NCBI GenBank assembly: GCA_021325385.1
Contig: JAJPHH010000152.1
Coordinates: 1 to 52,386 of the forward strand
Reading direction: 5' to 3'
Length of the DNA: 52,386 nt
Source of the DNA: Alphaproteobacteria bacterium
GTDB lineage: Bacteria > Pseudomonadota > Alphaproteobacteria > Rhizobiales > Beijerinckiaceae
Each line of letters begins with the position of its first letter. Position 1 is the first letter of the stretch. A program made the translations under genes and the position numbers. The notes below the pieces were generated by a model that worked only from the letters and a program-made list of their open reading frames with translations, searched no databases and was not told the DNA's origin. Positions 1 to 52,386 of the stretch are shown here, in pieces.

Positions 1-130
1 CGTGGACAAGGCTGACGCCTTGCCCACTCCGCCCACAGCAGAACAGAAACAGAAAAGCGGACATTTGATGTGCTACATAAACCGGACAACTTCAGAAGCT
101 CGCTACAGGCCGCCGCTCTACGCCGCCGCT

Positions 131-2218
131 CTATGCCGGCCGCAACCAGACGCGATTGTCGTGGAAAGCCGCGCCGCCGAACGGCGCCACTACGTCGTCG
201 CCGGTCAGGACATTGATCCCCTTGCCGTCGAGAAAGGCGGCGGCGGGCCAGACGCCTTCGCTAATCAGCACGCCGCGCCTTAGACCGGCGAAGAGCCTGG
301 CGTGCAGCCGCGTCTCGCCGCGGCGATTGCCCAAACGCACGACGTCGCCGTCCTTGATCTGAAGGCGCGCCGCATCCTCGGGATGGATCATCACCGTCGG
401 CCGGCCCTCGCGCTTCCGGGACGCGGGCGTCTCGGTGAAGCTGGTATTGAGGAAACCGCGCGACGGCGACGTCGCCAGGCGGAACGGATGCTCGTCGTCC
501 GCCGCCTCGATGACCGCCCAATGGTCGGGAAGGGACGGCATATCGCGCCACGGGCCCATCAGGCCGATATTGGCGAACGGCGTCGTCGCCCAATCCGCCT
601 TGAAGCGGAAGCGCTTGTCCTTGAAGCCGAAGCCGTTGAGGAAATGGGCGTCGGCGAAGGCGGGCTGGACGTCGAGCCATTTCTTCTCTTCGAGTTCGGC
701 CAAAGTCCCCCAGCCTGACTCGCGCAGCGTCCAGTCGATGATCTCGCGCGGGCTCATCGAAAAGCCCGGATGCTCGGCGCCGAGCCGTTTCGCGAGCGCG
801 CAGACAAGGTCATGATTCGAGCGGCATTCGCCGGCCGGTTCGATCGCCTTGGGGCCGAACATTACATAGGAATGGCCGCCGCCCTGATAGAGATCGTCGT
901 GCTCCAAGAACATTGTCGCCGGTAGGACGATATCGGCGAAACGGGCGGTTTCGGTGAGGAAATGCTCGTGCACGCAGACGAAAAGGTCGTCGCGAGCAAA
1001 GCCGCGGCGCACCTTTTCCTGACTCGGCGCGACCGTGGCGGGATTGGTGCTCTGCACGAGCAGGGCCTTGACCGGTCCGCGGCCGCAGAGCGCTTCTTTT
1101 TCGCCGCATAGGACCGCCCCGATTCGTGATTGATCGAGGACGCGGACATTCGGATCGACGACGTCCAGCCCCTCGATCAAAGTCTTGCGCCAATGATAGA
1201 TGCCGCCATTGTTGTGGAACGCGCCGCCGCCCTCGTACCGCCAGGCGCCGGTGACCGCGGCGATGCAGGTCGCCGCATGCATATTCGCCGCGCCGTTACG
1301 CTGGCGCGAGAAGCCGTAGCCAAGCCGGAAATAGGTGCGCTTGCGTTCGCCGACGAGATGAGCGAAGGCCTCGATTTCCGCCGGCTCGAGCCCGGTAATG
1401 GCGCTCGCCCATTGCGGATCGCGCGTCTTCAGATGCGCCTCGAGCTCGTCGGGCGCGTCGGTATAGCGCTGAAGATAGTCGTGATCGGCGAGATTGTCGC
1501 GGAACAGGACGTGCATCGCCGCGCAGGCGAGGGCGCCGTCTGTGCCTGGCTTCAGACAGAGGGCCAAATCGGCCTGCTTCATGGTGTCGTTGCGATAGAT
1601 GTCGACGACGACGATCTTGGCGCCGCGCTCCTTGCGCGCCTTCATCGCGTGCGTCATCACATTGACTTGCGTCGCGACCGCGTTGGTGCCCCAGATGACG
1701 ACACAATCGGCCTTGGCCATTTCGCGCGGATCCGGGCCCGTCAGTTTGCCGGTCCCGGCGGTGAAGCCGGGCCAGGCGGTGTTGATGCAGATCGTCGAGA
1801 AGAAGCCGGAATAGCGCTTGGCGTGGGTCAGGCGGCGAAGGCCGTCGCGCATGACGAGGCCCATCGTGCCGGCGTAATGGTACGGCCAGACGCTCTCTGC
1901 CCCGAAATCGCGTTCGCAGCGTAGGAAGTTCTCGGCGACGATATCGAGCGCGTCGTCCCACGAGATCGGCGCGAATTGACCTGAGCCTTTCGGGCCGACG
2001 CGCTTCAACGGGCGGAGCAGTCGGTCCTTATGGTGAATGCGCTCGGCGTAGCGCGCGACTTTCGCGCAGACGACACCCGCCGTGTAGGTCTGATCGCTCG
2101 CGCCGTGCACGCGGCCGATGCGCGAATTGTCGATCACCTCCACGTCGAGCGCGCAGGCCGATGGGCAATCATGCGGGCAGACCGAAGGCCGTCGCACAAT
2201 CAGCGCCGGCGCGTTCAT
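131..2218 (-). CDS. Molybdopterin-dependent oxidoreductase
   Basis: A 695-residue cytoplasmic enzyme of the molybdopterin (DMSO reductase/BisC-like) superfamily. The N-terminus carries a [4Fe-4S] motif with cysteines near residues 14, 18, 22 and 51 (CPHDCPSAC, then GVVC). The central part is the typical molybdopterin oxidoreductase domain. The last ~120 residues are a molybdopterin dinucleotide-binding domain (TSPSRGFLNTSF, IHPEDAARLQIKDGDVV). I chose the ATG at 2218 because a GGAGG lies 8 bases upstream and the iron-sulfur motif follows at once; a longer frame reaches 2482 but that extension is Arg/Pro-rich and unlike the family. No Tat signal is seen. The substrate cannot be assigned. There is no selenocysteine or formate dehydrogenase partner nearby, and the gene stands alone. 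Confidence 0.9.
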   Translation of the reverse strand: MNAPALIVRRPSVCPHDCPSACALDVEVIDNSRIGRVHGASDQTYTAGVVCAKVARYAERIHHKDRLLRPLKRVGPKGSGQFAPISWDDALDIVAENFLRCERDFGAESVWPYHYAGTMGLVMRDGLRRLTHAKRYSGFFSTICINTAWPGFTAGTGKLTGPDPREMAKADCVVIWGTNAVATQVNVMTHAMKARKERGAKIVVVDIYRNDTMKQADLALCLKPGTDGALACAAMHVLFRDNLADHDYLQRYTDAPDELEAHLKTRDPQWASAITGLEPAEIEAFAHLVGERKRTYFRLGYGFSRQRNGAANMHAATCIAAVTGAWRYEGGGAFHNNGGIYHWRKTLIEGLDVVDPNVRVLDQSRIGAVLCGEKEALCGRGPVKALLVQSTNPATVAPSQEKVRRGFARDDLFVCVHEHFLTETARFADIVLPATMFLEHDDLYQGGGHSYVMFGPKAIEPAGECRSNHDLVCALAKRLGAEHPGFSMSPREIIDWTLRESGWGTLAELEEKKWLDVQPAFADAHFLNGFGFKDKRFRFKADWATTPFANIGLMGPWRDMPSLPDHWAVIEAADDEHPFRLATSPSRGFLNTSFTETPASRKREGRPTVMIHPEDAARLQIKDGDVVRLGNRRGETRLHARLFAGLRRGVLISEGVWPAAAFLDGKGINVLTGDDVVAPFGGAAFHDNRVWLRPA

Positions 2219-2782
2219 CGGAGCGGCCTCCGAGCGAGGCGGAAGAGCGGCTGGATCATCGCGCCAATATTTCATGCGCGCGCTTTCATGGCCAGGGTGA
2301 GGCGGCTGGCCCCGCGGCCGCTTAACGCATCCCGCGCTGCGGCGGTCCATTCGATCAGCAGGATCGGGGCGGCTGTTCTCCCAACCAGCCCTCAAAAGCG
2401 GATGACGGCGACGAATCGGCGCAATCCTCTGCGCGCGGGCAGCCCTGGCCGATGACGGATTAAAGGGAAGCTCGGCGGCCAAGAAGGCCCGCCAAAGTGT
2501 GGCGGTTTTGTCACAAAGACGTCGAAAGTAAAGGCGAAGTAGAGTAGAAATTCTATTATGGAATATTTATCAATCAGATTTAATAAATCATCCTTTGCCT
2601 CTCCGGCAACCTTCGGGCGCCCCAATTTCCACTTCAGGAGCGGTGCGCTTTCGCGCAACACGTTGAAGAATGAGCGGAAAACATATCGAATGCCGTGGAA
2701 GTCGCAATGAAGATAAGTGATCAATTATAAATATAAATTCACAAAGACCCATCGTAGCGTCGGCGTTTTATAAAAATACGGA

Positions 2783-2801
2783 AAGTTTATAAAGTAAACT
2801 T
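2783..2801. repeat. Inverted repeat upstream of porin promoter
   Basis: AAGTTTA and TAAACTT are perfect inverted arms around a 5-base centre. It lies about 25 bases upstream of the putative porin -35 box, where a regulator could bind. No regulator can be named from the sequence. Confidence 0.4.
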
Positions 2802-2824
2802 GAGAATAGTGTGGCGCGTTTCGT

Positions 2825-2852
2825 TTGACATATGCCTATGCTCCCGTATGAA
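2825..2852 (+). promoter_or_regulatory. Putative sigma-70 promoter of the porin gene
   Basis: A perfect TTGACA (2825-2830) is followed after 16 bases by TATGAA (2847-2852). It points toward the porin start at 3070 and would give a leader of about 210 bases. Confidence 0.45.
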
Positions 2853-3069
2853 ATTCGGTTGCGTCGAAGATGTGATCGACGTGCGGCGGATTTTGGCTGA
2901 ATACGTGACGCTCTCTCGCTGGGGTAATTCAAGGGCGACGCCAAAAAGCGTCGAATACCCAAGTAAAAGAAGGTGTTATTGCCGTGAAGTCGCCGAGCGT
3001 ACACGAACGAAACACGTAACGCCAACTCGGTGAATAGTTCACCAGAAGTCTAAGAAGGGGAGACTATAA

Positions 3070-4428
3070 ATGGCGCTCATAAAGAGCATTCTTTTAGGCT
3101 CGGCGGCCGGCATCGTCGCAGTGGCGGCGGCGCAAGCCGCGGACCTGCCGACCCGGAAGGCTGCGCCAGCCGAATATGTGAAGATTTGCAATGTCGGCGG
3201 CATGGCCGGCTGGATCCTTCCCGGCAGCGACACCTGCTTCAAAATCTCAGGCTACATCACCGGCCAGATCGAGGCGGGAAATCTGAGGCAGGCCTACGCT
3301 TGGACGTTCGCGCCGGGCGCGCTTGCCTTCGGTCCGGGCGCCTCGACTTTCACCCGGCCGTCGTTCGGCTGGACGACCCGCGCCAATATCGACTTCGACG
3401 CGCGTCAAGACACGGCTTACGGCGTGCTGCGCGGCTATGCCGAAATCCAGTTTGAAAACGGCAACGGTTTCGACACGACCGGCGTCGGCGCTTATATCAA
3501 CCGCGCTTACGTGCAATGGGCCGGGATCACCGCCGGCAAGGCGAACTCGTTCTTCTCCTTCTTCGGCGGCGGCGAAGGCTGGGCGAACATCTTCTCGCCC
3601 GACCAGCAGGGCTTCAACCAGCCCGATCTGTTGGCCTATACCGCGACGTTTGGCGGCGGCTTCTCGCTGACCATCGCTGCGCAGAGCGCCGGCACGAATT
3701 GCGGCGCTGCTGGCCAGGCTTGCAGCGGCGGCGGCACCGACATGATCGCCGCCGGCAACGCGACCTATGGCGGCCAGCGCTGGCCCGACTTCGTCGCCGC
3801 CTTGCGCGTCGACCAGGCTTGGGGCGCGGCGCAATTGTCCGGCGTGGCGCATAACGTTCGCGCCTATGACGGCCTCGCCGGGACAGGTCTCAACGGCAAC
3901 ACGATCAATGCGTGGGGCTGGGGCGTTCTGGGCGGCCTGAAGATCAACCTGCCGAACTTCGGACCGGGCGACAACATCCAGGTCGATGCGGTCTGGACCC
4001 GCAACGCGATCTGGTATTCCGGCATTCCGGACGGAATGTGGGGCGAGAACGGCGCGGTCAACGGCAATGGTCTGCCGATGGTCGTGGCCGACACCTGGTC
4101 GAACGGCAACGGCACCTGGGCGGTGCCAACGGCGTGGTCGGTCGCGGTCACGGCGGAGCACCATTTCGGGCCGACCTTCTCGCTCGATCCCGAGTTCTCC
4201 TATGCGCAATTGACCTGGAGCAACGAGGGCCCGATCAACTACATCCCGAACGCGACGAGCTGGATCGTCGGCGGCGTGGCGCACTGGGATCCGGTGCCGC
4301 ATCTCGATTTCGCCTTCGAGGTTCTCTATCAGAACACGCACCAGACCCGCCCGGCGGCTTGGGTTGGCCTGTCGCCGGTCGACAGCGACGGCGTAGCCGG
4401 CCGCTTCTACATCACCCGCGATTTCTGA
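3070..4428 (+). CDS. Porin, Omp2/Porin_2 family
   Basis: A 452-residue outer-membrane general porin of the rhizobial Omp2 type. A signal peptide of about 23 residues ends at AQAA. The mature N-terminus has the family's cysteine pair (VKICNVGG and GSDTCFKISGY). The rest alternates amphipathic strands with Gly/Asn/Asp-rich turns, and the chain ends with an aromatic residue (ITRDF), as is usual for outer-membrane beta-barrels. A purine-rich ribosome site (AAGGGGAG) lies just before the ATG. It is expected to form a trimeric channel for small hydrophilic solutes. A strong terminator follows at 4553-4581. Confidence 0.93.
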   Translation: MALIKSILLGSAAGIVAVAAAQAADLPTRKAAPAEYVKICNVGGMAGWILPGSDTCFKISGYITGQIEAGNLRQAYAWTFAPGALAFGPGASTFTRPSFGWTTRANIDFDARQDTAYGVLRGYAEIQFENGNGFDTTGVGAYINRAYVQWAGITAGKANSFFSFFGGGEGWANIFSPDQQGFNQPDLLAYTATFGGGFSLTIAAQSAGTNCGAAGQACSGGGTDMIAAGNATYGGQRWPDFVAALRVDQAWGAAQLSGVAHNVRAYDGLAGTGLNGNTINAWGWGVLGGLKINLPNFGPGDNIQVDAVWTRNAIWYSGIPDGMWGENGAVNGNGLPMVVADTWSNGNGTWAVPTAWSVAVTAEHHFGPTFSLDPEFSYAQLTWSNEGPINYIPNATSWIVGGVAHWDPVPHLDFAFEVLYQNTHQTRPAAWVGLSPVDSDGVAGRFYITRDF

Positions 4429-4459
4429 TCGCGGCGACGAGCTTCCAGCGAGACTCGAA

Positions 4460-4479
4460 CCCGGAGCGAAAGCTCCGGG
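4460..4479 (+). repeat. GAAA-loop hairpin, first copy
   Basis: CCCGGAGC-GAAA-GCTCCGGG forms a perfect 8-bp hairpin just after the porin stop. Its stem, loop and preceding CTTCCAG context are repeated at 4553-4572, but this copy lacks a T tract. It looks like half of a duplicated terminator module. Confidence 0.55.
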
Positions 4480-4552
4480 GCCTATCGAGCCTCCTGGTCC
4501 AACCCTTCGGACGATCTAGCGGTCGTCCGGAGACTTCCAGTGATGACTCAGT

Positions 4553-4581
4553 CCCGGGGCGAAAGCTCCGGGCTTTTTTTT
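4553..4581 (+). terminator. Rho-independent terminator of the porin gene
   Basis: An 8-bp GC-rich stem (one G-U pair) closed by a GAAA tetraloop is followed by a single C and eight T residues. This is a textbook intrinsic terminator and ends the monocistronic porin transcript. Confidence 0.85.
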
Positions 4582-4716
4582 GATCGATGGATGTATTCCG
4601 GGAGAGGACGACGACTCGAATGTCGAGCGTCGCCGCGACTGAGCGTCTGGTTCGGGCGCCCAGACGGGATTGCTCGAATCTCGATCCGATCTGGCGAATG
4701 CCCGCGGGCCCGACGA

Positions 4717-5589
4717 CTACTTCAGGTTGACCGCGCTGAGCGAGCCCCCGGAGACGTCGTTCGACGAATTGTTGTTTATGGCGTTGTCGCTATAGGTGAA
4801 AGCCGTACCGCCCAGGATTGATACGCCAATGGCGTTGTTCGCCGCCATGGAGCGGGTAAGGTACAGGTTTGAGGCGGCGCCGCTCGTCACAAATCCCACG
4901 TTCGAATTCTCGCTGGCGTTGACTTGATTGGCGAATACCGTCACGGGAGCGCCAGCGCTGACCGCCTGCATCCCGTGATGGTTTGTCGTGGCCGCGACCC
5001 GCGTGACTGTGCCATGGAGCGTTCCGCCGGAGGGGGTCGCGTAGATTCCCGTATAGGCATTGTCGGCGAAGATCGAATCCGAAATGACGAAGCTCACAGG
5101 TCCTGTCGAGGGTTGAATCAGGACCCCGTTGCCGGTCGAGCCGAAGCCTGCGAAATGCCGCACCACGCAGTTGACTATGGTGAGGCTGGCTCCGGAGTTG
5201 AAGACGATCCCATTGGCGCCGGCGCCGAGCCCGTCAATATTGAGCCCGCGCAGATGTACGGCGTCGGAGGGTCCAGCGTTGATCGTAATGGCGGCGCCCG
5301 TACTGGTCTGCACGCCGGCGGCGCCTACGCCGTCGTTGACGATCGAGAGCGCTTTGCTGATCGTGATCGCGCCATAGCCGGCGGGATCGAGCACGTCGAT
5401 TTCGCCGCCTGGCGCGACGATGTTGTCGTGCACGTACTGGAATGTTCGGCACGGAGCGGCGGGCGCGCCGCAGCCGGCGGCGTCGGCTCCATGCCCCGAA
5501 ACCCAAGCGCGGTTGATCAAAGCGTGAGCGGGCGAGCAGAAGGAGAAGACGGCGAGCGTCGCCGCGAGAAGCGAAGCGGTCTTGCGCAT
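4717..5589 (-). CDS. Secreted parallel beta-helix protein, paralog 1 (isolated copy)
   Basis: A 290-residue exported protein, first of eight paralogs in the window. A signal peptide of ~23 residues ends at AHA. The family cap follows (RAWVSGHG, then GCG, PCRTFQYV and GGEIDVLDPAGYG), with two cysteines likely to form a disulfide. Beyond residue ~100 are 20-28-residue turns rich in Asn, Gly and Val, typical of right-handed parallel beta-helices, including the internal cysteine (VNCVVRHF). The C-terminus differs from the array copies (SDNAINNNSSNDV). No catalytic motif, lipobox, membrane anchor or autotransporter barrel is visible. A GGGGGA ribosome site precedes the ATG. It lies about 6.7 kb away from the main array, in the same orientation. 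Function unknown. Confidence 0.8.
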   Translation of the reverse strand: MRKTASLLAATLAVFSFCSPAHALINRAWVSGHGADAAGCGAPAAPCRTFQYVHDNIVAPGGEIDVLDPAGYGAITISKALSIVNDGVGAAGVQTSTGAAITINAGPSDAVHLRGLNIDGLGAGANGIVFNSGASLTIVNCVVRHFAGFGSTGNGVLIQPSTGPVSFVISDSIFADNAYTGIYATPSGGTLHGTVTRVAATTNHHGMQAVSAGAPVTVFANQVNASENSNVGFVTSGAASNLYLTRSMAANNAIGVSILGGTAFTYSDNAINNNSSNDVSGGSLSAVNLK

Positions 5590-6089
5590 GTGAAGGGTCC
5601 CCCGTGAGCCGGGGCGATCGCCCGCGGCGCAGGGAGCTTACGGTAGGAATTGGCGGTCTGAATAGCCCTCCGTCGTTCCTGGCCCGCCGGCCGGCCTGGG
5701 AGAGGTTTCAACTTTGAGGCGCGTAAAGAGAGGCAGTCGCTCCGCAGGCCGAAGACAGCATGTTGCCTTGAGGGGCCGTCTGCCCTCGGCCAAAATGCCG
5801 GGCGGTATGCTTGTCCGCGCGTCTGATCCGACCCTGGCGTCGAGCTGAGGCGCAGACTGCTCAACTGCGTGTCGACTATGCCAGGCGGAGGGTTGGACCA
5901 AGCGTTCCGCGAATTGTGATGGGGTTTGTCGGCCGCAGCCGCGATGCGTGTGGCGGTCGATGGTACGAAAGGCGAGCGACCACCGCTACAAAACGCCACG
6001 GTCTTCCGACACGATCCGAAGGCGCGCGACGGACCCGCCCGGCGCGGTCGGTCCTGCTCCGCCGGGCGTTTTACTACGAGCCGCGGCGC
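5590..6089. other. Intergenic stretch without a recognised gene
   Basis: About 500 bases upstream of paralog 1. The only structure I see is a 12-base palindrome (GGGCGATCGCCC, 5612-5623) in the place where the array paralogs carry their leader hairpin. The short frames here have shadow-like Arg/Pro-rich composition. Confidence 0.5.
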
Positions 6090-6368
6090 TCACTGACCAG
6101 AATGTTGCGCCTCGACCGCAGCGGCGAGATCGCCGGAATAGAGCGGATCGGCGCTCGCCGCCGAGTCGCTGCGCTGCTGCATGCCGGGCGTGACTTCGAA
6201 TGCGCTCGCTTCGCGGATCACTTTCGCCGATTCCGCCGCGCGGTCCTGCTGGTCGCGGAGCGCTTGCGAGACTTTCCAGCGCCAAACCGAAACGTCCGCT
6301 GCTGCGGCTGCGCCGCAGCTGGCGATGACGAGGCTTGCGCAAAGGGAGAGACAGACGATCTGCCGCAT
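6090..6368 (-). CDS. Small exported protein of unknown function
   Basis: A 92-residue hypothetical protein. The N-terminus (MRQIVCLSLCASLVIASCG, then AAAAADV) looks like a signal peptide cleaved near residue 24. The mature part is short, hydrophilic and Ala/Ser/Gln-rich with no recognised domain. A cysteine at residue 18 followed by Gly-Ala could be a weak lipobox, so a lipoprotein is possible. A good GGGAGG ribosome site lies upstream of the ATG, the main reason to accept it. It stands alone between paralog 1 and purN. Confidence 0.5.
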   Translation of the reverse strand: MRQIVCLSLCASLVIASCGAAAAADVSVWRWKVSQALRDQQDRAAESAKVIREASAFEVTPGMQQRSDSAASADPLYSGDLAAAVEAQHSGQ

Positions 6369-6513
6369 GACGCCTCCCGCACTACTTTCTTTATAGCCGC
6401 GCTACACAGCGCGGGCGTCTCGGAGCGGGAGCGGCGACGGGCGTCCTCCCGCCTCGCCGATCCTTTTCCTTATCACCGGGCTGTGTCGAAATGACGGCTA
6501 TGAAGAAGCCGGA

Positions 6514-7125
6514 TCAATCAAATCCGATGCGCGTCAGCTCGTCTTCTATTCTCACCCGCCCGGACGCGACCAGCGCCAAGGCCTGCGCGTAAAGCTGGTG
6601 CTCCTTTTCGAGCACCCGCTCGGCGAGCGTCTCCGGCGTGTCGTCCTCGCGCACCGCGACGGCGCTCTGCGCGACGATGGGGCCAGCGTCGAGCTCCGGC
6701 TCGACAAAATGCACCGTGCAGCCATGGACCTTGACGCCGGCCGCCAAAGCGCGGCGATGCGTGTCGAGACCGCGAAAGGCCGGCAACAAGGACGGGTGGA
6801 TGTTGAGGATGCGGCCGCGCCAGCGGTTCACGAACGAGGCGCTCAGGATGCGCATGAAGCCGGCGAGGCAGATCAACTCGATGCGATGGATGTCGAGCAG
6901 GATTTGCATCGAAGCTTCGAACTCGTCGCGGCCGGCATAGATTTTCTGATCGACCGCGGCGACGGCGATTCCGGCGCTTTTGGCCTGCGCCAATCCGGGC
7001 GCGTCCGGCTTGTTCGACAGAACAAGGGCGATCTCGGCGGGAAAATCCGGGGCGCGCGCCGCTGCAATCAGCGCGGCCATGTTGGAGCCGCGGCCGGAAA
7101 TCAGGATCGCGGTGCGCCTGCGCAT
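6514..7125 (-). CDS. purN: Phosphoribosylglycinamide formyltransferase
   Basis: 203 residues, normal for PurN. It transfers a formyl group from 10-formyltetrahydrofolate to GAR in step three of purine synthesis in the cytosol. Visible motifs are the phosphate loop GRGSN (residues 11-15), the catalytic Asn/His region ILNIHPSLLPAFRG, and the Asp of EPELDAGPIV. The ATG at 7125 starts 2 bases after the purM stop, so the two are co-transcribed and probably translationally coupled. A longer frame upstream runs inside purM and is only Arg-rich shadow. Confidence 0.95.
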   Translation of the reverse strand: MRRRTAILISGRGSNMAALIAAARAPDFPAEIALVLSNKPDAPGLAQAKSAGIAVAAVDQKIYAGRDEFEASMQILLDIHRIELICLAGFMRILSASFVNRWRGRILNIHPSLLPAFRGLDTHRRALAAGVKVHGCTVHFVEPELDAGPIVAQSAVAVREDDTPETLAERVLEKEHQLYAQALALVASGRVRIEDELTRIGFD

Positions 7126-7127
7126 CG

Positions 7128-8198
7128 TCAAAAAGCGAGCCTTCCGGAGAAACGGACGCGCGCTCCGTCGCCGACTGCGACGATCTCGCCGATTCTGACC
7201 GGCGCCAGCCCGGCCGCGCTCAGAGCGTCCGCGGCCGCGTCCGCGTCCTCGGCGGCGGCGAAGGCGACCATGCCGATCCCGCAATTGAACGTGCGCAGCA
7301 TTTCCGCCGATTCCAGCCCGCCAGCCTCCCCGAGCCAGCCGAAAACCGGCGGCGGGGCGAAGGCGCTCAGATCGAGCGCGACGCCGAGCCCGTCAGGGAG
7401 GACGCGGGGCAGATTTTCGGGGAAGCCGCCGCCGGTTATGTGGGCGAGCGCCAGAATTGACGGGCTCGCCGCGAGCGCTCGCAGCAGCGGCTTCACGTAA
7501 ATCCGGGTCGGCTCTAGCAGCGCCTGGCCAAGCGGCAGGTTCGGAGCGAACGGCGCCGGCGCGGTCCAGGGCAGGGCGCTGCGTTCGACGATCCGCCGCA
7601 CCAGCGAAAAGCCGTTGGAATGGACGCCGGACGAGGCGAGGCCGAACGCGACGTCGCCGGGCTTGAGGCCGGGTTTCGGCAGCAGACGCCCCCGCTCGGC
7701 CGCGCCCACGGCGAAGCCGGCGAGATCGTAGTCTCGCCCGGCATAGAGGCCGGGCATTTCCGCGGTTTCGCCGCCGATCAGGGCGCAGCCCGCCTCGAGG
7801 CAGCCGGCGGCGATCCCCTTGACCACCGCTGCGCCGACCGCCGGATCAAGCCGTCCGGTCGCGAAATAATCGAGAAAGAACAGCGGCTCGGCGCCTTGGA
7901 CAACGAGATCGTTGACGCACATGGCGACCAGGTCGATTCCGATCGTGTCGTGAAGCCCGCATTCGATGGCGATCTTGACCTTGGTGCCGACGCCATCATT
8001 GGCGGCGACCAGGACGGGATCGACGAAGCCCGCGGCCTTCAGATCGAAGAGGCCGCCGAAGCCGCCGATCTCGGCGTCTGCGCCGGGGCGCCGCGTCGCC
8101 CGGACCAGCGGCTTGATCGCCTCCACCATGGCGGCGCCCGCGTCGATATCGACGCCGGCTTCAGCGTAGGTCAAAGGCGGGCGAGGCGCGTCGGGCAT
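7128..8198 (-). CDS. purM: Phosphoribosylformylglycinamidine cyclo-ligase (AIR synthetase)
   Basis: 356 residues. It closes the imidazole ring of FGAM with ATP to give AIR in purine synthesis. The family start [13 protein letters not shown] is followed by the GGFGGLFDL glycine-rich segment, [11 protein letters not shown] and [11 protein letters not shown], all diagnostic. It is the first gene of the purMN pair, with purN 2 bases behind. No strong ribosome site precedes the ATG, but the N-terminus fits the family. Confidence 0.95.
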
Positions 8199-8283
8199 GG
8201 CTCGGGAGCTGTGAGGGCCGATGGGCGCGGCGTAAAGGCTCGTTGGACCGGACGCAAGCCCGCCAGCGCCCTAAGCGCATCGC

Positions 8284-8679
8284 TCAAAGCAGGAAGAACG
8301 CCGCCGATAGACCGATATTGGTGACTTGGTGCAGGAACTGATCGAAGCCCAGCAGCCACCAATATTGCCACTTGCTCATTTCCCAGCGGCAGCGCTTGCC
8401 GATCATCCCCTTGCTGCGATCGACGCCCGCATGGATGACGAGATCGACCAGGGCCAGCCACCACAGGCGCGGCGCAACGACCAGCGCGATCAGCAGGGTC
8501 AGGCCCGCATGGCAGCTGACATGGACGCAGAGCGGCGCCATCCAGCTGTCGCGCTGTTCCTTGCCGAGCGCCATCCAATGATTTTGCAGCAGGAAATCCG
8601 CGACAAAATGCTTCACCGTCATCGCCAGCAGCAGCGCGCAAAAGCTCCCGAGCGGGACGGTAACGTTCGGCGAAGGCAA
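8284..8679 (-). CDS. DUF3307 membrane protein
   Basis: 131 residues with three or four predicted membrane segments. The signature KHFVADFLLQ near the N-terminus, a central HAGLTLLIAL, and DQFLHQVTNIGL near the C-terminus match DUF3307 family proteins, whose function is not established. His and Asp residues recur at helix ends (VDLVIHAGVDRSKG). It lies between purM and the PycTM-like pair in the same direction. A Fnr/FixK-like box sits about 55-65 bases upstream of its start, suggesting response to low oxygen. Confidence 0.75.
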   Translation of the reverse strand: MPSPNVTVPLGSFCALLLAMTVKHFVADFLLQNHWMALGKEQRDSWMAPLCVHVSCHAGLTLLIALVVAPRLWWLALVDLVIHAGVDRSKGMIGKRCRWEMSKWQYWWLLGFDQFLHQVTNIGLSAAFFLL

Positions 8680-8732
8680 AAGCGATCCACCCCCAGCGGC
8701 GGGTTTTTCACACAGATCGAGACCGATTATCC

Positions 8733-8746
8733 TTGATCGATGTCAA
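8733..8746 (-). promoter_or_regulatory. Fnr/FixK-type box upstream of DUF3307 gene
   Basis: TTGATCGATGTCAA on the plus strand (TTGACATCGATCAA on the coding strand) matches the Fnr/FixK consensus TTGAT-N4-ATCAA at nine of ten positions. It lies 54-67 bases before the start codon at 8679, a plausible activator position. Confidence 0.45.
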
Positions 8747-8850
8747 ATCCGTAGGATGTGAGATTCGCCACAAAGCCGTCGCTTTCAGCGATCGCATCGG
8801 CGCCAGCTTGACGTAAAATCTTTAGGAAACCCTTCCGCCGGACGGTCTTT

Positions 8851-9297
8851 TCAGATTTTCGAGTGAGCCAGCAGCGCCGCCGCGAGGAGCGTGCCGAGGA
8901 TGTATATGGAGAAGCTGATCCGCAACATGATCGTCTTCCAATAAAGGATGTTGCAGAGGATCACGCAGAGCGTCTGTTGGCTTTGCAGCACGATCTCTTG
9001 GCTGGGAACGATGAACTCGTCCGGCTTGGCGTTCGGCTTGATGATGAAGGTGGCGCGGCCGGCGCGCGGGTAGCGCGGAAACAGACAGACGAGCAGGCAG
9101 AAGAAGACCAGGACGAAGGCCATCAGCACCGCGTTCAGCGGCAGGAAAGGCGGGAACTGATTGGCGAAGCCCATCAGCGGGCCCATCGTGAACGCGCCAT
9201 AGATGATGGCGACGTTCGCCTTGAAATCGCTGATCCGAATCGTGTCGTTATAGGCAGCGATTTGATTTCGGTAATAGGTGGCCGGGTCGCTCGCCAT
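8851..9297 (-). CDS. Small membrane protein, PycTM-like layout (copy B)
   Basis: 148 residues. The order is a polar N-terminus with SDFKANVAIIYGA leading into a first membrane helix, a second helix ending LVCLFPRYPR, a polar region, and two C-terminal hydrophobic stretches (LYWKTIMLRISFSIYIL). This resembles the DxKA-helix-helix-FPR layout I associate with Pycsar-type membrane effectors (DUF5706/PycTM); the match is by eye. It is a paralog of the protein at 9314-9772 and lies 16 bases downstream of it. A strong GGGGGAGG ribosome site fills that gap. No cognate nucleotide cyclase is adjacent, so a defence role is only a possibility. Confidence 0.55.
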   Translation of the reverse strand: MASDPATYYRNQIAAYNDTIRISDFKANVAIIYGAFTMGPLMGFANQFPPFLPLNAVLMAFVLVFFCLLVCLFPRYPRAGRATFIIKPNAKPDEFIVPSQEIVLQSQQTLCVILCNILYWKTIMLRISFSIYILGTLLAAALLAHSKI

Positions 9298-9313
9298 GTC
9301 GATCGCCTCCCCC

Positions 9314-9772
9314 TCAAAGCAAGGAAAAGCCGAGCAGGACGAAGGTGAAAGCCAGCGTCGCCAGGCAGATGTAAAGACTGACCTTCAGAAAGAGCGTCTT
9401 CCAGAATAAAATTCCGGAGAGAATGGCGCATCTGAGTTTCAGCTGGTCGACGTCTTCGCTCTTGTCTTCGGAATAGAGAAAGTCGCTCCGCTTCGGATTG
9501 CGGACGACGATGAAATTGCGCGTGTCGCGCCGCGGGAAGCGCGGGAAGACGCATAGGAGCAGACAGAAAAAGGCGATGAGAAAGGGCGCCAACGCCAGCG
9601 GCAATGGCAGGAAATTCGGGAACTTGTCCTTCGAGGCGACGACCGGCCCCATCATGATCGCGACGAACAGCACGGTCAGATTCGCCTTGAAGTCGCATAG
9701 GCGAATCGATTCGGTATAGGTGCCGATCAGATTGCCGTAATGCATTGCCGGATCCGGCGCCTGGTCGGTCAT
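9314..9772 (-). CDS. Small membrane protein, PycTM-like layout (copy A)
   Basis: 152 residues, first gene of a two-gene unit. It shares the plan of its downstream paralog: Y..SIRLCDFKANLTVLF before helix 1, helix 2 followed by CVFPRFPRRDTRNFIV, then LFWKTLFLKVSLYICL and a last hydrophobic tail. The ATG at 9772 is chosen because upstream codons in the same frame are Arg/Ser-rich and unlike the family. The ribosome site is weak (AAGAA). The two products probably form a hetero-oligomer or are functional duplicates (inference). Divergent from the phosphatidyltransferase at 9990. Confidence 0.55.
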   Translation of the reverse strand: MTDQAPDPAMHYGNLIGTYTESIRLCDFKANLTVLFVAIMMGPVVASKDKFPNFLPLPLALAPFLIAFFCLLLCVFPRFPRRDTRNFIVVRNPKRSDFLYSEDKSEDVDQLKLRCAILSGILFWKTLFLKVSLYICLATLAFTFVLLGFSLL

Positions 9773-9989
9773 GCGACGTTTCTTAATGCTCCCCAGACGA
9801 TGCGAGCCGACGCGAAGCTCGACGCCAACCCCTCGGAAAATCTCGCTTTCACATGAAATGTGCGACGGTTCCGCGAAGGAGGCAAGCCTTGAAGCGTGGC
9901 GCGCGCTCCGCGCCAAGCCCGCGCCGCCGGGCTATGCTGCCGGCGAGCCGCGGCGGCCGGAGGTTCAGGGAAGGGAACGTTTCGCGCAA

Positions 9990-10553
9990 ATGGCGCATCG
10001 CAAGCTTTTCGCCAGCCTGCCCAATCTGATCACGCTGGCGCGCCTCCTGCTCGCTCCGCTGGCGGTTTTGATGATCGTCTCGCAGCGCTTTCCGGAGGCT
10101 TTCGCCGTCTTTCTGGTCGCGGGCGCGTCGGACGCGGTCGACGGCTTCATCGCCAAGCGCTTCGACCTGCGCACCGAGCTCGGCGCCTATCTCGATCCGC
10201 TCGCCGACAAGGCGCTGCTCGTCTCCGTCTATGTGACGCTTGCAGTCGTCGGCGACTTGCCGCCGGCGATCGCGATCATCGTCGTCTCGCGCGACCTGAT
10301 GATCCTGATCGCGGTCCTGATCTCCTGGCTGCTGGGCAATCCGGTCGCGATCCGGCCGGTCTGGGTGTCGAAATTCAACACCGCGGCGCAGATCGCCGTC
10401 GCCGCCCTGGTTCTCGGCGTCAAGGCCTTCGCCCTCGCGCCGCCGCCGGGGCAAGATTTCGCCGTCTGGCTGGTCGGCGTCTCGACCGTCGCCTCGGGCG
10501 CGGTCTATATCGCCCAATGGCTCGACCACATGAGCAAGGGAGCGACCGTATGA
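9990..10553 (+). CDS. CDP-alcohol phosphatidyltransferase (PgsA-like)
   Basis: 187 residues with about five membrane helices. The CDP-alcohol phosphotransferase signature is present (DAVDGFIAKR, then GAYLDPLADK), with all four Asp residues. It should join a CDP-activated lipid and an alcohol such as glycerol 3-phosphate in the inner membrane; PgsA and cardiolipin synthase-type relatives cannot be separated here. The ATG at 9990 precedes MAHRKLFASLPNLITLARL, the expected family start. The stop overlaps the next gene as ATGA, so the two are translationally coupled. Confidence 0.85.
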   Translation: MAHRKLFASLPNLITLARLLLAPLAVLMIVSQRFPEAFAVFLVAGASDAVDGFIAKRFDLRTELGAYLDPLADKALLVSVYVTLAVVGDLPPAIAIIVVSRDLMILIAVLISWLLGNPVAIRPVWVSKFNTAAQIAVAALVLGVKAFALAPPPGQDFAVWLVGVSTVASGAVYIAQWLDHMSKGATV

Positions 10554-10957
10554 GCCAGACGATCGGCGCGCTGACCTTCGTCGTGCCCGATTACGACGAA
10601 GCGATCGCCTATTTCACCGAGACGCTCGGCTTTCGGTTGATCGAGGATAGGCCGCTCGGCGACAGCAAGCGCTGGGTCCAGGTCGCGCCGGCCGGCGGCG
10701 GCGTCCGGCTGCTTCTCGCCAAGGCGGCCGGCGACGCCCAGGCGGCGCGGGTCGGCAACCAGACCGGCGGCCGGGTCTTCCTCTTCCTTCATACTGACGA
10801 TTTCTGGCGCGATCATGAGGCGTTCGTCGCCAAGGGCGTGCGCTTTCTCGAGGCGCCTCGCGACGAAGCTTACGGATGGGTCGCGGTCTTCGCCGACCGC
10901 TGGGGCAACAAATGGGATCTGCTGCAGCTAAGGGATGGGGGCGGGCAGGGCGGTTGA
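10550..10957 (+). CDS. VOC/glyoxalase family protein
   Basis: 135 residues with a single vicinal-oxygen-chelate fold. It begins GALTFVVPDYDEAIAYFTE and ends with ADRWGNKWDLLQL, the typical beta-alpha-beta-beta-beta plan. Such proteins are metal-dependent lyases, dioxygenases or resistance proteins; the substrate is not evident. Its ATG overlaps the stop of the phosphatidyltransferase gene (ATGA), with AGGGAGCG upstream as ribosome site. Confidence 0.8.
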   Translation: MSQTIGALTFVVPDYDEAIAYFTETLGFRLIEDRPLGDSKRWVQVAPAGGGVRLLLAKAAGDAQAARVGNQTGGRVFLFLHTDDFWRDHEAFVAKGVRFLEAPRDEAYGWVAVFADRWGNKWDLLQLRDGGGQGG

Positions 10958-10997
10958 CGCAGCGCCGGGCGGCGAGGCGCGGAGGCGGCGACGCGCG

Positions 10998-11663
10998 ATG
11001 ACCGGCCGCCAATTGGTCTTCGATCTGCCGCACCAGCCGCGCCATTCGCGCGAGGACTTCCTCGCCGCGCCGTCGAACCGCGACGCGCTCGCCGCGATCG
11101 ACGCCTGGCCGGGTTGGCCGGGCCGGATGCTGCTTCTGGTCGGTCCGCCCGGCGCCGGCAAGACCCATCTCGGCGCGATCTGGGCCGAGCGCGCCGGCGC
11201 CGAGCGGCTCAAAGGCGAGGCGCTCGGCGCCGCCGACTTGCCCAAAATCGCGGCGGGCAAGGCCCTGCTGATCGACGACGCCGACCGGATCGGCGCGGCC
11301 GAGGCGGCCCTTTTCCATCTCGTCAATCTGGCGCGCGAGAGCGGCGCGTTCCTGCTGCTGACCGCGACCTCCGCGCCTGACCTTTGGGGCCTCGAAAAAG
11401 CCGACCTCCTGTCGCGGCTGCGCCTCGCGCCGCTTGTCGCGCTCGGCGAGCCGGACGAGGCGCTGGCGCGCGCCGTGCTGGTGAAACTGTTCGACGACCG
11501 GCAATTGCGGGTCGAGCCTCAGGTGGTCGACTATATCGCGGTCAGGATCGAGCGCTCGCTCGCCGCGGCGCGGGCGATCGTCGAGGCGCTCGACCGCGAG
11601 GCCTTGGCGCGCGGCCGCGCTGTCACCCGGCCGATGGCCGCGGCGCTGCTGAAGGACGCCTGA
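10998..11663 (+). CDS. hdaA: DnaA-related regulatory ATPase (HdaA-like)
   Basis: 221 residues. It matches the Hda/HdaA family, which promotes ATP hydrolysis on DnaA when bound to the DNA polymerase sliding clamp. The N-terminus RQLVFDLPHQP contains a clamp-binding type motif. A Walker A (GPPGAGKTH) and Walker B (LLIDDAD) follow, then the AAA+ small domain (LEKADLLSRLRLAPLV). The ATG at 10998 is chosen because it brings the clamp motif to the start. In relatives I expect ppk directly downstream; here 9.2 kb of repeat array intervenes. Confidence 0.85.
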   Translation: MTGRQLVFDLPHQPRHSREDFLAAPSNRDALAAIDAWPGWPGRMLLLVGPPGAGKTHLGAIWAERAGAERLKGEALGAADLPKIAAGKALLIDDADRIGAAEAALFHLVNLARESGAFLLLTATSAPDLWGLEKADLLSRLRLAPLVALGEPDEALARAVLVKLFDDRQLRVEPQVVDYIAVRIERSLAAARAIVEALDREALARGRAVTRPMAAALLKDA

Positions 11664-11722
11664 TCTGCTCCCTCTCCCGAAGAAGACCTCTGCGAATAGC
11701 GCTGATCATGCGTCCTTGTGAT

Positions 11723-11791
11723 CTTTGTGCTTCCTTCGTGACCTTAGTGTTGAAAGATGTCGAACACTAAGGTCACGAAGGAAGCACAAAG
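11723..11791. repeat. Perfect 29-bp inverted repeat (REP/MITE-like)
   Basis: Two 29-base arms (11723-11751 and 11763-11791) are exactly complementary around an 11-base spacer. The arms carry CTTCCTTCGTGACC. This type of long palindrome resembles dispersed intergenic REP/MITE elements. It lies right after hdaA, at the left edge of the array insertion, and could also stop transcription from hdaA, although there is no T tract. Confidence 0.8.
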
Positions 11792-12276
11792 GACACGGCG
11801 TTTCAGAAAAAGAAATGCCGGCGGGCGCCATGCGCCTATCGCCAAAAGTACGTACCCTCGCCCCTGCCCATCTCGCTCCGGAAAAGGGGTTGCGCGAAAA
11901 TTTGGGAATTGTTTGGAACGCCAAATTTCGCGTTCGAAAATCCCTTTGTTTTCAGCGACGCGAAAAACGCTCCGCCAAATTTTTCCAAATCCATATTTCC
12001 GCGTTTCGAGCGATTTCAATGGCTTGCAAGGCGAAAAATTTGGAAAACGTTTTTGTCCTTTCCGTTGCGTAAGCCGCGAACTTCCCCGCCGCCACGACGT
12101 GGTCGGAGCCAAAGAGAATCGTCGCGAATTCGCCGCGGGTCAAGACTTTTGTTCGTCTTACGTACCTTAACAGGCCGCAAGCTTCTGGCGGCGCTCTCGA
12201 ATTCTTCGCATTCCATGTTTCTCGACGTATCTGGACGGGCTCAGCCCTTAGGCGGCTGATACGCGCCGCCGCCGCG
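11792..12276. other. Intergenic region with nested A/T-run hairpins, no gene
   Basis: About 485 bases between the palindrome and paralog 2. It repeats a GCGAAA(A)ATTTGG motif in both directions: CGCGAAAATTTGG near 11893 faces CCAAATTTCGCG near 11921, and CCAAATTTTTC at 11975-11985 faces its exact complement at 12033-12043. The open frames crossing it lack coding character. It may be a decayed mobile or repeat element. Confidence 0.5.
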
Positions 12277-13218
12277 TCACTGAGGATTGAGCTGCGTCAA
12301 CGCGTTTCCACCGACGGTGAAGATATTGTTGCTGCCGTCGGTGTAGCCGAAACTCGTGTTATTCTGGACGCCGCCGATCGTGTTATGGTCGAACAGCCAA
12401 ATCTCCAACCCGTTGACAATGTCGGTTGACCCGTTCCTCATCACGGTTGAAGCTTTCAAGGTCAGGTAGCCGCTGCTGTTGCTGATGCCGACGCCCTGGT
12501 TCTGACTGATCACGGCGCCGACGATCAGCGGCGCTAGGCAGCATCCGCCGCTGAAATTGACGCCATTCGCATTGCCGGTGACTCGCGTGCGGTAAATCTC
12601 CGGATTGACGTTAAGCTCCAGAGCGGCGATGGCGACGCCAGAGCTCGCATTGTCAAGGATGGAGCTGTCGGCGATCACGACGTTTTGGGTTGGCACGGCG
12701 CCAACGCCAGCAAGCGTCGGCGCAATGCTGACGCCGGCGCCGGCGAAATCTTTGATCAGGCAGTTGAGAATATTGATCACCGCCACGCCGCCTTGATTAG
12801 GCAGGTTTGAAATTACACTGATTCCGTCAGCGCCTGTCCCGCCGCCTTCGATGGTCAGACCGCGCAAGGTGACGTTCGATACAGTCGCGAGATTGATCGT
12901 GATCGCGTTCTGACCGGACGCTGTTTGCTGCACCCCGGCCACGCCGACGCCGTCATTGACGATGCTGACCGCCTTGGTGATCGTCACCGCGCCATAGCCG
13001 GCGGGATCGAGCACGTCGATCTCGCCGCCGGCGGCGATGATGTTGTCGTGCACGTACTGGAAGGTGCGACAGGGCGAGGTCGGCGAGCCGCAGCCGGCCG
13101 CGTCCGTCCCGTGGCCGGAGACCCAGGCGCGTGCGGCGCCTCCGGCCGCCTCGGCCGGAGAAAGCGCGAGCAGAAGCGAGGCGAGCGCAGTCGCTGTAAA
13201 CAAGTTCGTCTTGATCAC
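12277..13218 (-). CDS. Secreted parallel beta-helix protein, paralog 2
   Basis: 313 residues, the last array gene in the direction of transcription. The start is GTG at 13218 with AGGGGG upstream, as in paralog 3; it begins IKTNLFTATALAS and the signal peptide ends near AEAA. The cap is canonical (ARAWVSGHGTDAAGCG, PCRTFQYV, GGEIDVLDPAGYG). The helix part is the most divergent of the family after residue ~105, with an extra cysteine pair (SGGCCLAPL) and a C-terminus lacking the usual YTYGDN-INGNG motif (FGYTDGSNNIFTVGGN instead). This mosaic of constant front and unique back suggests recombination. Confidence 0.8.
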   Translation of the reverse strand: MIKTNLFTATALASLLLALSPAEAAGGAARAWVSGHGTDAAGCGSPTSPCRTFQYVHDNIIAAGGEIDVLDPAGYGAVTITKAVSIVNDGVGVAGVQQTASGQNAITINLATVSNVTLRGLTIEGGGTGADGISVISNLPNQGGVAVINILNCLIKDFAGAGVSIAPTLAGVGAVPTQNVVIADSSILDNASSGVAIAALELNVNPEIYRTRVTGNANGVNFSGGCCLAPLIVGAVISQNQGVGISNSSGYLTLKASTVMRNGSTDIVNGLEIWLFDHNTIGGVQNNTSFGYTDGSNNIFTVGGNALTQLNPQ

Positions 13219-13232
13219 TGGAAGCCCCCTGA

Positions 13233-13267
13233 ACGGCGAGCGGGGCGCTCGCCGTGACAGGATCATA
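13233..13267 (-). promoter_or_regulatory. Leader cassette of paralog 2: -10 box and hairpin
   Basis: On the coding strand TATGAT (13262-13267) is followed by a perfect 10-bp stem with a 3-base loop (13233-13255), then the AGGGGG ribosome site. The same order is found before paralogs 3, 4, 6, 7 and 8. The stem could insulate or gate translation. Confidence 0.6.
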
Positions 13268-13364
13268 CATCAATCAGCGGTCCCGGGCCATTTTCCGCGC
13301 CGCACGCCACAGCGGGCGTAAGGGCGAGCAGCATCGAGGCGAGCGTCGCCGCCGCTCTGGTCAT
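13263..13364 (-). pseudogene. Orphan signal-peptide relic of a lost paralog
   Basis: A 33-codon frame starting MTRAAATLASMLLALTPA closely copies the paralog signal peptide (compare TTLASSLLALTPA in paralog 5) and has its own AAGGACGT ribosome site. After the cleavage region it runs into unrelated sequence and stops inside the -10 box of paralog 2. The whole cap and helix are missing. It is best explained as the front end of a deleted copy. Confidence 0.65.
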
Positions 13365-13471
13365 AGTGACGTCCTTAGCGACTCGACCGACGCGCATCGC
13401 GCTTAAATCGAGAAGCTCCCCGCCCGGGCCGTTAAGCGGCTTGAATCGTCGTCGCCGCGCTGACAATCGGC

Positions 13472-14347
13472 CTACTTGCGGGCGACGCTGGGCGGCGCAG
13501 CCTCATTGCCGCCATTGCCATCGATGTAGTTGTCGCCATAGCTTGCCAAAACGCCGCCAGAAGTCGTCGTCCAGCCAGCCACATTGCCGGTCACTGTTGA
13601 TTGGCCAACGCGAAGCGTTGCGCCCGAACCAAACGCGGAGAGGCCAGTCCCGCCACTGCTGTTGACGGCGGCGGAACGGATCACTGTCATCGTGGCCGAA
13701 GCCCCGGTCGTCGCGCTGAAGAAGCCTACGTTGCTATTGTTGGCGGCGACGCTGTCCAACACCGTCGCCTCGGCCGCGCCAGAGCCCTGCGGATCGATGG
13801 CGATTCCGTCTGCATTGTCGGAGCTTGTCGATTTAGAGACGACAAGTCTGCTCAAATTCGAGCCGGCCGGAGCAAAATCGATGCCGGCCTCGGTGAAATG
13901 CCGAACGACGCAATTCTCGATCGTCAACGAGGCGCCGCCGACAAACTTGACGCCTTCCGCACCAAGGCCCGCCCCCTCGATCGTCAATCCACGCAAGCTG
14001 ATCACATCGTTCGGTCCGCCATTGATGACGACGCCGTAGCCGCCGCTCGAGGCGGCCTGCACCCCGGCTACGCCGACGCCGTCATTAACGATGCTGACCG
14101 CCTTGGTGATCGTCACCGCGCCATAGCCGGCCGGATCGAGCACGTCGATCTCGCCGCCGGCGGCGATAATGTTGTCGTGCACGTACTGGAAGGTCCGGCA
14201 CGGATTGGTCGGCGCGCCGCAGCCGGCGGCGTCCGTTCCATGGCCGGACACCCAGGCGCGAGCTGCGCCTCCGGCCGCCTCGGCCGGCGAAAGCGCGAGC
14301 AGAAGCGAGGCGAGCGCAGTCGCCGTGAACAAATTCATCTTGATCAC
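13472..14347 (-). CDS. Secreted parallel beta-helix protein, paralog 3
   Basis: 291 residues starting at GTG (IKMNLFTATALASLLLALS) with a GAGGGGC ribosome site. Signal peptide and cap are nearly identical to paralog 2, including the variant AGGAARAWVSGHG. The helix part then diverges and the C-terminus is short (ASYGDNYIDGNGGNE). The conserved internal cysteine is present (IENCVVRHF). Paralogs 2 and 3 therefore share one recent front but have different backs. Confidence 0.8.
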   Translation of the reverse strand: MIKMNLFTATALASLLLALSPAEAAGGAARAWVSGHGTDAAGCGAPTNPCRTFQYVHDNIIAAGGEIDVLDPAGYGAVTITKAVSIVNDGVGVAGVQAASSGGYGVVINGGPNDVISLRGLTIEGAGLGAEGVKFVGGASLTIENCVVRHFTEAGIDFAPAGSNLSRLVVSKSTSSDNADGIAIDPQGSGAAEATVLDSVAANNSNVGFFSATTGASATMTVIRSAAVNSSGGTGLSAFGSGATLRVGQSTVTGNVAGWTTTSGGVLASYGDNYIDGNGGNEAAPPSVARK

Positions 14348-14362
14348 TGGAAGCCCCTCTGA

Positions 14363-14397
14363 ACGGCGAGCGGGGCGCTCGCCGTGAGGGGATCATA
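14363..14397 (-). promoter_or_regulatory. Leader cassette of paralog 3: -10 box and hairpin
   Basis: TATGAT (14392-14397, coding strand) is followed by the 10-bp stem ACGGCGAGCG/CGCTCGCCGT (14363-14385). Hairpin and loop are identical to those of paralog 2. Confidence 0.6.
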
Positions 14398-14442
14398 GCA
14401 CTCTTTTCGCGGGCGGCATTTGCGCCGCCGCCTCGGGCCATG

Positions 14443-15402
14443 TCACCGCGGCGAGACGGGGGTGAGGGCGACGGAGACGTCCGTTCCGTTGTCGTTGATG
14501 CGGTTGTCTTCGTAGGTATAGAGAGTATTTGACGGGGTGGCGTTATTGACCCCGTAGACGGAATTCGACGTGATCACCGAGCGACCGAGCCGAACGGTCA
14601 GCGCGCCAGACGCGACAAGGCCATAGGCGTTGTTGTCCATGTGTGAATTGTCGACCGAGGCGACCATCGAGCCGCCGCCGATCAATTGGAAGACCACGCC
14701 GCTAACGGCGTTGTTGCTCGCGGCGCTGTCGGACAGCGAGACCTTCAGAGAACCGTTCCCGAGTCCCAAGGCAATCCCATACTGGTTGTTGACCGCCGTG
14801 ACGTCCTTGATGACGGCCGTGGCGCTCGGCGACCCGCTCGGCGGCACAAAATAGATGCCGACAAAACCGTTGTCCGAGGCGATGACATTCGAAATGAGAA
14901 AATTCGCCGAGCCTGAGGTCGGTTGAATCAGGACGCCGTTCCCCCCCGCCCCCGAGCCGACGAAATGCCGGATCACGCAATTGACTACGGTCAGTCCGCC
15001 GCCGGAATTGAACACGATCCCGTTCGCGCCGGTCCCCAGTCCGTCGATGTTGAGGCCGCGCAACGTGACGAGGTCGCTGGCCCCCGCGTTGATCGTGATC
15101 GCGTTCCCGGACGCCGCCTGCACGCCCGCCGTGCCGACGCCGTCATTGACGATGCTCACCGCCTTGGTGATCGTCACCGCGCCATAGCCGGCCGGATCGA
15201 GCACGTCGATCTCGCCGCCGGCGGCGATGATGTCATCGTGCACATACTGGAAGGTGCGGCAGGGCGAGGTCGGCGCGCCGCAGCCGGCGGCGTCCGTTCC
15301 GTGGCCGGAGACCCAGGCGCGGTTGAGGAGCGCGTGGGCCGGCGAAAGCGCGAGAAGAAGCGAGGCGAGCGTCGTCGCGGCGAGCAAGGGCGTCTTGATC
15401 AT
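14443..15402 (-). CDS. Secreted parallel beta-helix protein, paralog 4
   Basis: 319 residues. ATG start with GGAGGGG upstream. A signal peptide of ~24 residues ends at AHA. The cap is canonical (NRAWVSGHGTDAAGCG). The helix follows the main array pattern: LRGLNIDGLGTGANGIVFN, VNCVIRHF, GVLIQPTSGS, SDNGFVGIYFVPPSG, and a C-terminus with YTYEDNRINDNGTDV. Turns carry Asn ladders but no carbohydrate-active signature. Next upstream is a relic (15509-15734), and a 41-base gap holds its leader. Confidence 0.82.
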   Translation of the reverse strand: MIKTPLLAATTLASLLLALSPAHALLNRAWVSGHGTDAAGCGAPTSPCRTFQYVHDDIIAAGGEIDVLDPAGYGAVTITKAVSIVNDGVGTAGVQAASGNAITINAGASDLVTLRGLNIDGLGTGANGIVFNSGGGLTVVNCVIRHFVGSGAGGNGVLIQPTSGSANFLISNVIASDNGFVGIYFVPPSGSPSATAVIKDVTAVNNQYGIALGLGNGSLKVSLSDSAASNNAVSGVVFQLIGGGSMVASVDNSHMDNNAYGLVASGALTVRLGRSVITSNSVYGVNNATPSNTLYTYEDNRINDNGTDVSVALTPVSPR

Positions 15403-15420
15403 CGGAAAGTCCCCTCCGAA

Positions 15421-15477
15421 GGCGAGCGGAAGCGTTCGCCGTAACGGGGATCATAGAACATTCCGCCAGACCGGAAT
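15421..15477 (-). promoter_or_regulatory. Promoter, inverted repeat and hairpin leader of paralog 4
   Basis: Reading along the coding strand: ATTCC-N8-GGAAT (15460-15477), four bases, TATGAT (15450-15455), then the hairpin GGCGAACG/CGCTCGCC (15421-15440, one mismatch) and the ribosome site. The left arm of the inverted repeat falls at the -35 position. The same layout occurs before paralog 7. Confidence 0.55.
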
Positions 15478-15508
15478 ATTGCGCGTCTCGTCGTTGCCGG
15501 CGGGCGCG

Positions 15509-15734
15509 TCACTGCGGCTTGTCAGCCGTGACGCGCCCGAGACGTCGGTTCCGTTCCGCAGATAGTTGTCGCCATAGGTGAAGAGGGGCGTGAGTGGTGG
15601 AGGTCGAGACTCAGATCCACGCGACGACAGATCGACTAAAGCAGAACAAGGGCGGGACCTGCGCGCCAAGGCCAATAAAGGCGGGTTGTCGGTCACCGTC
15701 GAATTGTCGATCGGTACGGCTAACGCGCAATCAT
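15509..15734 (-). pseudogene. C-terminal relic of a lost beta-helix paralog
   Basis: The coding strand reads ALAVPIDNSTVTDNPPLLA (compare RLTASIDRSTMSGNQLG in paralog 5), then an unrelated Arg/Ser/Pro stretch, then FTYGDNYLRNGTDVSGA and, in another frame, TADKPQ-stop, the usual paralog tail. An internal deletion plus at least one frameshift has destroyed it. No start, signal peptide or cap remains. Confidence 0.7.
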
Positions 15735-15748
15735 CGGAGTCGCCCCTG

Positions 15749-16699
15749 TCATTGCGGCTTGTAGGTCGTATTCAAGGCGCCGGCGACATCCGTCCCGTTC
15801 CCGTTGATGCGATTGTCGCCATAGGTGTAGATCGTGCTTGACGACGTATTGTCAGAAACCCCGTACGTGTTGGATGTGATAACGGAGCGTCCGAGCAGAA
15901 GGGTTGCCGTCCCCCCGGCATAGATGCCTAATTGATTGCCGCTCATCGTCGAGCGATCGATCGAAGCGGTAAGCCGGGCGGCGGCATTTAGAACATAAAT
16001 CCCATAGCCGTCATTGACCGCAATGTCGTTGGACAAAGCGAGGGTCATCGCGCCGCCGCTGGCGTAAGCGGTATGGATGAAGAGTCCAGCGGACGTGTCG
16101 TTGGCCGCTGTGACGCGATCGATCACTCCCGTGACGCTCGGCGCGCCGCTCGGCGTGAAGAACTCGACGCCGTAATTCCCGTTGTCCGAGGCGATAACTT
16201 TCGAAATGAAGCCGTTTACCGAGCCGGAAGTCGGCTGGATGCTGACGCCGGCGACGGTGAAATGCCGGGCGACGCAATCGACGACCGTCAGGCCGGCGCC
16301 AGAATTGAACAATATCCCGTACGATCCCGTCCCAAGCCCGTCGATGGTGACGCCGCGCAGGGTCACGACGTCGTTGGGCCCGGCGTTGATGGTGATCGCG
16401 TTGCCGGACGCCGCCTGCACCCCGGCCGCGCCGACGCCGTCATTAACGATGCTCAGCGCCTTGGTGATCGTCACCGCCCCGTAGCCGGCCGGATCGAGCA
16501 CGTCGATCTCGCCGCCGGCGGCGATGACGTTGTCGTGCACGTACTGAAAACTGCGGCAGGGCGAGGTCGGCGCGCCGCAGCCCGCCTGGTCGACGCCATG
16601 GCCGGAGACCCAGGCGCGGCTCTGCAGCGCGTGAGCGGGCGTGAGGGCGAGGAGCGACGAGGCGAGCGTCGTCGCCGCAAGCAAAGACGTCTTGGTCAT
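15749..16699 (-). CDS. Secreted parallel beta-helix protein, paralog 5
   Basis: 316 residues with a signal peptide ending at AHA. The cap has small changes (SGHGVDQAGCG, PCRSFQYVHDNVIAAGG). The helix includes LRGVTIDGLGTGSYGILFN, VDCVARHF and the conserved tail YTYGDNRINGNGTDVAG. The start is 10 bases after the stop of paralog 6, with the GAGGAGG ribosome site close to that stop, and no promoter or hairpin in between. It is therefore read as the second gene of a 6-5 operon, unlike every other copy. Confidence 0.82.
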   Translation of the reverse strand: MTKTSLLAATTLASSLLALTPAHALQSRAWVSGHGVDQAGCGAPTSPCRSFQYVHDNVIAAGGEIDVLDPAGYGAVTITKALSIVNDGVGAAGVQAASGNAITINAGPNDVVTLRGVTIDGLGTGSYGILFNSGAGLTVVDCVARHFTVAGVSIQPTSGSVNGFISKVIASDNGNYGVEFFTPSGAPSVTGVIDRVTAANDTSAGLFIHTAYASGGAMTLALSNDIAVNDGYGIYVLNAAARLTASIDRSTMSGNQLGIYAGGTATLLLGRSVITSNTYGVSDNTSSSTIYTYGDNRINGNGTDVAGALNTTYKPQ

Positions 16700-16709
16700 C
16701 GAAGCCTCC

Positions 16710-17681
16710 TCATCGCTGCGCGTAGGTTGTGTTCAAGGCGTTCGGAATGTCCGTCCCGTTGCCGTTGATGCGGTTGTCGCCATAGGTGTAGAGCGTATTG
16801 GGGTAGGTGTTGTTGACGACGCCGTCCTGCGAATTGGATGTAATTACGGAGCGCCCGAGCAGAACGGTCGCCGTGCCGCCGGCATAGACGCCAATAAGGT
16901 TGTTGCTGAAGGTCGAACGATCGATAGAAGCGCTGAGCGGGGCGGCGGCGCTTTTCAGCAAGACGCCATTCTGAGCGGAGGTCGCGATGCTGTCGGACAT
17001 CGCGACGGAGACCGCGCCGCCGGTGGCGTTCGACGAGTCGACGAAGACGTCAACGGCGCTGTTGTTGAGCGCAGTTAGGCCGTCGATCGCGGCCGTGACG
17101 TTTGGCGCGCCGCTGGGCGACAGAAGATAGACGCCGGAATGACCGTTGTCGGAGACGGTCACGTTGGAAATGAGCAGGGTTGTCGAGCCCGACGTCGGCT
17201 GGATCAAGACGCCGTTGCCGCTCGCGCCGGAGCCGGCGAAATGCCGGATGGCGCAGTCGGTCACGGTGAGGCCGCCGCCGGAATTGAAGACAATCCCGTT
17301 CGCGCCGGTTCCGAGTCCGTCAATGTTCAGTCCGCGCAGCGTCACGACGTCGTTGGCGCCGGCGTTGATGGTGATGGCGTCGCCCGACGTGGCCTGCACG
17401 CCGGCCGTGCCGACGCCGTCATTGACGATGCTGAGCGCCTTGCTGATCGTCACCGCGCCGTAGCCGGCAGGATCGAGAATGTCGATCTCGCCGCCGGCGG
17501 CGACGATGTTGTCATGCACGTACTGGAACGAGCGGCAAGGGTTGGTCGGCGCGCCGCAGCCGGCGGCGTCCGCCCCGTGGCCGGAGACCCAAGCTCGGTT
17601 GGCGCCACCCGCCTGAGCGGCCGACAAGACGAGCCAAGACGACGCGAACGCCGTCGCGGCGACTAAAATTCTCTTCATCAT
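16710..17681 (-). CDS. Secreted parallel beta-helix protein, paralog 6
   Basis: 323 residues. Two ATG codons in a row open the gene (MMKRILVAATAFASS), with GAGGGG upstream. The signal peptide is the most divergent of the array and ends near AQAGG. The cap shares PTNPCRSFQYV with its neighbours. The helix carries IDGLGTGANGIVFN, TDCAIRHF, SDNGHSGVYLLSPSG and the tail YTYGDNRINGNGTDI. The helix from TATVLLGRSVITSN onward is close to paralogs 5 and 7, so this portion has been shared by duplication or conversion. First gene of the two-gene unit with paralog 5. Confidence 0.82.
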   Translation of the reverse strand: MMKRILVAATAFASSWLVLSAAQAGGANRAWVSGHGADAAGCGAPTNPCRSFQYVHDNIVAAGGEIDILDPAGYGAVTISKALSIVNDGVGTAGVQATSGDAITINAGANDVVTLRGLNIDGLGTGANGIVFNSGGGLTVTDCAIRHFAGSGASGNGVLIQPTSGSTTLLISNVTVSDNGHSGVYLLSPSGAPNVTAAIDGLTALNNSAVDVFVDSSNATGGAVSVAMSDSIATSAQNGVLLKSAAAPLSASIDRSTFSNNLIGVYAGGTATVLLGRSVITSNSQDGVVNNTYPNTLYTYGDNRINGNGTDIPNALNTTYAQR

Positions 17682-17695
17682 CTGGAGACCCCTCG

Positions 17696-17752
17696 GGCGA
17701 GCGCTTTACGCTCGCCGCGAAGGCGCATACATCATTCCAGCTCGCGCGAAAT
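17696..17752 (-). promoter_or_regulatory. Leader cassette of the paralog 6-5 operon
   Basis: A perfect 8-bp stem GGCGAGCG/CGCTCGCC with a 5-base loop (17696-17716) lies before the ribosome site. Upstream on the coding strand is TATGCG (17724-17729) and GGAAT (17734-17738) at the same spacing as in paralogs 4 and 7; the distal arm is degenerate. Confidence 0.45.
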
Positions 17753-18005
17753 CAGCGATCTTTTCGAAAAGTCCTTCGGAGCGAAGCCGAAAGCGCGACG
17801 CTGCAGGCAGCTCGCCGGCTTGCGCGAGCAAGGTCCATCCGTGTTCCGGGCGATGACGTCGCAACGTACGGAAATTGTCGCCGAGCCGGTCGGCTTGGCT
17901 TCGGCCGGAGGCCCTTTTTTCGCGGAGAAAACCTTGACGGTCGAGCCGCGCGGCGGGCGGCGTCCCGGCAAACAGAAAAAACGCCTTGGAATCGAAAGTC
18001 CTTGG

Positions 18006-18091
18006 TCATTGCGGCTTGTCGGCCGTGTGCGGCGGCCAGGCTCCTGGAAACATCCGTTCCCGTTGATGCGGTTGCCGCCATAGGTATAGCC
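18006..18091 (-). pseudogene. C-terminal relic of a beta-helix paralog
   Basis: The coding strand reads GYTYGGNRINGNG, then, after a frameshift, HTADKPQ-stop, matching the tail of paralogs 7 and 8. Only about 28 codons survive. It abuts an N-terminal relic that lies on the opposite strand. Confidence 0.7.
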
Positions 18092-18102
18092 GCCCGCGCC
18101 GG

Positions 18103-18219
18103 GTCGCCGGTCATGGCGCGGACGTCGCCGGCTGCAACGCGGTCACCAATCTGCGCCGCCTTCAATACGTGGACGACAACATCGTCGCCGCCCGTCCCGG
18201 CGAGCAAGATGTCTTGATC
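18103..18219 (+). pseudogene. Inverted N-terminal cap relic of a beta-helix paralog
   Basis: The plus strand encodes VAGHGADVAGCNAVTNL, then LQYVDDNIVAARPGEQDVLI, clearly derived from the family cap (SGHGADAAGCGAPTN, FQYVHDNIVAAGGEIDVLD). It is the only family fragment on the plus strand. There is no signal peptide or start. Its tail-to-head contact with the minus-strand relic at 18006-18091 records an inversion within a lost copy. Confidence 0.65.
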
Positions 18220-18237
18220 GCAGAGCCCTTCGGACCG

Positions 18238-19212
18238 TCATTGCGGTTTGTCGACGGTGTTGAGGGGGCTTGAAACGTCGGTCCCGTTGCCGTTGATGCG
18301 GTTATCGCCGTAGGTATAGAGCGAACTGGGAGAGGTGTTGTTAAGGACCCCATATTGGGCGTTTGATACGATAACCGATCGGCCGAGCAGAACAGTCGGA
18401 TCCCCGTCGCCAACCTCAAGGCCGATTCCGGTATTGCCAGTCATGCTCGAATTGTCGATTGAAACGATATAGGCGGCCGAACTGGCTCCGATAGCAACTC
18501 CGGAGGCGTTATTGCTCATGATGCTGTTGGACAAGGCTATGCTGGCCGAGCCGGCGCCGATGGCTTGGAGCAACACGCCGTACCCGTTGTTAAATGCCTT
18601 GAGATGATCGATTGCGCCCGTTGCGTTCGCGGCCGCGCTCTGCGGCTGAAAAGAAACGCCCGCAAAGCCGTTGTCCGAGGCGATCACGTTTGAAATGTTG
18701 AAGGTCATCGGACCGGATGTCGTCCGGATCATGAGACCGTTGCCGCTGCTGCCGAGGGCGCTATTGTTGAAGAAATGTCGGATGACGCAATCGACGACAG
18801 TCAGGCTGCCGCCGGCGTCGAACTCGATCCCGTTCGCGCCGGTTCCGAGCCCGTCGATATTGAGGCCGCGCAAGGTGACGTTGTCGCTCGCGCCGGCATT
18901 GATGGTGATCGCGTTCCCCGACGTAGCCTGTACGCCGGCCGTGCCGACGCCGTCATTGACGATGCTGAGCGCCTTGGTGATCGTCACCGCGCCATAGCCG
19001 GCCGGGTCGAGCACGTCGATCTCGCCGCCCGCGGCGATGACGTTGGAGACGACATATTGCAGCGTGCGGCACGGGCTGGCCGGCGCGCCGCAGCCGGCGG
19101 CGTCCGTCCCATGGCCGGAGACCCAGGCTCGGTTCAGCAGCGCGTGGGCGGGCGTAAGGGCGAGCAGAAGCGAGGCGAGCGAAGTCGCCGCAAGCAAAGG
19201 CGCCTTGATCAT
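18238..19212 (-). CDS. Secreted parallel beta-helix protein, paralog 7
   Basis: 324 residues. The ATG at 19212 is set by homology and by the upstream GGAGGGG; a longer frame enters the leader hairpin. The signal peptide ends at AHA. The cap deviates slightly (PCRTLQYVVSNVIAAGG). The helix has IDGLGTGANGIEFD, VDCVIRHF, a small insertion FNNSALGSSGNG, then SNSIMSNNASGVAIGAS and the tail YTYGDNRINGNGTDV. No enzyme signature is seen. Confidence 0.82.
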   Translation of the reverse strand: MIKAPLLAATSLASLLLALTPAHALLNRAWVSGHGTDAAGCGAPASPCRTLQYVVSNVIAAGGEIDVLDPAGYGAVTITKALSIVNDGVGTAGVQATSGNAITINAGASDNVTLRGLNIDGLGTGANGIEFDAGGSLTVVDCVIRHFFNNSALGSSGNGLMIRTTSGPMTFNISNVIASDNGFAGVSFQPQSAAANATGAIDHLKAFNNGYGVLLQAIGAGSASIALSNSIMSNNASGVAIGASSAAYIVSIDNSSMTGNTGIGLEVGDGDPTVLLGRSVIVSNAQYGVLNNTSPSSLYTYGDNRINGNGTDVSSPLNTVDKPQ

Positions 19213-19227
19213 CGGCAATCCCCTCCA

Positions 19228-19285
19228 ACGGCGAGCGCGCGCTCGCCGTGAAGCGGGATTATAGGACATTCCGGCAGGCTGGAAT
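19228..19285 (-). promoter_or_regulatory. Promoter, inverted repeat and palindromic leader of paralog 7
   Basis: The coding strand carries ATTCC-N8-GGAAT (19268-19285), four bases, a consensus TATAAT (19258-19263) and a perfect 22-base palindrome (19228-19249) before the ribosome site. This is the cleanest example of the array leader. Confidence 0.6.
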
Positions 19286-19317
19286 ATAGGTTCGCTCTCG
19301 AGCGCGCGGGGCCGCCG

Positions 19318-20316
19318 TCACTGCGGCTTGTCGGCCGTGTTCAAGGCGCCGGAGACATCCGTCCCGTTCCCGTTGATGCGGTTGTCGCCATAAGTGTAGA
19401 CCGCGCCGCCGCTGTTGATGATCCCGTCGCCCGCATTTGAGGCGATGACGGAGCGGCCGAGCCAAACGGTCGCCGGGGTCACCACGACAAGTCCGTTATA
19501 GTTGCCGCTCGCGCTCGTCTTGTCGATCGACACTTTCGCGCTTCCCCGTACGACAATCCCGTCCTGAGCGCTTTGGGCGTCGCCGAACGGGTTGAGGTTG
19601 TTGTCGTTGGCCACGCTGTTGGAGACGGCGATCGTCGCCGGACCGTTGAAATTGACGTAGACGCCTTTCAGGTTATCGACCGCCGTGACGCGATCGATCA
19701 CGCCCGTGACGGTCGGCGTCTGAGAGCTGCTGGGCGTGTAAACGGCTATGCCGGCGAATTGGTTGTTCGAGGCGGTAACGTTCGACAGAAGAAAAGTCAT
19801 CGTTCCCGACGTCGGCCGGATAAGCACGCCGCTGCCGAACACGACGGTGTCGCCAGTGAAATTCCGGATGACGCAGTCGACGACCGTCAAGCCGCCGCCG
19901 GAATTGAAGACGATCCCATTGCTGCTGGTTGTTCCGTTCCCCGAGCCCTCGATGTCGAGGCCGCGCAAAGTTACGACATCGTTCGGACCTGCATTGATCG
20001 TGATCGCGTTCCCCTGGGGGACCGGCGCCTGCACGCCGGCCGTCCCGACGCCGTCATTGACGATGCTCAGCGCCTTGCTGATCGTCACGGCGCCGTACCC
20101 TGCGGGATCGAGCACGTCGATCTCGCCGCCGGCGGCAATGATGTTGTCATGCACGTACTGGAAGGTGCGGCAGGGCGAGGCCGGCGCGCCGCAGCCGGCG
20201 GCGTCCGTACCATGGCCGGACACCCAGGCGCGGTTCAGGCTGGCCGCCTGACCAGGCGAGAGCGCGAGCGAAAGCAAGGCGAGCGTCGTCGCCGCAAGCA
20301 GAGATGTCTTGGTCAT
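19318..20316 (-). CDS. Secreted parallel beta-helix protein, paralog 8
   Basis: 332 residues, the longest copy and the first of the array in the direction of transcription. The signal peptide ends near GQAA. The cap is canonical (NRAWVSGHGTDAAGCG). Compared with the others it has small insertions: APVPQGN after the cap, and GSGNGTTSSNG in place of GLGTGANG. The internal cysteine (VDCVIRNF) and the tail YTYGDNRINGNGTDVSG are kept. A Gly/Pro-poor, Asn-rich helix follows the family pattern. Its leader has its own -10 box. Confidence 0.82.
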   Translation of the reverse strand: MTKTSLLAATTLALLSLALSPGQAASLNRAWVSGHGTDAAGCGAPASPCRTFQYVHDNIIAAGGEIDVLDPAGYGAVTISKALSIVNDGVGTAGVQAPVPQGNAITINAGPNDVVTLRGLDIEGSGNGTTSSNGIVFNSGGGLTVVDCVIRNFTGDTVVFGSGVLIRPTSGTMTFLLSNVTASNNQFAGIAVYTPSSSQTPTVTGVIDRVTAVDNLKGVYVNFNGPATIAVSNSVANDNNLNPFGDAQSAQDGIVVRGSAKVSIDKTSASGNYNGLVVVTPATVWLGRSVIASNAGDGIINSGGAVYTYGDNRINGNGTDVSGALNTADKPQ

Positions 20317-20331
20317 TGGCCCCCTCGAACA

Positions 20332-20363
20332 CCGAGCCGGGCGCTCGGCGCGGGGGGATTATA
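20332..20363 (-). promoter_or_regulatory. Leader cassette of paralog 8
   Basis: A consensus TATAAT (20358-20363, coding strand) precedes a 6-bp stem CCGAGC/GCTCGG with a 5-base loop (20332-20348). The ATTCC-N8-GGAAT repeat is not conserved here. Confidence 0.5.
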
Positions 20364-20864
20364 GTCAGGAAATTTTACGCTCTGCTATATCGCCCGCGCT
20401 CCGCCGCGACCGGCAATGTTCACAGCGCCGTGAAGCGACGCTCGACGACCAATGCCGGCCGCGAATCGTTCGGCGCCTTGAACCCTGTGGCGCGCACCGT
20501 GCTCGCTCGCGTGTCATCGAATTGCGACACGGGGCCGACGCCGTCTCCGTATCGCGCTCGGCGGCGCGCCGCGGACAGTCGCCCGCATCAAGCGGCGCCG
20601 TAGAGGGGCCGGACGCCAAGTTGCGCCTCGCCGCGGCGACCCGTCGCGGCCTTTCTGCAGAGCCGGATTCGTCATGTGCGTCCTAAGGTGAATTATGCGT
20701 AGCAAAACCGTAAATAGTCGCCTTGCTCGCAAGACGATCATCGCCCCTAGCGGCGGCGCGGGCTAGCGCGGCGTCGCGGATTTGTCGCACAATGCCGATA
20801 ACAGCGGCTCAGGGCTGTTTTTTCGGGCGCCGGGCCCATTTCATTTTGGTCGAGGAGGCATTGC
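20364..20864. other. Intergenic region between the array and ppk
   Basis: About 500 bases with no convincing gene. It is the right boundary of the array. The ppk ribosome site GAGGAGG lies at its end (20852-20858). No direct-repeat scar, tRNA or integrase is visible. Confidence 0.5.
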
Positions 20865-23150
20865 TTGGCGCGTCGTCCTTCCGCCGCCGCGGCGGCGGCA
20901 ACGCAGGTCGAATCTCCCCAGGCTCAGGCGAGCCTGCAGACCGAGACGCCGCTCGTCGTTGTCAAACGCCCGGGGGGCGATCCCGAAGCGCCGCCCGCCT
21001 TGGCCGACGCCAGCCAAGTCGATAGTCCGCAAAGCCCGACGCGCTTCATCAATCGCGAACTCTCCTGGCTCGAATTCAACCGCCGCGTGCTCGAGGAGGC
21101 GGGCAATCGCAGCCATCCGCTGCTCGAGCAATTGCGCTTCCTGTCGATTTCGGCGAGCAATCTCGACGAATTCTTCATGGTGCGGGTGGCCGGCCTGGTC
21201 GACCAGGTCGCGTCGGGTCTGATCGCGCCGTCGGACGACGGGCTGACGCCTTCCGATCAGCTCGTCCGGATCGGCGAGCGCGTCGCCGATCTCGTCCGCG
21301 CCCAGCAGAAGCGCTGGCGCGAATTGCGCGCCGATTTGTCCAAGGAGGGCGTCGTCATCGTCGATGTCGGCGAGCTCGCCGATCTCGAAAAGCGCTGGCT
21401 GGAGGATTATTTCCTCCTCCATGTCTTTCCGGTTCTGACGCCGCTGGCGATCGACCCGGCCCATCCTTTCCCGTTCATTCCCAATCTCGGCTTCACGCTG
21501 GCGATGCAGCTCGTTCGCCGCGGCGACCAGCGCGCGATGAGCGCGCTGGTGCGCGTGCCGGGCAAGATCGACCGCTTCGTCAAGCTGCCCGACCTCGCCG
21601 GCGGCGTGCAGCGCTTCGTGATGCTCGAGCAGATCATCGTCGCGTTCACGCATCAATTGTTCCCGGGCTACGAAGTCGTCGGCCAAGGCTGCTTCCGCAT
21701 CATCCGCGACAGCGACATCGAGGTCGAGGAGGAAGCCGAAGATCTCGTGCGCCAGTACGAAAGCGCCTTGAAGCGCCGCCGCCGCGGTTCGGTGATCCGC
21801 CTCGAAATGGAGACGGCGATGCCGGAAGCGCTGAGGACGCTGGTCGCGGCCGATCTCGACATCGTCGCCGATGGCGTTTCCCTGATCGACGGCATGCTGG
21901 CGCTCAACGAATTGTCGCAGCTCGTCGCGCTGGACCGGCCGGAGCTCAAGTTCAAGCCGTACAATCCGCGCTTTCCCGAGCGGGTGCGCGACAGCGGCGG
22001 CGATTGCTTCGCCGCGATCCGCCAGAAAGACCTCGTCGTCCACCATCCGTACGAATCTTTCGACGTGGTCGTGCAGTTCCTGTCCCAGGCGGCGCGCGAT
22101 CCTTCCGTTGTCGCGATCAAGCAGACGCTCTATCGCACGTCGTCCGACAGTCCGATCGTCCGCGCGCTGATCGAAGCGGCGGAGGCGGGCAAGTCGGTCA
22201 CCGCGTTGGTCGAACTCAAGGCGCGCTTCGACGAAGAGGCGAATATCCGCTGGGCGCGCGATCTCGAACGCGCCGGCGCGCAGGTCGTGTTCGGCTTCAT
22301 CGAATTGAAGACGCACGCCAAGCTGTCGATGGTGGTGCGGCGCGAGGGCGGCTCGCTCGTCTCGTACTGCCATGTCGGCACCGGCAATTATCATCCGGTG
22401 ACCGCCCGCATCTATACGGACCTGTCGTTCTTCACCGCCGATCCGGCGATCGGCCGCGACGTGTCGCGCATTTTCAACTTCATCACCGGCTATGCCGAGC
22501 CCGACGGGCTGGAGCAGATGGCGATCTCGCCGATGTTCCTGAAGAAGCGCCTGCTCGAGCACGTCAAGGAGGAGATCGCCTTCGCCAAGGCCGGCAAGCC
22601 GGCGGCGATCTGGGCGAAATGCAACGCGCTCGTCCATCCCGAAATCATCGACGCTTTCTACGAGGCGAGCCGGGCCGGGGTCGAGATCGACCTGATCGTG
22701 CGCGGCATATGCTGCTTGAGGCCGGGCGTGCCCGGCCTTTCCGAGAATATCAGGGTCAAGTCGATCGTCGGCCGCTTCCTCGAACACGCCCGCATCTACG
22801 CTTTCGGCGGCGGCTATGGCCTGCCCCATCCGAACGCGCATGTCTATATCTCCTCGGCCGATCTGATGCCGCGCAATCTCGACCGCCGCGTCGAGGCTTT
22901 GGCGCCGGTCAAGAACGCGACTGTGCATGAGCAGATTCTGAACCAGATCATGGTCGCCAATCTGATGGACAATCAGCAAAGCTATCGGGTATTGGCCGAC
23001 GGCTCGAGCGAGCGAATCGAACCTGCGCCCGGGGAGGAGCCGTTCAACGCGCATAAATATTTCCTGACCAATCCGAGCCTTTCCGGGCGCGGCAAATGGC
23101 TCAAGGAATCCAGTCCGAAGCCTTTGATGAAACGGTCGCCGAAACGCTGA
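20865..23150 (+). CDS. ppk: Polyphosphate kinase 1
   Basis: 761 residues. It polymerises the gamma-phosphate of ATP into polyphosphate. The four-part PPK1 structure is visible: [17 protein letters not shown] and [14 protein letters not shown] at the front, the catalytic region [10 protein letters not shown] with its His, [28 protein letters not shown] with the second conserved His, and [15 protein letters not shown]. The start is TTG at 20865, placed 6 bases after a strong GAGGAGG; an Ala-rich extension precedes the family core. The ppx gene follows within 10 bases. Confidence 0.95.
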
Positions 23151-23158
23151 GAAGCGGA

Positions 23159-24685
23159 ATGCTGGAGAAAATCGCCGGATCAATTCTCGAAGCGAGAGGC
23201 CGGCTGCCGGGCGAGCCGGTGGCGATCATCGATATCGGCTCGAACTCCGTGCGCTTGGTCTCCTATGAAGCGCAGGTGCGCTCGCCAACCCCGACATTCA
23301 ACGAAAAAGTCCTGTGCGGCCTCGGCCGCGGCGTTTCGACGACCGGCGCCTTGCCGGAGGACGGCGTCGCCAAGGCGCTTGCGGCGCTGAGGCGGTTCCG
23401 GGTCCTGCTGCATTCGATGCGGATTTCCGACGTCCGCGCCTTGGCCACGGCGGCGGTGCGCGACGCCGCCAATGGGACGCAATTCATCGAGCGCGCCCAA
23501 GAGGCGCTCGGCCGCCCGGTCGACATCCTCTCCGGCCAGCGCGAAGCGCAGCTTTCCGCGCTCGGCGTGATCTCGTCCATTCACGAGGCCGACGGCATTG
23601 TCGGCGATCTCGGCGGCGGCTCGCTCGAGCTGATCAATGTGCGCCACGGCAATGTCGGCCGCGGCGTGACCTTGCCGCTCGGCGGATTGTCGCTGATGGA
23701 CGCCTCCGAACGCTCGCCGAAAAAGGCGGCGAAAATCGTCCGCGAGGTCTTGGCCAAGGCCAAGCCGCTCGACATTTTGACCGGCCGCACCTTCTACGCG
23801 GTCGGCGGCACCTGGCGCGCCTTGGCCCGCCTGCATATGTGGCAGCGCAATTATCAGCTCCATGTGATGCACAATTACGTCATTCCGTCGCGCGACGCCC
23901 TGGAGTTCGCGCGGCTCGTCGAACGGGTCGAGGCCGACGCGCTGTCCTCGATCGAGGCCGTCTCCAGCGCGCGCCGTCCGCTGCTCGCCTATGGCGCGGC
24001 CGTGCTCGAAGAGATCATCCGCCGTTCGGGTCCGAAGGAGATCGTCATCTCCGCGCTCGGCGTGCGCGAAGGCCTGCTTTACGAGAGCCTGACCGAGCAG
24101 GAGCGCGCCGAAGATCCGCTGATTTCGGCGGCGCGCGAGTTCAACAGCTTGCGCTCGCGCGCCCCCGCGCATGGCGAGGAGCTGTTCGAATGGACGACGC
24201 AGATGCTGCGGTCGAGCCATCTCGAAGAAACCGCCGAGGAGGCGCGCCTGCGCCACGCGGCCTGCCTTCTTTCCGACGTCGGCTGGCGCGCCCATCCCGA
24301 TTATCGCGGCGAACAGTCGTTGAACCTGATCGCCAACGCTTCGTTCATCGGCATCGACCATCCCGGCCGGGCCTATCTCGCGCTCGCCGCCTCGTACCGT
24401 CACATCGCCAACGAGGACGAGATCGGCTCCGACCTGCGCTCGCTGGTCTCGCCGCGATTGCTCGATCGCGCCCGCATTCTCGGGGCGGCGATGCGGGTCG
24501 CCTATATCGTGTCCGCGGCGATGCCCGGCATCTTGCCGCGCACGCCGCTGATCTGTCAGAGGGGCAAGGTCGTGCTGGCGCTGCCGCCCGATCTCGCCGA
24601 TCTCAACAGCGAGCGACTGCAAAACCGGCTCAAGCAATTCGCCAAGCTGATCGGCGGCGAGCCGGAAATCCAGGTGGCGGCGTGA
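23159..24685 (+). CDS. ppx: Exopolyphosphatase / Ppx-GppA family phosphatase
   Basis: About 508 residues. It belongs to the ASKHA-fold Ppx/GppA phosphatases that cleave polyphosphate ends or pppGpp. The phosphate loops AIIDIGSNSVRLV and GIVGDLGGGSLELI are intact, followed by an HD-like C-terminal half (LRHAACLLSDVGWRAHPDYRG). I took ATG 23159, 8 bases after the ppk stop. An ATG at 23096, inside ppk, is possible but has a poorer ribosome site. The pair makes and degrades polyphosphate. Confidence 0.93.
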   Translation: MLEKIAGSILEARGRLPGEPVAIIDIGSNSVRLVSYEAQVRSPTPTFNEKVLCGLGRGVSTTGALPEDGVAKALAALRRFRVLLHSMRISDVRALATAAVRDAANGTQFIERAQEALGRPVDILSGQREAQLSALGVISSIHEADGIVGDLGGGSLELINVRHGNVGRGVTLPLGGLSLMDASERSPKKAAKIVREVLAKAKPLDILTGRTFYAVGGTWRALARLHMWQRNYQLHVMHNYVIPSRDALEFARLVERVEADALSSIEAVSSARRPLLAYGAAVLEEIIRRSGPKEIVISALGVREGLLYESLTEQERAEDPLISAAREFNSLRSRAPAHGEELFEWTTQMLRSSHLEETAEEARLRHAACLLSDVGWRAHPDYRGEQSLNLIANASFIGIDHPGRAYLALAASYRHIANEDEIGSDLRSLVSPRLLDRARILGAAMRVAYIVSAAMPGILPRTPLICQRGKVVLALPPDLADLNSERLQNRLKQFAKLIGGEPEIQVAA

Positions 24686-24939
24686 GGCGGGCGATCAGTC
24701 CAGCGTCTGTCGTGATTGGCTCTCAAAGTCGCATGGCGGATCATGCTGGATGATCAGATTTGCCCGACAAACTTAATTACCAAAGCTCCGGGCGGCGACA
24801 ATTCATGGAATTACGCTTGAATTGCGCTACTGGGCGCTTGACTTCAATTAAGTAGTCCTACAACATTAAGTTGGAAATTTTGCTATTTTAATCGTGAACG
24901 ACATATGCTGCCCGGTCTCGATCGAAGAAGGTGGGCGCT

Positions 24940-25464
24940 ATGACTGAGAATATTAGGCATCGACAAGCCGAGATAAATCGGAAGGGGACAACCCGCCGAG
25001 GCGTTCTCGTGACCATGGCGGGCGCAAGCCTCTCGGGCATGCTGGCCGAACAAGCCGAGGCCGTCACGCCCGTGCAGAAGCGGAACTTCAACGAAGCCGT
25101 CAAGGCTTTCAACCTGATGGCCACGACGCCGGCGGACAACAGTCCCTTGTGGCGTCTTCTCGATCCAAACGTGGTCATTTACGATATTACATTCGATCAC
25201 CAAAAGTTGGCGGGGGATCCGCTCTCCTATCCCGACCGGCCGCTACAACCGGTGATCGACGGACTGTACAATCTGGTCATTGTCAAAGATGGAAAGCGGC
25301 AAGGCCCGACCTTCATTCCCTTGACGGCAAATTATGACGCTTCAGGCAAAGTCAAAGGCAGAGCGCAGTGGAAGGACATTGACGGAACCGGCGGCGAGAT
25401 CATTCAATATACGTTTGTATTCAATGGCGACCTGCTCAAAGAACTGCACGCCAGGGACCTTTAA
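24940..25464 (+). CDS. Tat-exported NTF2-like protein of unknown function
   Basis: 174 residues. The N-terminus TTRRGVLVTMAGASLSGML is a twin-arginine type signal, cleaved near AEA (residue ~40). The rest resembles the SnoaL/NTF2-like fold by eye: VKAFNLMATTPADNSPLWRL, and near the end GRAQWKDIDGTGGEIIQYT. Function is unknown. The ATG at 24940 is preferred over a GTG nine bases upstream because AAGAAGG sits at proper distance. The region upstream is AT-rich, with TTGACT at 24838-24843 as a possible -35 box. A methyltransferase follows 85 bases downstream. Confidence 0.6.
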   Translation: MTENIRHRQAEINRKGTTRRGVLVTMAGASLSGMLAEQAEAVTPVQKRNFNEAVKAFNLMATTPADNSPLWRLLDPNVVIYDITFDHQKLAGDPLSYPDRPLQPVIDGLYNLVIVKDGKRQGPTFIPLTANYDASGKVKGRAQWKDIDGTGGEIIQYTFVFNGDLLKELHARDL

Positions 25465-25549
25465 GCATGGATGTGATTTTGTGAAGTTTTCTGTTCAGGC
25501 CGGCTTAGCGCGAAGGCGCCCTCTCTGTCGGCCAAGTTAGGATGACATC

Positions 25550-26455
25550 TTGACTTCAGCGCCGAGCTTACAGGACGTCATCACATATTTCGATCGCAAG
25601 ACGATTTCCATTTTAGATCGCTATGGTCCCGGCCCACGCGTCCATTATCACACGGGCCTCGTGGACAGCCCTCTGGGGAGCCATACATCAGTCCCCCAGC
25701 TTAAGCGTGCGCTTGTCGAAGGGCAGGAACTCATGCTCCGACAAGCCGTCGAGGCCTGGGACGCCTCCACGCGTCTCAGCGGCGAAATTCTCGACGTCGG
25801 CTGCGGCCTCGGCGGCGGAGCGATTTTCTGGGCGCAGGAATTCAGCGCCGAGGTGACCGCCGTCACCTGTGTGCCTTCGCACGGCGAATTGGTCGCGAGG
25901 TTCGCGACCGAAGCCGGCGTGGGCTCAAAGGTGAGGCCGCTCGTCTGCGATGCTGCGCTCGTGCCTGGCGAAAATAGATTCGACGCCGTCGTCGCCGTGG
26001 ATAGTTCCGGGTATCTCGCTCGCGACGAATGGTTCGCGCGCATGGCGGCGCTCCTCCGTCCAGGCGGCTCGGTCTTCATCATCGACTGTTTCCTCGAAGA
26101 TTTGAGATACGCCGAGCTTTTCAACCGCCATTGGCGGACTCGAATTGGCACGATCGGCGAATATAGGGCGGCGGCCCGAGAGAGCGGGTTGAGGTCGGAA
26201 GCAATCGCAGACGTCACCGGCCGCACGGTGCACTTTTGGACGACGACTCTCGCCCTCATGGAAGCGGAATCCAAAAGCGCGGGAGGCGCTGCGACGGATG
26301 AAAGCCGCTATGCGGCGTCGCGCCAGGCGCATGGCATGGTGCGGGACGGCCTTATGAATGGCGGCCTCCGCTATGCACTAATCGCCTTCGCAAAGGGCTC
26401 CGGCAGAAATGCCCGCATCCAGCCTTCTTTTTCCGCGGTCGAAATATCTTCCTGA
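25550..26455 (+). CDS. Class I SAM-dependent methyltransferase
   Basis: 301 residues. The SAM-binding motif I (ILDVGCGLGGGAIFWA) and motif post-I are clear, with FDAVVAVDSSGYL and LLRPGGSVFIIDCF completing the Rossmann fold. The front has DRYGPGPRVHYHTGLVD, seen in small-molecule C-, N- and O-methyltransferases such as those of terpenoid and secondary metabolism; the substrate is not clear. The start is TTG at 25550 with TTAGGA upstream. It may be co-transcribed with the NTF2-like gene in front, which could bind or alter the same small molecule (inference). Confidence 0.8.
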   Translation: MTSAPSLQDVITYFDRKTISILDRYGPGPRVHYHTGLVDSPLGSHTSVPQLKRALVEGQELMLRQAVEAWDASTRLSGEILDVGCGLGGGAIFWAQEFSAEVTAVTCVPSHGELVARFATEAGVGSKVRPLVCDAALVPGENRFDAVVAVDSSGYLARDEWFARMAALLRPGGSVFIIDCFLEDLRYAELFNRHWRTRIGTIGEYRAAARESGLRSEAIADVTGRTVHFWTTTLALMEAESKSAGGAATDESRYAASRQAHGMVRDGLMNGGLRYALIAFAKGSGRNARIQPSFSAVEISS

Positions 26456-26603
26456 TGCGCCCGGATTGCCAGTATGATGCGCTGCCGCGCCTGATACAGA
26501 CGAGGCAAGTATTTTTCGGATCGCGGGCGCGCTTGCCGGCGGAGCGTCATTTTCGAAGAGGCGGCGGCGAGCGCCATTGAACCTGGCTGGAAGGGAGTGC
26601 GTC

Positions 26604-29600
26604 GTGACCACGATCGCGGACTTCCTGAAATCGATCGGCATGGCCGAATACGCGGCTGGCTTGTCCGAAAGCGGGATCGAAGTTTCCGATCTTCCAAGCC
26701 TGACCGAAAAGGATCTGGAGCGGCTAGGCGTTGCGCCCGGGCATCGCAATGCGCTGCTGCGCGCAATCGCCGAATCTCGCTCATATGCGGAACAAGCGCC
26801 GCCGGCAGGCAAGGACCAGGTCCGCGGCGTCGAGCGGCGGCATCTGACCATTCTATTCTGCGATCTCGTCGGGTCGACGGCGATGTCTACGCGGCTCGAT
26901 CCTGAAGAACTCCACGAAATCATGGACGCGTATCGCAAATGTTGCGTGCGCGTCATCGAACAGGCGGGAGGCTTCGTCGCGAAGTATCTGGGCGACGGCG
27001 TGCTTGCCTATTTCGGCTACCCGCAGGCGAGCGAGGATGACGCCGAGCGTGCGGTTAACGCCGGGCTGGCGCTGATCGAAAGCGTTGGGCAGCTTCGGGA
27101 CGACGCTGGAGCGGCGCTGCAAGCGCGGGTCGGTGTCGCGAGCGGCCTCGTTCTCATCGGCGATCTCATAGTAGCGGGCGCCGCGCACGACCACGATGTG
27201 GTGGGCGAAACGCCCAATCTCGCCGCCCGGCTCCAAGCTCGAGCCGAGCCTAACACGGTCGTCATCAGTAGCGAGACGCGACGGCTCGTCGGCGAGCTTT
27301 TCGAATACGCGCCCCTCGATGCCAAACCTCTCAAGGGCTTCGCGACGCCGATCGAATCCTGGCAGGTGATCAAGCCAAGCGACATAGCAAGTCGCTTCAG
27401 AGCGCTGCGCGCGTCGAACACCATGCTCATCGGTCGAGAGCAAGAGACCGACCGGATGGTCAGGGCCTGGGACAGCGCCAAAGCGGGACAAGGATGCGTC
27501 CTACTGATCTCGGGCGAGCCCGGCATTGGCAAATCGCGCATGGTCGAGGCGCTGCTGAACTGGCTTAAGGATGAACCGCACGTTCGGCTGCGGTTCTTTT
27601 GTGCGCCGAACCGGCAGGGCAGCGCGTTCTATCCCGTCATCCGGCAGATCCAGCGAGCGGCCAAAATCAAACGCGACGACCCGAACGAGCAACGGCTGGA
27701 CAAGCTGGAGGCGACGCTCCGGCGCGGAGCCAGCGATCTGAGCGAAGCCGCGCCGCTGATTGCCGAGCTCTTGTCGATTCCCGCCGACGGTCGCTATCCA
27801 ACCCTCGATCTCCCGCCCCTGAAGCGTCGCGACAGGACGCTTCAGGCGCTTATGGCGCAGTTGGAAGGACTTGCGCGGCAGCCTACGCTGATGGTGTTTG
27901 AAGATGTTCATTGGATCGATCCTTCGTCACTCGAATTGTTGAATCTCGTCGTCGACCGCGCGCCCAAGCTTCCGCTCCTTCTGGTCGTCACGTTCCGCCC
28001 AGAATTTGTCGCTCCATGGCTTGGCAGGGCGCACGTCTCTGAAATTCGCCTCGACCGACTGTCGAGGGAGCTAAGCGCGGAAATCATTGCGAACTTGACG
28101 CGCGACAGAGAATTATCCCGAGGAATGGTCGATCAGATCGTCGAGCGGACGGACGGCGTTCCGCTCTTTATCGAGGAGTTGACGAAGGTTCTCATCGAAC
28201 AGGGCGGCGATACGCCGGCGCGCGAGATACCCGTGACCCTGCGGGACATGCTGACTGCGAGACTGGACCGCTTGGGACAAGCAAAGGAAGTTGCACAGAT
28301 CGCTTCGGTCCTCGGAAGCGAGTTTTCGGCTCGGTTGCTGTCGGACGTCATGGAGATCGAGGATGATCGACTGAATTCCGAATTGACAAAGCTTGTCGAG
28401 GCCGAGTTCCTATTCGAGCAGACCGCGCCTTCGGCCAGCTATCGCTTCAAGCATGCGCTCATACAAGAGGCGGCCTATCAATCTCTGGTGCGGAGCAAGC
28501 GCCAGCGCCATCATCTCAAGGCCGCGCAGACCCTCAAGGAGCGATTTCCGGAAATCGCTGAGGCCCAGCCGGAACTCCTCGCCCACCATTTCACCAACGC
28601 CGCTTCTCAAGAAATCGCAATTCCCTTCTGGCGGGCCGCGGCCGACAAGGCGATGCGGAGGTCGGCCAATATCGAAGCGATAGCCCATTTGACGAAGGCT
28701 CAAGAGCTGCTCAAGGCGTTGCCGGAGAATCCAGAGCGCATCCAGCAAGAGCTGGCGATTCTCATAACGTTAGGAATCCCCCTGATTGCCACCAAGGGCT
28801 TCGCTTCTCCGGAAGTAGGAAAGGTTTACGCGCGCGCTCGCGCGATATGCGAAGCTGTCGGCGAGGCGCCGCAACTCTTTCCCGTCCTCTGGGGGCTTTG
28901 GGTCTTCTACACAGCACGCGCCGAGCACCAGGCTGCGCGGGAATTGGCGGCGCAATGTCGACGCATCGCGGAGGTCGCGGGCGAATCCAGCCTGCGCTTG
29001 CTGGCGCATCACGCGATGGGCGTCACCCTGTCGTCTCTCGGACAGCATGCGTCGGCCCTTCACGAACTGGATCAGGCGGTCAATCTTTACGACCGTGAGA
29101 AACACGCGTCCTTGGCCTACGTCTATGGACAGGACTCTGGCGTCGTCTGCCGTTCTCAGGCCGCTTTTTGTCTCTGGTTCCTTGGGTTTCCTGAGCAGGC
29201 GCTAAAAAGGAACGAGGAAGCTTTGGCTTTGGCGCGAGAATTGTCGCATCCTTATAGCCTGGCCGCCGCGCTTGATTTCTCGGCCTGGATCCATCAGCTC
29301 GTCCAGGATCGGAATGTCGTGGAAAGGGACGCAAGCGCCGCTATCGCCATCTCCTCCGAGCGCGAGTTTGTGTTTTGGCTGCTCACCGGAATGATCTTGC
29401 GAGGCTGGGCATTGAGCGCCGCCGGCAACGTCGATGAAGGCGTGAAACAAATGCGACAGGGCCTAGCCGGCTATCAATCCACGGGCGCAGGCATCATGCG
29501 GCCGTACTATCTTGCGCTTATGGCGCGCGTGCTTGCGGCCACGGGGCAGGGAGACGAGGCCTGCCGGCTGTTGGACGAAGCAGAAGCGGCGGTTTGCAAT

Positions 29601-29912
29601 ACGGGCGAAGCTTGGTACGAGGCGGAAATCTGTAGGCTGAAGGGCGAGATAACTCTTCAGGGCTCCGCTCGATCAGTAGATCCTGAGCGACTGAAGATCG
29701 CTGGGGACTATTTTGAAAAGGCCCTTCTGATTGCAGGCCAGCAGGGCGCCAAGTCGCTCGAGCTGCGGATCGCCACGAGCTTCAGCCGACTTTGGGGCAG
29801 TGGAGGCAAGAGTCTTGAAGCAAAGCGGCAGCTCGCGAAAGTGTACGAGGGATTTGTCGAAGGGTTCGAGCTTCCTGACCTGCAAGACGCTCGCGCGGCG
29901 CTTACGACGTAA
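26604..29912 (+). CDS. SAM-domain / class III adenylate cyclase / AAA ATPase / TPR protein
   Basis: About 1102 residues. Domains in order: a sterile alpha motif (~1-65, IADFLKSIGMAEYAAGL); a class III cyclase domain (~75-265) with both metal Asp (FCDLVGSTAMS, KYLGDGVLAYFG), and the transition-state Asn/Arg (GETPNLAARLQ); an AAA/STAND ATPase (~285-640) with Walker A GEPGIGKSRM and Walker B LMVFEDVHWID; then a long TPR-like helical C-terminus. Lys in KYLGD and Asp in HDVVGE favour ATP over GTP, so cAMP is the expected product. I chose GTG 26604 because GGAAGGGAG precedes it; a TTG nine codons upstream is the alternative. This is a large signal-integrating protein; the input is unknown. Confidence 0.88.
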   Translation: MTTIADFLKSIGMAEYAAGLSESGIEVSDLPSLTEKDLERLGVAPGHRNALLRAIAESRSYAEQAPPAGKDQVRGVERRHLTILFCDLVGSTAMSTRLDPEELHEIMDAYRKCCVRVIEQAGGFVAKYLGDGVLAYFGYPQASEDDAERAVNAGLALIESVGQLRDDAGAALQARVGVASGLVLIGDLIVAGAAHDHDVVGETPNLAARLQARAEPNTVVISSETRRLVGELFEYAPLDAKPLKGFATPIESWQVIKPSDIASRFRALRASNTMLIGREQETDRMVRAWDSAKAGQGCVLLISGEPGIGKSRMVEALLNWLKDEPHVRLRFFCAPNRQGSAFYPVIRQIQRAAKIKRDDPNEQRLDKLEATLRRGASDLSEAAPLIAELLSIPADGRYPTLDLPPLKRRDRTLQALMAQLEGLARQPTLMVFEDVHWIDPSSLELLNLVVDRAPKLPLLLVVTFRPEFVAPWLGRAHVSEIRLDRLSRELSAEIIANLTRDRELSRGMVDQIVERTDGVPLFIEELTKVLIEQGGDTPAREIPVTLRDMLTARLDRLGQAKEVAQIASVLGSEFSARLLSDVMEIEDDRLNSELTKLVEAEFLFEQTAPSASYRFKHALIQEAAYQSLVRSKRQRHHLKAAQTLKERFPEIAEAQPELLAHHFTNAASQEIAIPFWRAAADKAMRRSANIEAIAHLTKAQELLKALPENPERIQQELAILITLGIPLIATKGFASPEVGKVYARARAICEAVGEAPQLFPVLWGLWVFYTARAEHQAARELAAQCRRIAEVAGESSLRLLAHHAMGVTLSSLGQHASALHELDQAVNLYDREKHASLAYVYGQDSGVVCRSQAAFCLWFLGFPEQALKRNEEALALARELSHPYSLAAALDFSAWIHQLVQDRNVVERDASAAIAISSEREFVFWLLTGMILRGWALSAAGNVDEGVKQMRQGLAGYQSTGAGIMRPYYLALMARVLAATGQGDEACRLLDEAEAAVCNTGEAWYEAEICRLKGEITLQGSARSVDPERLKIAGDYFEKALLIAGQQGAKSLELRIATSFSRLWGSGGKSLEAKRQLAKVYEGFVEGFELPDLQDARAALTT

Positions 29913-29941
29913 CCAGGCGTAAAGCCGGGCCTCTTTGAGGG

Positions 29942-30208
29942 ATGATCGCTTCGACTTGGCCAGGACGCGGCGAAAAAAGGGCGCTTTGTCGACGACGCGC
30001 CTTTGGAGCCGAGCGCTTGCGCGATCTGACGGAGGCCGGGCTGATCAAGAAGGAGAAAGGACGAAAGAAGAAAAACGCCGAAGTCTATGTCCTGACCGCG
30101 CGCGGCGAATCGTTGCGGAGCGTGCTCGCCGCGCTTTACGATTGGGGCGCCGCGCACGCCGATTCGTTTGGCGTCGCGATCGGCGAACCGCTGGCGAGGC
30201 TCGACTAG
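29942..30208 (+). pseudogene. Truncated HxlR-type winged-helix regulator
   Basis: The readable part from ~30000 (ERLRDLTEAGLIKKEKG, then AEVYVLTARGESLRSVLAAL and YDWGAAHA) matches the second half of HxlR-type winged-helix regulators: recognition-helix end, wing and dimer helix. The expected N-terminal half with the first helices is absent; upstream codons (GRGEKRALCRRRAFGA) are not family-like. It begins 30 bases after the cyclase gene. I read it as a broken or N-terminally decayed repressor; a short functional protein cannot be excluded. Confidence 0.5.
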
Positions 30209-30274
30209 GCGGCTGCGACCGAGCCGAGCTCTTCGAACGGGCTCGCCCGCAGCCGGGCGCGTCGCCGCCGAAAC

Positions 30275-31132
30275 TCATCCGATCGCGACCTGCGATGCGT
30301 ACCAGCGATAGTACCACCGCATCATCCACGGGATCGGGATGATCAAGGCCGAGGCGAGGCTGACGACCACTGTCCGCCAGAGAATCTGCCAGCCGCCGCC
30401 GACGAAGGACACCGCCCGCGTGGTCCCGTGAATGTTGCGGCAGAACCAGCGCATCGCGGCGGCGACGACCCACGCCCAGCCGATGACGGTGTAGATCGAG
30501 ACCACGAAGAGCAGGACCCAGCCGATATAGGCCCAGACCCCGCCCGTGAAGGTCAGGGGAAGGCGGCGTCCCTCGGACGAAAGGTTCGAGACGACCCAGC
30601 GGATCGCCGTCACGGTCAGGAACAGCGCGAAAAATCCGCCGATCCCGGGCAAACCGATCAGCACGAAGACCCACCAGATATCGCCCGGCTTGCCCTCGAA
30701 GGCGAGGCCGGGCCGGCCCGGAACGCGGATGCGCGCGACGACCCAGCGGTAAAAGCTCGTCGCCGCCCAGGGCGCGGTGACAACGAGCGCCATGCCGATC
30801 GCATAAAGCAGGGCGCGGCCGAAAAGCGGCAGGGCGCTGAATTCGGCGTCGAGACGATCCTCAGGACCGGCGTCGCCGTCATAGGTCGGAGCGACCGCGC
30901 CGGGGGGCTGAAAGGCCCCCGGTCGCCGCGGCGCCGGCGCGGCGACCGGCGGTTGAGCCGGCGCGAACAGGCCCGGCACATAGCCCGCCCTCTGCCAGGC
31001 GCTCATGCCTTCGCTCCAGACCAGCGAGTTGCGGTCGACCTGGCCGTTGGCGATGAATTCGAGGAATTGATCTTCCGGATAGGGCCCGGCCTGCTTGCCG
31101 TCGATCGCGATGTACCAAGTCCGATTGCTCAT
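30275..31132 (-). CDS. GYF_2 domain membrane protein with internal repeats
   Basis: 285 residues. Residues 1-55 form a GYF_2 (DUF4339) domain (WYIAIDGKQAGPYPEDQF, LVWSEGMSAWQRAGYVPGL). A Pro-rich linker follows. The remaining ~190 residues hold several membrane helices arranged as repeats, each with an Arg-Trp pair and an F-x-G segment: RWVVARI..LAFEGKPGDIWW, RWVVSNL..LTFTGGVWAY, RWFCRNI..VSFVGGGWQI. This repeat plan resembles DUF898/YjgN-like proteins, but that link is tentative. ATG 31132 has a GAGGGGG ribosome site. Function unknown. Confidence 0.75.
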   Translation of the reverse strand: MSNRTWYIAIDGKQAGPYPEDQFLEFIANGQVDRNSLVWSEGMSAWQRAGYVPGLFAPAQPPVAAPAPRRPGAFQPPGAVAPTYDGDAGPEDRLDAEFSALPLFGRALLYAIGMALVVTAPWAATSFYRWVVARIRVPGRPGLAFEGKPGDIWWVFVLIGLPGIGGFFALFLTVTAIRWVVSNLSSEGRRLPLTFTGGVWAYIGWVLLFVVSIYTVIGWAWVVAAAMRWFCRNIHGTTRAVSFVGGGWQILWRTVVVSLASALIIPIPWMMRWYYRWYASQVAIG

Positions 31133-31263
31133 GAAGCCCCCCTCACGGCGCAGAGCTCCGCTTGCGCCGGCGCTTGCCCTTCGCGGCGATGCGAATAGTC
31201 TCTGGCCGGCGATTCCCAACCCGTCGACGCGCGCCCGACGGCGCGCGCAATCCATCCTATAGA

Positions 31264-32499
31264 TCAATGTCCGCCGGCGGCAACGTCGCGCCGGCCGAGA
31301 CTGGCCTCACTTCGCCCAGCCGCCGCTTCCCGCTCGGGCTCCTCGGCGTCGCGCCATTCGAGCGTGACGACTTTGCCGTCTTCGACGGTCAAAGCCAGGC
31401 GGCCTCGCTTGAGCTCCAAAGCGAGGGCGCCGAACAGTTTGCGGCGCCAGCCCTTGAGCGCGGCGATATCGGCGCGATCGTCGGCGGCGATCATTTCGAG
31501 GTCGTCCACGGTCGCGATCATCTTGGCGTCGACGCCGCTCTGATCGCAAACCTGGCGAAGCAGCACTTTGAGCAACTCCACCGTCGCCGCCGAGCCGCGC
31601 GAGCCCTTTCGCTCGCGTTCGATCTTGGGCAACGTCTTCGGATCGCGCGCCAGGCCGCGCTCGACCGCGGCGAGAATGTCCGCGCTCGCCTTGGCGCGCT
31701 CCATGCCGCGCGGAAAGGCGCGCAAATTGGCGAGAGCCTCCGGGCTGCGCGGCGCAGCCAGCGCGATTTCGACGAGCGCGTCGTCCTTCAAGACGCGCGA
31801 GCGCGGCACGTCGCGGGTTTGCGCCTCGTTCTCGCGCCAGGCGGCAAGCTCCATCATGACGGCGAGGTCGCGCGGCTTGCGGACGCGGTTCTTGAACCGC
31901 TCCCAGGCGCGTTCGGGATGCTGCTCGTACGTGTCCGGCGAGGTGAGGACCTTCATCTCGTCCTCCAGCCAAGCGAGGCGGCCGGACTTCTCGAGCTTGA
32001 CGAGGAGGGCGCGATAGATGTCGCGCAGATGGGTGACGTCGGCGATGGCGTAGTCGACCTGCGCCTTGGCCAGCGGGCGGCGCGCCCAGTCGGTGAAACG
32101 CGAGGACTTGTCGAGCGAGACGCGACAGATCGATTGAACGAGCTCGCCATAGGAAGCCTGGTCGCCATAGCCGCAGACCATGGCGGCGACCTGGGTGTCG
32201 AACATCGGCTTGGGAATGATCTTGGCGAGATTCCAGATCGTTTCGACGTCTTGCCGCGCGGCATGGAAGACTTTCACCACGCTTTCGTCGGCCATCAGCT
32301 CGAAAAAGGGCGAAAGGTCGATCTCGGGGGAGAGCGCGTCGATCACCAGCGCCTCTTCGTCCGAGGCGACCTGCACGACGCAGAGTTGCGGCCAGAAGGT
32401 CGTCTCCCGGTGGAACTCCGTATCGACGGTGACGAAAGGGTGACGGGCGAGGCGCTTGCAGGCTGCGGCGAGAACGTCGGTCGACGCGATCAAATCCAT
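31264..32499 (-). CDS. rnd: Ribonuclease D
   Basis: 411 residues, slightly longer than usual because of a charged C-terminal tail. It is a 3'-5' exoribonuclease for tRNA maturation. The DEDD exonuclease motifs are present: [10 protein letters not shown] (motif I), [10 protein letters not shown] (II) and [15 protein letters not shown] (III). A HRDC domain follows ([20 protein letters not shown]). In relatives it often follows ppx; here it lies 6.6 kb away on the other strand. The hydrolase gene is 46 bases upstream, so the two may share a transcript. Confidence 0.92.
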
Positions 32500-32545
32500 T
32501 TAGTCGTCCATGAGCGGTAGGGTCTCGCTCGCTCCCGCCGAGCGC

Positions 32546-33247
32546 TCAAACCTGGCCCCCCGCAGCCTTGCCGCGCTCCTTGCGTTGGGGCGTCGGCGCA
32601 TGTTTGGGCATGCCGAGGCGCTTGTCGAGATAGGCGCCGACCGTCGCGATGAGATTGTCGACGCAATTCTCGAAGAAATGGTTCGCGCCTTCGATGACGG
32701 CGTGCTCGATGACGATGCCTTTTTGCGTCTTCAGCTTCTCGATCAAGCCTTGCACCTCCTTCGGCGGCGCGACCCGGTCGCGATCGCCGTGAACGAATAG
32801 GCCCGAAGACGGGCAGGGCGCGAGGAACGAGAAATCGAAGCGGCTGGCGGGCGGGGCGATCGAGATGAAGCCCTCGATCTCCGGCCGCCGCATCAACAGC
32901 TGCATGCCGATCCAGGCGCCGAACGAGACGCCGGCGATCCAGCAGGCGCGGGCTTCCGGGCTGATCGACTGGGCCCAATCCAAAGCCGCGGCGGCGTCGG
33001 AGAGCTCGCCCTGGCCGTGATCGAACGAGCCCTGCGAGCGCCCGACGCCGCGGAAATTGAACCGCAGAACCGAAAAGCCGCGCTCGGCGAAAGCGTAATA
33101 TAAATTATACACGATCTGATTGTTCATCGTGCCGCCAAATTGCGGGTGCGGATGCAGCACGATCGCGATCGGCGCGCCGCGTTGCTTGGCGGGGTGAAAA
33201 CGGCCCTCGAGCCGACCGGCCGGACCGTTGAAAATGACTTCGGGCAT
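32546..33247 (-). CDS. Alpha/beta hydrolase
   Basis: 233 residues with a compact alpha/beta hydrolase fold. The nucleophile elbow is GVSFGAW, the acid is in VHGDRDRV, and the His is in GANHFFEN. The front (VLHPHPQFGGTMNN, FNFRGVGRSQGSFD) is typical of the small cytoplasmic family with no known substrate. The C-terminus is Lys/Arg-rich. ATG with a GGAGG ribosome site. It is divergent from the suf operon and shares its promoter region. Confidence 0.85.
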   Translation of the reverse strand: MPEVIFNGPAGRLEGRFHPAKQRGAPIAIVLHPHPQFGGTMNNQIVYNLYYAFAERGFSVLRFNFRGVGRSQGSFDHGQGELSDAAAALDWAQSISPEARACWIAGVSFGAWIGMQLLMRRPEIEGFISIAPPASRFDFSFLAPCPSSGLFVHGDRDRVAPPKEVQGLIEKLKTQKGIVIEHAVIEGANHFFENCVDNLIATVGAYLDKRLGMPKHAPTPQRKERGKAAGGQV

Positions 33248-33325
33248 ATGGGCCTCCGGGCCGCGGCGCTGGCGCGCCCGGCAAACGCGGCGGCGACCTT
33301 AAATCGCGCTTTTCGCGCCCGGCGC

Positions 33326-33352
33326 AAGCTGTTAGAATAATTCTAACAGCTT
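33326..33352 (+). promoter_or_regulatory. Irr-type iron control element (ICE) palindrome
   Basis: A perfect 12-base inverted repeat around TAA, with core GTTAGAATAATTCTAAC. The core fits the rhizobial ICE consensus TTTAGAA-N3-TTCTAAA in 12 of 14 positions. It lies about 180 bases before the first suf-operon gene and about 80 bases before the divergent hydrolase. Confidence 0.7.
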
Positions 33353-33407
33353 ATGTGCGGGCGAGGCCGAGATTGCGCAAGATCGCCGACCGGCGAAATC
33401 CAATTTC

Positions 33408-33421
33408 AGAAGGCGCCTTCT
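33408..33421. promoter_or_regulatory. Second palindrome upstream of the suf operon
   Basis: AGAAGGCGCCTTCT is a perfect 14-base palindrome followed by AACA, with outer TTC and TTCTAAC sequences that echo the ICE half-site. It could be a second operator; RirA or IscR binding cannot be told apart by eye. Confidence 0.35.
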
Positions 33422-33529
33422 AACACGGTTCGCTCGGGCGAATGCAAGGATAAAGCGACGGCGCCGCCGCCTGTGGCGCGGGAATAAGGCGCGCCGGCCG
33501 GGCCGTTCAACGAGATTTGGACAAAGCGA

Positions 33530-34699
33530 ATGAAGGAGCGCGAGCGCATCTATTTCGACTACAACGCAACCGCGCCGTTGCGGCCGACGGCGCGCGAGAA
33601 AATGGCGGCTGCGCTTGAGCTTATCGGGAATCCTTCATCTGTTCACTCAGAAGGGCGAGCGGCCCGCCTGGCGCTTGAAACCGCGCGCGCCGAGGTCGCC
33701 GCGCTGGTCGGCGGGCGACCGCGAAACGTCACATTCGCGGCGAGCGGCACCGAGGCGGCCAATCTGGCGCTGACGCCGCAGATCGAATCGGGCGGGGCTC
33801 GGGGCCCGCTGGCGCGGTTGATCGTCTCGGGCGGCGAGCACGCCTGCGTGCTGCGCGGCCATCGTTTCGCGCCGGAATCGGTCGAAACCGCTCCGCTCGA
33901 CGCCAAAGGCCGCATCGATCTCGACGCGCTCAAAGCCGCCCTCGGACGGGCCGGCGGCCGCGCCGCTCTGGCGCTCCAGGCCGCAAATAACGAGACCGGA
34001 ATCCTTCAGCCCGTCGCCGAGGCCGCGGCCTTGGTTCACGAAGCCGACGGCGTCTTGATCTGCGACGCCGTGCAGCTCGCTGGCCGCGGCCGATGCGATT
34101 TCACTGGGCTCGGCGTGGATTTTCTGCTGCTCTCGGCCCATAAACTCGGCGGCCCGAAAGGAGCGGGGGCGCTGGTCGCGGCGTCGGAGGCGCTGCGCAT
34201 CGCCGACCCGCTGCTGCGCGGCGGCGGCCAGGAGCGCGGCCTTAGAGCAGGCACGGAAAATGTGGCGGCGATCGCCGGCTTCGGCGCCGCGGCGCTGGCG
34301 GCGCAGAGCGAGATCGACGCGGAGGCGGCGCGGCTCGCCGCCCTACGCGACGCGCTGGAGCGCCATGTTCTGGAGGCGGCGCCCGACGCGGTCGTCTTCG
34401 GGGCCGGCGCCGCCCGGCTGCCCAACACGCTTTGCTTCGCTGTTCCCGGCGTCGGCGCCGAGACGCTGGTGATCGGCCTCGATCTCGCCGGCTTCGCCGT
34501 CTCGTCCGGCTCGGCCTGCTCCTCGGGCAAGGTCGCGCGTTCGCATGTGCTGACCGCCATGGGCGTCGAGCCCGGTCTTGCCGCGGGCGCCGTGCGGCTC
34601 AGTCTCGGCTGGGCCTCCACGGAAGAAGAGGTCGCGCGTTTCGGCGAGGCTTTCGGCCGCATTCTGGCGCCGATGCGGCGTGGCCGGAACGCCGCCTGA
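33530..34699 (+). CDS. Cysteine desulfurase, NifS/IscS type (suf operon head)
   Basis: 389 residues, PLP-dependent, takes sulfur from cysteine for Fe-S clusters. It opens IYFDYNATAPLRP, has the PLP lysine in SAHKLGGPKG, and the catalytic cysteine in SSGSACSSGKVARSHVL. The enzyme is distinct from the SufS encoded 6 kb downstream, so the operon carries two desulfurases, as known in several rhizobia. ATG 33530; the ICE palindrome lies upstream. No nif genes are nearby, so a nitrogenase-specific role is not suggested. Confidence 0.92.
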   Translation: MKERERIYFDYNATAPLRPTAREKMAAALELIGNPSSVHSEGRAARLALETARAEVAALVGGRPRNVTFAASGTEAANLALTPQIESGGARGPLARLIVSGGEHACVLRGHRFAPESVETAPLDAKGRIDLDALKAALGRAGGRAALALQAANNETGILQPVAEAAALVHEADGVLICDAVQLAGRGRCDFTGLGVDFLLLSAHKLGGPKGAGALVAASEALRIADPLLRGGGQERGLRAGTENVAAIAGFGAAALAAQSEIDAEAARLAALRDALERHVLEAAPDAVVFGAGAARLPNTLCFAVPGVGAETLVIGLDLAGFAVSSGSACSSGKVARSHVLTAMGVEPGLAAGAVRLSLGWASTEEEVARFGEAFGRILAPMRRGRNAA

Positions 34700-34719
34700 G
34701 CGGAAGGATGAAACGAACA

Positions 34720-35088
34720 ATGTTCGATCACATGGGTTTCGCCGTCGTGGATTTCCCGAAGAGCAAAGCCTTTTACGAGAGGGCTTTGGCTGCGCTGGGC
34801 GTCGGCGTGGTCATGCAGGGGGAGGATTTCGTCGGCTTCGGCCGCGACGGGCGGCCGCAATTCTGGGTCGGAATCGGCGATCGGCCGACGACGCGAATGC
34901 ATCTCGCCTTCGCGGCGAAAAATCGCGCTGAAGTCAGAGCCTTCCACGAGGCGGCGCTCGCCGCTGGCGGCAAGGATAATGGCGCGCCCGGCTTGCGCCC
35001 GAATTACCACCCGAATTATTACGGCGCGTTTGTAATCGACCCCAACGGACACAATATAGAGGCAGTCTGTCATAGCCCGGAGGCTTGA
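34720..35088 (+). CDS. VOC/glyoxalase family protein in the suf operon
   Basis: 122 residues with one VOC domain: MFDHMGFAVVDFPKSKAFYE at the start and FVIDPNGHNIEAVCHSPEA at the end, containing the likely metal-binding His/Glu positions. The reaction is unknown. I chose the ATG at 34720, since the family begins MFDH; an ATG four codons upstream abuts the GGAAGG ribosome site too closely. It sits 20 bases after the desulfurase and 71 before sufB, apparently co-transcribed. Confidence 0.8.
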   Translation: MFDHMGFAVVDFPKSKAFYERALAALGVGVVMQGEDFVGFGRDGRPQFWVGIGDRPTTRMHLAFAAKNRAEVRAFHEAALAAGGKDNGAPGLRPNYHPNYYGAFVIDPNGHNIEAVCHSPEA

Positions 35089-35159
35089 GGCGAGCGGTCC
35101 GGTAAATTGGTCAATTCCCACCGGCGGTCCTTGAAACCGCCAAGGCGAGGAGAGTTTTG

Positions 35160-36628
<1,469 letters not shown>

Positions 36629-36629
<1 letters not shown>

Positions 36630-36892
36630 TGGTCAGAACCGTTCAGGTCACGCTTCCGGAAGAGCTGGACGCAGAGGTTGCTGCTGCTGTCGACGCCGGC
36701 GAGTATGCTTCTGCTGGCGACGCCATCGCCGCCGCCGTCGCCGCATGGAGCGCCGGCCGGCGTCTCGATGATTCTCTCGACGCCGCGGAGTTGCGGCGCC
36801 TCTGGCGTGAAGGCGTCGAGAGCGGCCCAGGCAGAAGCATGTCCATCGACGACATTAAGCAAGAGGCGCGGCGCGGCTTCGTGCGCGAATAA
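36629..36892 (+). CDS. parD: ParD/CopG-type antitoxin
   Basis: 87 residues. A ribbon-helix-helix front (VRTVQVTLPEELDAEV, then DAGEYASAGDAIAAAVAAWS) is typical of ParD antitoxins; the C-terminal half (SLDAAELRRLWREGVESGPG, SIDDIKQEA) would wrap the toxin. The ATG overlaps the sufB stop by one base, and the toxin starts 5 bases after its stop. It should neutralise ParE and repress transcription of the pair. Its embedding between sufB and sufC is unusual. Confidence 0.88.
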
Positions 36893-36897
36893 TTTTT

Positions 36898-37182
36898 GTG
36901 CGCGCGCTCCGTACTCGTCAGGCTGAGCAAGACCTCATCGAGATATGGCGGCATATAGCGAAGGATGACCCGAAGGCTGCGGATCGAGTCCTCGATGAAT
37001 TGGAGAGAAAGACCAAGTTGCTGTCGTGGTATCCCGAGATTGGGCGCAAACGCTCCGATATTGCTCCCGATCTTCGATACCTTCCTTCCGGAAGCTATTT
37101 GATCCTTTATCGAGTTGCCGAGGCTCACGTTGAAATCGTCAGGTACGTTCACGGCCGAAGAGATCTTCGTCAGGTGATTTGA
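36898..37182 (+). CDS. parE: ParE/RelE-superfamily toxin
   Basis: 94 residues, start GTG. It matches ParE: RQAEQDLIEIWRHIAKDDP, YPEIGRKRSDIAP, and the C-terminal YLILYRVAEAHVEIVRYVHG with RRDL. ParE toxins typically poison DNA gyrase. The frame is intact. Base composition is clearly lower in GC than sufB or sufC, a sign of recent acquisition. No good ribosome site precedes the GTG, so it probably depends on translation of the antitoxin. SufC starts 19 bases downstream. Confidence 0.88.
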   Translation: MRALRTRQAEQDLIEIWRHIAKDDPKAADRVLDELERKTKLLSWYPEIGRKRSDIAPDLRYLPSGSYLILYRVAEAHVEIVRYVHGRRDLRQVI

Positions 37183-37201
37183 AAGATTACGAGAGAAGAG
37201 A

Positions 37202-37951
37202 ATGCTTGAAGTCAAAAACCTTCGCGTCGAAATCCACGGCAGGCCGATCCTCGACGGTCTCGATCTGACCGTGAAAGCCGGCGAGGTCGCCGCGATCATG
37301 GGACCGAACGGCTCCGGCAAGTCGACGCTGTCCTATGTCATCGCCGGCAAGGAGGATTACGAAGTCACCGGCGGCGAAATCCTGCTCGACGGCGAGAACA
37401 TTCTCGAACTCTCGCCGGACGAGCGCGCGGCCAAGGGCCTGTTCCTCGCCTTCCAGTATCCGATCGAGATACCCGGCGTCGCCACGATGACCTTCCTGAA
37501 ATCGGCGCTGACCGCGCTGGCGCGCCAACGCGGCGAGAAGGAGCCGACCACGGCCGATTTCATGCGCCGGGTGCGCGCGGCCGCCGAGCGGTTGAAGATC
37601 GATCAGGACATGCTGAAGCGGCCGCTCAATGTCGGCTTTTCGGGCGGCGAGAAGAAGCGGATGGAAATCTTGCAGATGGCGCTGCTCGAGCCGCGCCTCG
37701 CGATCATGGACGAGACCGATTCGGGCCTCGACATCGACGCGCTGCGCGTGGTCGCCGAGGGGGTGAACGCCTTGCGCGATCCCAAGCGCGCGTTCCTCGT
37801 CATCACGCACTATCAGCGCCTGCTCAATCACATCAAGCCGGACACGGTGCATGTCATGGCGCGCGGCAAGATCGTCCGCAGCGGCGGGCCGGATCTGGCG
37901 CTCGAACTGGAGCGCAACGGCTACCGCGACTACGCCGAAGCGGCGGCGTGA
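37202..37951 (+). CDS. sufC: Fe-S assembly ATPase SufC
   Basis: 249 residues. ABC-type ATPase that drives the SufBCD scaffold; cytoplasmic, not a transporter. Walker A GPNGSGKST, signature VGFSGGEKKRMEILQ and Walker B LAIMDETDSGLDIDAL are complete. The ATG has a GAGAGAAGAG leader just after parE. The normal sufB-sufC adjacency is broken by the toxin-antitoxin genes. SufD follows after 7 bases. Confidence 0.95.
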   Translation: MLEVKNLRVEIHGRPILDGLDLTVKAGEVAAIMGPNGSGKSTLSYVIAGKEDYEVTGGEILLDGENILELSPDERAAKGLFLAFQYPIEIPGVATMTFLKSALTALARQRGEKEPTTADFMRRVRAAAERLKIDQDMLKRPLNVGFSGGEKKRMEILQMALLEPRLAIMDETDSGLDIDALRVVAEGVNALRDPKRAFLVITHYQRLLNHIKPDTVHVMARGKIVRSGGPDLALELERNGYRDYAEAAA

Positions 37952-37958
37952 GGCGATC

Positions 37959-39260
37959 ATGACCGCTCACCCGCTCGCCGCCGCCCGCACCCCCGCGGAA
38001 AGCGCGCTCGCCGAGCAGTTCTCCGCCGGGCAGGGCGCTTTGCCGCTGCCCGAACGCGAAGCGGCCTTCCGCGCATTCTCGGCCAAAGGTCTCCCGACCC
38101 GGCGCGACGAGGCCTGGCACTACACGGATTTGCGCCAGCGGCTGACCAAGATCGCGCCGCCCGCCGACGCGCCTGACGACGCTGCGGTCCGGAAGGCGCG
38201 GGCCCGGGTCTCTTCGCTGGTCGCCGACGTGACGCATTTCGTCATTCTCGACGGCCGTCTCGTCGCCAATCTGGGTTCGCCGCCGTCGGAAGGCGTCAGC
38301 ATCGTCTCGCTTGGCGAGGACGCGCGGGCTGGGCGGGCCGCTGCGCCCGATCTCGGCGCCAATGTCGACGCGGTTCTGGCGCTGAACGGCGCGCTGGCGC
38401 AGGGCGGCGCGGTCATCCGGATCGCCCCGCATGCGAAGCTTTCTGCGCCGATCGAAATCCGCCATTGGGGGAGCGAGCGCGATGCGCGTTCGATCGCTTC
38501 GCGCGTGGCGGTCGAAATCGGCGCCGGCGCCAAGGCGACGATCGTCGAATATTTCGAGGGAAAAGCGGGCGACCAGCGCAACGCGGCGACGATTCTCGAC
38601 ATCGGCGCCGACGCGAAGGTCGAGCATGTCGCCGTCGTTGAAGGCGAGGCGGCGCTGCATCTCGAAAGCTTGGTCGCGAAGCTGAGCCAAGGCGCTTCGC
38701 TCTCCGCCTTCGGCTTCATCTCGGGCGGCGAACTCGTCCGCCGGCAGATTTTCGCAACGCTCGTCGGCGAGAACGCCAAGCTCGCGCTGAACGGCCTGTC
38801 GCTGCTCGGCGGGCGGCGCCACGCCGATACGACCTTGCTCGTCGATCATGTCGCGCCGCATGGCGAGAGCCGCGAATTCTTCAAGCATGTCGTCGCCGAC
38901 GAGGCGACCGGCGTCTATCAGGGCAAAGTCGTCGTCGAGCCCGGCGCGCAGAAGACCGACGGCGGCATGAAGAGCCAGGCGATTTTGCTGTCGCCCGCGG
39001 CGGTGATGAACAACAAGCCCGAACTCGAAATCTTCGCCGACGACGTTGTTTGCGGCCATGGCGCGACGGTCGGCGCGCTTGACCGGGAGCAATTGTTCTA
39101 TCTGCGCGCGCGCGGCATTCCTGAAGCCGAAGCCGAAGCGATGCTGCTCGAAGCTTTCGGCTTCGAGGCGATCGAGCGCGTCGGCGATGAAGCGATGCGT
39201 GAAATTTTGCGCGGCAAGGCCCGGAAATGGCTCGCCGACCGCGCCGAGGCAAAGCCATGA
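37959..39260 (+). CDS. sufD: Fe-S assembly protein SufD
   Basis: 433 residues. Partner of SufB in the SufBC2D scaffold. The front PTRRDEAWHYTDLRQRL and the C-terminal beta-helix with QILLSPAAVMNNKPELE-like sequence and CGHGATVGALDREQLFYLRA are family typical. ATG 37959 is 7 bases after sufC. Its stop overlaps the sufS start (ATGA). Confidence 0.93.
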   Translation: MTAHPLAAARTPAESALAEQFSAGQGALPLPEREAAFRAFSAKGLPTRRDEAWHYTDLRQRLTKIAPPADAPDDAAVRKARARVSSLVADVTHFVILDGRLVANLGSPPSEGVSIVSLGEDARAGRAAAPDLGANVDAVLALNGALAQGGAVIRIAPHAKLSAPIEIRHWGSERDARSIASRVAVEIGAGAKATIVEYFEGKAGDQRNAATILDIGADAKVEHVAVVEGEAALHLESLVAKLSQGASLSAFGFISGGELVRRQIFATLVGENAKLALNGLSLLGGRRHADTTLLVDHVAPHGESREFFKHVVADEATGVYQGKVVVEPGAQKTDGGMKSQAILLSPAAVMNNKPELEIFADDVVCGHGATVGALDREQLFYLRARGIPEAEAEAMLLEAFGFEAIERVGDEAMREILRGKARKWLADRAEAKP

Positions 39261-40501
39261 GCATCGCGCAAAAGATCGCCGCGCCATACGACGTCGACGC
39301 CCTACGGGCGGACTTCCCGATCCTCGCCGAGCGCCCCTATGGCAAGCCGCTCGCCTATCTCGACAACGCCGCCTCGGCGCAAAAGCCGCGGCAGGTCCTC
39401 GATCGCCTGCGCTACGCCTACGAGCATGAATATTCCAACGTCCATCGTGGCTTGCATTATCTCGCCAACGCCGCGACCGAGGGCTACGAGGCGGCGCGCG
39501 AGACCGTGCGGCGCTTCTTGAACGCCGCCTCGCACGAGGAAATTGTCTTCACCCGCAACGCCACCGAGGCGATCAACCTCGTCGCCGCTTCGTTCGGACT
39601 CGATCACATCAAAGCGGGCGACGAAATCGCGCTCTCGGTCATGGAGCACCATTCCAATATCGTGCCCTGGCATTTCCATCGCGAGCGCAAGGGCGCGGCG
39701 CTGAAATGGATCGAGATCGGAGACGACGGCTCGTTCTCGCTCGAGAATTTCGAGCGCGCGCTCACCGAACGCACGAAAATCGTCGCCATCACCCATATGT
39801 CGAACGTGCTCGGCACGGTCACGCCGATCAAGGAGATCGTCCGCATCGCCCATGAGCGAGGGATTCCGGTGCTGGTCGACGGCTCGCAGGGCGCGGTGCA
39901 TCTCGATGTCGACGTGCGCGATCTCGACGTCGATTTCTATGTCTTTACAGGCCACAAGGTCTATGGCCCGACCGGGATCGGCGTCCTCTACGGCAAGCGC
40001 GAATGGCTGGAGAAGCTGCCGCCTTTCAATGGCGGCGGCGAGATGATCGGCGAAGTCGCGCGCGATCTCGTCACCTATAACGAGCCGCCGCATCGCTTCG
40101 AGGCGGGCACGCCGCCGATCGTGCAGGCGATCGGGCTCGGGGCCGCGCTCGACTATGTCGAGGCCGTCGGCCGCGCCCGAATCAGGGCGCATGAGGACGA
40201 GTTGCGCGCCTATGCGCATGAGCGCCTCGGCGCAATCAATTCGCTGAGGATCATCGGCCACGCCAAGGGCAAGGGGCCGATCGTCTCCTTCGTCATGGAG
40301 GGCGCGCACGCCCATGACGTCGCCACGATCATCGACCGTTACGGCGTTGCGGTCAGGGCCGGCACGCATTGCGCCATGCCGCTGCTCGCCCGCTTCGGCG
40401 TGACCTCGACTTGCCGCGCCTCGTTCGGCCTTTACAATACCCGGGCGGAGGTCGACGCGCTGGCGGAGGCGCTCGAGCACGCGCGGCGGCTATTCGCTTA
40501 A
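39257..40501 (+). CDS. sufS: Cysteine desulfurase SufS
   Basis: 414 residues. Group II desulfurase that supplies sulfur to the Suf scaffold. It has VYLDNAAS-type start (AYLDNAASAQKP), the PLP lysine in FTGHKVYGPTGIG, and the active cysteine in AGTHCAMPLLARFG. The ATG overlaps the sufD stop. A SufE sulfur-acceptor partner is not seen in the window. This is the second desulfurase of the operon. Confidence 0.94.
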   Translation: MSIAQKIAAPYDVDALRADFPILAERPYGKPLAYLDNAASAQKPRQVLDRLRYAYEHEYSNVHRGLHYLANAATEGYEAARETVRRFLNAASHEEIVFTRNATEAINLVAASFGLDHIKAGDEIALSVMEHHSNIVPWHFHRERKGAALKWIEIGDDGSFSLENFERALTERTKIVAITHMSNVLGTVTPIKEIVRIAHERGIPVLVDGSQGAVHLDVDVRDLDVDFYVFTGHKVYGPTGIGVLYGKREWLEKLPPFNGGGEMIGEVARDLVTYNEPPHRFEAGTPPIVQAIGLGAALDYVEAVGRARIRAHEDELRAYAHERLGAINSLRIIGHAKGKGPIVSFVMEGAHAHDVATIIDRYGVAVRAGTHCAMPLLARFGVTSTCRASFGLYNTRAEVDALAEALEHARRLFA

Positions 40502-40512
40502 GGAGTTCTGTC

Positions 40513-40896
40513 GTGAACGACAGCGCGGCTATGGAAGCCCAAGCCAACAAGCCGGCGATCGAGACCGCCTCGTCGATTGCGCCGGAGGAGCTGCGGCGCC
40601 TGACCGACGACATCGTCGCCGCCCTCAAGACGGTTTACGATCCTGAAATTCCCGCCGATATCTACGAGCTTGGGCTGGTCTATTCGATCGATATCGACGA
40701 TGACCGCTTCGTGACAATCGACATGACCCTGACCGCCCCCGCTTGCCCGGTCGCCGGCGAAATGCCGGGTTGGGTCGAAAATGCAGTTGGCGCTGTGAAC
40801 GGCGTCTCCGGCGTCAAGGTCAATATGGTCTTCGATCCGCCCTGGGATCAAAGCCGGATGTCGGACGAGGCGCGGGTCGCGCTGGACATGTGGTGA
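40513..40896 (+). CDS. SUF system protein SufT/DUF59 (MIP18-like)
   Basis: 127 residues. A DUF59/MIP18 protein that helps mature Fe-S targets. Family motifs are LKTVYDPEIPADIYELGLVY and TLTAPACPVAGEMP with the conserved cysteine, and FDPPWDQSRMSDEAR. GTG start 40513 with AGGAG upstream; an ATG six codons later is an alternative. It ends the operon as seen here; sufA does not follow. Confidence 0.88.
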   Translation: MNDSAAMEAQANKPAIETASSIAPEELRRLTDDIVAALKTVYDPEIPADIYELGLVYSIDIDDDRFVTIDMTLTAPACPVAGEMPGWVENAVGAVNGVSGVKVNMVFDPPWDQSRMSDEARVALDMW

Positions 40897-40915
40897 GTTC
40901 GCGGGACTGACAGGC

Positions 40916-41272
40916 CTACAGGCGGACGCCGTCCTCGGCGGGGAACGGATTCTCGAACGACCGCAGATCGCGGAAATGCCGCTGCTTGTCGACAATGGCG
41001 ACAGCGACGAGGATCAGGATCAGCACGATCCAGAGCGAACCGCCTGACCGCCGCGCGATAATGCGGCCGTCCGGCCCGACGATCTGGGGCTCGATCCGGG
41101 TGTAATTCGCCGCGGTAAAGCCGGAGAAGGACCAGATCAGCGCGATCAGCCAGCCGAGCAGCGTCCAACCCAGGAACAGGTTGAGCACGAAGATGGCCAG
41201 GGTCGACAAATGGCCGCGGGCCAGGGCGATGACGGTCGGCAGAAAATAGAGCAAGGTCGCGACGATCAACAT
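40916..41272 (-). CDS. Superinfection-immunity-like membrane protein
   Basis: 118 residues. Three membrane helices are likely: residues 1-18, 27-50 (FVLNLFLGWTLLGWLIALIW) and ~80-95. The N-terminal half matches the T4 Imm-type superinfection immunity family, which is common in bacterial chromosomes without a proven role. The C-terminus is polar (RHFRDLRSFENPF). ATG 41272 with AGGGCTC upstream. It converges with the suf operon: the genes end 20 bases apart. Confidence 0.75.
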   Translation of the reverse strand: MLIVATLLYFLPTVIALARGHLSTLAIFVLNLFLGWTLLGWLIALIWSFSGFTAANYTRIEPQIVGPDGRIIARRSGGSLWIVLILILVAVAIVDKQRHFRDLRSFENPFPAEDGVRL

Positions 41273-41393
41273 CGGAAGAGCCCTGAAATCCGATCCGCTT
41301 AACCTATCGGAAGCCGCGCCGTTTTCCCAGCCCGCCGCGAGCTTCGATGCGCCGCCCGCCTTTTGGCGCGATATGCCGTGGCGCCCGCCGACG

Positions 41394-41622
41394 CTAATCC
41401 TCGCCAAGAGCCTCGATCGAACGCGCCTCGTTGCTGACGACGCCGTCGCCTGACGACAAAAGCGCCAACGTGAGCGCAATGGCCTGAAGTTGGGCCAATT
41501 GTGGCGCGGCCAGCCGGCGATTGCTTCATGACCAGGCCATTTGCATGAACTCGGCGCGCGTCCCGGCGGCATGCGCGACTTTTGCGCATGCCGCCAGCGG
41601 GCCGACCAGCGATTGGACGCTG
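41394..41622 (-). other. Possible decayed gene with one in-frame stop
   Basis: Between xth and the immunity-like gene, one minus-strand frame reads VQSLVGPLAACAKVAHAAG, TRAEFMQMAWS, a TGA at 41526-41528, then NRRLAAPQLAQLQAIALTLA and LLSSGDGVVSNEARSIEALG before TAG at 41394. The composition looks coding, but there is no start or ribosome site. No family recognised. Low confidence. Confidence 0.25.
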
Positions 41623-42417
41623 TCACAGATCGAGATCGATGCGGATCGGCGTATGGTCGGAGGCTTTATCGCGGCCGCGCATTTCCTTGTCGATCGCGAC
41701 GCTCGCCAGCCGATCGGCGGCTTGCGGCGACAGCAGCAAATGATCGATGCGGATGCCGTTGTTCCTCTGCCAGCCGAAGGTCTTGAAATCCCAAAACGTA
41801 TAGAGCCCGCCGGAATCGGTGGTCGCGCGCAAGGCGTCGGTCAAGCCGAGATTCAAGAGTTCTCGGAACTTGGCACGCGTCTGCGGTAAGAACAAAGCGT
41901 CGTCGAGCCACTGCTCGGGCTTGGCGGCGTCGCGCGGCTCGGGGATCACATTATAATCGCCGGCCAGGATCAGCGGCTCCTCCAACGCAAGCAGGCGTCT
42001 GGCATGGGCGATCAGGCGATCCATGAAGGCGAGCTTATAGGGGTATTTTTCGCTGCCCGCCGGATTGCCGTTGGGCAGATAGATCGAGGCGAGGCGGACC
42101 GCGCCTTTGTCCGTCGACAATTCGGCTTCGATGTAGCGGGCCTGCTCGTCGTTCGGATCGCCGGGCAGACCGGGCTTGGTCTCGAACGGGCGCTTGGCCA
42201 GGATGGCGACGCCGTTAAAGCCTTTCTGGCCATGGCTGGCGACATTGTAGCCGAGATCCTCGATCTCGAGCCGCGGAAAGGCGTCGTCGAGGCATTTGGT
42301 TTCCTGCAGGCAAACCGCGTCGGGCTTCGCCTCTTTGAGGTAATCGAGGAGGTGGCTCAGCCTTTGGCGGATCGAATTGACGTTCCAAGTCGCAATGCGC
42401 AGCAAAGACCCCTCCAA
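41623..42417 (-). CDS. xth: Exodeoxyribonuclease III
   Basis: 264 residues. Mg-dependent AP endonuclease and 3'-5' exonuclease of base-excision repair. Motifs: RIATWNVNSIRQRL, CLQETKCLDDAFP with the metal Glu, LAGDYNVIPEPRD with Asp/Asn, RIDHLLLS and SDHTPIRIDLDL with the catalytic His. The start is uncertain: TTG at 42417, or TTG at 42405, which gives the usual short front but stands too near the GGAGGGG. Monocistronic by appearance; a REP-like palindrome lies upstream. Confidence 0.93.
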   Translation of the reverse strand: MEGSLLRIATWNVNSIRQRLSHLLDYLKEAKPDAVCLQETKCLDDAFPRLEIEDLGYNVASHGQKGFNGVAILAKRPFETKPGLPGDPNDEQARYIEAELSTDKGAVRLASIYLPNGNPAGSEKYPYKLAFMDRLIAHARRLLALEEPLILAGDYNVIPEPRDAAKPEQWLDDALFLPQTRAKFRELLNLGLTDALRATTDSGGLYTFWDFKTFGWQRNNGIRIDHLLLSPQAADRLASVAIDKEMRGRDKASDHTPIRIDLDL

Positions 42418-42432
42418 CCGCTCCGTCTTTCT

Positions 42433-42511
42433 GTCATTCCCGCGGAAAGCGGGAATCCAGCTGAGTCGCCCGCCGCGCCGCCGTTCTTTGATCCCGCTCA
42501 GCGAGAATGAC
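42433..42511. repeat. REP-like palindromic element
   Basis: GTCATTCCCGC at 42433 faces GCGAGAATGAC at 42501-42511. Inside, ATTCCCGC-GGAAA-GCGGGAAT (42436-42456) forms a perfect hairpin. It matches the common GTCATTCCCGC type of dispersed repeat. Confidence 0.75.
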
Positions 42512-42553
42512 GCATCCCCCCTTCATCGCATGCCGCGGGCCGAAACGGGAGCC

Positions 42554-43426
42554 TCACGCCCAGCGCCGATGCGCCCACATCCACTGTTCCGGCGCCTCGC
42601 GAATGAAGCGCTCGCAGGTCGCCTGGAGGGCGGCGGTCGTCGCCAGGACGTCGGCGTCGCGGTCTCCGGTACGGCGCAGCGGCACCTGCTCGACCCGGAT
42701 CGAAAAGCGGGCGCCTTTTTGGCGTTTCACCCTCGCGACGAAGAGCGGCAGATCGTGCGTCTCGGCGATCAGCGCCGGGAAGGAAGGCGAGGGCGCCGGC
42801 CGGCCGAAGAACGGAACCACGGCGCCGCGGCCTTCGCGCTGGTCGGCGAGAAAGGCGGCGCAACCGCCGCTCTTGGCGTAGCGCATCAATTGCACGGCGG
42901 CGCGCGAGGACTTGGCGAACAGGCCGCCGGGATAAAGCGGAGCGCGAATGCGCCGGACGTAATCGTCGACGCGCGGATTGGAGATTTGCCGGTAGATTCC
43001 GGCCGGCTTGTAGCCGCAGCGCAAAACAGCGACCACCACGATTTCCCAATTGCCCATATGCAGGCCGCAGACGACGGCGTTCGGGGAGGCGGCGCGAAGC
43101 GCCGCCAAATCCGGCGTCGGCTCGAGAGCGAGCCGGCTCTCGGCGGCGACCTCGTCGAGATGGAAGAATTCCGCGAAGGCGCGGCCGAGATTGTCCCACA
43201 TGGCGCGGGCGATCCGTTCCCGTTCCGCCAGGCTCTTCTCGGGAAAGGCGACCGCGAGATTGTCGAGCGCGCGTTTGTGTCGCCCAAGCAGCGGGGCGAT
43301 CAAACGCCAGGAGGCGCCTGACAGGCTCGAAGCGATTTCGACCGGCAGGCTTCCGAAAAATGCCGCAAGGAGGCGAAAGGCTGCATAATCAAGAGCATCG
43401 CGCAGGCGTTTAATAAATTTGTGCAA
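42554..43426 (-). CDS. Lipid A biosynthesis acyltransferase (LpxL/HtrB family)
   Basis: 290 residues. Inner-membrane transferase that adds a secondary acyl chain to Kdo-lipid A. The N-terminus is an amphipathic/hydrophobic segment (LLAAFFGSLPVEIASSL). The HX4E/D catalytic motif is present as LHMGNWE. Further family segments are AFLADQREGRGAVVPFFG and the C-terminal EQWMWAHRRW. The start TTG at 43426 is uncertain; GAGGGG lies about 11 bases upstream. Whether it adds a primary laurate or another chain cannot be told. Confidence 0.88.
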   Translation of the reverse strand: MHKFIKRLRDALDYAAFRLLAAFFGSLPVEIASSLSGASWRLIAPLLGRHKRALDNLAVAFPEKSLAERERIARAMWDNLGRAFAEFFHLDEVAAESRLALEPTPDLAALRAASPNAVVCGLHMGNWEIVVVAVLRCGYKPAGIYRQISNPRVDDYVRRIRAPLYPGGLFAKSSRAAVQLMRYAKSGGCAAFLADQREGRGAVVPFFGRPAPSPSFPALIAETHDLPLFVARVKRQKGARFSIRVEQVPLRRTGDRDADVLATTAALQATCERFIREAPEQWMWAHRRWA

Positions 43427-43537
43427 CCGTTTCGCGTCCCCTCGGCCGAAGCGCCCTGGCGGCCTGATTGCCGGGCTCGGGAAGCCTCGTCAAGGGCGCT
43501 TGCTTTCCCGGCGAGCGCGCCGGCCGCGCGCGGTCGG

Positions 43538-43678
43538 TCAAATCGACCAGAGCGCCCAAGCGACCCAGGCGAAAGCGGCCACGCCGAAGAACAGCGCTCC
43601 GACCAACGCGCCCCAGAGCAGGAGCGCGACGCCGTCGGACGGCGTCCGGCGTTTTTCCAAGGATAGGACGGGCGGCAT
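43538..43678 (-). CDS. Tiny single-span membrane protein
   Basis: 46 residues. A short Lys/Arg head (MPPVLSLEKRRTPSDG) is followed by one long hydrophobic helix (VALLLWGALVGALFFGVAAF, then AWVAWALWSI) to the end. The topology is that of a small bacterial inner-membrane protein. An AGGG motif lies 9 bases before the ATG. No homology is recognised. It lies between lpxL and the divergent cyclophilin gene. Confidence 0.4.
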   Translation of the reverse strand: MPPVLSLEKRRTPSDGVALLLWGALVGALFFGVAAFAWVAWALWSI

Positions 43679-43889
43679 TGGCGCAACCCTGTTTCAATCC
43701 GACGCAGAAGGCGTCGCCTTGAAGGCCATTGCGCAAAGCCCCCGCCAGCGGACCGCCATTTGCGAGCGCGCCGGCCGAACTTCCGAATTTGGTAAATTGC
43801 CCCGCGCTGCTCGAGGTTGCGCCGCCGCGCTCGCGTGCTACAAGCCGCCCGCCCTCGGGCGTTCCCGTTTCCCTTTTAAGAGGTCGATC

Positions 43890-44444
43890 ATGACACTGAG
43901 CCGTCGCGCCGCGCTCGCCTTGCCGCTCGCCGCGCTCCTCGCCGCCGGCGCGTTTTCGGCGAAGGCCGCGGACGACAACACCGTCATCCTGACCACCAAA
44001 TACGGCAAGGTCGTCATCGAACTCAGGCCGGACCTCGCGCCAAAGCACGTGGCTCAGATCAAAACGCTGGTGAAGCGCAAATTCTACGACGGCATCGTCT
44101 TCCACCGGGTCATTCCCGGCTTCATGGCCCAGACTGGCGACCCGACCGGCACCGGCGCGGGCGGCTCGGACCTGCCGAATATCCCGGCCGAGTTCACCGA
44201 GACGCCGTTCAAGCGCGGCACGGTCGGAATGGCCCGGGCGAGCGATCCCAATTCGGCGAATTCCCAATTCTTCATCTGTTTCGCCGACGCGCCGTTTCTT
44301 AACGGCAAGTATACGGTCTTCGGCGAGGTGACGTCCGGCATGGACGTGGTCGACAAGATCAAGAAGGGGACCGAGGCCAATAACGGCGCCGTTGCAGATC
44401 CTGACAAGATCATCACGATGCGGATGGCGAGCGACGCGAAATGA
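43890..44444 (+). CDS. Periplasmic peptidyl-prolyl cis-trans isomerase (cyclophilin)
   Basis: 184 residues. A signal peptide (SRRAALALPLAALLAAGAFS) ends at AKA. The cyclophilin core has [40 protein letters not shown] and TVFGEVTSGMDVV, including the catalytic Arg in FHRV and the Gln/Phe of the active site. It catalyses proline isomerisation during periplasmic folding. It is paired with a cytosolic paralog 366 bases downstream. Confidence 0.92.
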   Translation: MTLSRRAALALPLAALLAAGAFSAKAADDNTVILTTKYGKVVIELRPDLAPKHVAQIKTLVKRKFYDGIVFHRVIPGFMAQTGDPTGTGAGGSDLPNIPAEFTETPFKRGTVGMARASDPNSANSQFFICFADAPFLNGKYTVFGEVTSGMDVVDKIKKGTEANNGAVADPDKIITMRMASDAK

Positions 44445-44810
44445 GGCTCGCCGGGCTCGCGGCTTTCGGCGCGCTGGCAGGCCAGCTCGGGCGGGAACGG
44501 CGCCGAACGAGCCCCGCCAGGGCGAGGCGCCGCGGAGGCTCAGCGATGTCGCGCCAGCTCGGACAAACGCTTATTGGAGCCGCCGGCGATTGAAGGCGCC
44601 GGCGAGGTTACGGTAAGGTCAAGCTACAACAAAGGGGCGCGGTTATCGGCGCGCCGCGCATTCCTATTCGCGCGGCCGCCTGAGCAACGGCGCCGCTCGA
44701 GGCTCTGTAGCTCGGCGCCTTGGCCCGCCGCCGGCGACCCCAGCGCGGCGATCGCGGGGCGGATTTTCGCGATCCGCTTGATCATCGCCAATCGGAAAGG
44801 ATGAGGACAT
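44445..44810. other. Gap between the two cyclophilin genes
   Basis: 366 bases with no firm gene. An ATGA-coupled 50-codon frame (44441-44593) begins with a signal-like MRLAGLAAFGALAGQL but then becomes Arg-rich. No terminator or tRNA was found. Confidence 0.4.
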
Positions 44811-45266
44811 ATGAGCGAAGCAGGAAACACGCTGACCCTCGAGACGACGAAAGGTCCGGTGGTCATCGAAATGCGTCCCGACCTCGCGCCCGGCCATGTC
44901 GCGCATATCAAGCGGCTGGTCTCGGAAGGCTTCTATGACGGGATCGTCTTTCACCGGGTGATCGAGGGTTTCATGGCCCAAACCGGCTGTCCGAACGGCA
45001 CCGGAACGGGCCGGTCGCAATATCCGAACCTCAAGGCCGAGTTCAACGCCGAGCCGCATGTCCGCGGCACCGCGTCGATGGCCCGGGCCAATGATCCGGA
45101 TTCGGCCAATTCGCAATTCTTCATCTGCTTCGACGACGCCCGCTTCCTCGACCGCAAATACACGGTCTGGGGCAAAGTGGTCTCGGGCATGGAGAATGTC
45201 GACAAGATCAAGCGCGGCGAGCCGGTGAGGGACCCCGACAAGATCGTCAAGGCGAGCCTGAGCTGA
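44811..45266 (+). CDS. Cytosolic peptidyl-prolyl cis-trans isomerase (cyclophilin)
   Basis: 151 residues, no signal peptide. It is a close paralog of the upstream periplasmic enzyme: [39 protein letters not shown] and [19 protein letters not shown]. It assists folding in the cytoplasm. ATG with a GAGGAC ribosome site. A large palindromic repeat follows at once. Confidence 0.92.
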
Positions 45267-45277
45267 GGGCGCGCGCT

Positions 45278-45441
45278 CCCCTTCTCCCCGCAAGGCGGGG
45301 AGAAGGTGGCCCGAAGGGCCGGATGAGGGGCTGCGCAGGACCGACAGGTACGCCCCCTCGAACCCTCATCATCAAGCTCGGCGCTGCCCCTCATCCGGCG
45401 GCTTCGCCGCCACCTTCTCCCCGTTTCACGGGGAGAAGGGG
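45278..45441. repeat. Paired palindromic elements between cyclophilin and queA
   Basis: Two ~55-base elements in opposite orientation (45278-45331 and 45386-45441). Each contains CCCCTTCTCCCCG-type arms and a CATCCGG hairpin. Together they can fold into one long cruciform. Similar CTCATCCGG/CTTCTCCCC repeats are dispersed in many proteobacteria. Confidence 0.75.
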
Positions 45442-45469
45442 TTTTCCGCCTTTCTTCGTACTTTCCCCG

Positions 45470-46558
45470 ATGCGCGTCGACGAATTCGATTTCGACCTTC
45501 CGCCCGAGCGCATCGCGCTTCGGCCGGCATATCCGCGCGATGCCGCGCGCATGCTCGTCGTCGGGGCGGATGGCGCGCTCGCCGATCGCGGCGTCGCCGA
45601 TCTGCCGGATTATATCCGGCCGGGCGACGCGCTCGTCGTCAACGACACCAAGGTGATCGCGGCGCGGCTCGACGGGATCAGGGTGCGCGGCGACGCCGTC
45701 GCCCATATCGAAGCGACGCTGATCAAACGGCTCGACGGCAGCCGGTGGCGCGCTTTGGTCAGACCGGCCAAGAAGCTCAATGTCGGCGAGCGCATACGCT
45801 TCGGCGAAGCGGCCGAGAGCATGGTCTGCCTGCTCGGCGCGCTCGACGCCGAGGTCGAGGAGAAAGGCGAGGCTGGCGAAGTCACGCTCGCTTTCGCCTT
45901 TCACGGCGCTGCGCTCGACGAGGCGATCGAGCGCTTGGGGCAAGCGCCGCTGCCGCCCTATATCGCGGCGCGGCGGCCGCCAAGCGAAGCCGACCGGCGC
46001 GATTATCAGACCATATTCGCCGACAGGGCCGGCGCCGTCGCCGCGCCGACCGCGGGCCTGCACTTCACCGACGATCTCGTCGCCCGCGTCCGGGCGAAAG
46101 GCGCGGCCATCCATCGCGTCACGCTGCATGTCGGGGCGGGAACGTTCCTGCCGGTCAAGGCCGAAGATACGGACGACCACAAGATGCACGCCGAGTCGGG
46201 GCGCATCGACGAAGCGACGGCGGCCGCGCTGAACGAAACGCGCGCCAAGGGCGGACGGATCGTCTCGGTCGGCACGACCAGCCTCAGACTGCTCGAAAGC
46301 GCCGCCGACGAGAGCGGGCGCATCGCGCCGTTTTCGGGCGAGACGTCGATTTTCATTGCGCCTGGCTATCGCTTTCGCGCCGTCGACGCGCTGATGACCA
46401 ATTTCCATTTGCCGCGCTCGACCTTGTTCATGCTGGTCGCGGCGTTCAGCGGCCTCGAGGCGATGAAGCGCGCCTATGCGCACGCGATCGGAGCCGGCTA
46501 TCGCTTCTACAGCTATGGCGACGCTTGCCTGCTGCTTGGCCAAGGCCGGCGAACATGA
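45470..46558 (+). CDS. queA: S-adenosylmethionine:tRNA ribosyltransferase-isomerase
   Basis: 362 residues. It adds the cyclopentene epoxide ring to preQ1 in tRNA, late in queuosine synthesis. Front [20 protein letters not shown], then [22 protein letters not shown] and [19 protein letters not shown] are diagnostic. The ATG 45470 has no good ribosome site. Its stop overlaps the tgt start as ATGA, so the two act and are translated together. Confidence 0.95.
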
Positions 46559-47688
46559 GCGAGGCCTTCTCGTTCGCCGTCGACGCGCGCGACGGCGCGG
46601 CGCGACGCGGCGCGATCTCGACGCCGCGCGGAACGATCCGCACGCCGGCTTTCATGCCGGTCGGCACCGCCGCGAGCGTCAAGGCGATGTATCCGGGCGA
46701 GGTGCGCGCGCTCGGCGCCGACATCGTGCTCGCCAACACGTACCATCTCATGCTGCGGCCGAGCGCGGAGCGCATCGCGAGACTCGGCGGCCTGCATAAA
46801 TTCATGAACTGGCCGCATCCGATCCTCACCGATTCGGGCGGCTTCCAGGTCATGTCGCTCGCCAAGCTGCGCAAGCTCGACGAAAACGGCGTCGTCTTCC
46901 AATCGCATATCGACGGCGCGCGCCACGAATTGACGCCGGAGCGCTCGATGGAGATCCAGCGCCTGCTCGGCTCGGACATCCAGATGCAGCTCGACGAATG
47001 CGTGCGGCTGCCTTGCTCGGACGAGGAGGCGGCGCGGGCGATGCGTCTGTCCCTGCGATGGGCCGAGCGTTCGAAGAAAGCCTTCGGCGCACAGCCGGGC
47101 CGGGCGGTTTTCGGCATCGTCCAGGGCGGCGCGGTCGCGACGTTGCGAAAAGAAAGCGCGCGCGAACTCGCCGCCATGGATTTTCCCGGCTACGCGATCG
47201 GCGGCCTCGCCGTCGGCGAGCCGCAGGCGATCATGCTCGAAATAATCGAGATCGTCGCGCCGTACATGCCCGACGATCGGCCGCGCTATCTGATGGGCGT
47301 CGGCACGCCCGACGATCTCATGGAGAGCGTGAAACGCGGCGTCGACATGTTCGATTGCGTCATGCCGACTAGGGCCGGCCGGCACGGCATGGTTTTCACC
47401 CGCCGCGGCCGCATGAATTTACGCAACGCGCGCTACGCGGAAGATTCGCGGCCGATCGACGCGGAATCCTCTTGTCCCGCCGCGCGCGACTATTCGCGCG
47501 CCTATTGGCATCACTTGATCAAAGCCGGCGAGATTCTCGCGATGATGGGACTGACGGCGGTCAATCTGGCGTACTATCAGGATTTGATGGCCGGGATGCG
47601 CGCGGCGATCGGCGAGGGGCGGCTCGAGCCGTTCTGCGCGAGTACGAAGGAGGGCTGGATGCGCGGCGAGCTGATCGTACTAAGATAA
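46555..47688 (+). CDS. tgt: tRNA-guanine transglycosylase with altered zinc site
   Basis: 377 residues. It exchanges guanine 34 for preQ1 in tRNAs with GUN anticodons. Catalytic Asp lies in [12 protein letters not shown] and [13 protein letters not shown]. In the C-terminal zinc region the usual C-x-C-x2-C...H set is changed: aligned with E. coli, the segment reads [14 protein letters not shown] and TAVNLAYYQ, so ligand positions 302, 307 and 333 become Ser, Ala and Val; only Cys304 is kept. The rest of the fold looks normal. Translationally coupled to queA. Confidence 0.93.
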
Positions 47689-47693
47689 GATAC

Positions 47694-47778
47694 GTCATTG
47701 CGAGGAGCGAAGCGACGAAGCAATCCACTCATAGAACCGCGCCCTATGAATGGATTGCTTCGCTCCGCTCGCAATGAC
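47694..47778. repeat. REP-like palindrome after tgt
   Basis: GTCATTGCGAGGAGCGAAGC at the left faces its near-complement GCTCCGCTCGCAATGAC at the right, with GAAGCAATCCA and TGGATTGCTTC arms inside. This is the widespread GTCATTGCGAG-type repeat. It may end tgt transcription. Confidence 0.75.
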
Positions 47779-47810
47779 GGTGGGGCGGTGACAGCCGCGC
47801 CGGCCGAAAA

Positions 47811-49553
<1,743 letters not shown>

Positions 49554-49564
49554 AGCGGAGACGC

Positions 49565-49876
49565 TCAACTGGTCGCGGCTGCGCCCGTGACCAACGCCGC
49601 CATCGGAAGAATCTCGTAGGCGAAGCCGCGTCCGCTCAAGATCGCCGGGTCGGCGCCCGCGATCTCCTTCATGCGCGCTTCGCTCTCGACCTGGAAAATG
49701 CCGACGCCCCAGGAGCCTTTCGGGTCGAGCACCGGCCCGAAAGCGATTGCCTCGCCCTTCGCCGCCAAGCCGCGCAGATACGAGCTGTGGTTTTGCATGA
49801 CGTCGCGTTCGTCCGCCGTCATGTCCAGCGCAAAAGTCGGGCGCGGCGGCAGCAAGCGATAAAGAAACGGCTTCAT
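49565..49876 (-). CDS. YciI family protein
   Basis: 103 residues. A small dimeric alpha-beta barrel of the YCII family: FLYRLLPPRPTFALDMTADE, HSSYLRGLAAKGEAIAFGPV with the conserved His, and GIFQVESEARMKEIAGADP. Function is unknown for most members. ATG 49876 has a GGGAGAA site; it lies opposite ftsB and close behind eno. Confidence 0.8.
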   Translation of the reverse strand: MKPFLYRLLPPRPTFALDMTADERDVMQNHSSYLRGLAAKGEAIAFGPVLDPKGSWGVGIFQVESEARMKEIAGADPAILSGRGFAYEILPMAALVTGAAATS

Positions 49877-49937
49877 ACTTTTTTCTCCCATGGCGTCGCG
49901 AACCGAAAATTAACTTCGTTAGCGGCAAGATTCGAGC

Positions 49938-50264
49938 ATGGTCGTCAAGACGCGCGCGCGCGCCATCCTGCTGCCGATCGTCTTTTATCTCGTTTCGGGC
50001 GGCGTCAGCGGATTCTTCGTCTACCAGGCCTCGATCGGCGATCGCGGCCTGCACGCCAAGGCGCATTACCAAGCGCAGATGACCGCGTTGACGGCGCAGC
50101 TGACTGCGTTGCAGGACGAGCACAAGGCGCTGCAGCACAAGGTCGACCTGATGCGCGCCGACGCCGTCGATCGCGACCTGCTCGACGAGGAGGCCCGCGC
50201 CAAGCTCGACCGGGTCGACAAGAATGACCTCGTCGTGTTCACCGACCCGCAAAAGCTGCGCTGA
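49938..50264 (+). CDS. ftsB: Septum formation initiator protein, FtsB/DivIC type
   Basis: 108 residues. Residues ~8-28 form one membrane helix (LLPIVFYLVSGGVSGFFVYQ), residues ~42-78 a coiled coil (AQMTALTAQLTALQDEHKAL), and the C-terminus has the family's LDEEARAKLDRVDKNDLVVF. It joins FtsL and FtsQ in the divisome. Its position after eno supports the call. It converges with the broken MazF gene. Confidence 0.85.
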   Translation: MVVKTRARAILLPIVFYLVSGGVSGFFVYQASIGDRGLHAKAHYQAQMTALTAQLTALQDEHKALQHKVDLMRADAVDRDLLDEEARAKLDRVDKNDLVVFTDPQKLR

Positions 50265-50276
50265 TTCCCGTTTCGC

Positions 50277-50625
50277 TCAAATCGTGATCAGAGCGGCGAG
50301 CTTCGCGCGGACTTGACGCGCGATTTCGGGCGGCGCTTTCGCGCCGACCGCACGGATCGGGCGCGCTCGCGTAATCGATGCTGCGTAGATGACTCAGCAG
50401 AATTTCGCCAGCGATAGGCAATCCGTCGGGCAAGACAACACTGGTCGGAAACGGTCGAACACGGCTCGTGATCGGGCAGACGATGACAAAGCCTGTGTTC
50501 GGAGCGAAAGCTGCGGGCGAAATGACCAAAGCCGGACGGCGACCGGCCTGCTCGCGGCCAATAGTCGGGTCGAAATCGGTCCAAATGAGATCGCCGGCAT
50601 CGGGCAGATATTCGTCCGCGCTCAT
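50277..50625 (-). pseudogene. MazF/PemK-type toxin, frameshifted
   Basis: The first ~80 codons read as a MazF ribonuclease (DLIWTDFDPTIGREQAGRRP, ALVISPAAFAPNTGFVIVCP, EILLSHLRSIDYAS). After Asp-Tyr-Ala-Ser the family C-terminus continues in another frame: RPIRAVGAKAPPEIARQVRA, KLAALITI and TGA at 50277-50279. The frame change falls at about 50361-50370. In the first frame the chain runs on with an Arg-rich unrelated tail. Either a true single-base loss or a sequencing error. Confidence 0.7.
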
Positions 50626-50882
50626 TCCCCGACGTGCTCGCGACCGCGATCTGGTCCCCAATCGAAAGCATCGCCATAGAGCGCGCGCCACGCCTCCGGG
50701 TTTTTGCCGCTGAACATCGTCTCGATGGTTTGCTCCGGCGGAAGCTTGCGAATGACCAGCTCGTCCCTTTGAGGGACGATTTCGACCGTTTGGCCGTCAT
50801 CGAGGCCGGCCGCTTTGACAATCTCCGCCGGAAAACGGATGGCCAGGTTCTTTCCCCAGCGTCCAATGATGACTTGGGTCAT
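50622..50882 (-). CDS. mazE: MazE/AbrB-type antitoxin
   Basis: 86 residues. The N-terminal swapped-hairpin DNA-binding domain (VIIGRWGKNLAIRFPAEIVK, TVEIVPQRDELVIRKL) is of the MazE/AbrB type. The C-terminus (WRALYGDAFDWGPDRG) would bind the toxin. Its stop overlaps the toxin start (ATGA). The antitoxin is intact although the toxin is frameshifted, the expected survivor of a decaying pair. Confidence 0.85.
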   Translation of the reverse strand: MTQVIIGRWGKNLAIRFPAEIVKAAGLDDGQTVEIVPQRDELVIRKLPPEQTIETMFSGKNPEAWRALYGDAFDWGPDRGREHVGE

Positions 50883-51067
50883 TTTTCATCCCACGATCGA
50901 TATCCTTAGCATATCTTACGCTGAGGTTTAACTGACCCGACGGCGGACGAGCGCTATTCTGCGTCGGATTCGCGCTTTTCGCGTGGCCGGGCCTCATGCT
51001 ATGGGCGGCTCGGCCCGGCGGCCGATCGCGCGTCTTACGAATCGCCGCCGGCCTTTGAGGGCAAGCC

Positions 51068-52378
51068 ATGACCGTTGCTGTCGCGACGCCCGCCGACGGG
51101 CGCATTCGCTCCAATTCCTTCTTTTCCGCGCCGCTCGCCGAGGCCGATCCGGAAATCGCCAAAGCGATCGGCCTGGAGCTTGGTCGCCAGCGCGACGAGA
51201 TCGAGCTGATCGCGTCCGAGAACATCGTCTCGAGAGCCGTGCTCGAGGCGCAAGGCTCGGTCATGACCAACAAATACGCCGAGGGCTATCCGGGCCGGCG
51301 CTATTACGGCGGCTGCCAATTCGTCGACATCGCCGAGAAGTTGGCGATCGAGCGCGCCTGCCAACTGTTTTCGTGCCGGTTCGCCAATGTGCAGCCGAAT
51401 TCCGGCAGCCAAGCCAATCAGGGCGTGTTCATGGCGCTGATGCAGCCGGGCGACAGGTTCATGGGCCTCGACCTCGCCGCCGGCGGCCACCTCACGCATG
51501 GCTCGCCCGTCAACATGTCGGGCCGGTGGTTCAAGCCGGTCTCCTATACGGTCGACCGCGAAACGCAGCGCGTCGACATGGACGGGCTCGAAAAGCTCGC
51601 CCATCAGCACAAGCCGAAACTGATTATCGCCGGCGGCTCCGCCTATGCCCGCCACTGGGATTTCAAGCGCTTCAGAGAGATTTGCGACGCGGTCGGCGCC
51701 TATTTCGTCGTCGACATGGCGCATTTCGCCGGCCTCGTCGCAGGCGGCGCGCATCCTTCGCCGTTCCCGCACGCCCATGTCGTCACCTCGACGACGCACA
51801 AGACTTTGCGCGGGCCGCGCGGCGGGCTGATCCTCACTGACGACGAGGATCTCGCCAAGAAGATCAATTCGGCGATCTTTCCCGGCCTGCAGGGCGGACC
51901 GCTGATGCATGTGATCGCCGCCAAGGCGGTCGCCTTCGGCGAGGCCCTGACGCAGGAATTCAAGAATTATGCGCAAGCCGTGGTCGCCAACGCCAAGGCG
52001 CTGGCGACGCCGATCCTCGCCGGCGGCTATGCGCTTGTCACCGGCGGCACGGACAACCATCTGATGCTGGTCGATCTTCGCCCGAAAGGCTTGACCGGCA
52101 AGGCGGCCGAGGCCGCGCTGGGGCGGGCGCATATCACGGTCAACAAGAACGGGGTGCCTTTCGATACGGAAAAGCCGACGATCACTTCCGGCATTCGCCT
52201 CGGCTCGCCCGCGGCGACGTCGCGCGGCCTCGGCACCGCCGAATTCGGTCGGGTCGGCGAATTGATCGTCGAGACGCTGGACGGCTTGGCCAAGGCGGGC
52301 GAATCGGGAAATGCTGCGACCGAAGCGCGGGTGCGCGCCGGCGTGGCGGAATTGACTCGGCGTTTTCCGATCTATTGA
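51068..52378 (+). CDS. glyA: Serine hydroxymethyltransferase
   Basis: 436 residues. PLP enzyme that converts serine and tetrahydrofolate to glycine and methylene-THF. Family motifs: [33 protein letters not shown], and the PLP lysine in [14 protein letters not shown]. Then [18 protein letters not shown] and [17 protein letters not shown] with GAGGG upstream. Ends 8 bases before the window edge. Confidence 0.96.
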
Positions 52379-52386
52379 TCGGCGGC

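What the first reader, a model, noticed from the sequence alone, without database searches (positions are those of the whole stretch)
12277..20316. Head-to-tail array of seven secreted beta-helix paralogs (plus one at 4717-5589)
Seven co-oriented genes of 291-332 residues share an almost constant signal peptide and ~75-residue cap (WVSGHG, GCG, PCR, GGEIDVLDPAGYG) and then diverge through Asn/Gly-rich helix coils, joining again at a YTYGDN-INGNG tail in most copies. No catalytic motif or anchor is seen. A constant front with variable middles suggests a surface or secreted protein repertoire built by duplication and recombination. The family resembles widespread right-handed beta-helix proteins; its role here is unknown.
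Basis: partly seen in the sequence, partly recalled or inferred. Interest (0 to 1): 0.85.

Follow-up and report, generated by a model that had tools for sequence, protein, structure and literature searches.

The report
Large T2SS-linked secreted beta-helix family
The seven look-alike genes are one block of a family of about fifty probably secreted, rod-shaped proteins in one bacterium, apparently carried out of the cell by the type II secretion machine and varied by gene duplication and swapping of their front ends; what the proteins bind is not known.

Summary
The array is real: seven minus-strand genes at 12277-20316 plus one at 4717-5589, right-handed beta-helix proteins with a constant front and divergent coils. 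It is one block of a larger set: 49 family ORFs in 25 clusters of this genome. Nine of ten congeners show none; the tenth (inferred Methylocapsa sp. S129) has 15 matches elsewhere, and its ppk junction, where this array sits, is empty. Some neighbouring copies share 95-96% of front bases but 44-45% of coil bases, so the constant front is partly recombination, not only selection. Pieces of dead copies lie between the genes. The main new result is a link to type II secretion (T2SS): GspG is in 21 of 23 family-bearing genomes against 61 of 275 others, and in two taxonomic families a member sits just upstream of the Sel1-prepilin peptidase-gspD/gspE-M locus. I read the proteins as T2SS-exported, non-catalytic beta-solenoids, probably binding or matrix proteins. 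Export is inferred and the ligand unknown. Against: physical linkage is in only 4 of 32 carriers with GspG, and a 30-copy expansion in another genus (G071) has no constant front.

The parts
4717..5589 (-). family gene, single, 290 aa
   Evidence: no family hit at the matching place in G010
12277..13266 (-). array gene 1; start probably GTG at 13218
   Evidence: structure model
13472..14347 (-). array gene 2, GTG start, 291 aa
14443..15402 (-). array gene 3, 319 aa
   Evidence: structure model
15749..16699 (-). array gene 4, 316 aa; 10 bases after gene 5
16710..17681 (-). array gene 5, 323 aa
18238..19269 (-). array gene 6; start probably ATG at 19212
19318..20316 (-). array gene 7, 332 aa
13299..13355 (-). 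piece of a dead copy (signal peptide)
   Evidence: blastn 79-89% over 41-57 bases
15509..15584 (-). piece of a dead copy (tail)
   Evidence: blastn 78% over 83 columns to the 19318 gene
18006..18101 (-). piece of a dead copy (tail)
   Evidence: blastn 77% over 102 columns to the 19318 gene
18094..18212 (+). piece of a dead copy (cap), inverted relative to the array
   Evidence: blastn up to 82% over 99 bases; tblastn 41-64% over 39-59 aa
13218..13275 (-). leader with hairpin before the ribosome-binding site
14348..14405 (-). leader with hairpin
15404..15463 (-). leader with hairpin
17682..17737 (-). leader with hairpin
19213..19271 (-). leader with hairpin
20317..20371 (-). leader with hairpin

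Best explanation
The array is one block of a roughly fifty-gene family of secreted right-handed beta-helix proteins. Shown: the fold by prediction, the copy number, the lineage-specific place of this block, pieces of dead copies, and disagreement between front and coil histories. Inferred: the proteins cross the inner membrane by the Sec route, fold in the periplasm with a disulfide in the cap (Cys41-Cys48), and leave as folded rods through the T2SS. A member of the widespread, probably ancestral type sits beside the T2SS locus, and copies spread by duplication. The conserved front (about residues 26-125) is the N-cap and first coils, needed for folding and perhaps for T2SS recognition, and is partly homogenised between copies by gene conversion. 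The coils carry no conserved catalytic residue and most likely give binding surfaces for polysaccharide, cell wall or matrix.
For: 49 ORFs in 25 clusters. Structure models with pLDDT 95.2 and 89.3; Asn ladder at 178, 206, 231, 258, 280, 300 in 65-100% of 48 paralogs; cap Cys pair invariant in 70 aligned relatives. GspG in 21 of 23 family-bearing against 61 of 275 other genomes of the taxonomic family, own genome counted (Fisher 3e-11); by genus 8 of 9 carriers against 21 of 43 overall (hypergeometric 0.008). In the order sample 13 of 15 against 53 of 382 (Fisher 2e-9). Microsynteny: a member upstream of and in line with a Sel1-type gene, then prepilin peptidase, gspD, gspE-M, in own genome, G010, G611 and G437. 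Recombination: 22 of 1128 own pairs and 22 of 55 G010 pairs have fewer synonymous changes in front than in coils after Bonferroni; C77_8450 is 95-97% like C77_7508 over codons 26-75 and 39-52% after codon 125, where it is 60-72% like C77_3975. T2SS carries a folded pectate lyase by a composite loop signal (PMC7949064, abstract and opening lines seen).
Against: No secretion or binding data. By the matches listed, a member lies within 15 kb of GspG in 4 of 32 family-bearing genomes with GspG (2 of 21 in the taxonomic family, 2 of 11 others in the order), plus the MAG G686; hit lists were capped. Twelve other fetched T2SS loci held no member, two of them (G683, G111) of the same gene order. No GspG was found in 2 of 23 carriers (G068, G105) and 2 of 15 in the order sample (G434, G597). 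Fisher values ignore kinship and the two samples overlap. G071 (30 copies used) has no constant front: cap pN 0.28, coils 0.28, tail 0.21, 0 of 435 pairs significant; yet its front and back nearest neighbours differ in 25 of 30, so the 41 of 48 here is weak evidence by itself. Only the direction front less than back was tested. Saturation and misalignment in the coils can inflate the contrast.
Confidence: 0.6

Rival explanations
1. They are polysaccharide-active enzymes (lyase, epimerase or glycosidase) diversified for different glycans.
For: The best solved fold neighbours include AlgE4 and AlgE6 epimerase modules, GH136 lacto-N-biosidase and pectate lyase Pel9A.
Against: Matches are weak (best E 1e-4, TM to query about 0.3-0.6, identity 9-17% in the rows listed). 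In 48 paralogs no Asp, Glu, His, Lys or Arg after residue 126 exceeds 71% conservation (Arg145, Asp299); only the ladder Asn300 is invariant. A site in the cap, or different sites in different copies, is not excluded.
Confidence: 0.15
2. The expansion is neutral or selfish gene duplication with little function for most copies; coils diverge because they are hardly constrained.
For: Coil pN/pS 0.76 in the array and near saturation, dead pieces in the array, a split copy in C202, patchy presence: 23 of 298 genomes.
Against: 48 of 49 collected ORFs are intact and keep the Cys motif and Asn ladder; cap pN/pS is 0.26 in the array.
Confidence: 0.15
3. The constant front is kept by purifying selection alone; no exchange between copies.
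For: Cap residues are conserved across phyla, and cap pN/pS is low.
Against: Synonymous divergence is also low in the front of certain pairs (pS 0.12-0.15 front, 0.65-0.71 coils), and three-way chimaeras exist.
Confidence: 0.1

Closest known systems
Right-handed beta-helix proteins, Pfam PF13229
   Same: Match in 7 of 8, Asn ladder, predicted fold
   Different: PF13229 is a broad fold model. The family's Cys-bearing cap lies outside the best Pfam stretches, which begin at residue 96 or later, and no NCBIfam model passes its cut-off
T2SS-exported pectate lyases such as Pel3 (PMC7949064, abstract and opening lines seen)
   Same: Signal-peptide-like start, folded beta-rich protein, genome with a T2SS
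   Different: Those are enzymes in small sets; here no conserved catalytic residue in the coils, about fifty paralogs, and export untested
Candida glabrata Awp1-related beta-helix wall proteins (PMC8746771, abstract and outline seen)
   Same: A large set (42) of beta-helix proteins resembling pectate lyases; the two studied, Awp1-A and Awp3b-A, bound no carbohydrate
   Different: Eukaryotic cell-wall proteins with an added beta-sandwich; no relation by sequence was tested here
Chlamydia polymorphic membrane proteins (recalled, no call)
   Same: Paralogous beta-helix surface proteins in one bacterium
   Different: Autotransporters with a C-terminal barrel; none of the window proteins matches such a domain

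Membership tests
Right-handed beta-helix (PF13229) | Pfam score over gathering cut-off | tested here: met
   7 of 8 window proteins; the 12277 protein has no match
Right-handed beta-helix (PF13229) | predicted fold and Asn ladder | tested here: met
   two of eight window proteins modelled
T2SS substrate | N-terminal Sec signal peptide | tested here: inconclusive
   Read by eye: basic residue, hydrophobic stretch, A-x-A end; no signal-peptide program was run
T2SS substrate | a T2SS in the genome | tested here: met
   GspG; secretin, T2SSE, T2SSF and prepilin peptidase on C146
T2SS substrate | genomic association with T2SS | tested here: met
   21 of 23 against 61 of 275 and 13 of 15 against 53 of 382; linkage in 4 of 32 carriers with GspG
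T2SS substrate | export lost in a gsp mutant | not testable with these tools
   needs an experiment
Autotransporter (T5SS, Pmp type) | C-terminal outer-membrane barrel | tested here: not met
   no such Pfam domain at E up to 1 in eight proteins; models end in the helix
Alginate epimerase or polysaccharide lyase | conserved catalytic residues on the helix | tested here: not met
   no charged residue or His above 71% after residue 126 in 48 paralogs; known active sites were not superposed
IPTL-CTERM sorted proteins | C-terminal IPTL-CTERM motif | tested here: not met
   none in the eight at E up to 1; present over cut-off in family genes of L059 and L067, just under it in L065

The most novel reading that the evidence does not exclude
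A modular T2SS-exported repertoire: the cap is a portable folding and secretion module copied between genes by gene conversion, while the coils behind it diverge into many binding surfaces. It would be a secreted, non-catalytic counterpart of variable surface-protein families, with its founding gene beside the secretion locus.
Probability: 0.3. Interest if true: 0.78.

Novelty: new variant of a known kind. Interest (0 to 1): 0.6.

Why it matters
How a T2SS recruits its cargo is open (PMC7949064 calls the mechanisms elusive in its abstract). About fifty natural cargo candidates with a shared front and very unlike coils, in a genome with one GspG gene, would let that be tested by comparison. It would also give a lead to the function of a family found in Bradyrhizobium, Acidovorax, Myxococcus and Acidobacteria records and known to Pfam only as a beta-helix. 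Searches of the held open-licence papers for Methylocapsa with beta-helix, with right-handed parallel beta-helix and with type II secretion returned no paper; nothing wider is claimed.

Tried and rejected
Leader hairpin as a family-wide element: rejected. Folding z of 48 leaders averaged -0.88 against -0.46 in 46 control leaders, Mann-Whitney p 0.096. A hairpin with compensatory changes holds in ten leaders that I chose; the model found those ten in the genome and one more match at E 0.70 (150 of 18243 candidates scored), and only matches at E 0.46-0.65 in ten G010 and G071 loci.

Shared flanks with the G010 arrays: no window gene outside the family matched them. Sequence search of solved structures gave three hits at E 0.05-0.11, taken as chance. 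Rfam gave nothing in the window at gathering scores. Suf genes beside a family gene in L062 look like coincidence. A second structural aligner was not available. The 12277 model was not sent to a fold search.

Rows dropped: the split copy C202_27469 was left out of alignments, trees and leader counts (48 of 49 used). The structure alignments used 70 and 50 chosen sequences. One search used 11 G010 rows of 15 matches and 30 G071 rows of 34, short ones left out. The tree is of the quick kind, with 12 G010, 6 G027 and 12 chosen outside rows. Only 7 and 5 candidates per genome were scored; fuller counts exist for eight genomes and for own.
Full report
What is there. Seven minus-strand genes lie at 12277-20316 and an eighth at 4717-5589. 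Each has a signal-peptide-like start (read by eye), a nearly constant front and divergent coils. Seven of eight pass Pfam's Beta_helix cut-off; no NCBIfam model passes its cut-off. AlphaFold on the 14443 protein with 70 aligned sequences gives pLDDT 95.2 and pTM 0.90, short strands throughout with a helix in the cap. The 12277 protein, which Pfam misses, gives 89.3. Asn is conserved about once per coil at 178, 206, 231, 258, 280 and 300 (65-100% of 48 paralogs), the usual beta-helix ladder. Two cap Cys are invariant in 70 aligned sequences. Fold neighbours in the PDB are alginate epimerase modules, a phage tail fibre, lacto-N-biosidase and Pel9A, all weak; viral beta-helix proteins match about as weakly.

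How many. A profile search of the window's genome gives 56 matches. I collected 49 ORFs covering at least 220 model positions: 48 near full length and one that lacks its front, which lies in another frame beside it. They form 25 clusters on 23 contigs; the largest hold eight, seven (this array), five and three genes. Some copies lie near contig ends (C26, C68), so the number may be low. One copy, C77_13141, is 980 aa with a bacterial Ig domain and more sequence behind it.

Relatives. With the eight-row profile at E 1e-10, 5 of 60 genomes match, own included: own, G010, G017, G027 and G045. Of ten congeners only G010 matches. G010 is inferred to be Methylocapsa sp. S129 from equal contig lengths. 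With a wider profile 23 of 298 genomes of the taxonomic family match, own included. Fuller counts for eight: G071 34, G010 15, G261 11, G201 10, G121 9, G175 9, G027 8, G305 3, fragments included. Presence is patchy and large expansions arose more than once. In a quick tree own and G010 copies form several separate groups; a widespread type (WVSGVGDDANPC) joins own C146_44219 with a G010 and a G027 copy (SH-aLRT 95).

The array is an insertion. The window runs from an AAA/Hda-like gene through the array to ppk and ppx. In G010 ppk and that gene lie about 255 bases apart by alignment ends, and no family hit lies where 4717 is here. In G001, G002, G003, G005 and G009 ppk lies beside purN with no family hit. 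In G004 the 3.7 kb beside ppk up to the contig end match no window gene; G006, G007 and G008 were not fetched.

Front and coils. In the array of seven, cap pS and pN are 0.34 and 0.09, coils 0.56 and 0.43. Coil synonymous sites are close to saturation, so the ratio 0.76 is not evidence of positive selection. After Bonferroni, 22 of 1128 own pairs and 22 of 55 G010 pairs have fewer synonymous changes in front than in coils. Nearest paralogs by front and by coils differ in 41 of 48, but also in 25 of 30 in G071, so that count alone proves little. The clearest chimaeras come from pairwise re-alignment: C77_8450 is 95-97% identical to its neighbour C77_7508 over codons 26-75 and 39-52% after codon 125, where it is 60-72% identical to C77_3975; C202_18883 is 89-92% like C202_19808 over codons 26-75 and 88% like C202_17955 over codons 101-150. 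This fits gene conversion or unequal exchange of the front. Against generality: 30 copies in G071 show no constant front (0 of 435 pairs; cap pN 0.28, coils 0.28, tail 0.21). The opposite direction was not tested.

Dead pieces. With the eight genes masked, four pieces of family sequence appear at three places inside the array: an inverted cap at 18094-18212 beside a tail at 18006-18101, a tail at 15509-15584, and a signal peptide at 13299-13355.

Link to type II secretion. GspG (PF08334) is on contig C146, 7.7 kb from family gene C146_44219. In the taxonomic family GspG is in 82 of 298 genomes: 21 of 23 with the beta-helix family and 61 of 275 without (Fisher 3e-11). By genus: 8 of 9 carriers against 21 of 43 overall (0.008). 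In 397 genomes of the order: 13 of 15 against 53 of 382 (Fisher 2e-9). Genomes are not independent, and both samples hold own and G027. Among 22 genomes behind the named loci, 19 have a GspG-like hit, some of them weak; this set has no control and overlaps the others.

Microsynteny. In own C146 the order is family gene, sulfotransferase, Sel1, prepilin peptidase, gspD, then gspE, F, G and on to M (Pfam for D, E, F, the peptidase, Sel1 and sulfotransferase, the rest by PF08334 or by tblastn to G010's K, L and M). In G010 the array ends beside the Sel1-like gene of the same locus, with a broken last copy, and another copy follows the far end. In G611 and G437, one genus of another family, a single listed copy lies directly upstream of the Sel1-like gene in the same order. 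In G686, a Xanthobacteraceae MAG, the family gene of L057 and the T2SS genes of L153 lie on one contig of 15,536 bases. Twelve other fetched T2SS loci (L149-L152, L154-L161) had no member in the stretch; L151 (G683) and L158 (G111) have the same Sel1-peptidase-gspD/gspE order. Counting by coordinates, a listed member lies within 15 kb of GspG in 4 of 32 carriers that have GspG.

Mechanism. Most likely: Sec export, folding and disulfide in the periplasm, T2SS export as a rod, binding outside. T2SS carries folded pectate lyases by a composite signal (PMC7949064, abstract and opening lines seen). In Betaproteobacteria some family genes end in an IPTL-CTERM motif, and in Myxococcus one carries Ig domains, which points to the cell surface. 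No charged residue is conserved in the coils as an enzyme would need. A similar design, 42 Awp1-related beta-helix wall proteins, exists in Candida glabrata, where the two studied bound no carbohydrate (PMC8746771, abstract seen): a caution for the binding idea.

Literature. Ten answered searches listed no title about this family; listings were partial. Passages of PMC4070871 and PMC2275737 were seen: the first reports T2SS genes in two Bradyrhizobium strains, judged unable to secrete for want of gspC, and beta-helix autotransporters; the second reports no T2SS in Rhizobium leguminosarum and a beta-helix protein in its supernatant assigned to another route (PrsDE).

Noticed in passing
window 13218-13275, 14348-14405, 15404-15463, 17682-17737, 19213-19271, 20317-20371 and leaders of four other copies: A leader hairpin before the ribosome-binding site keeps pairing through changes on both sides (11 such cells against 2.7 in shuffles). 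The model found only these ten leaders above noise in the genome.
   Followed up: partly
L069:13141-16083: Family copy of 980 aa with a bacterial Ig domain (PF17957) and a long further part.
   Followed up: partly
L059:3779-4996, L067:3800-5044, L065:3788-5170: In Curvibacter, Acidovorax and Paracidovorax records a second family gene follows the first and ends in an IPTL-CTERM motif; the L065 match is just under the cut-off.
   Followed up: partly
L107-L130 (G071): An expansion of about 30 full copies with no constant front; the tail is the least divergent part.
   Followed up: partly
L138:9203-10036: A sulfotransferase-family gene lies between the T2SS-linked family copy and the Sel1 gene.
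   Followed up: no
L068, C202:27469-28432: A family copy split over two frames, probably broken.
   Followed up: no
window 26577-29912: A 1111 aa protein with SAM, guanylate/adenylate cyclase, AAA and TPR domains.
   Followed up: no
L062:74-2217: SufB- and SufC-like genes beside a family gene in a Thermoanaerobaculia MAG; probably coincidence with the Suf genes of the window.
   Followed up: no
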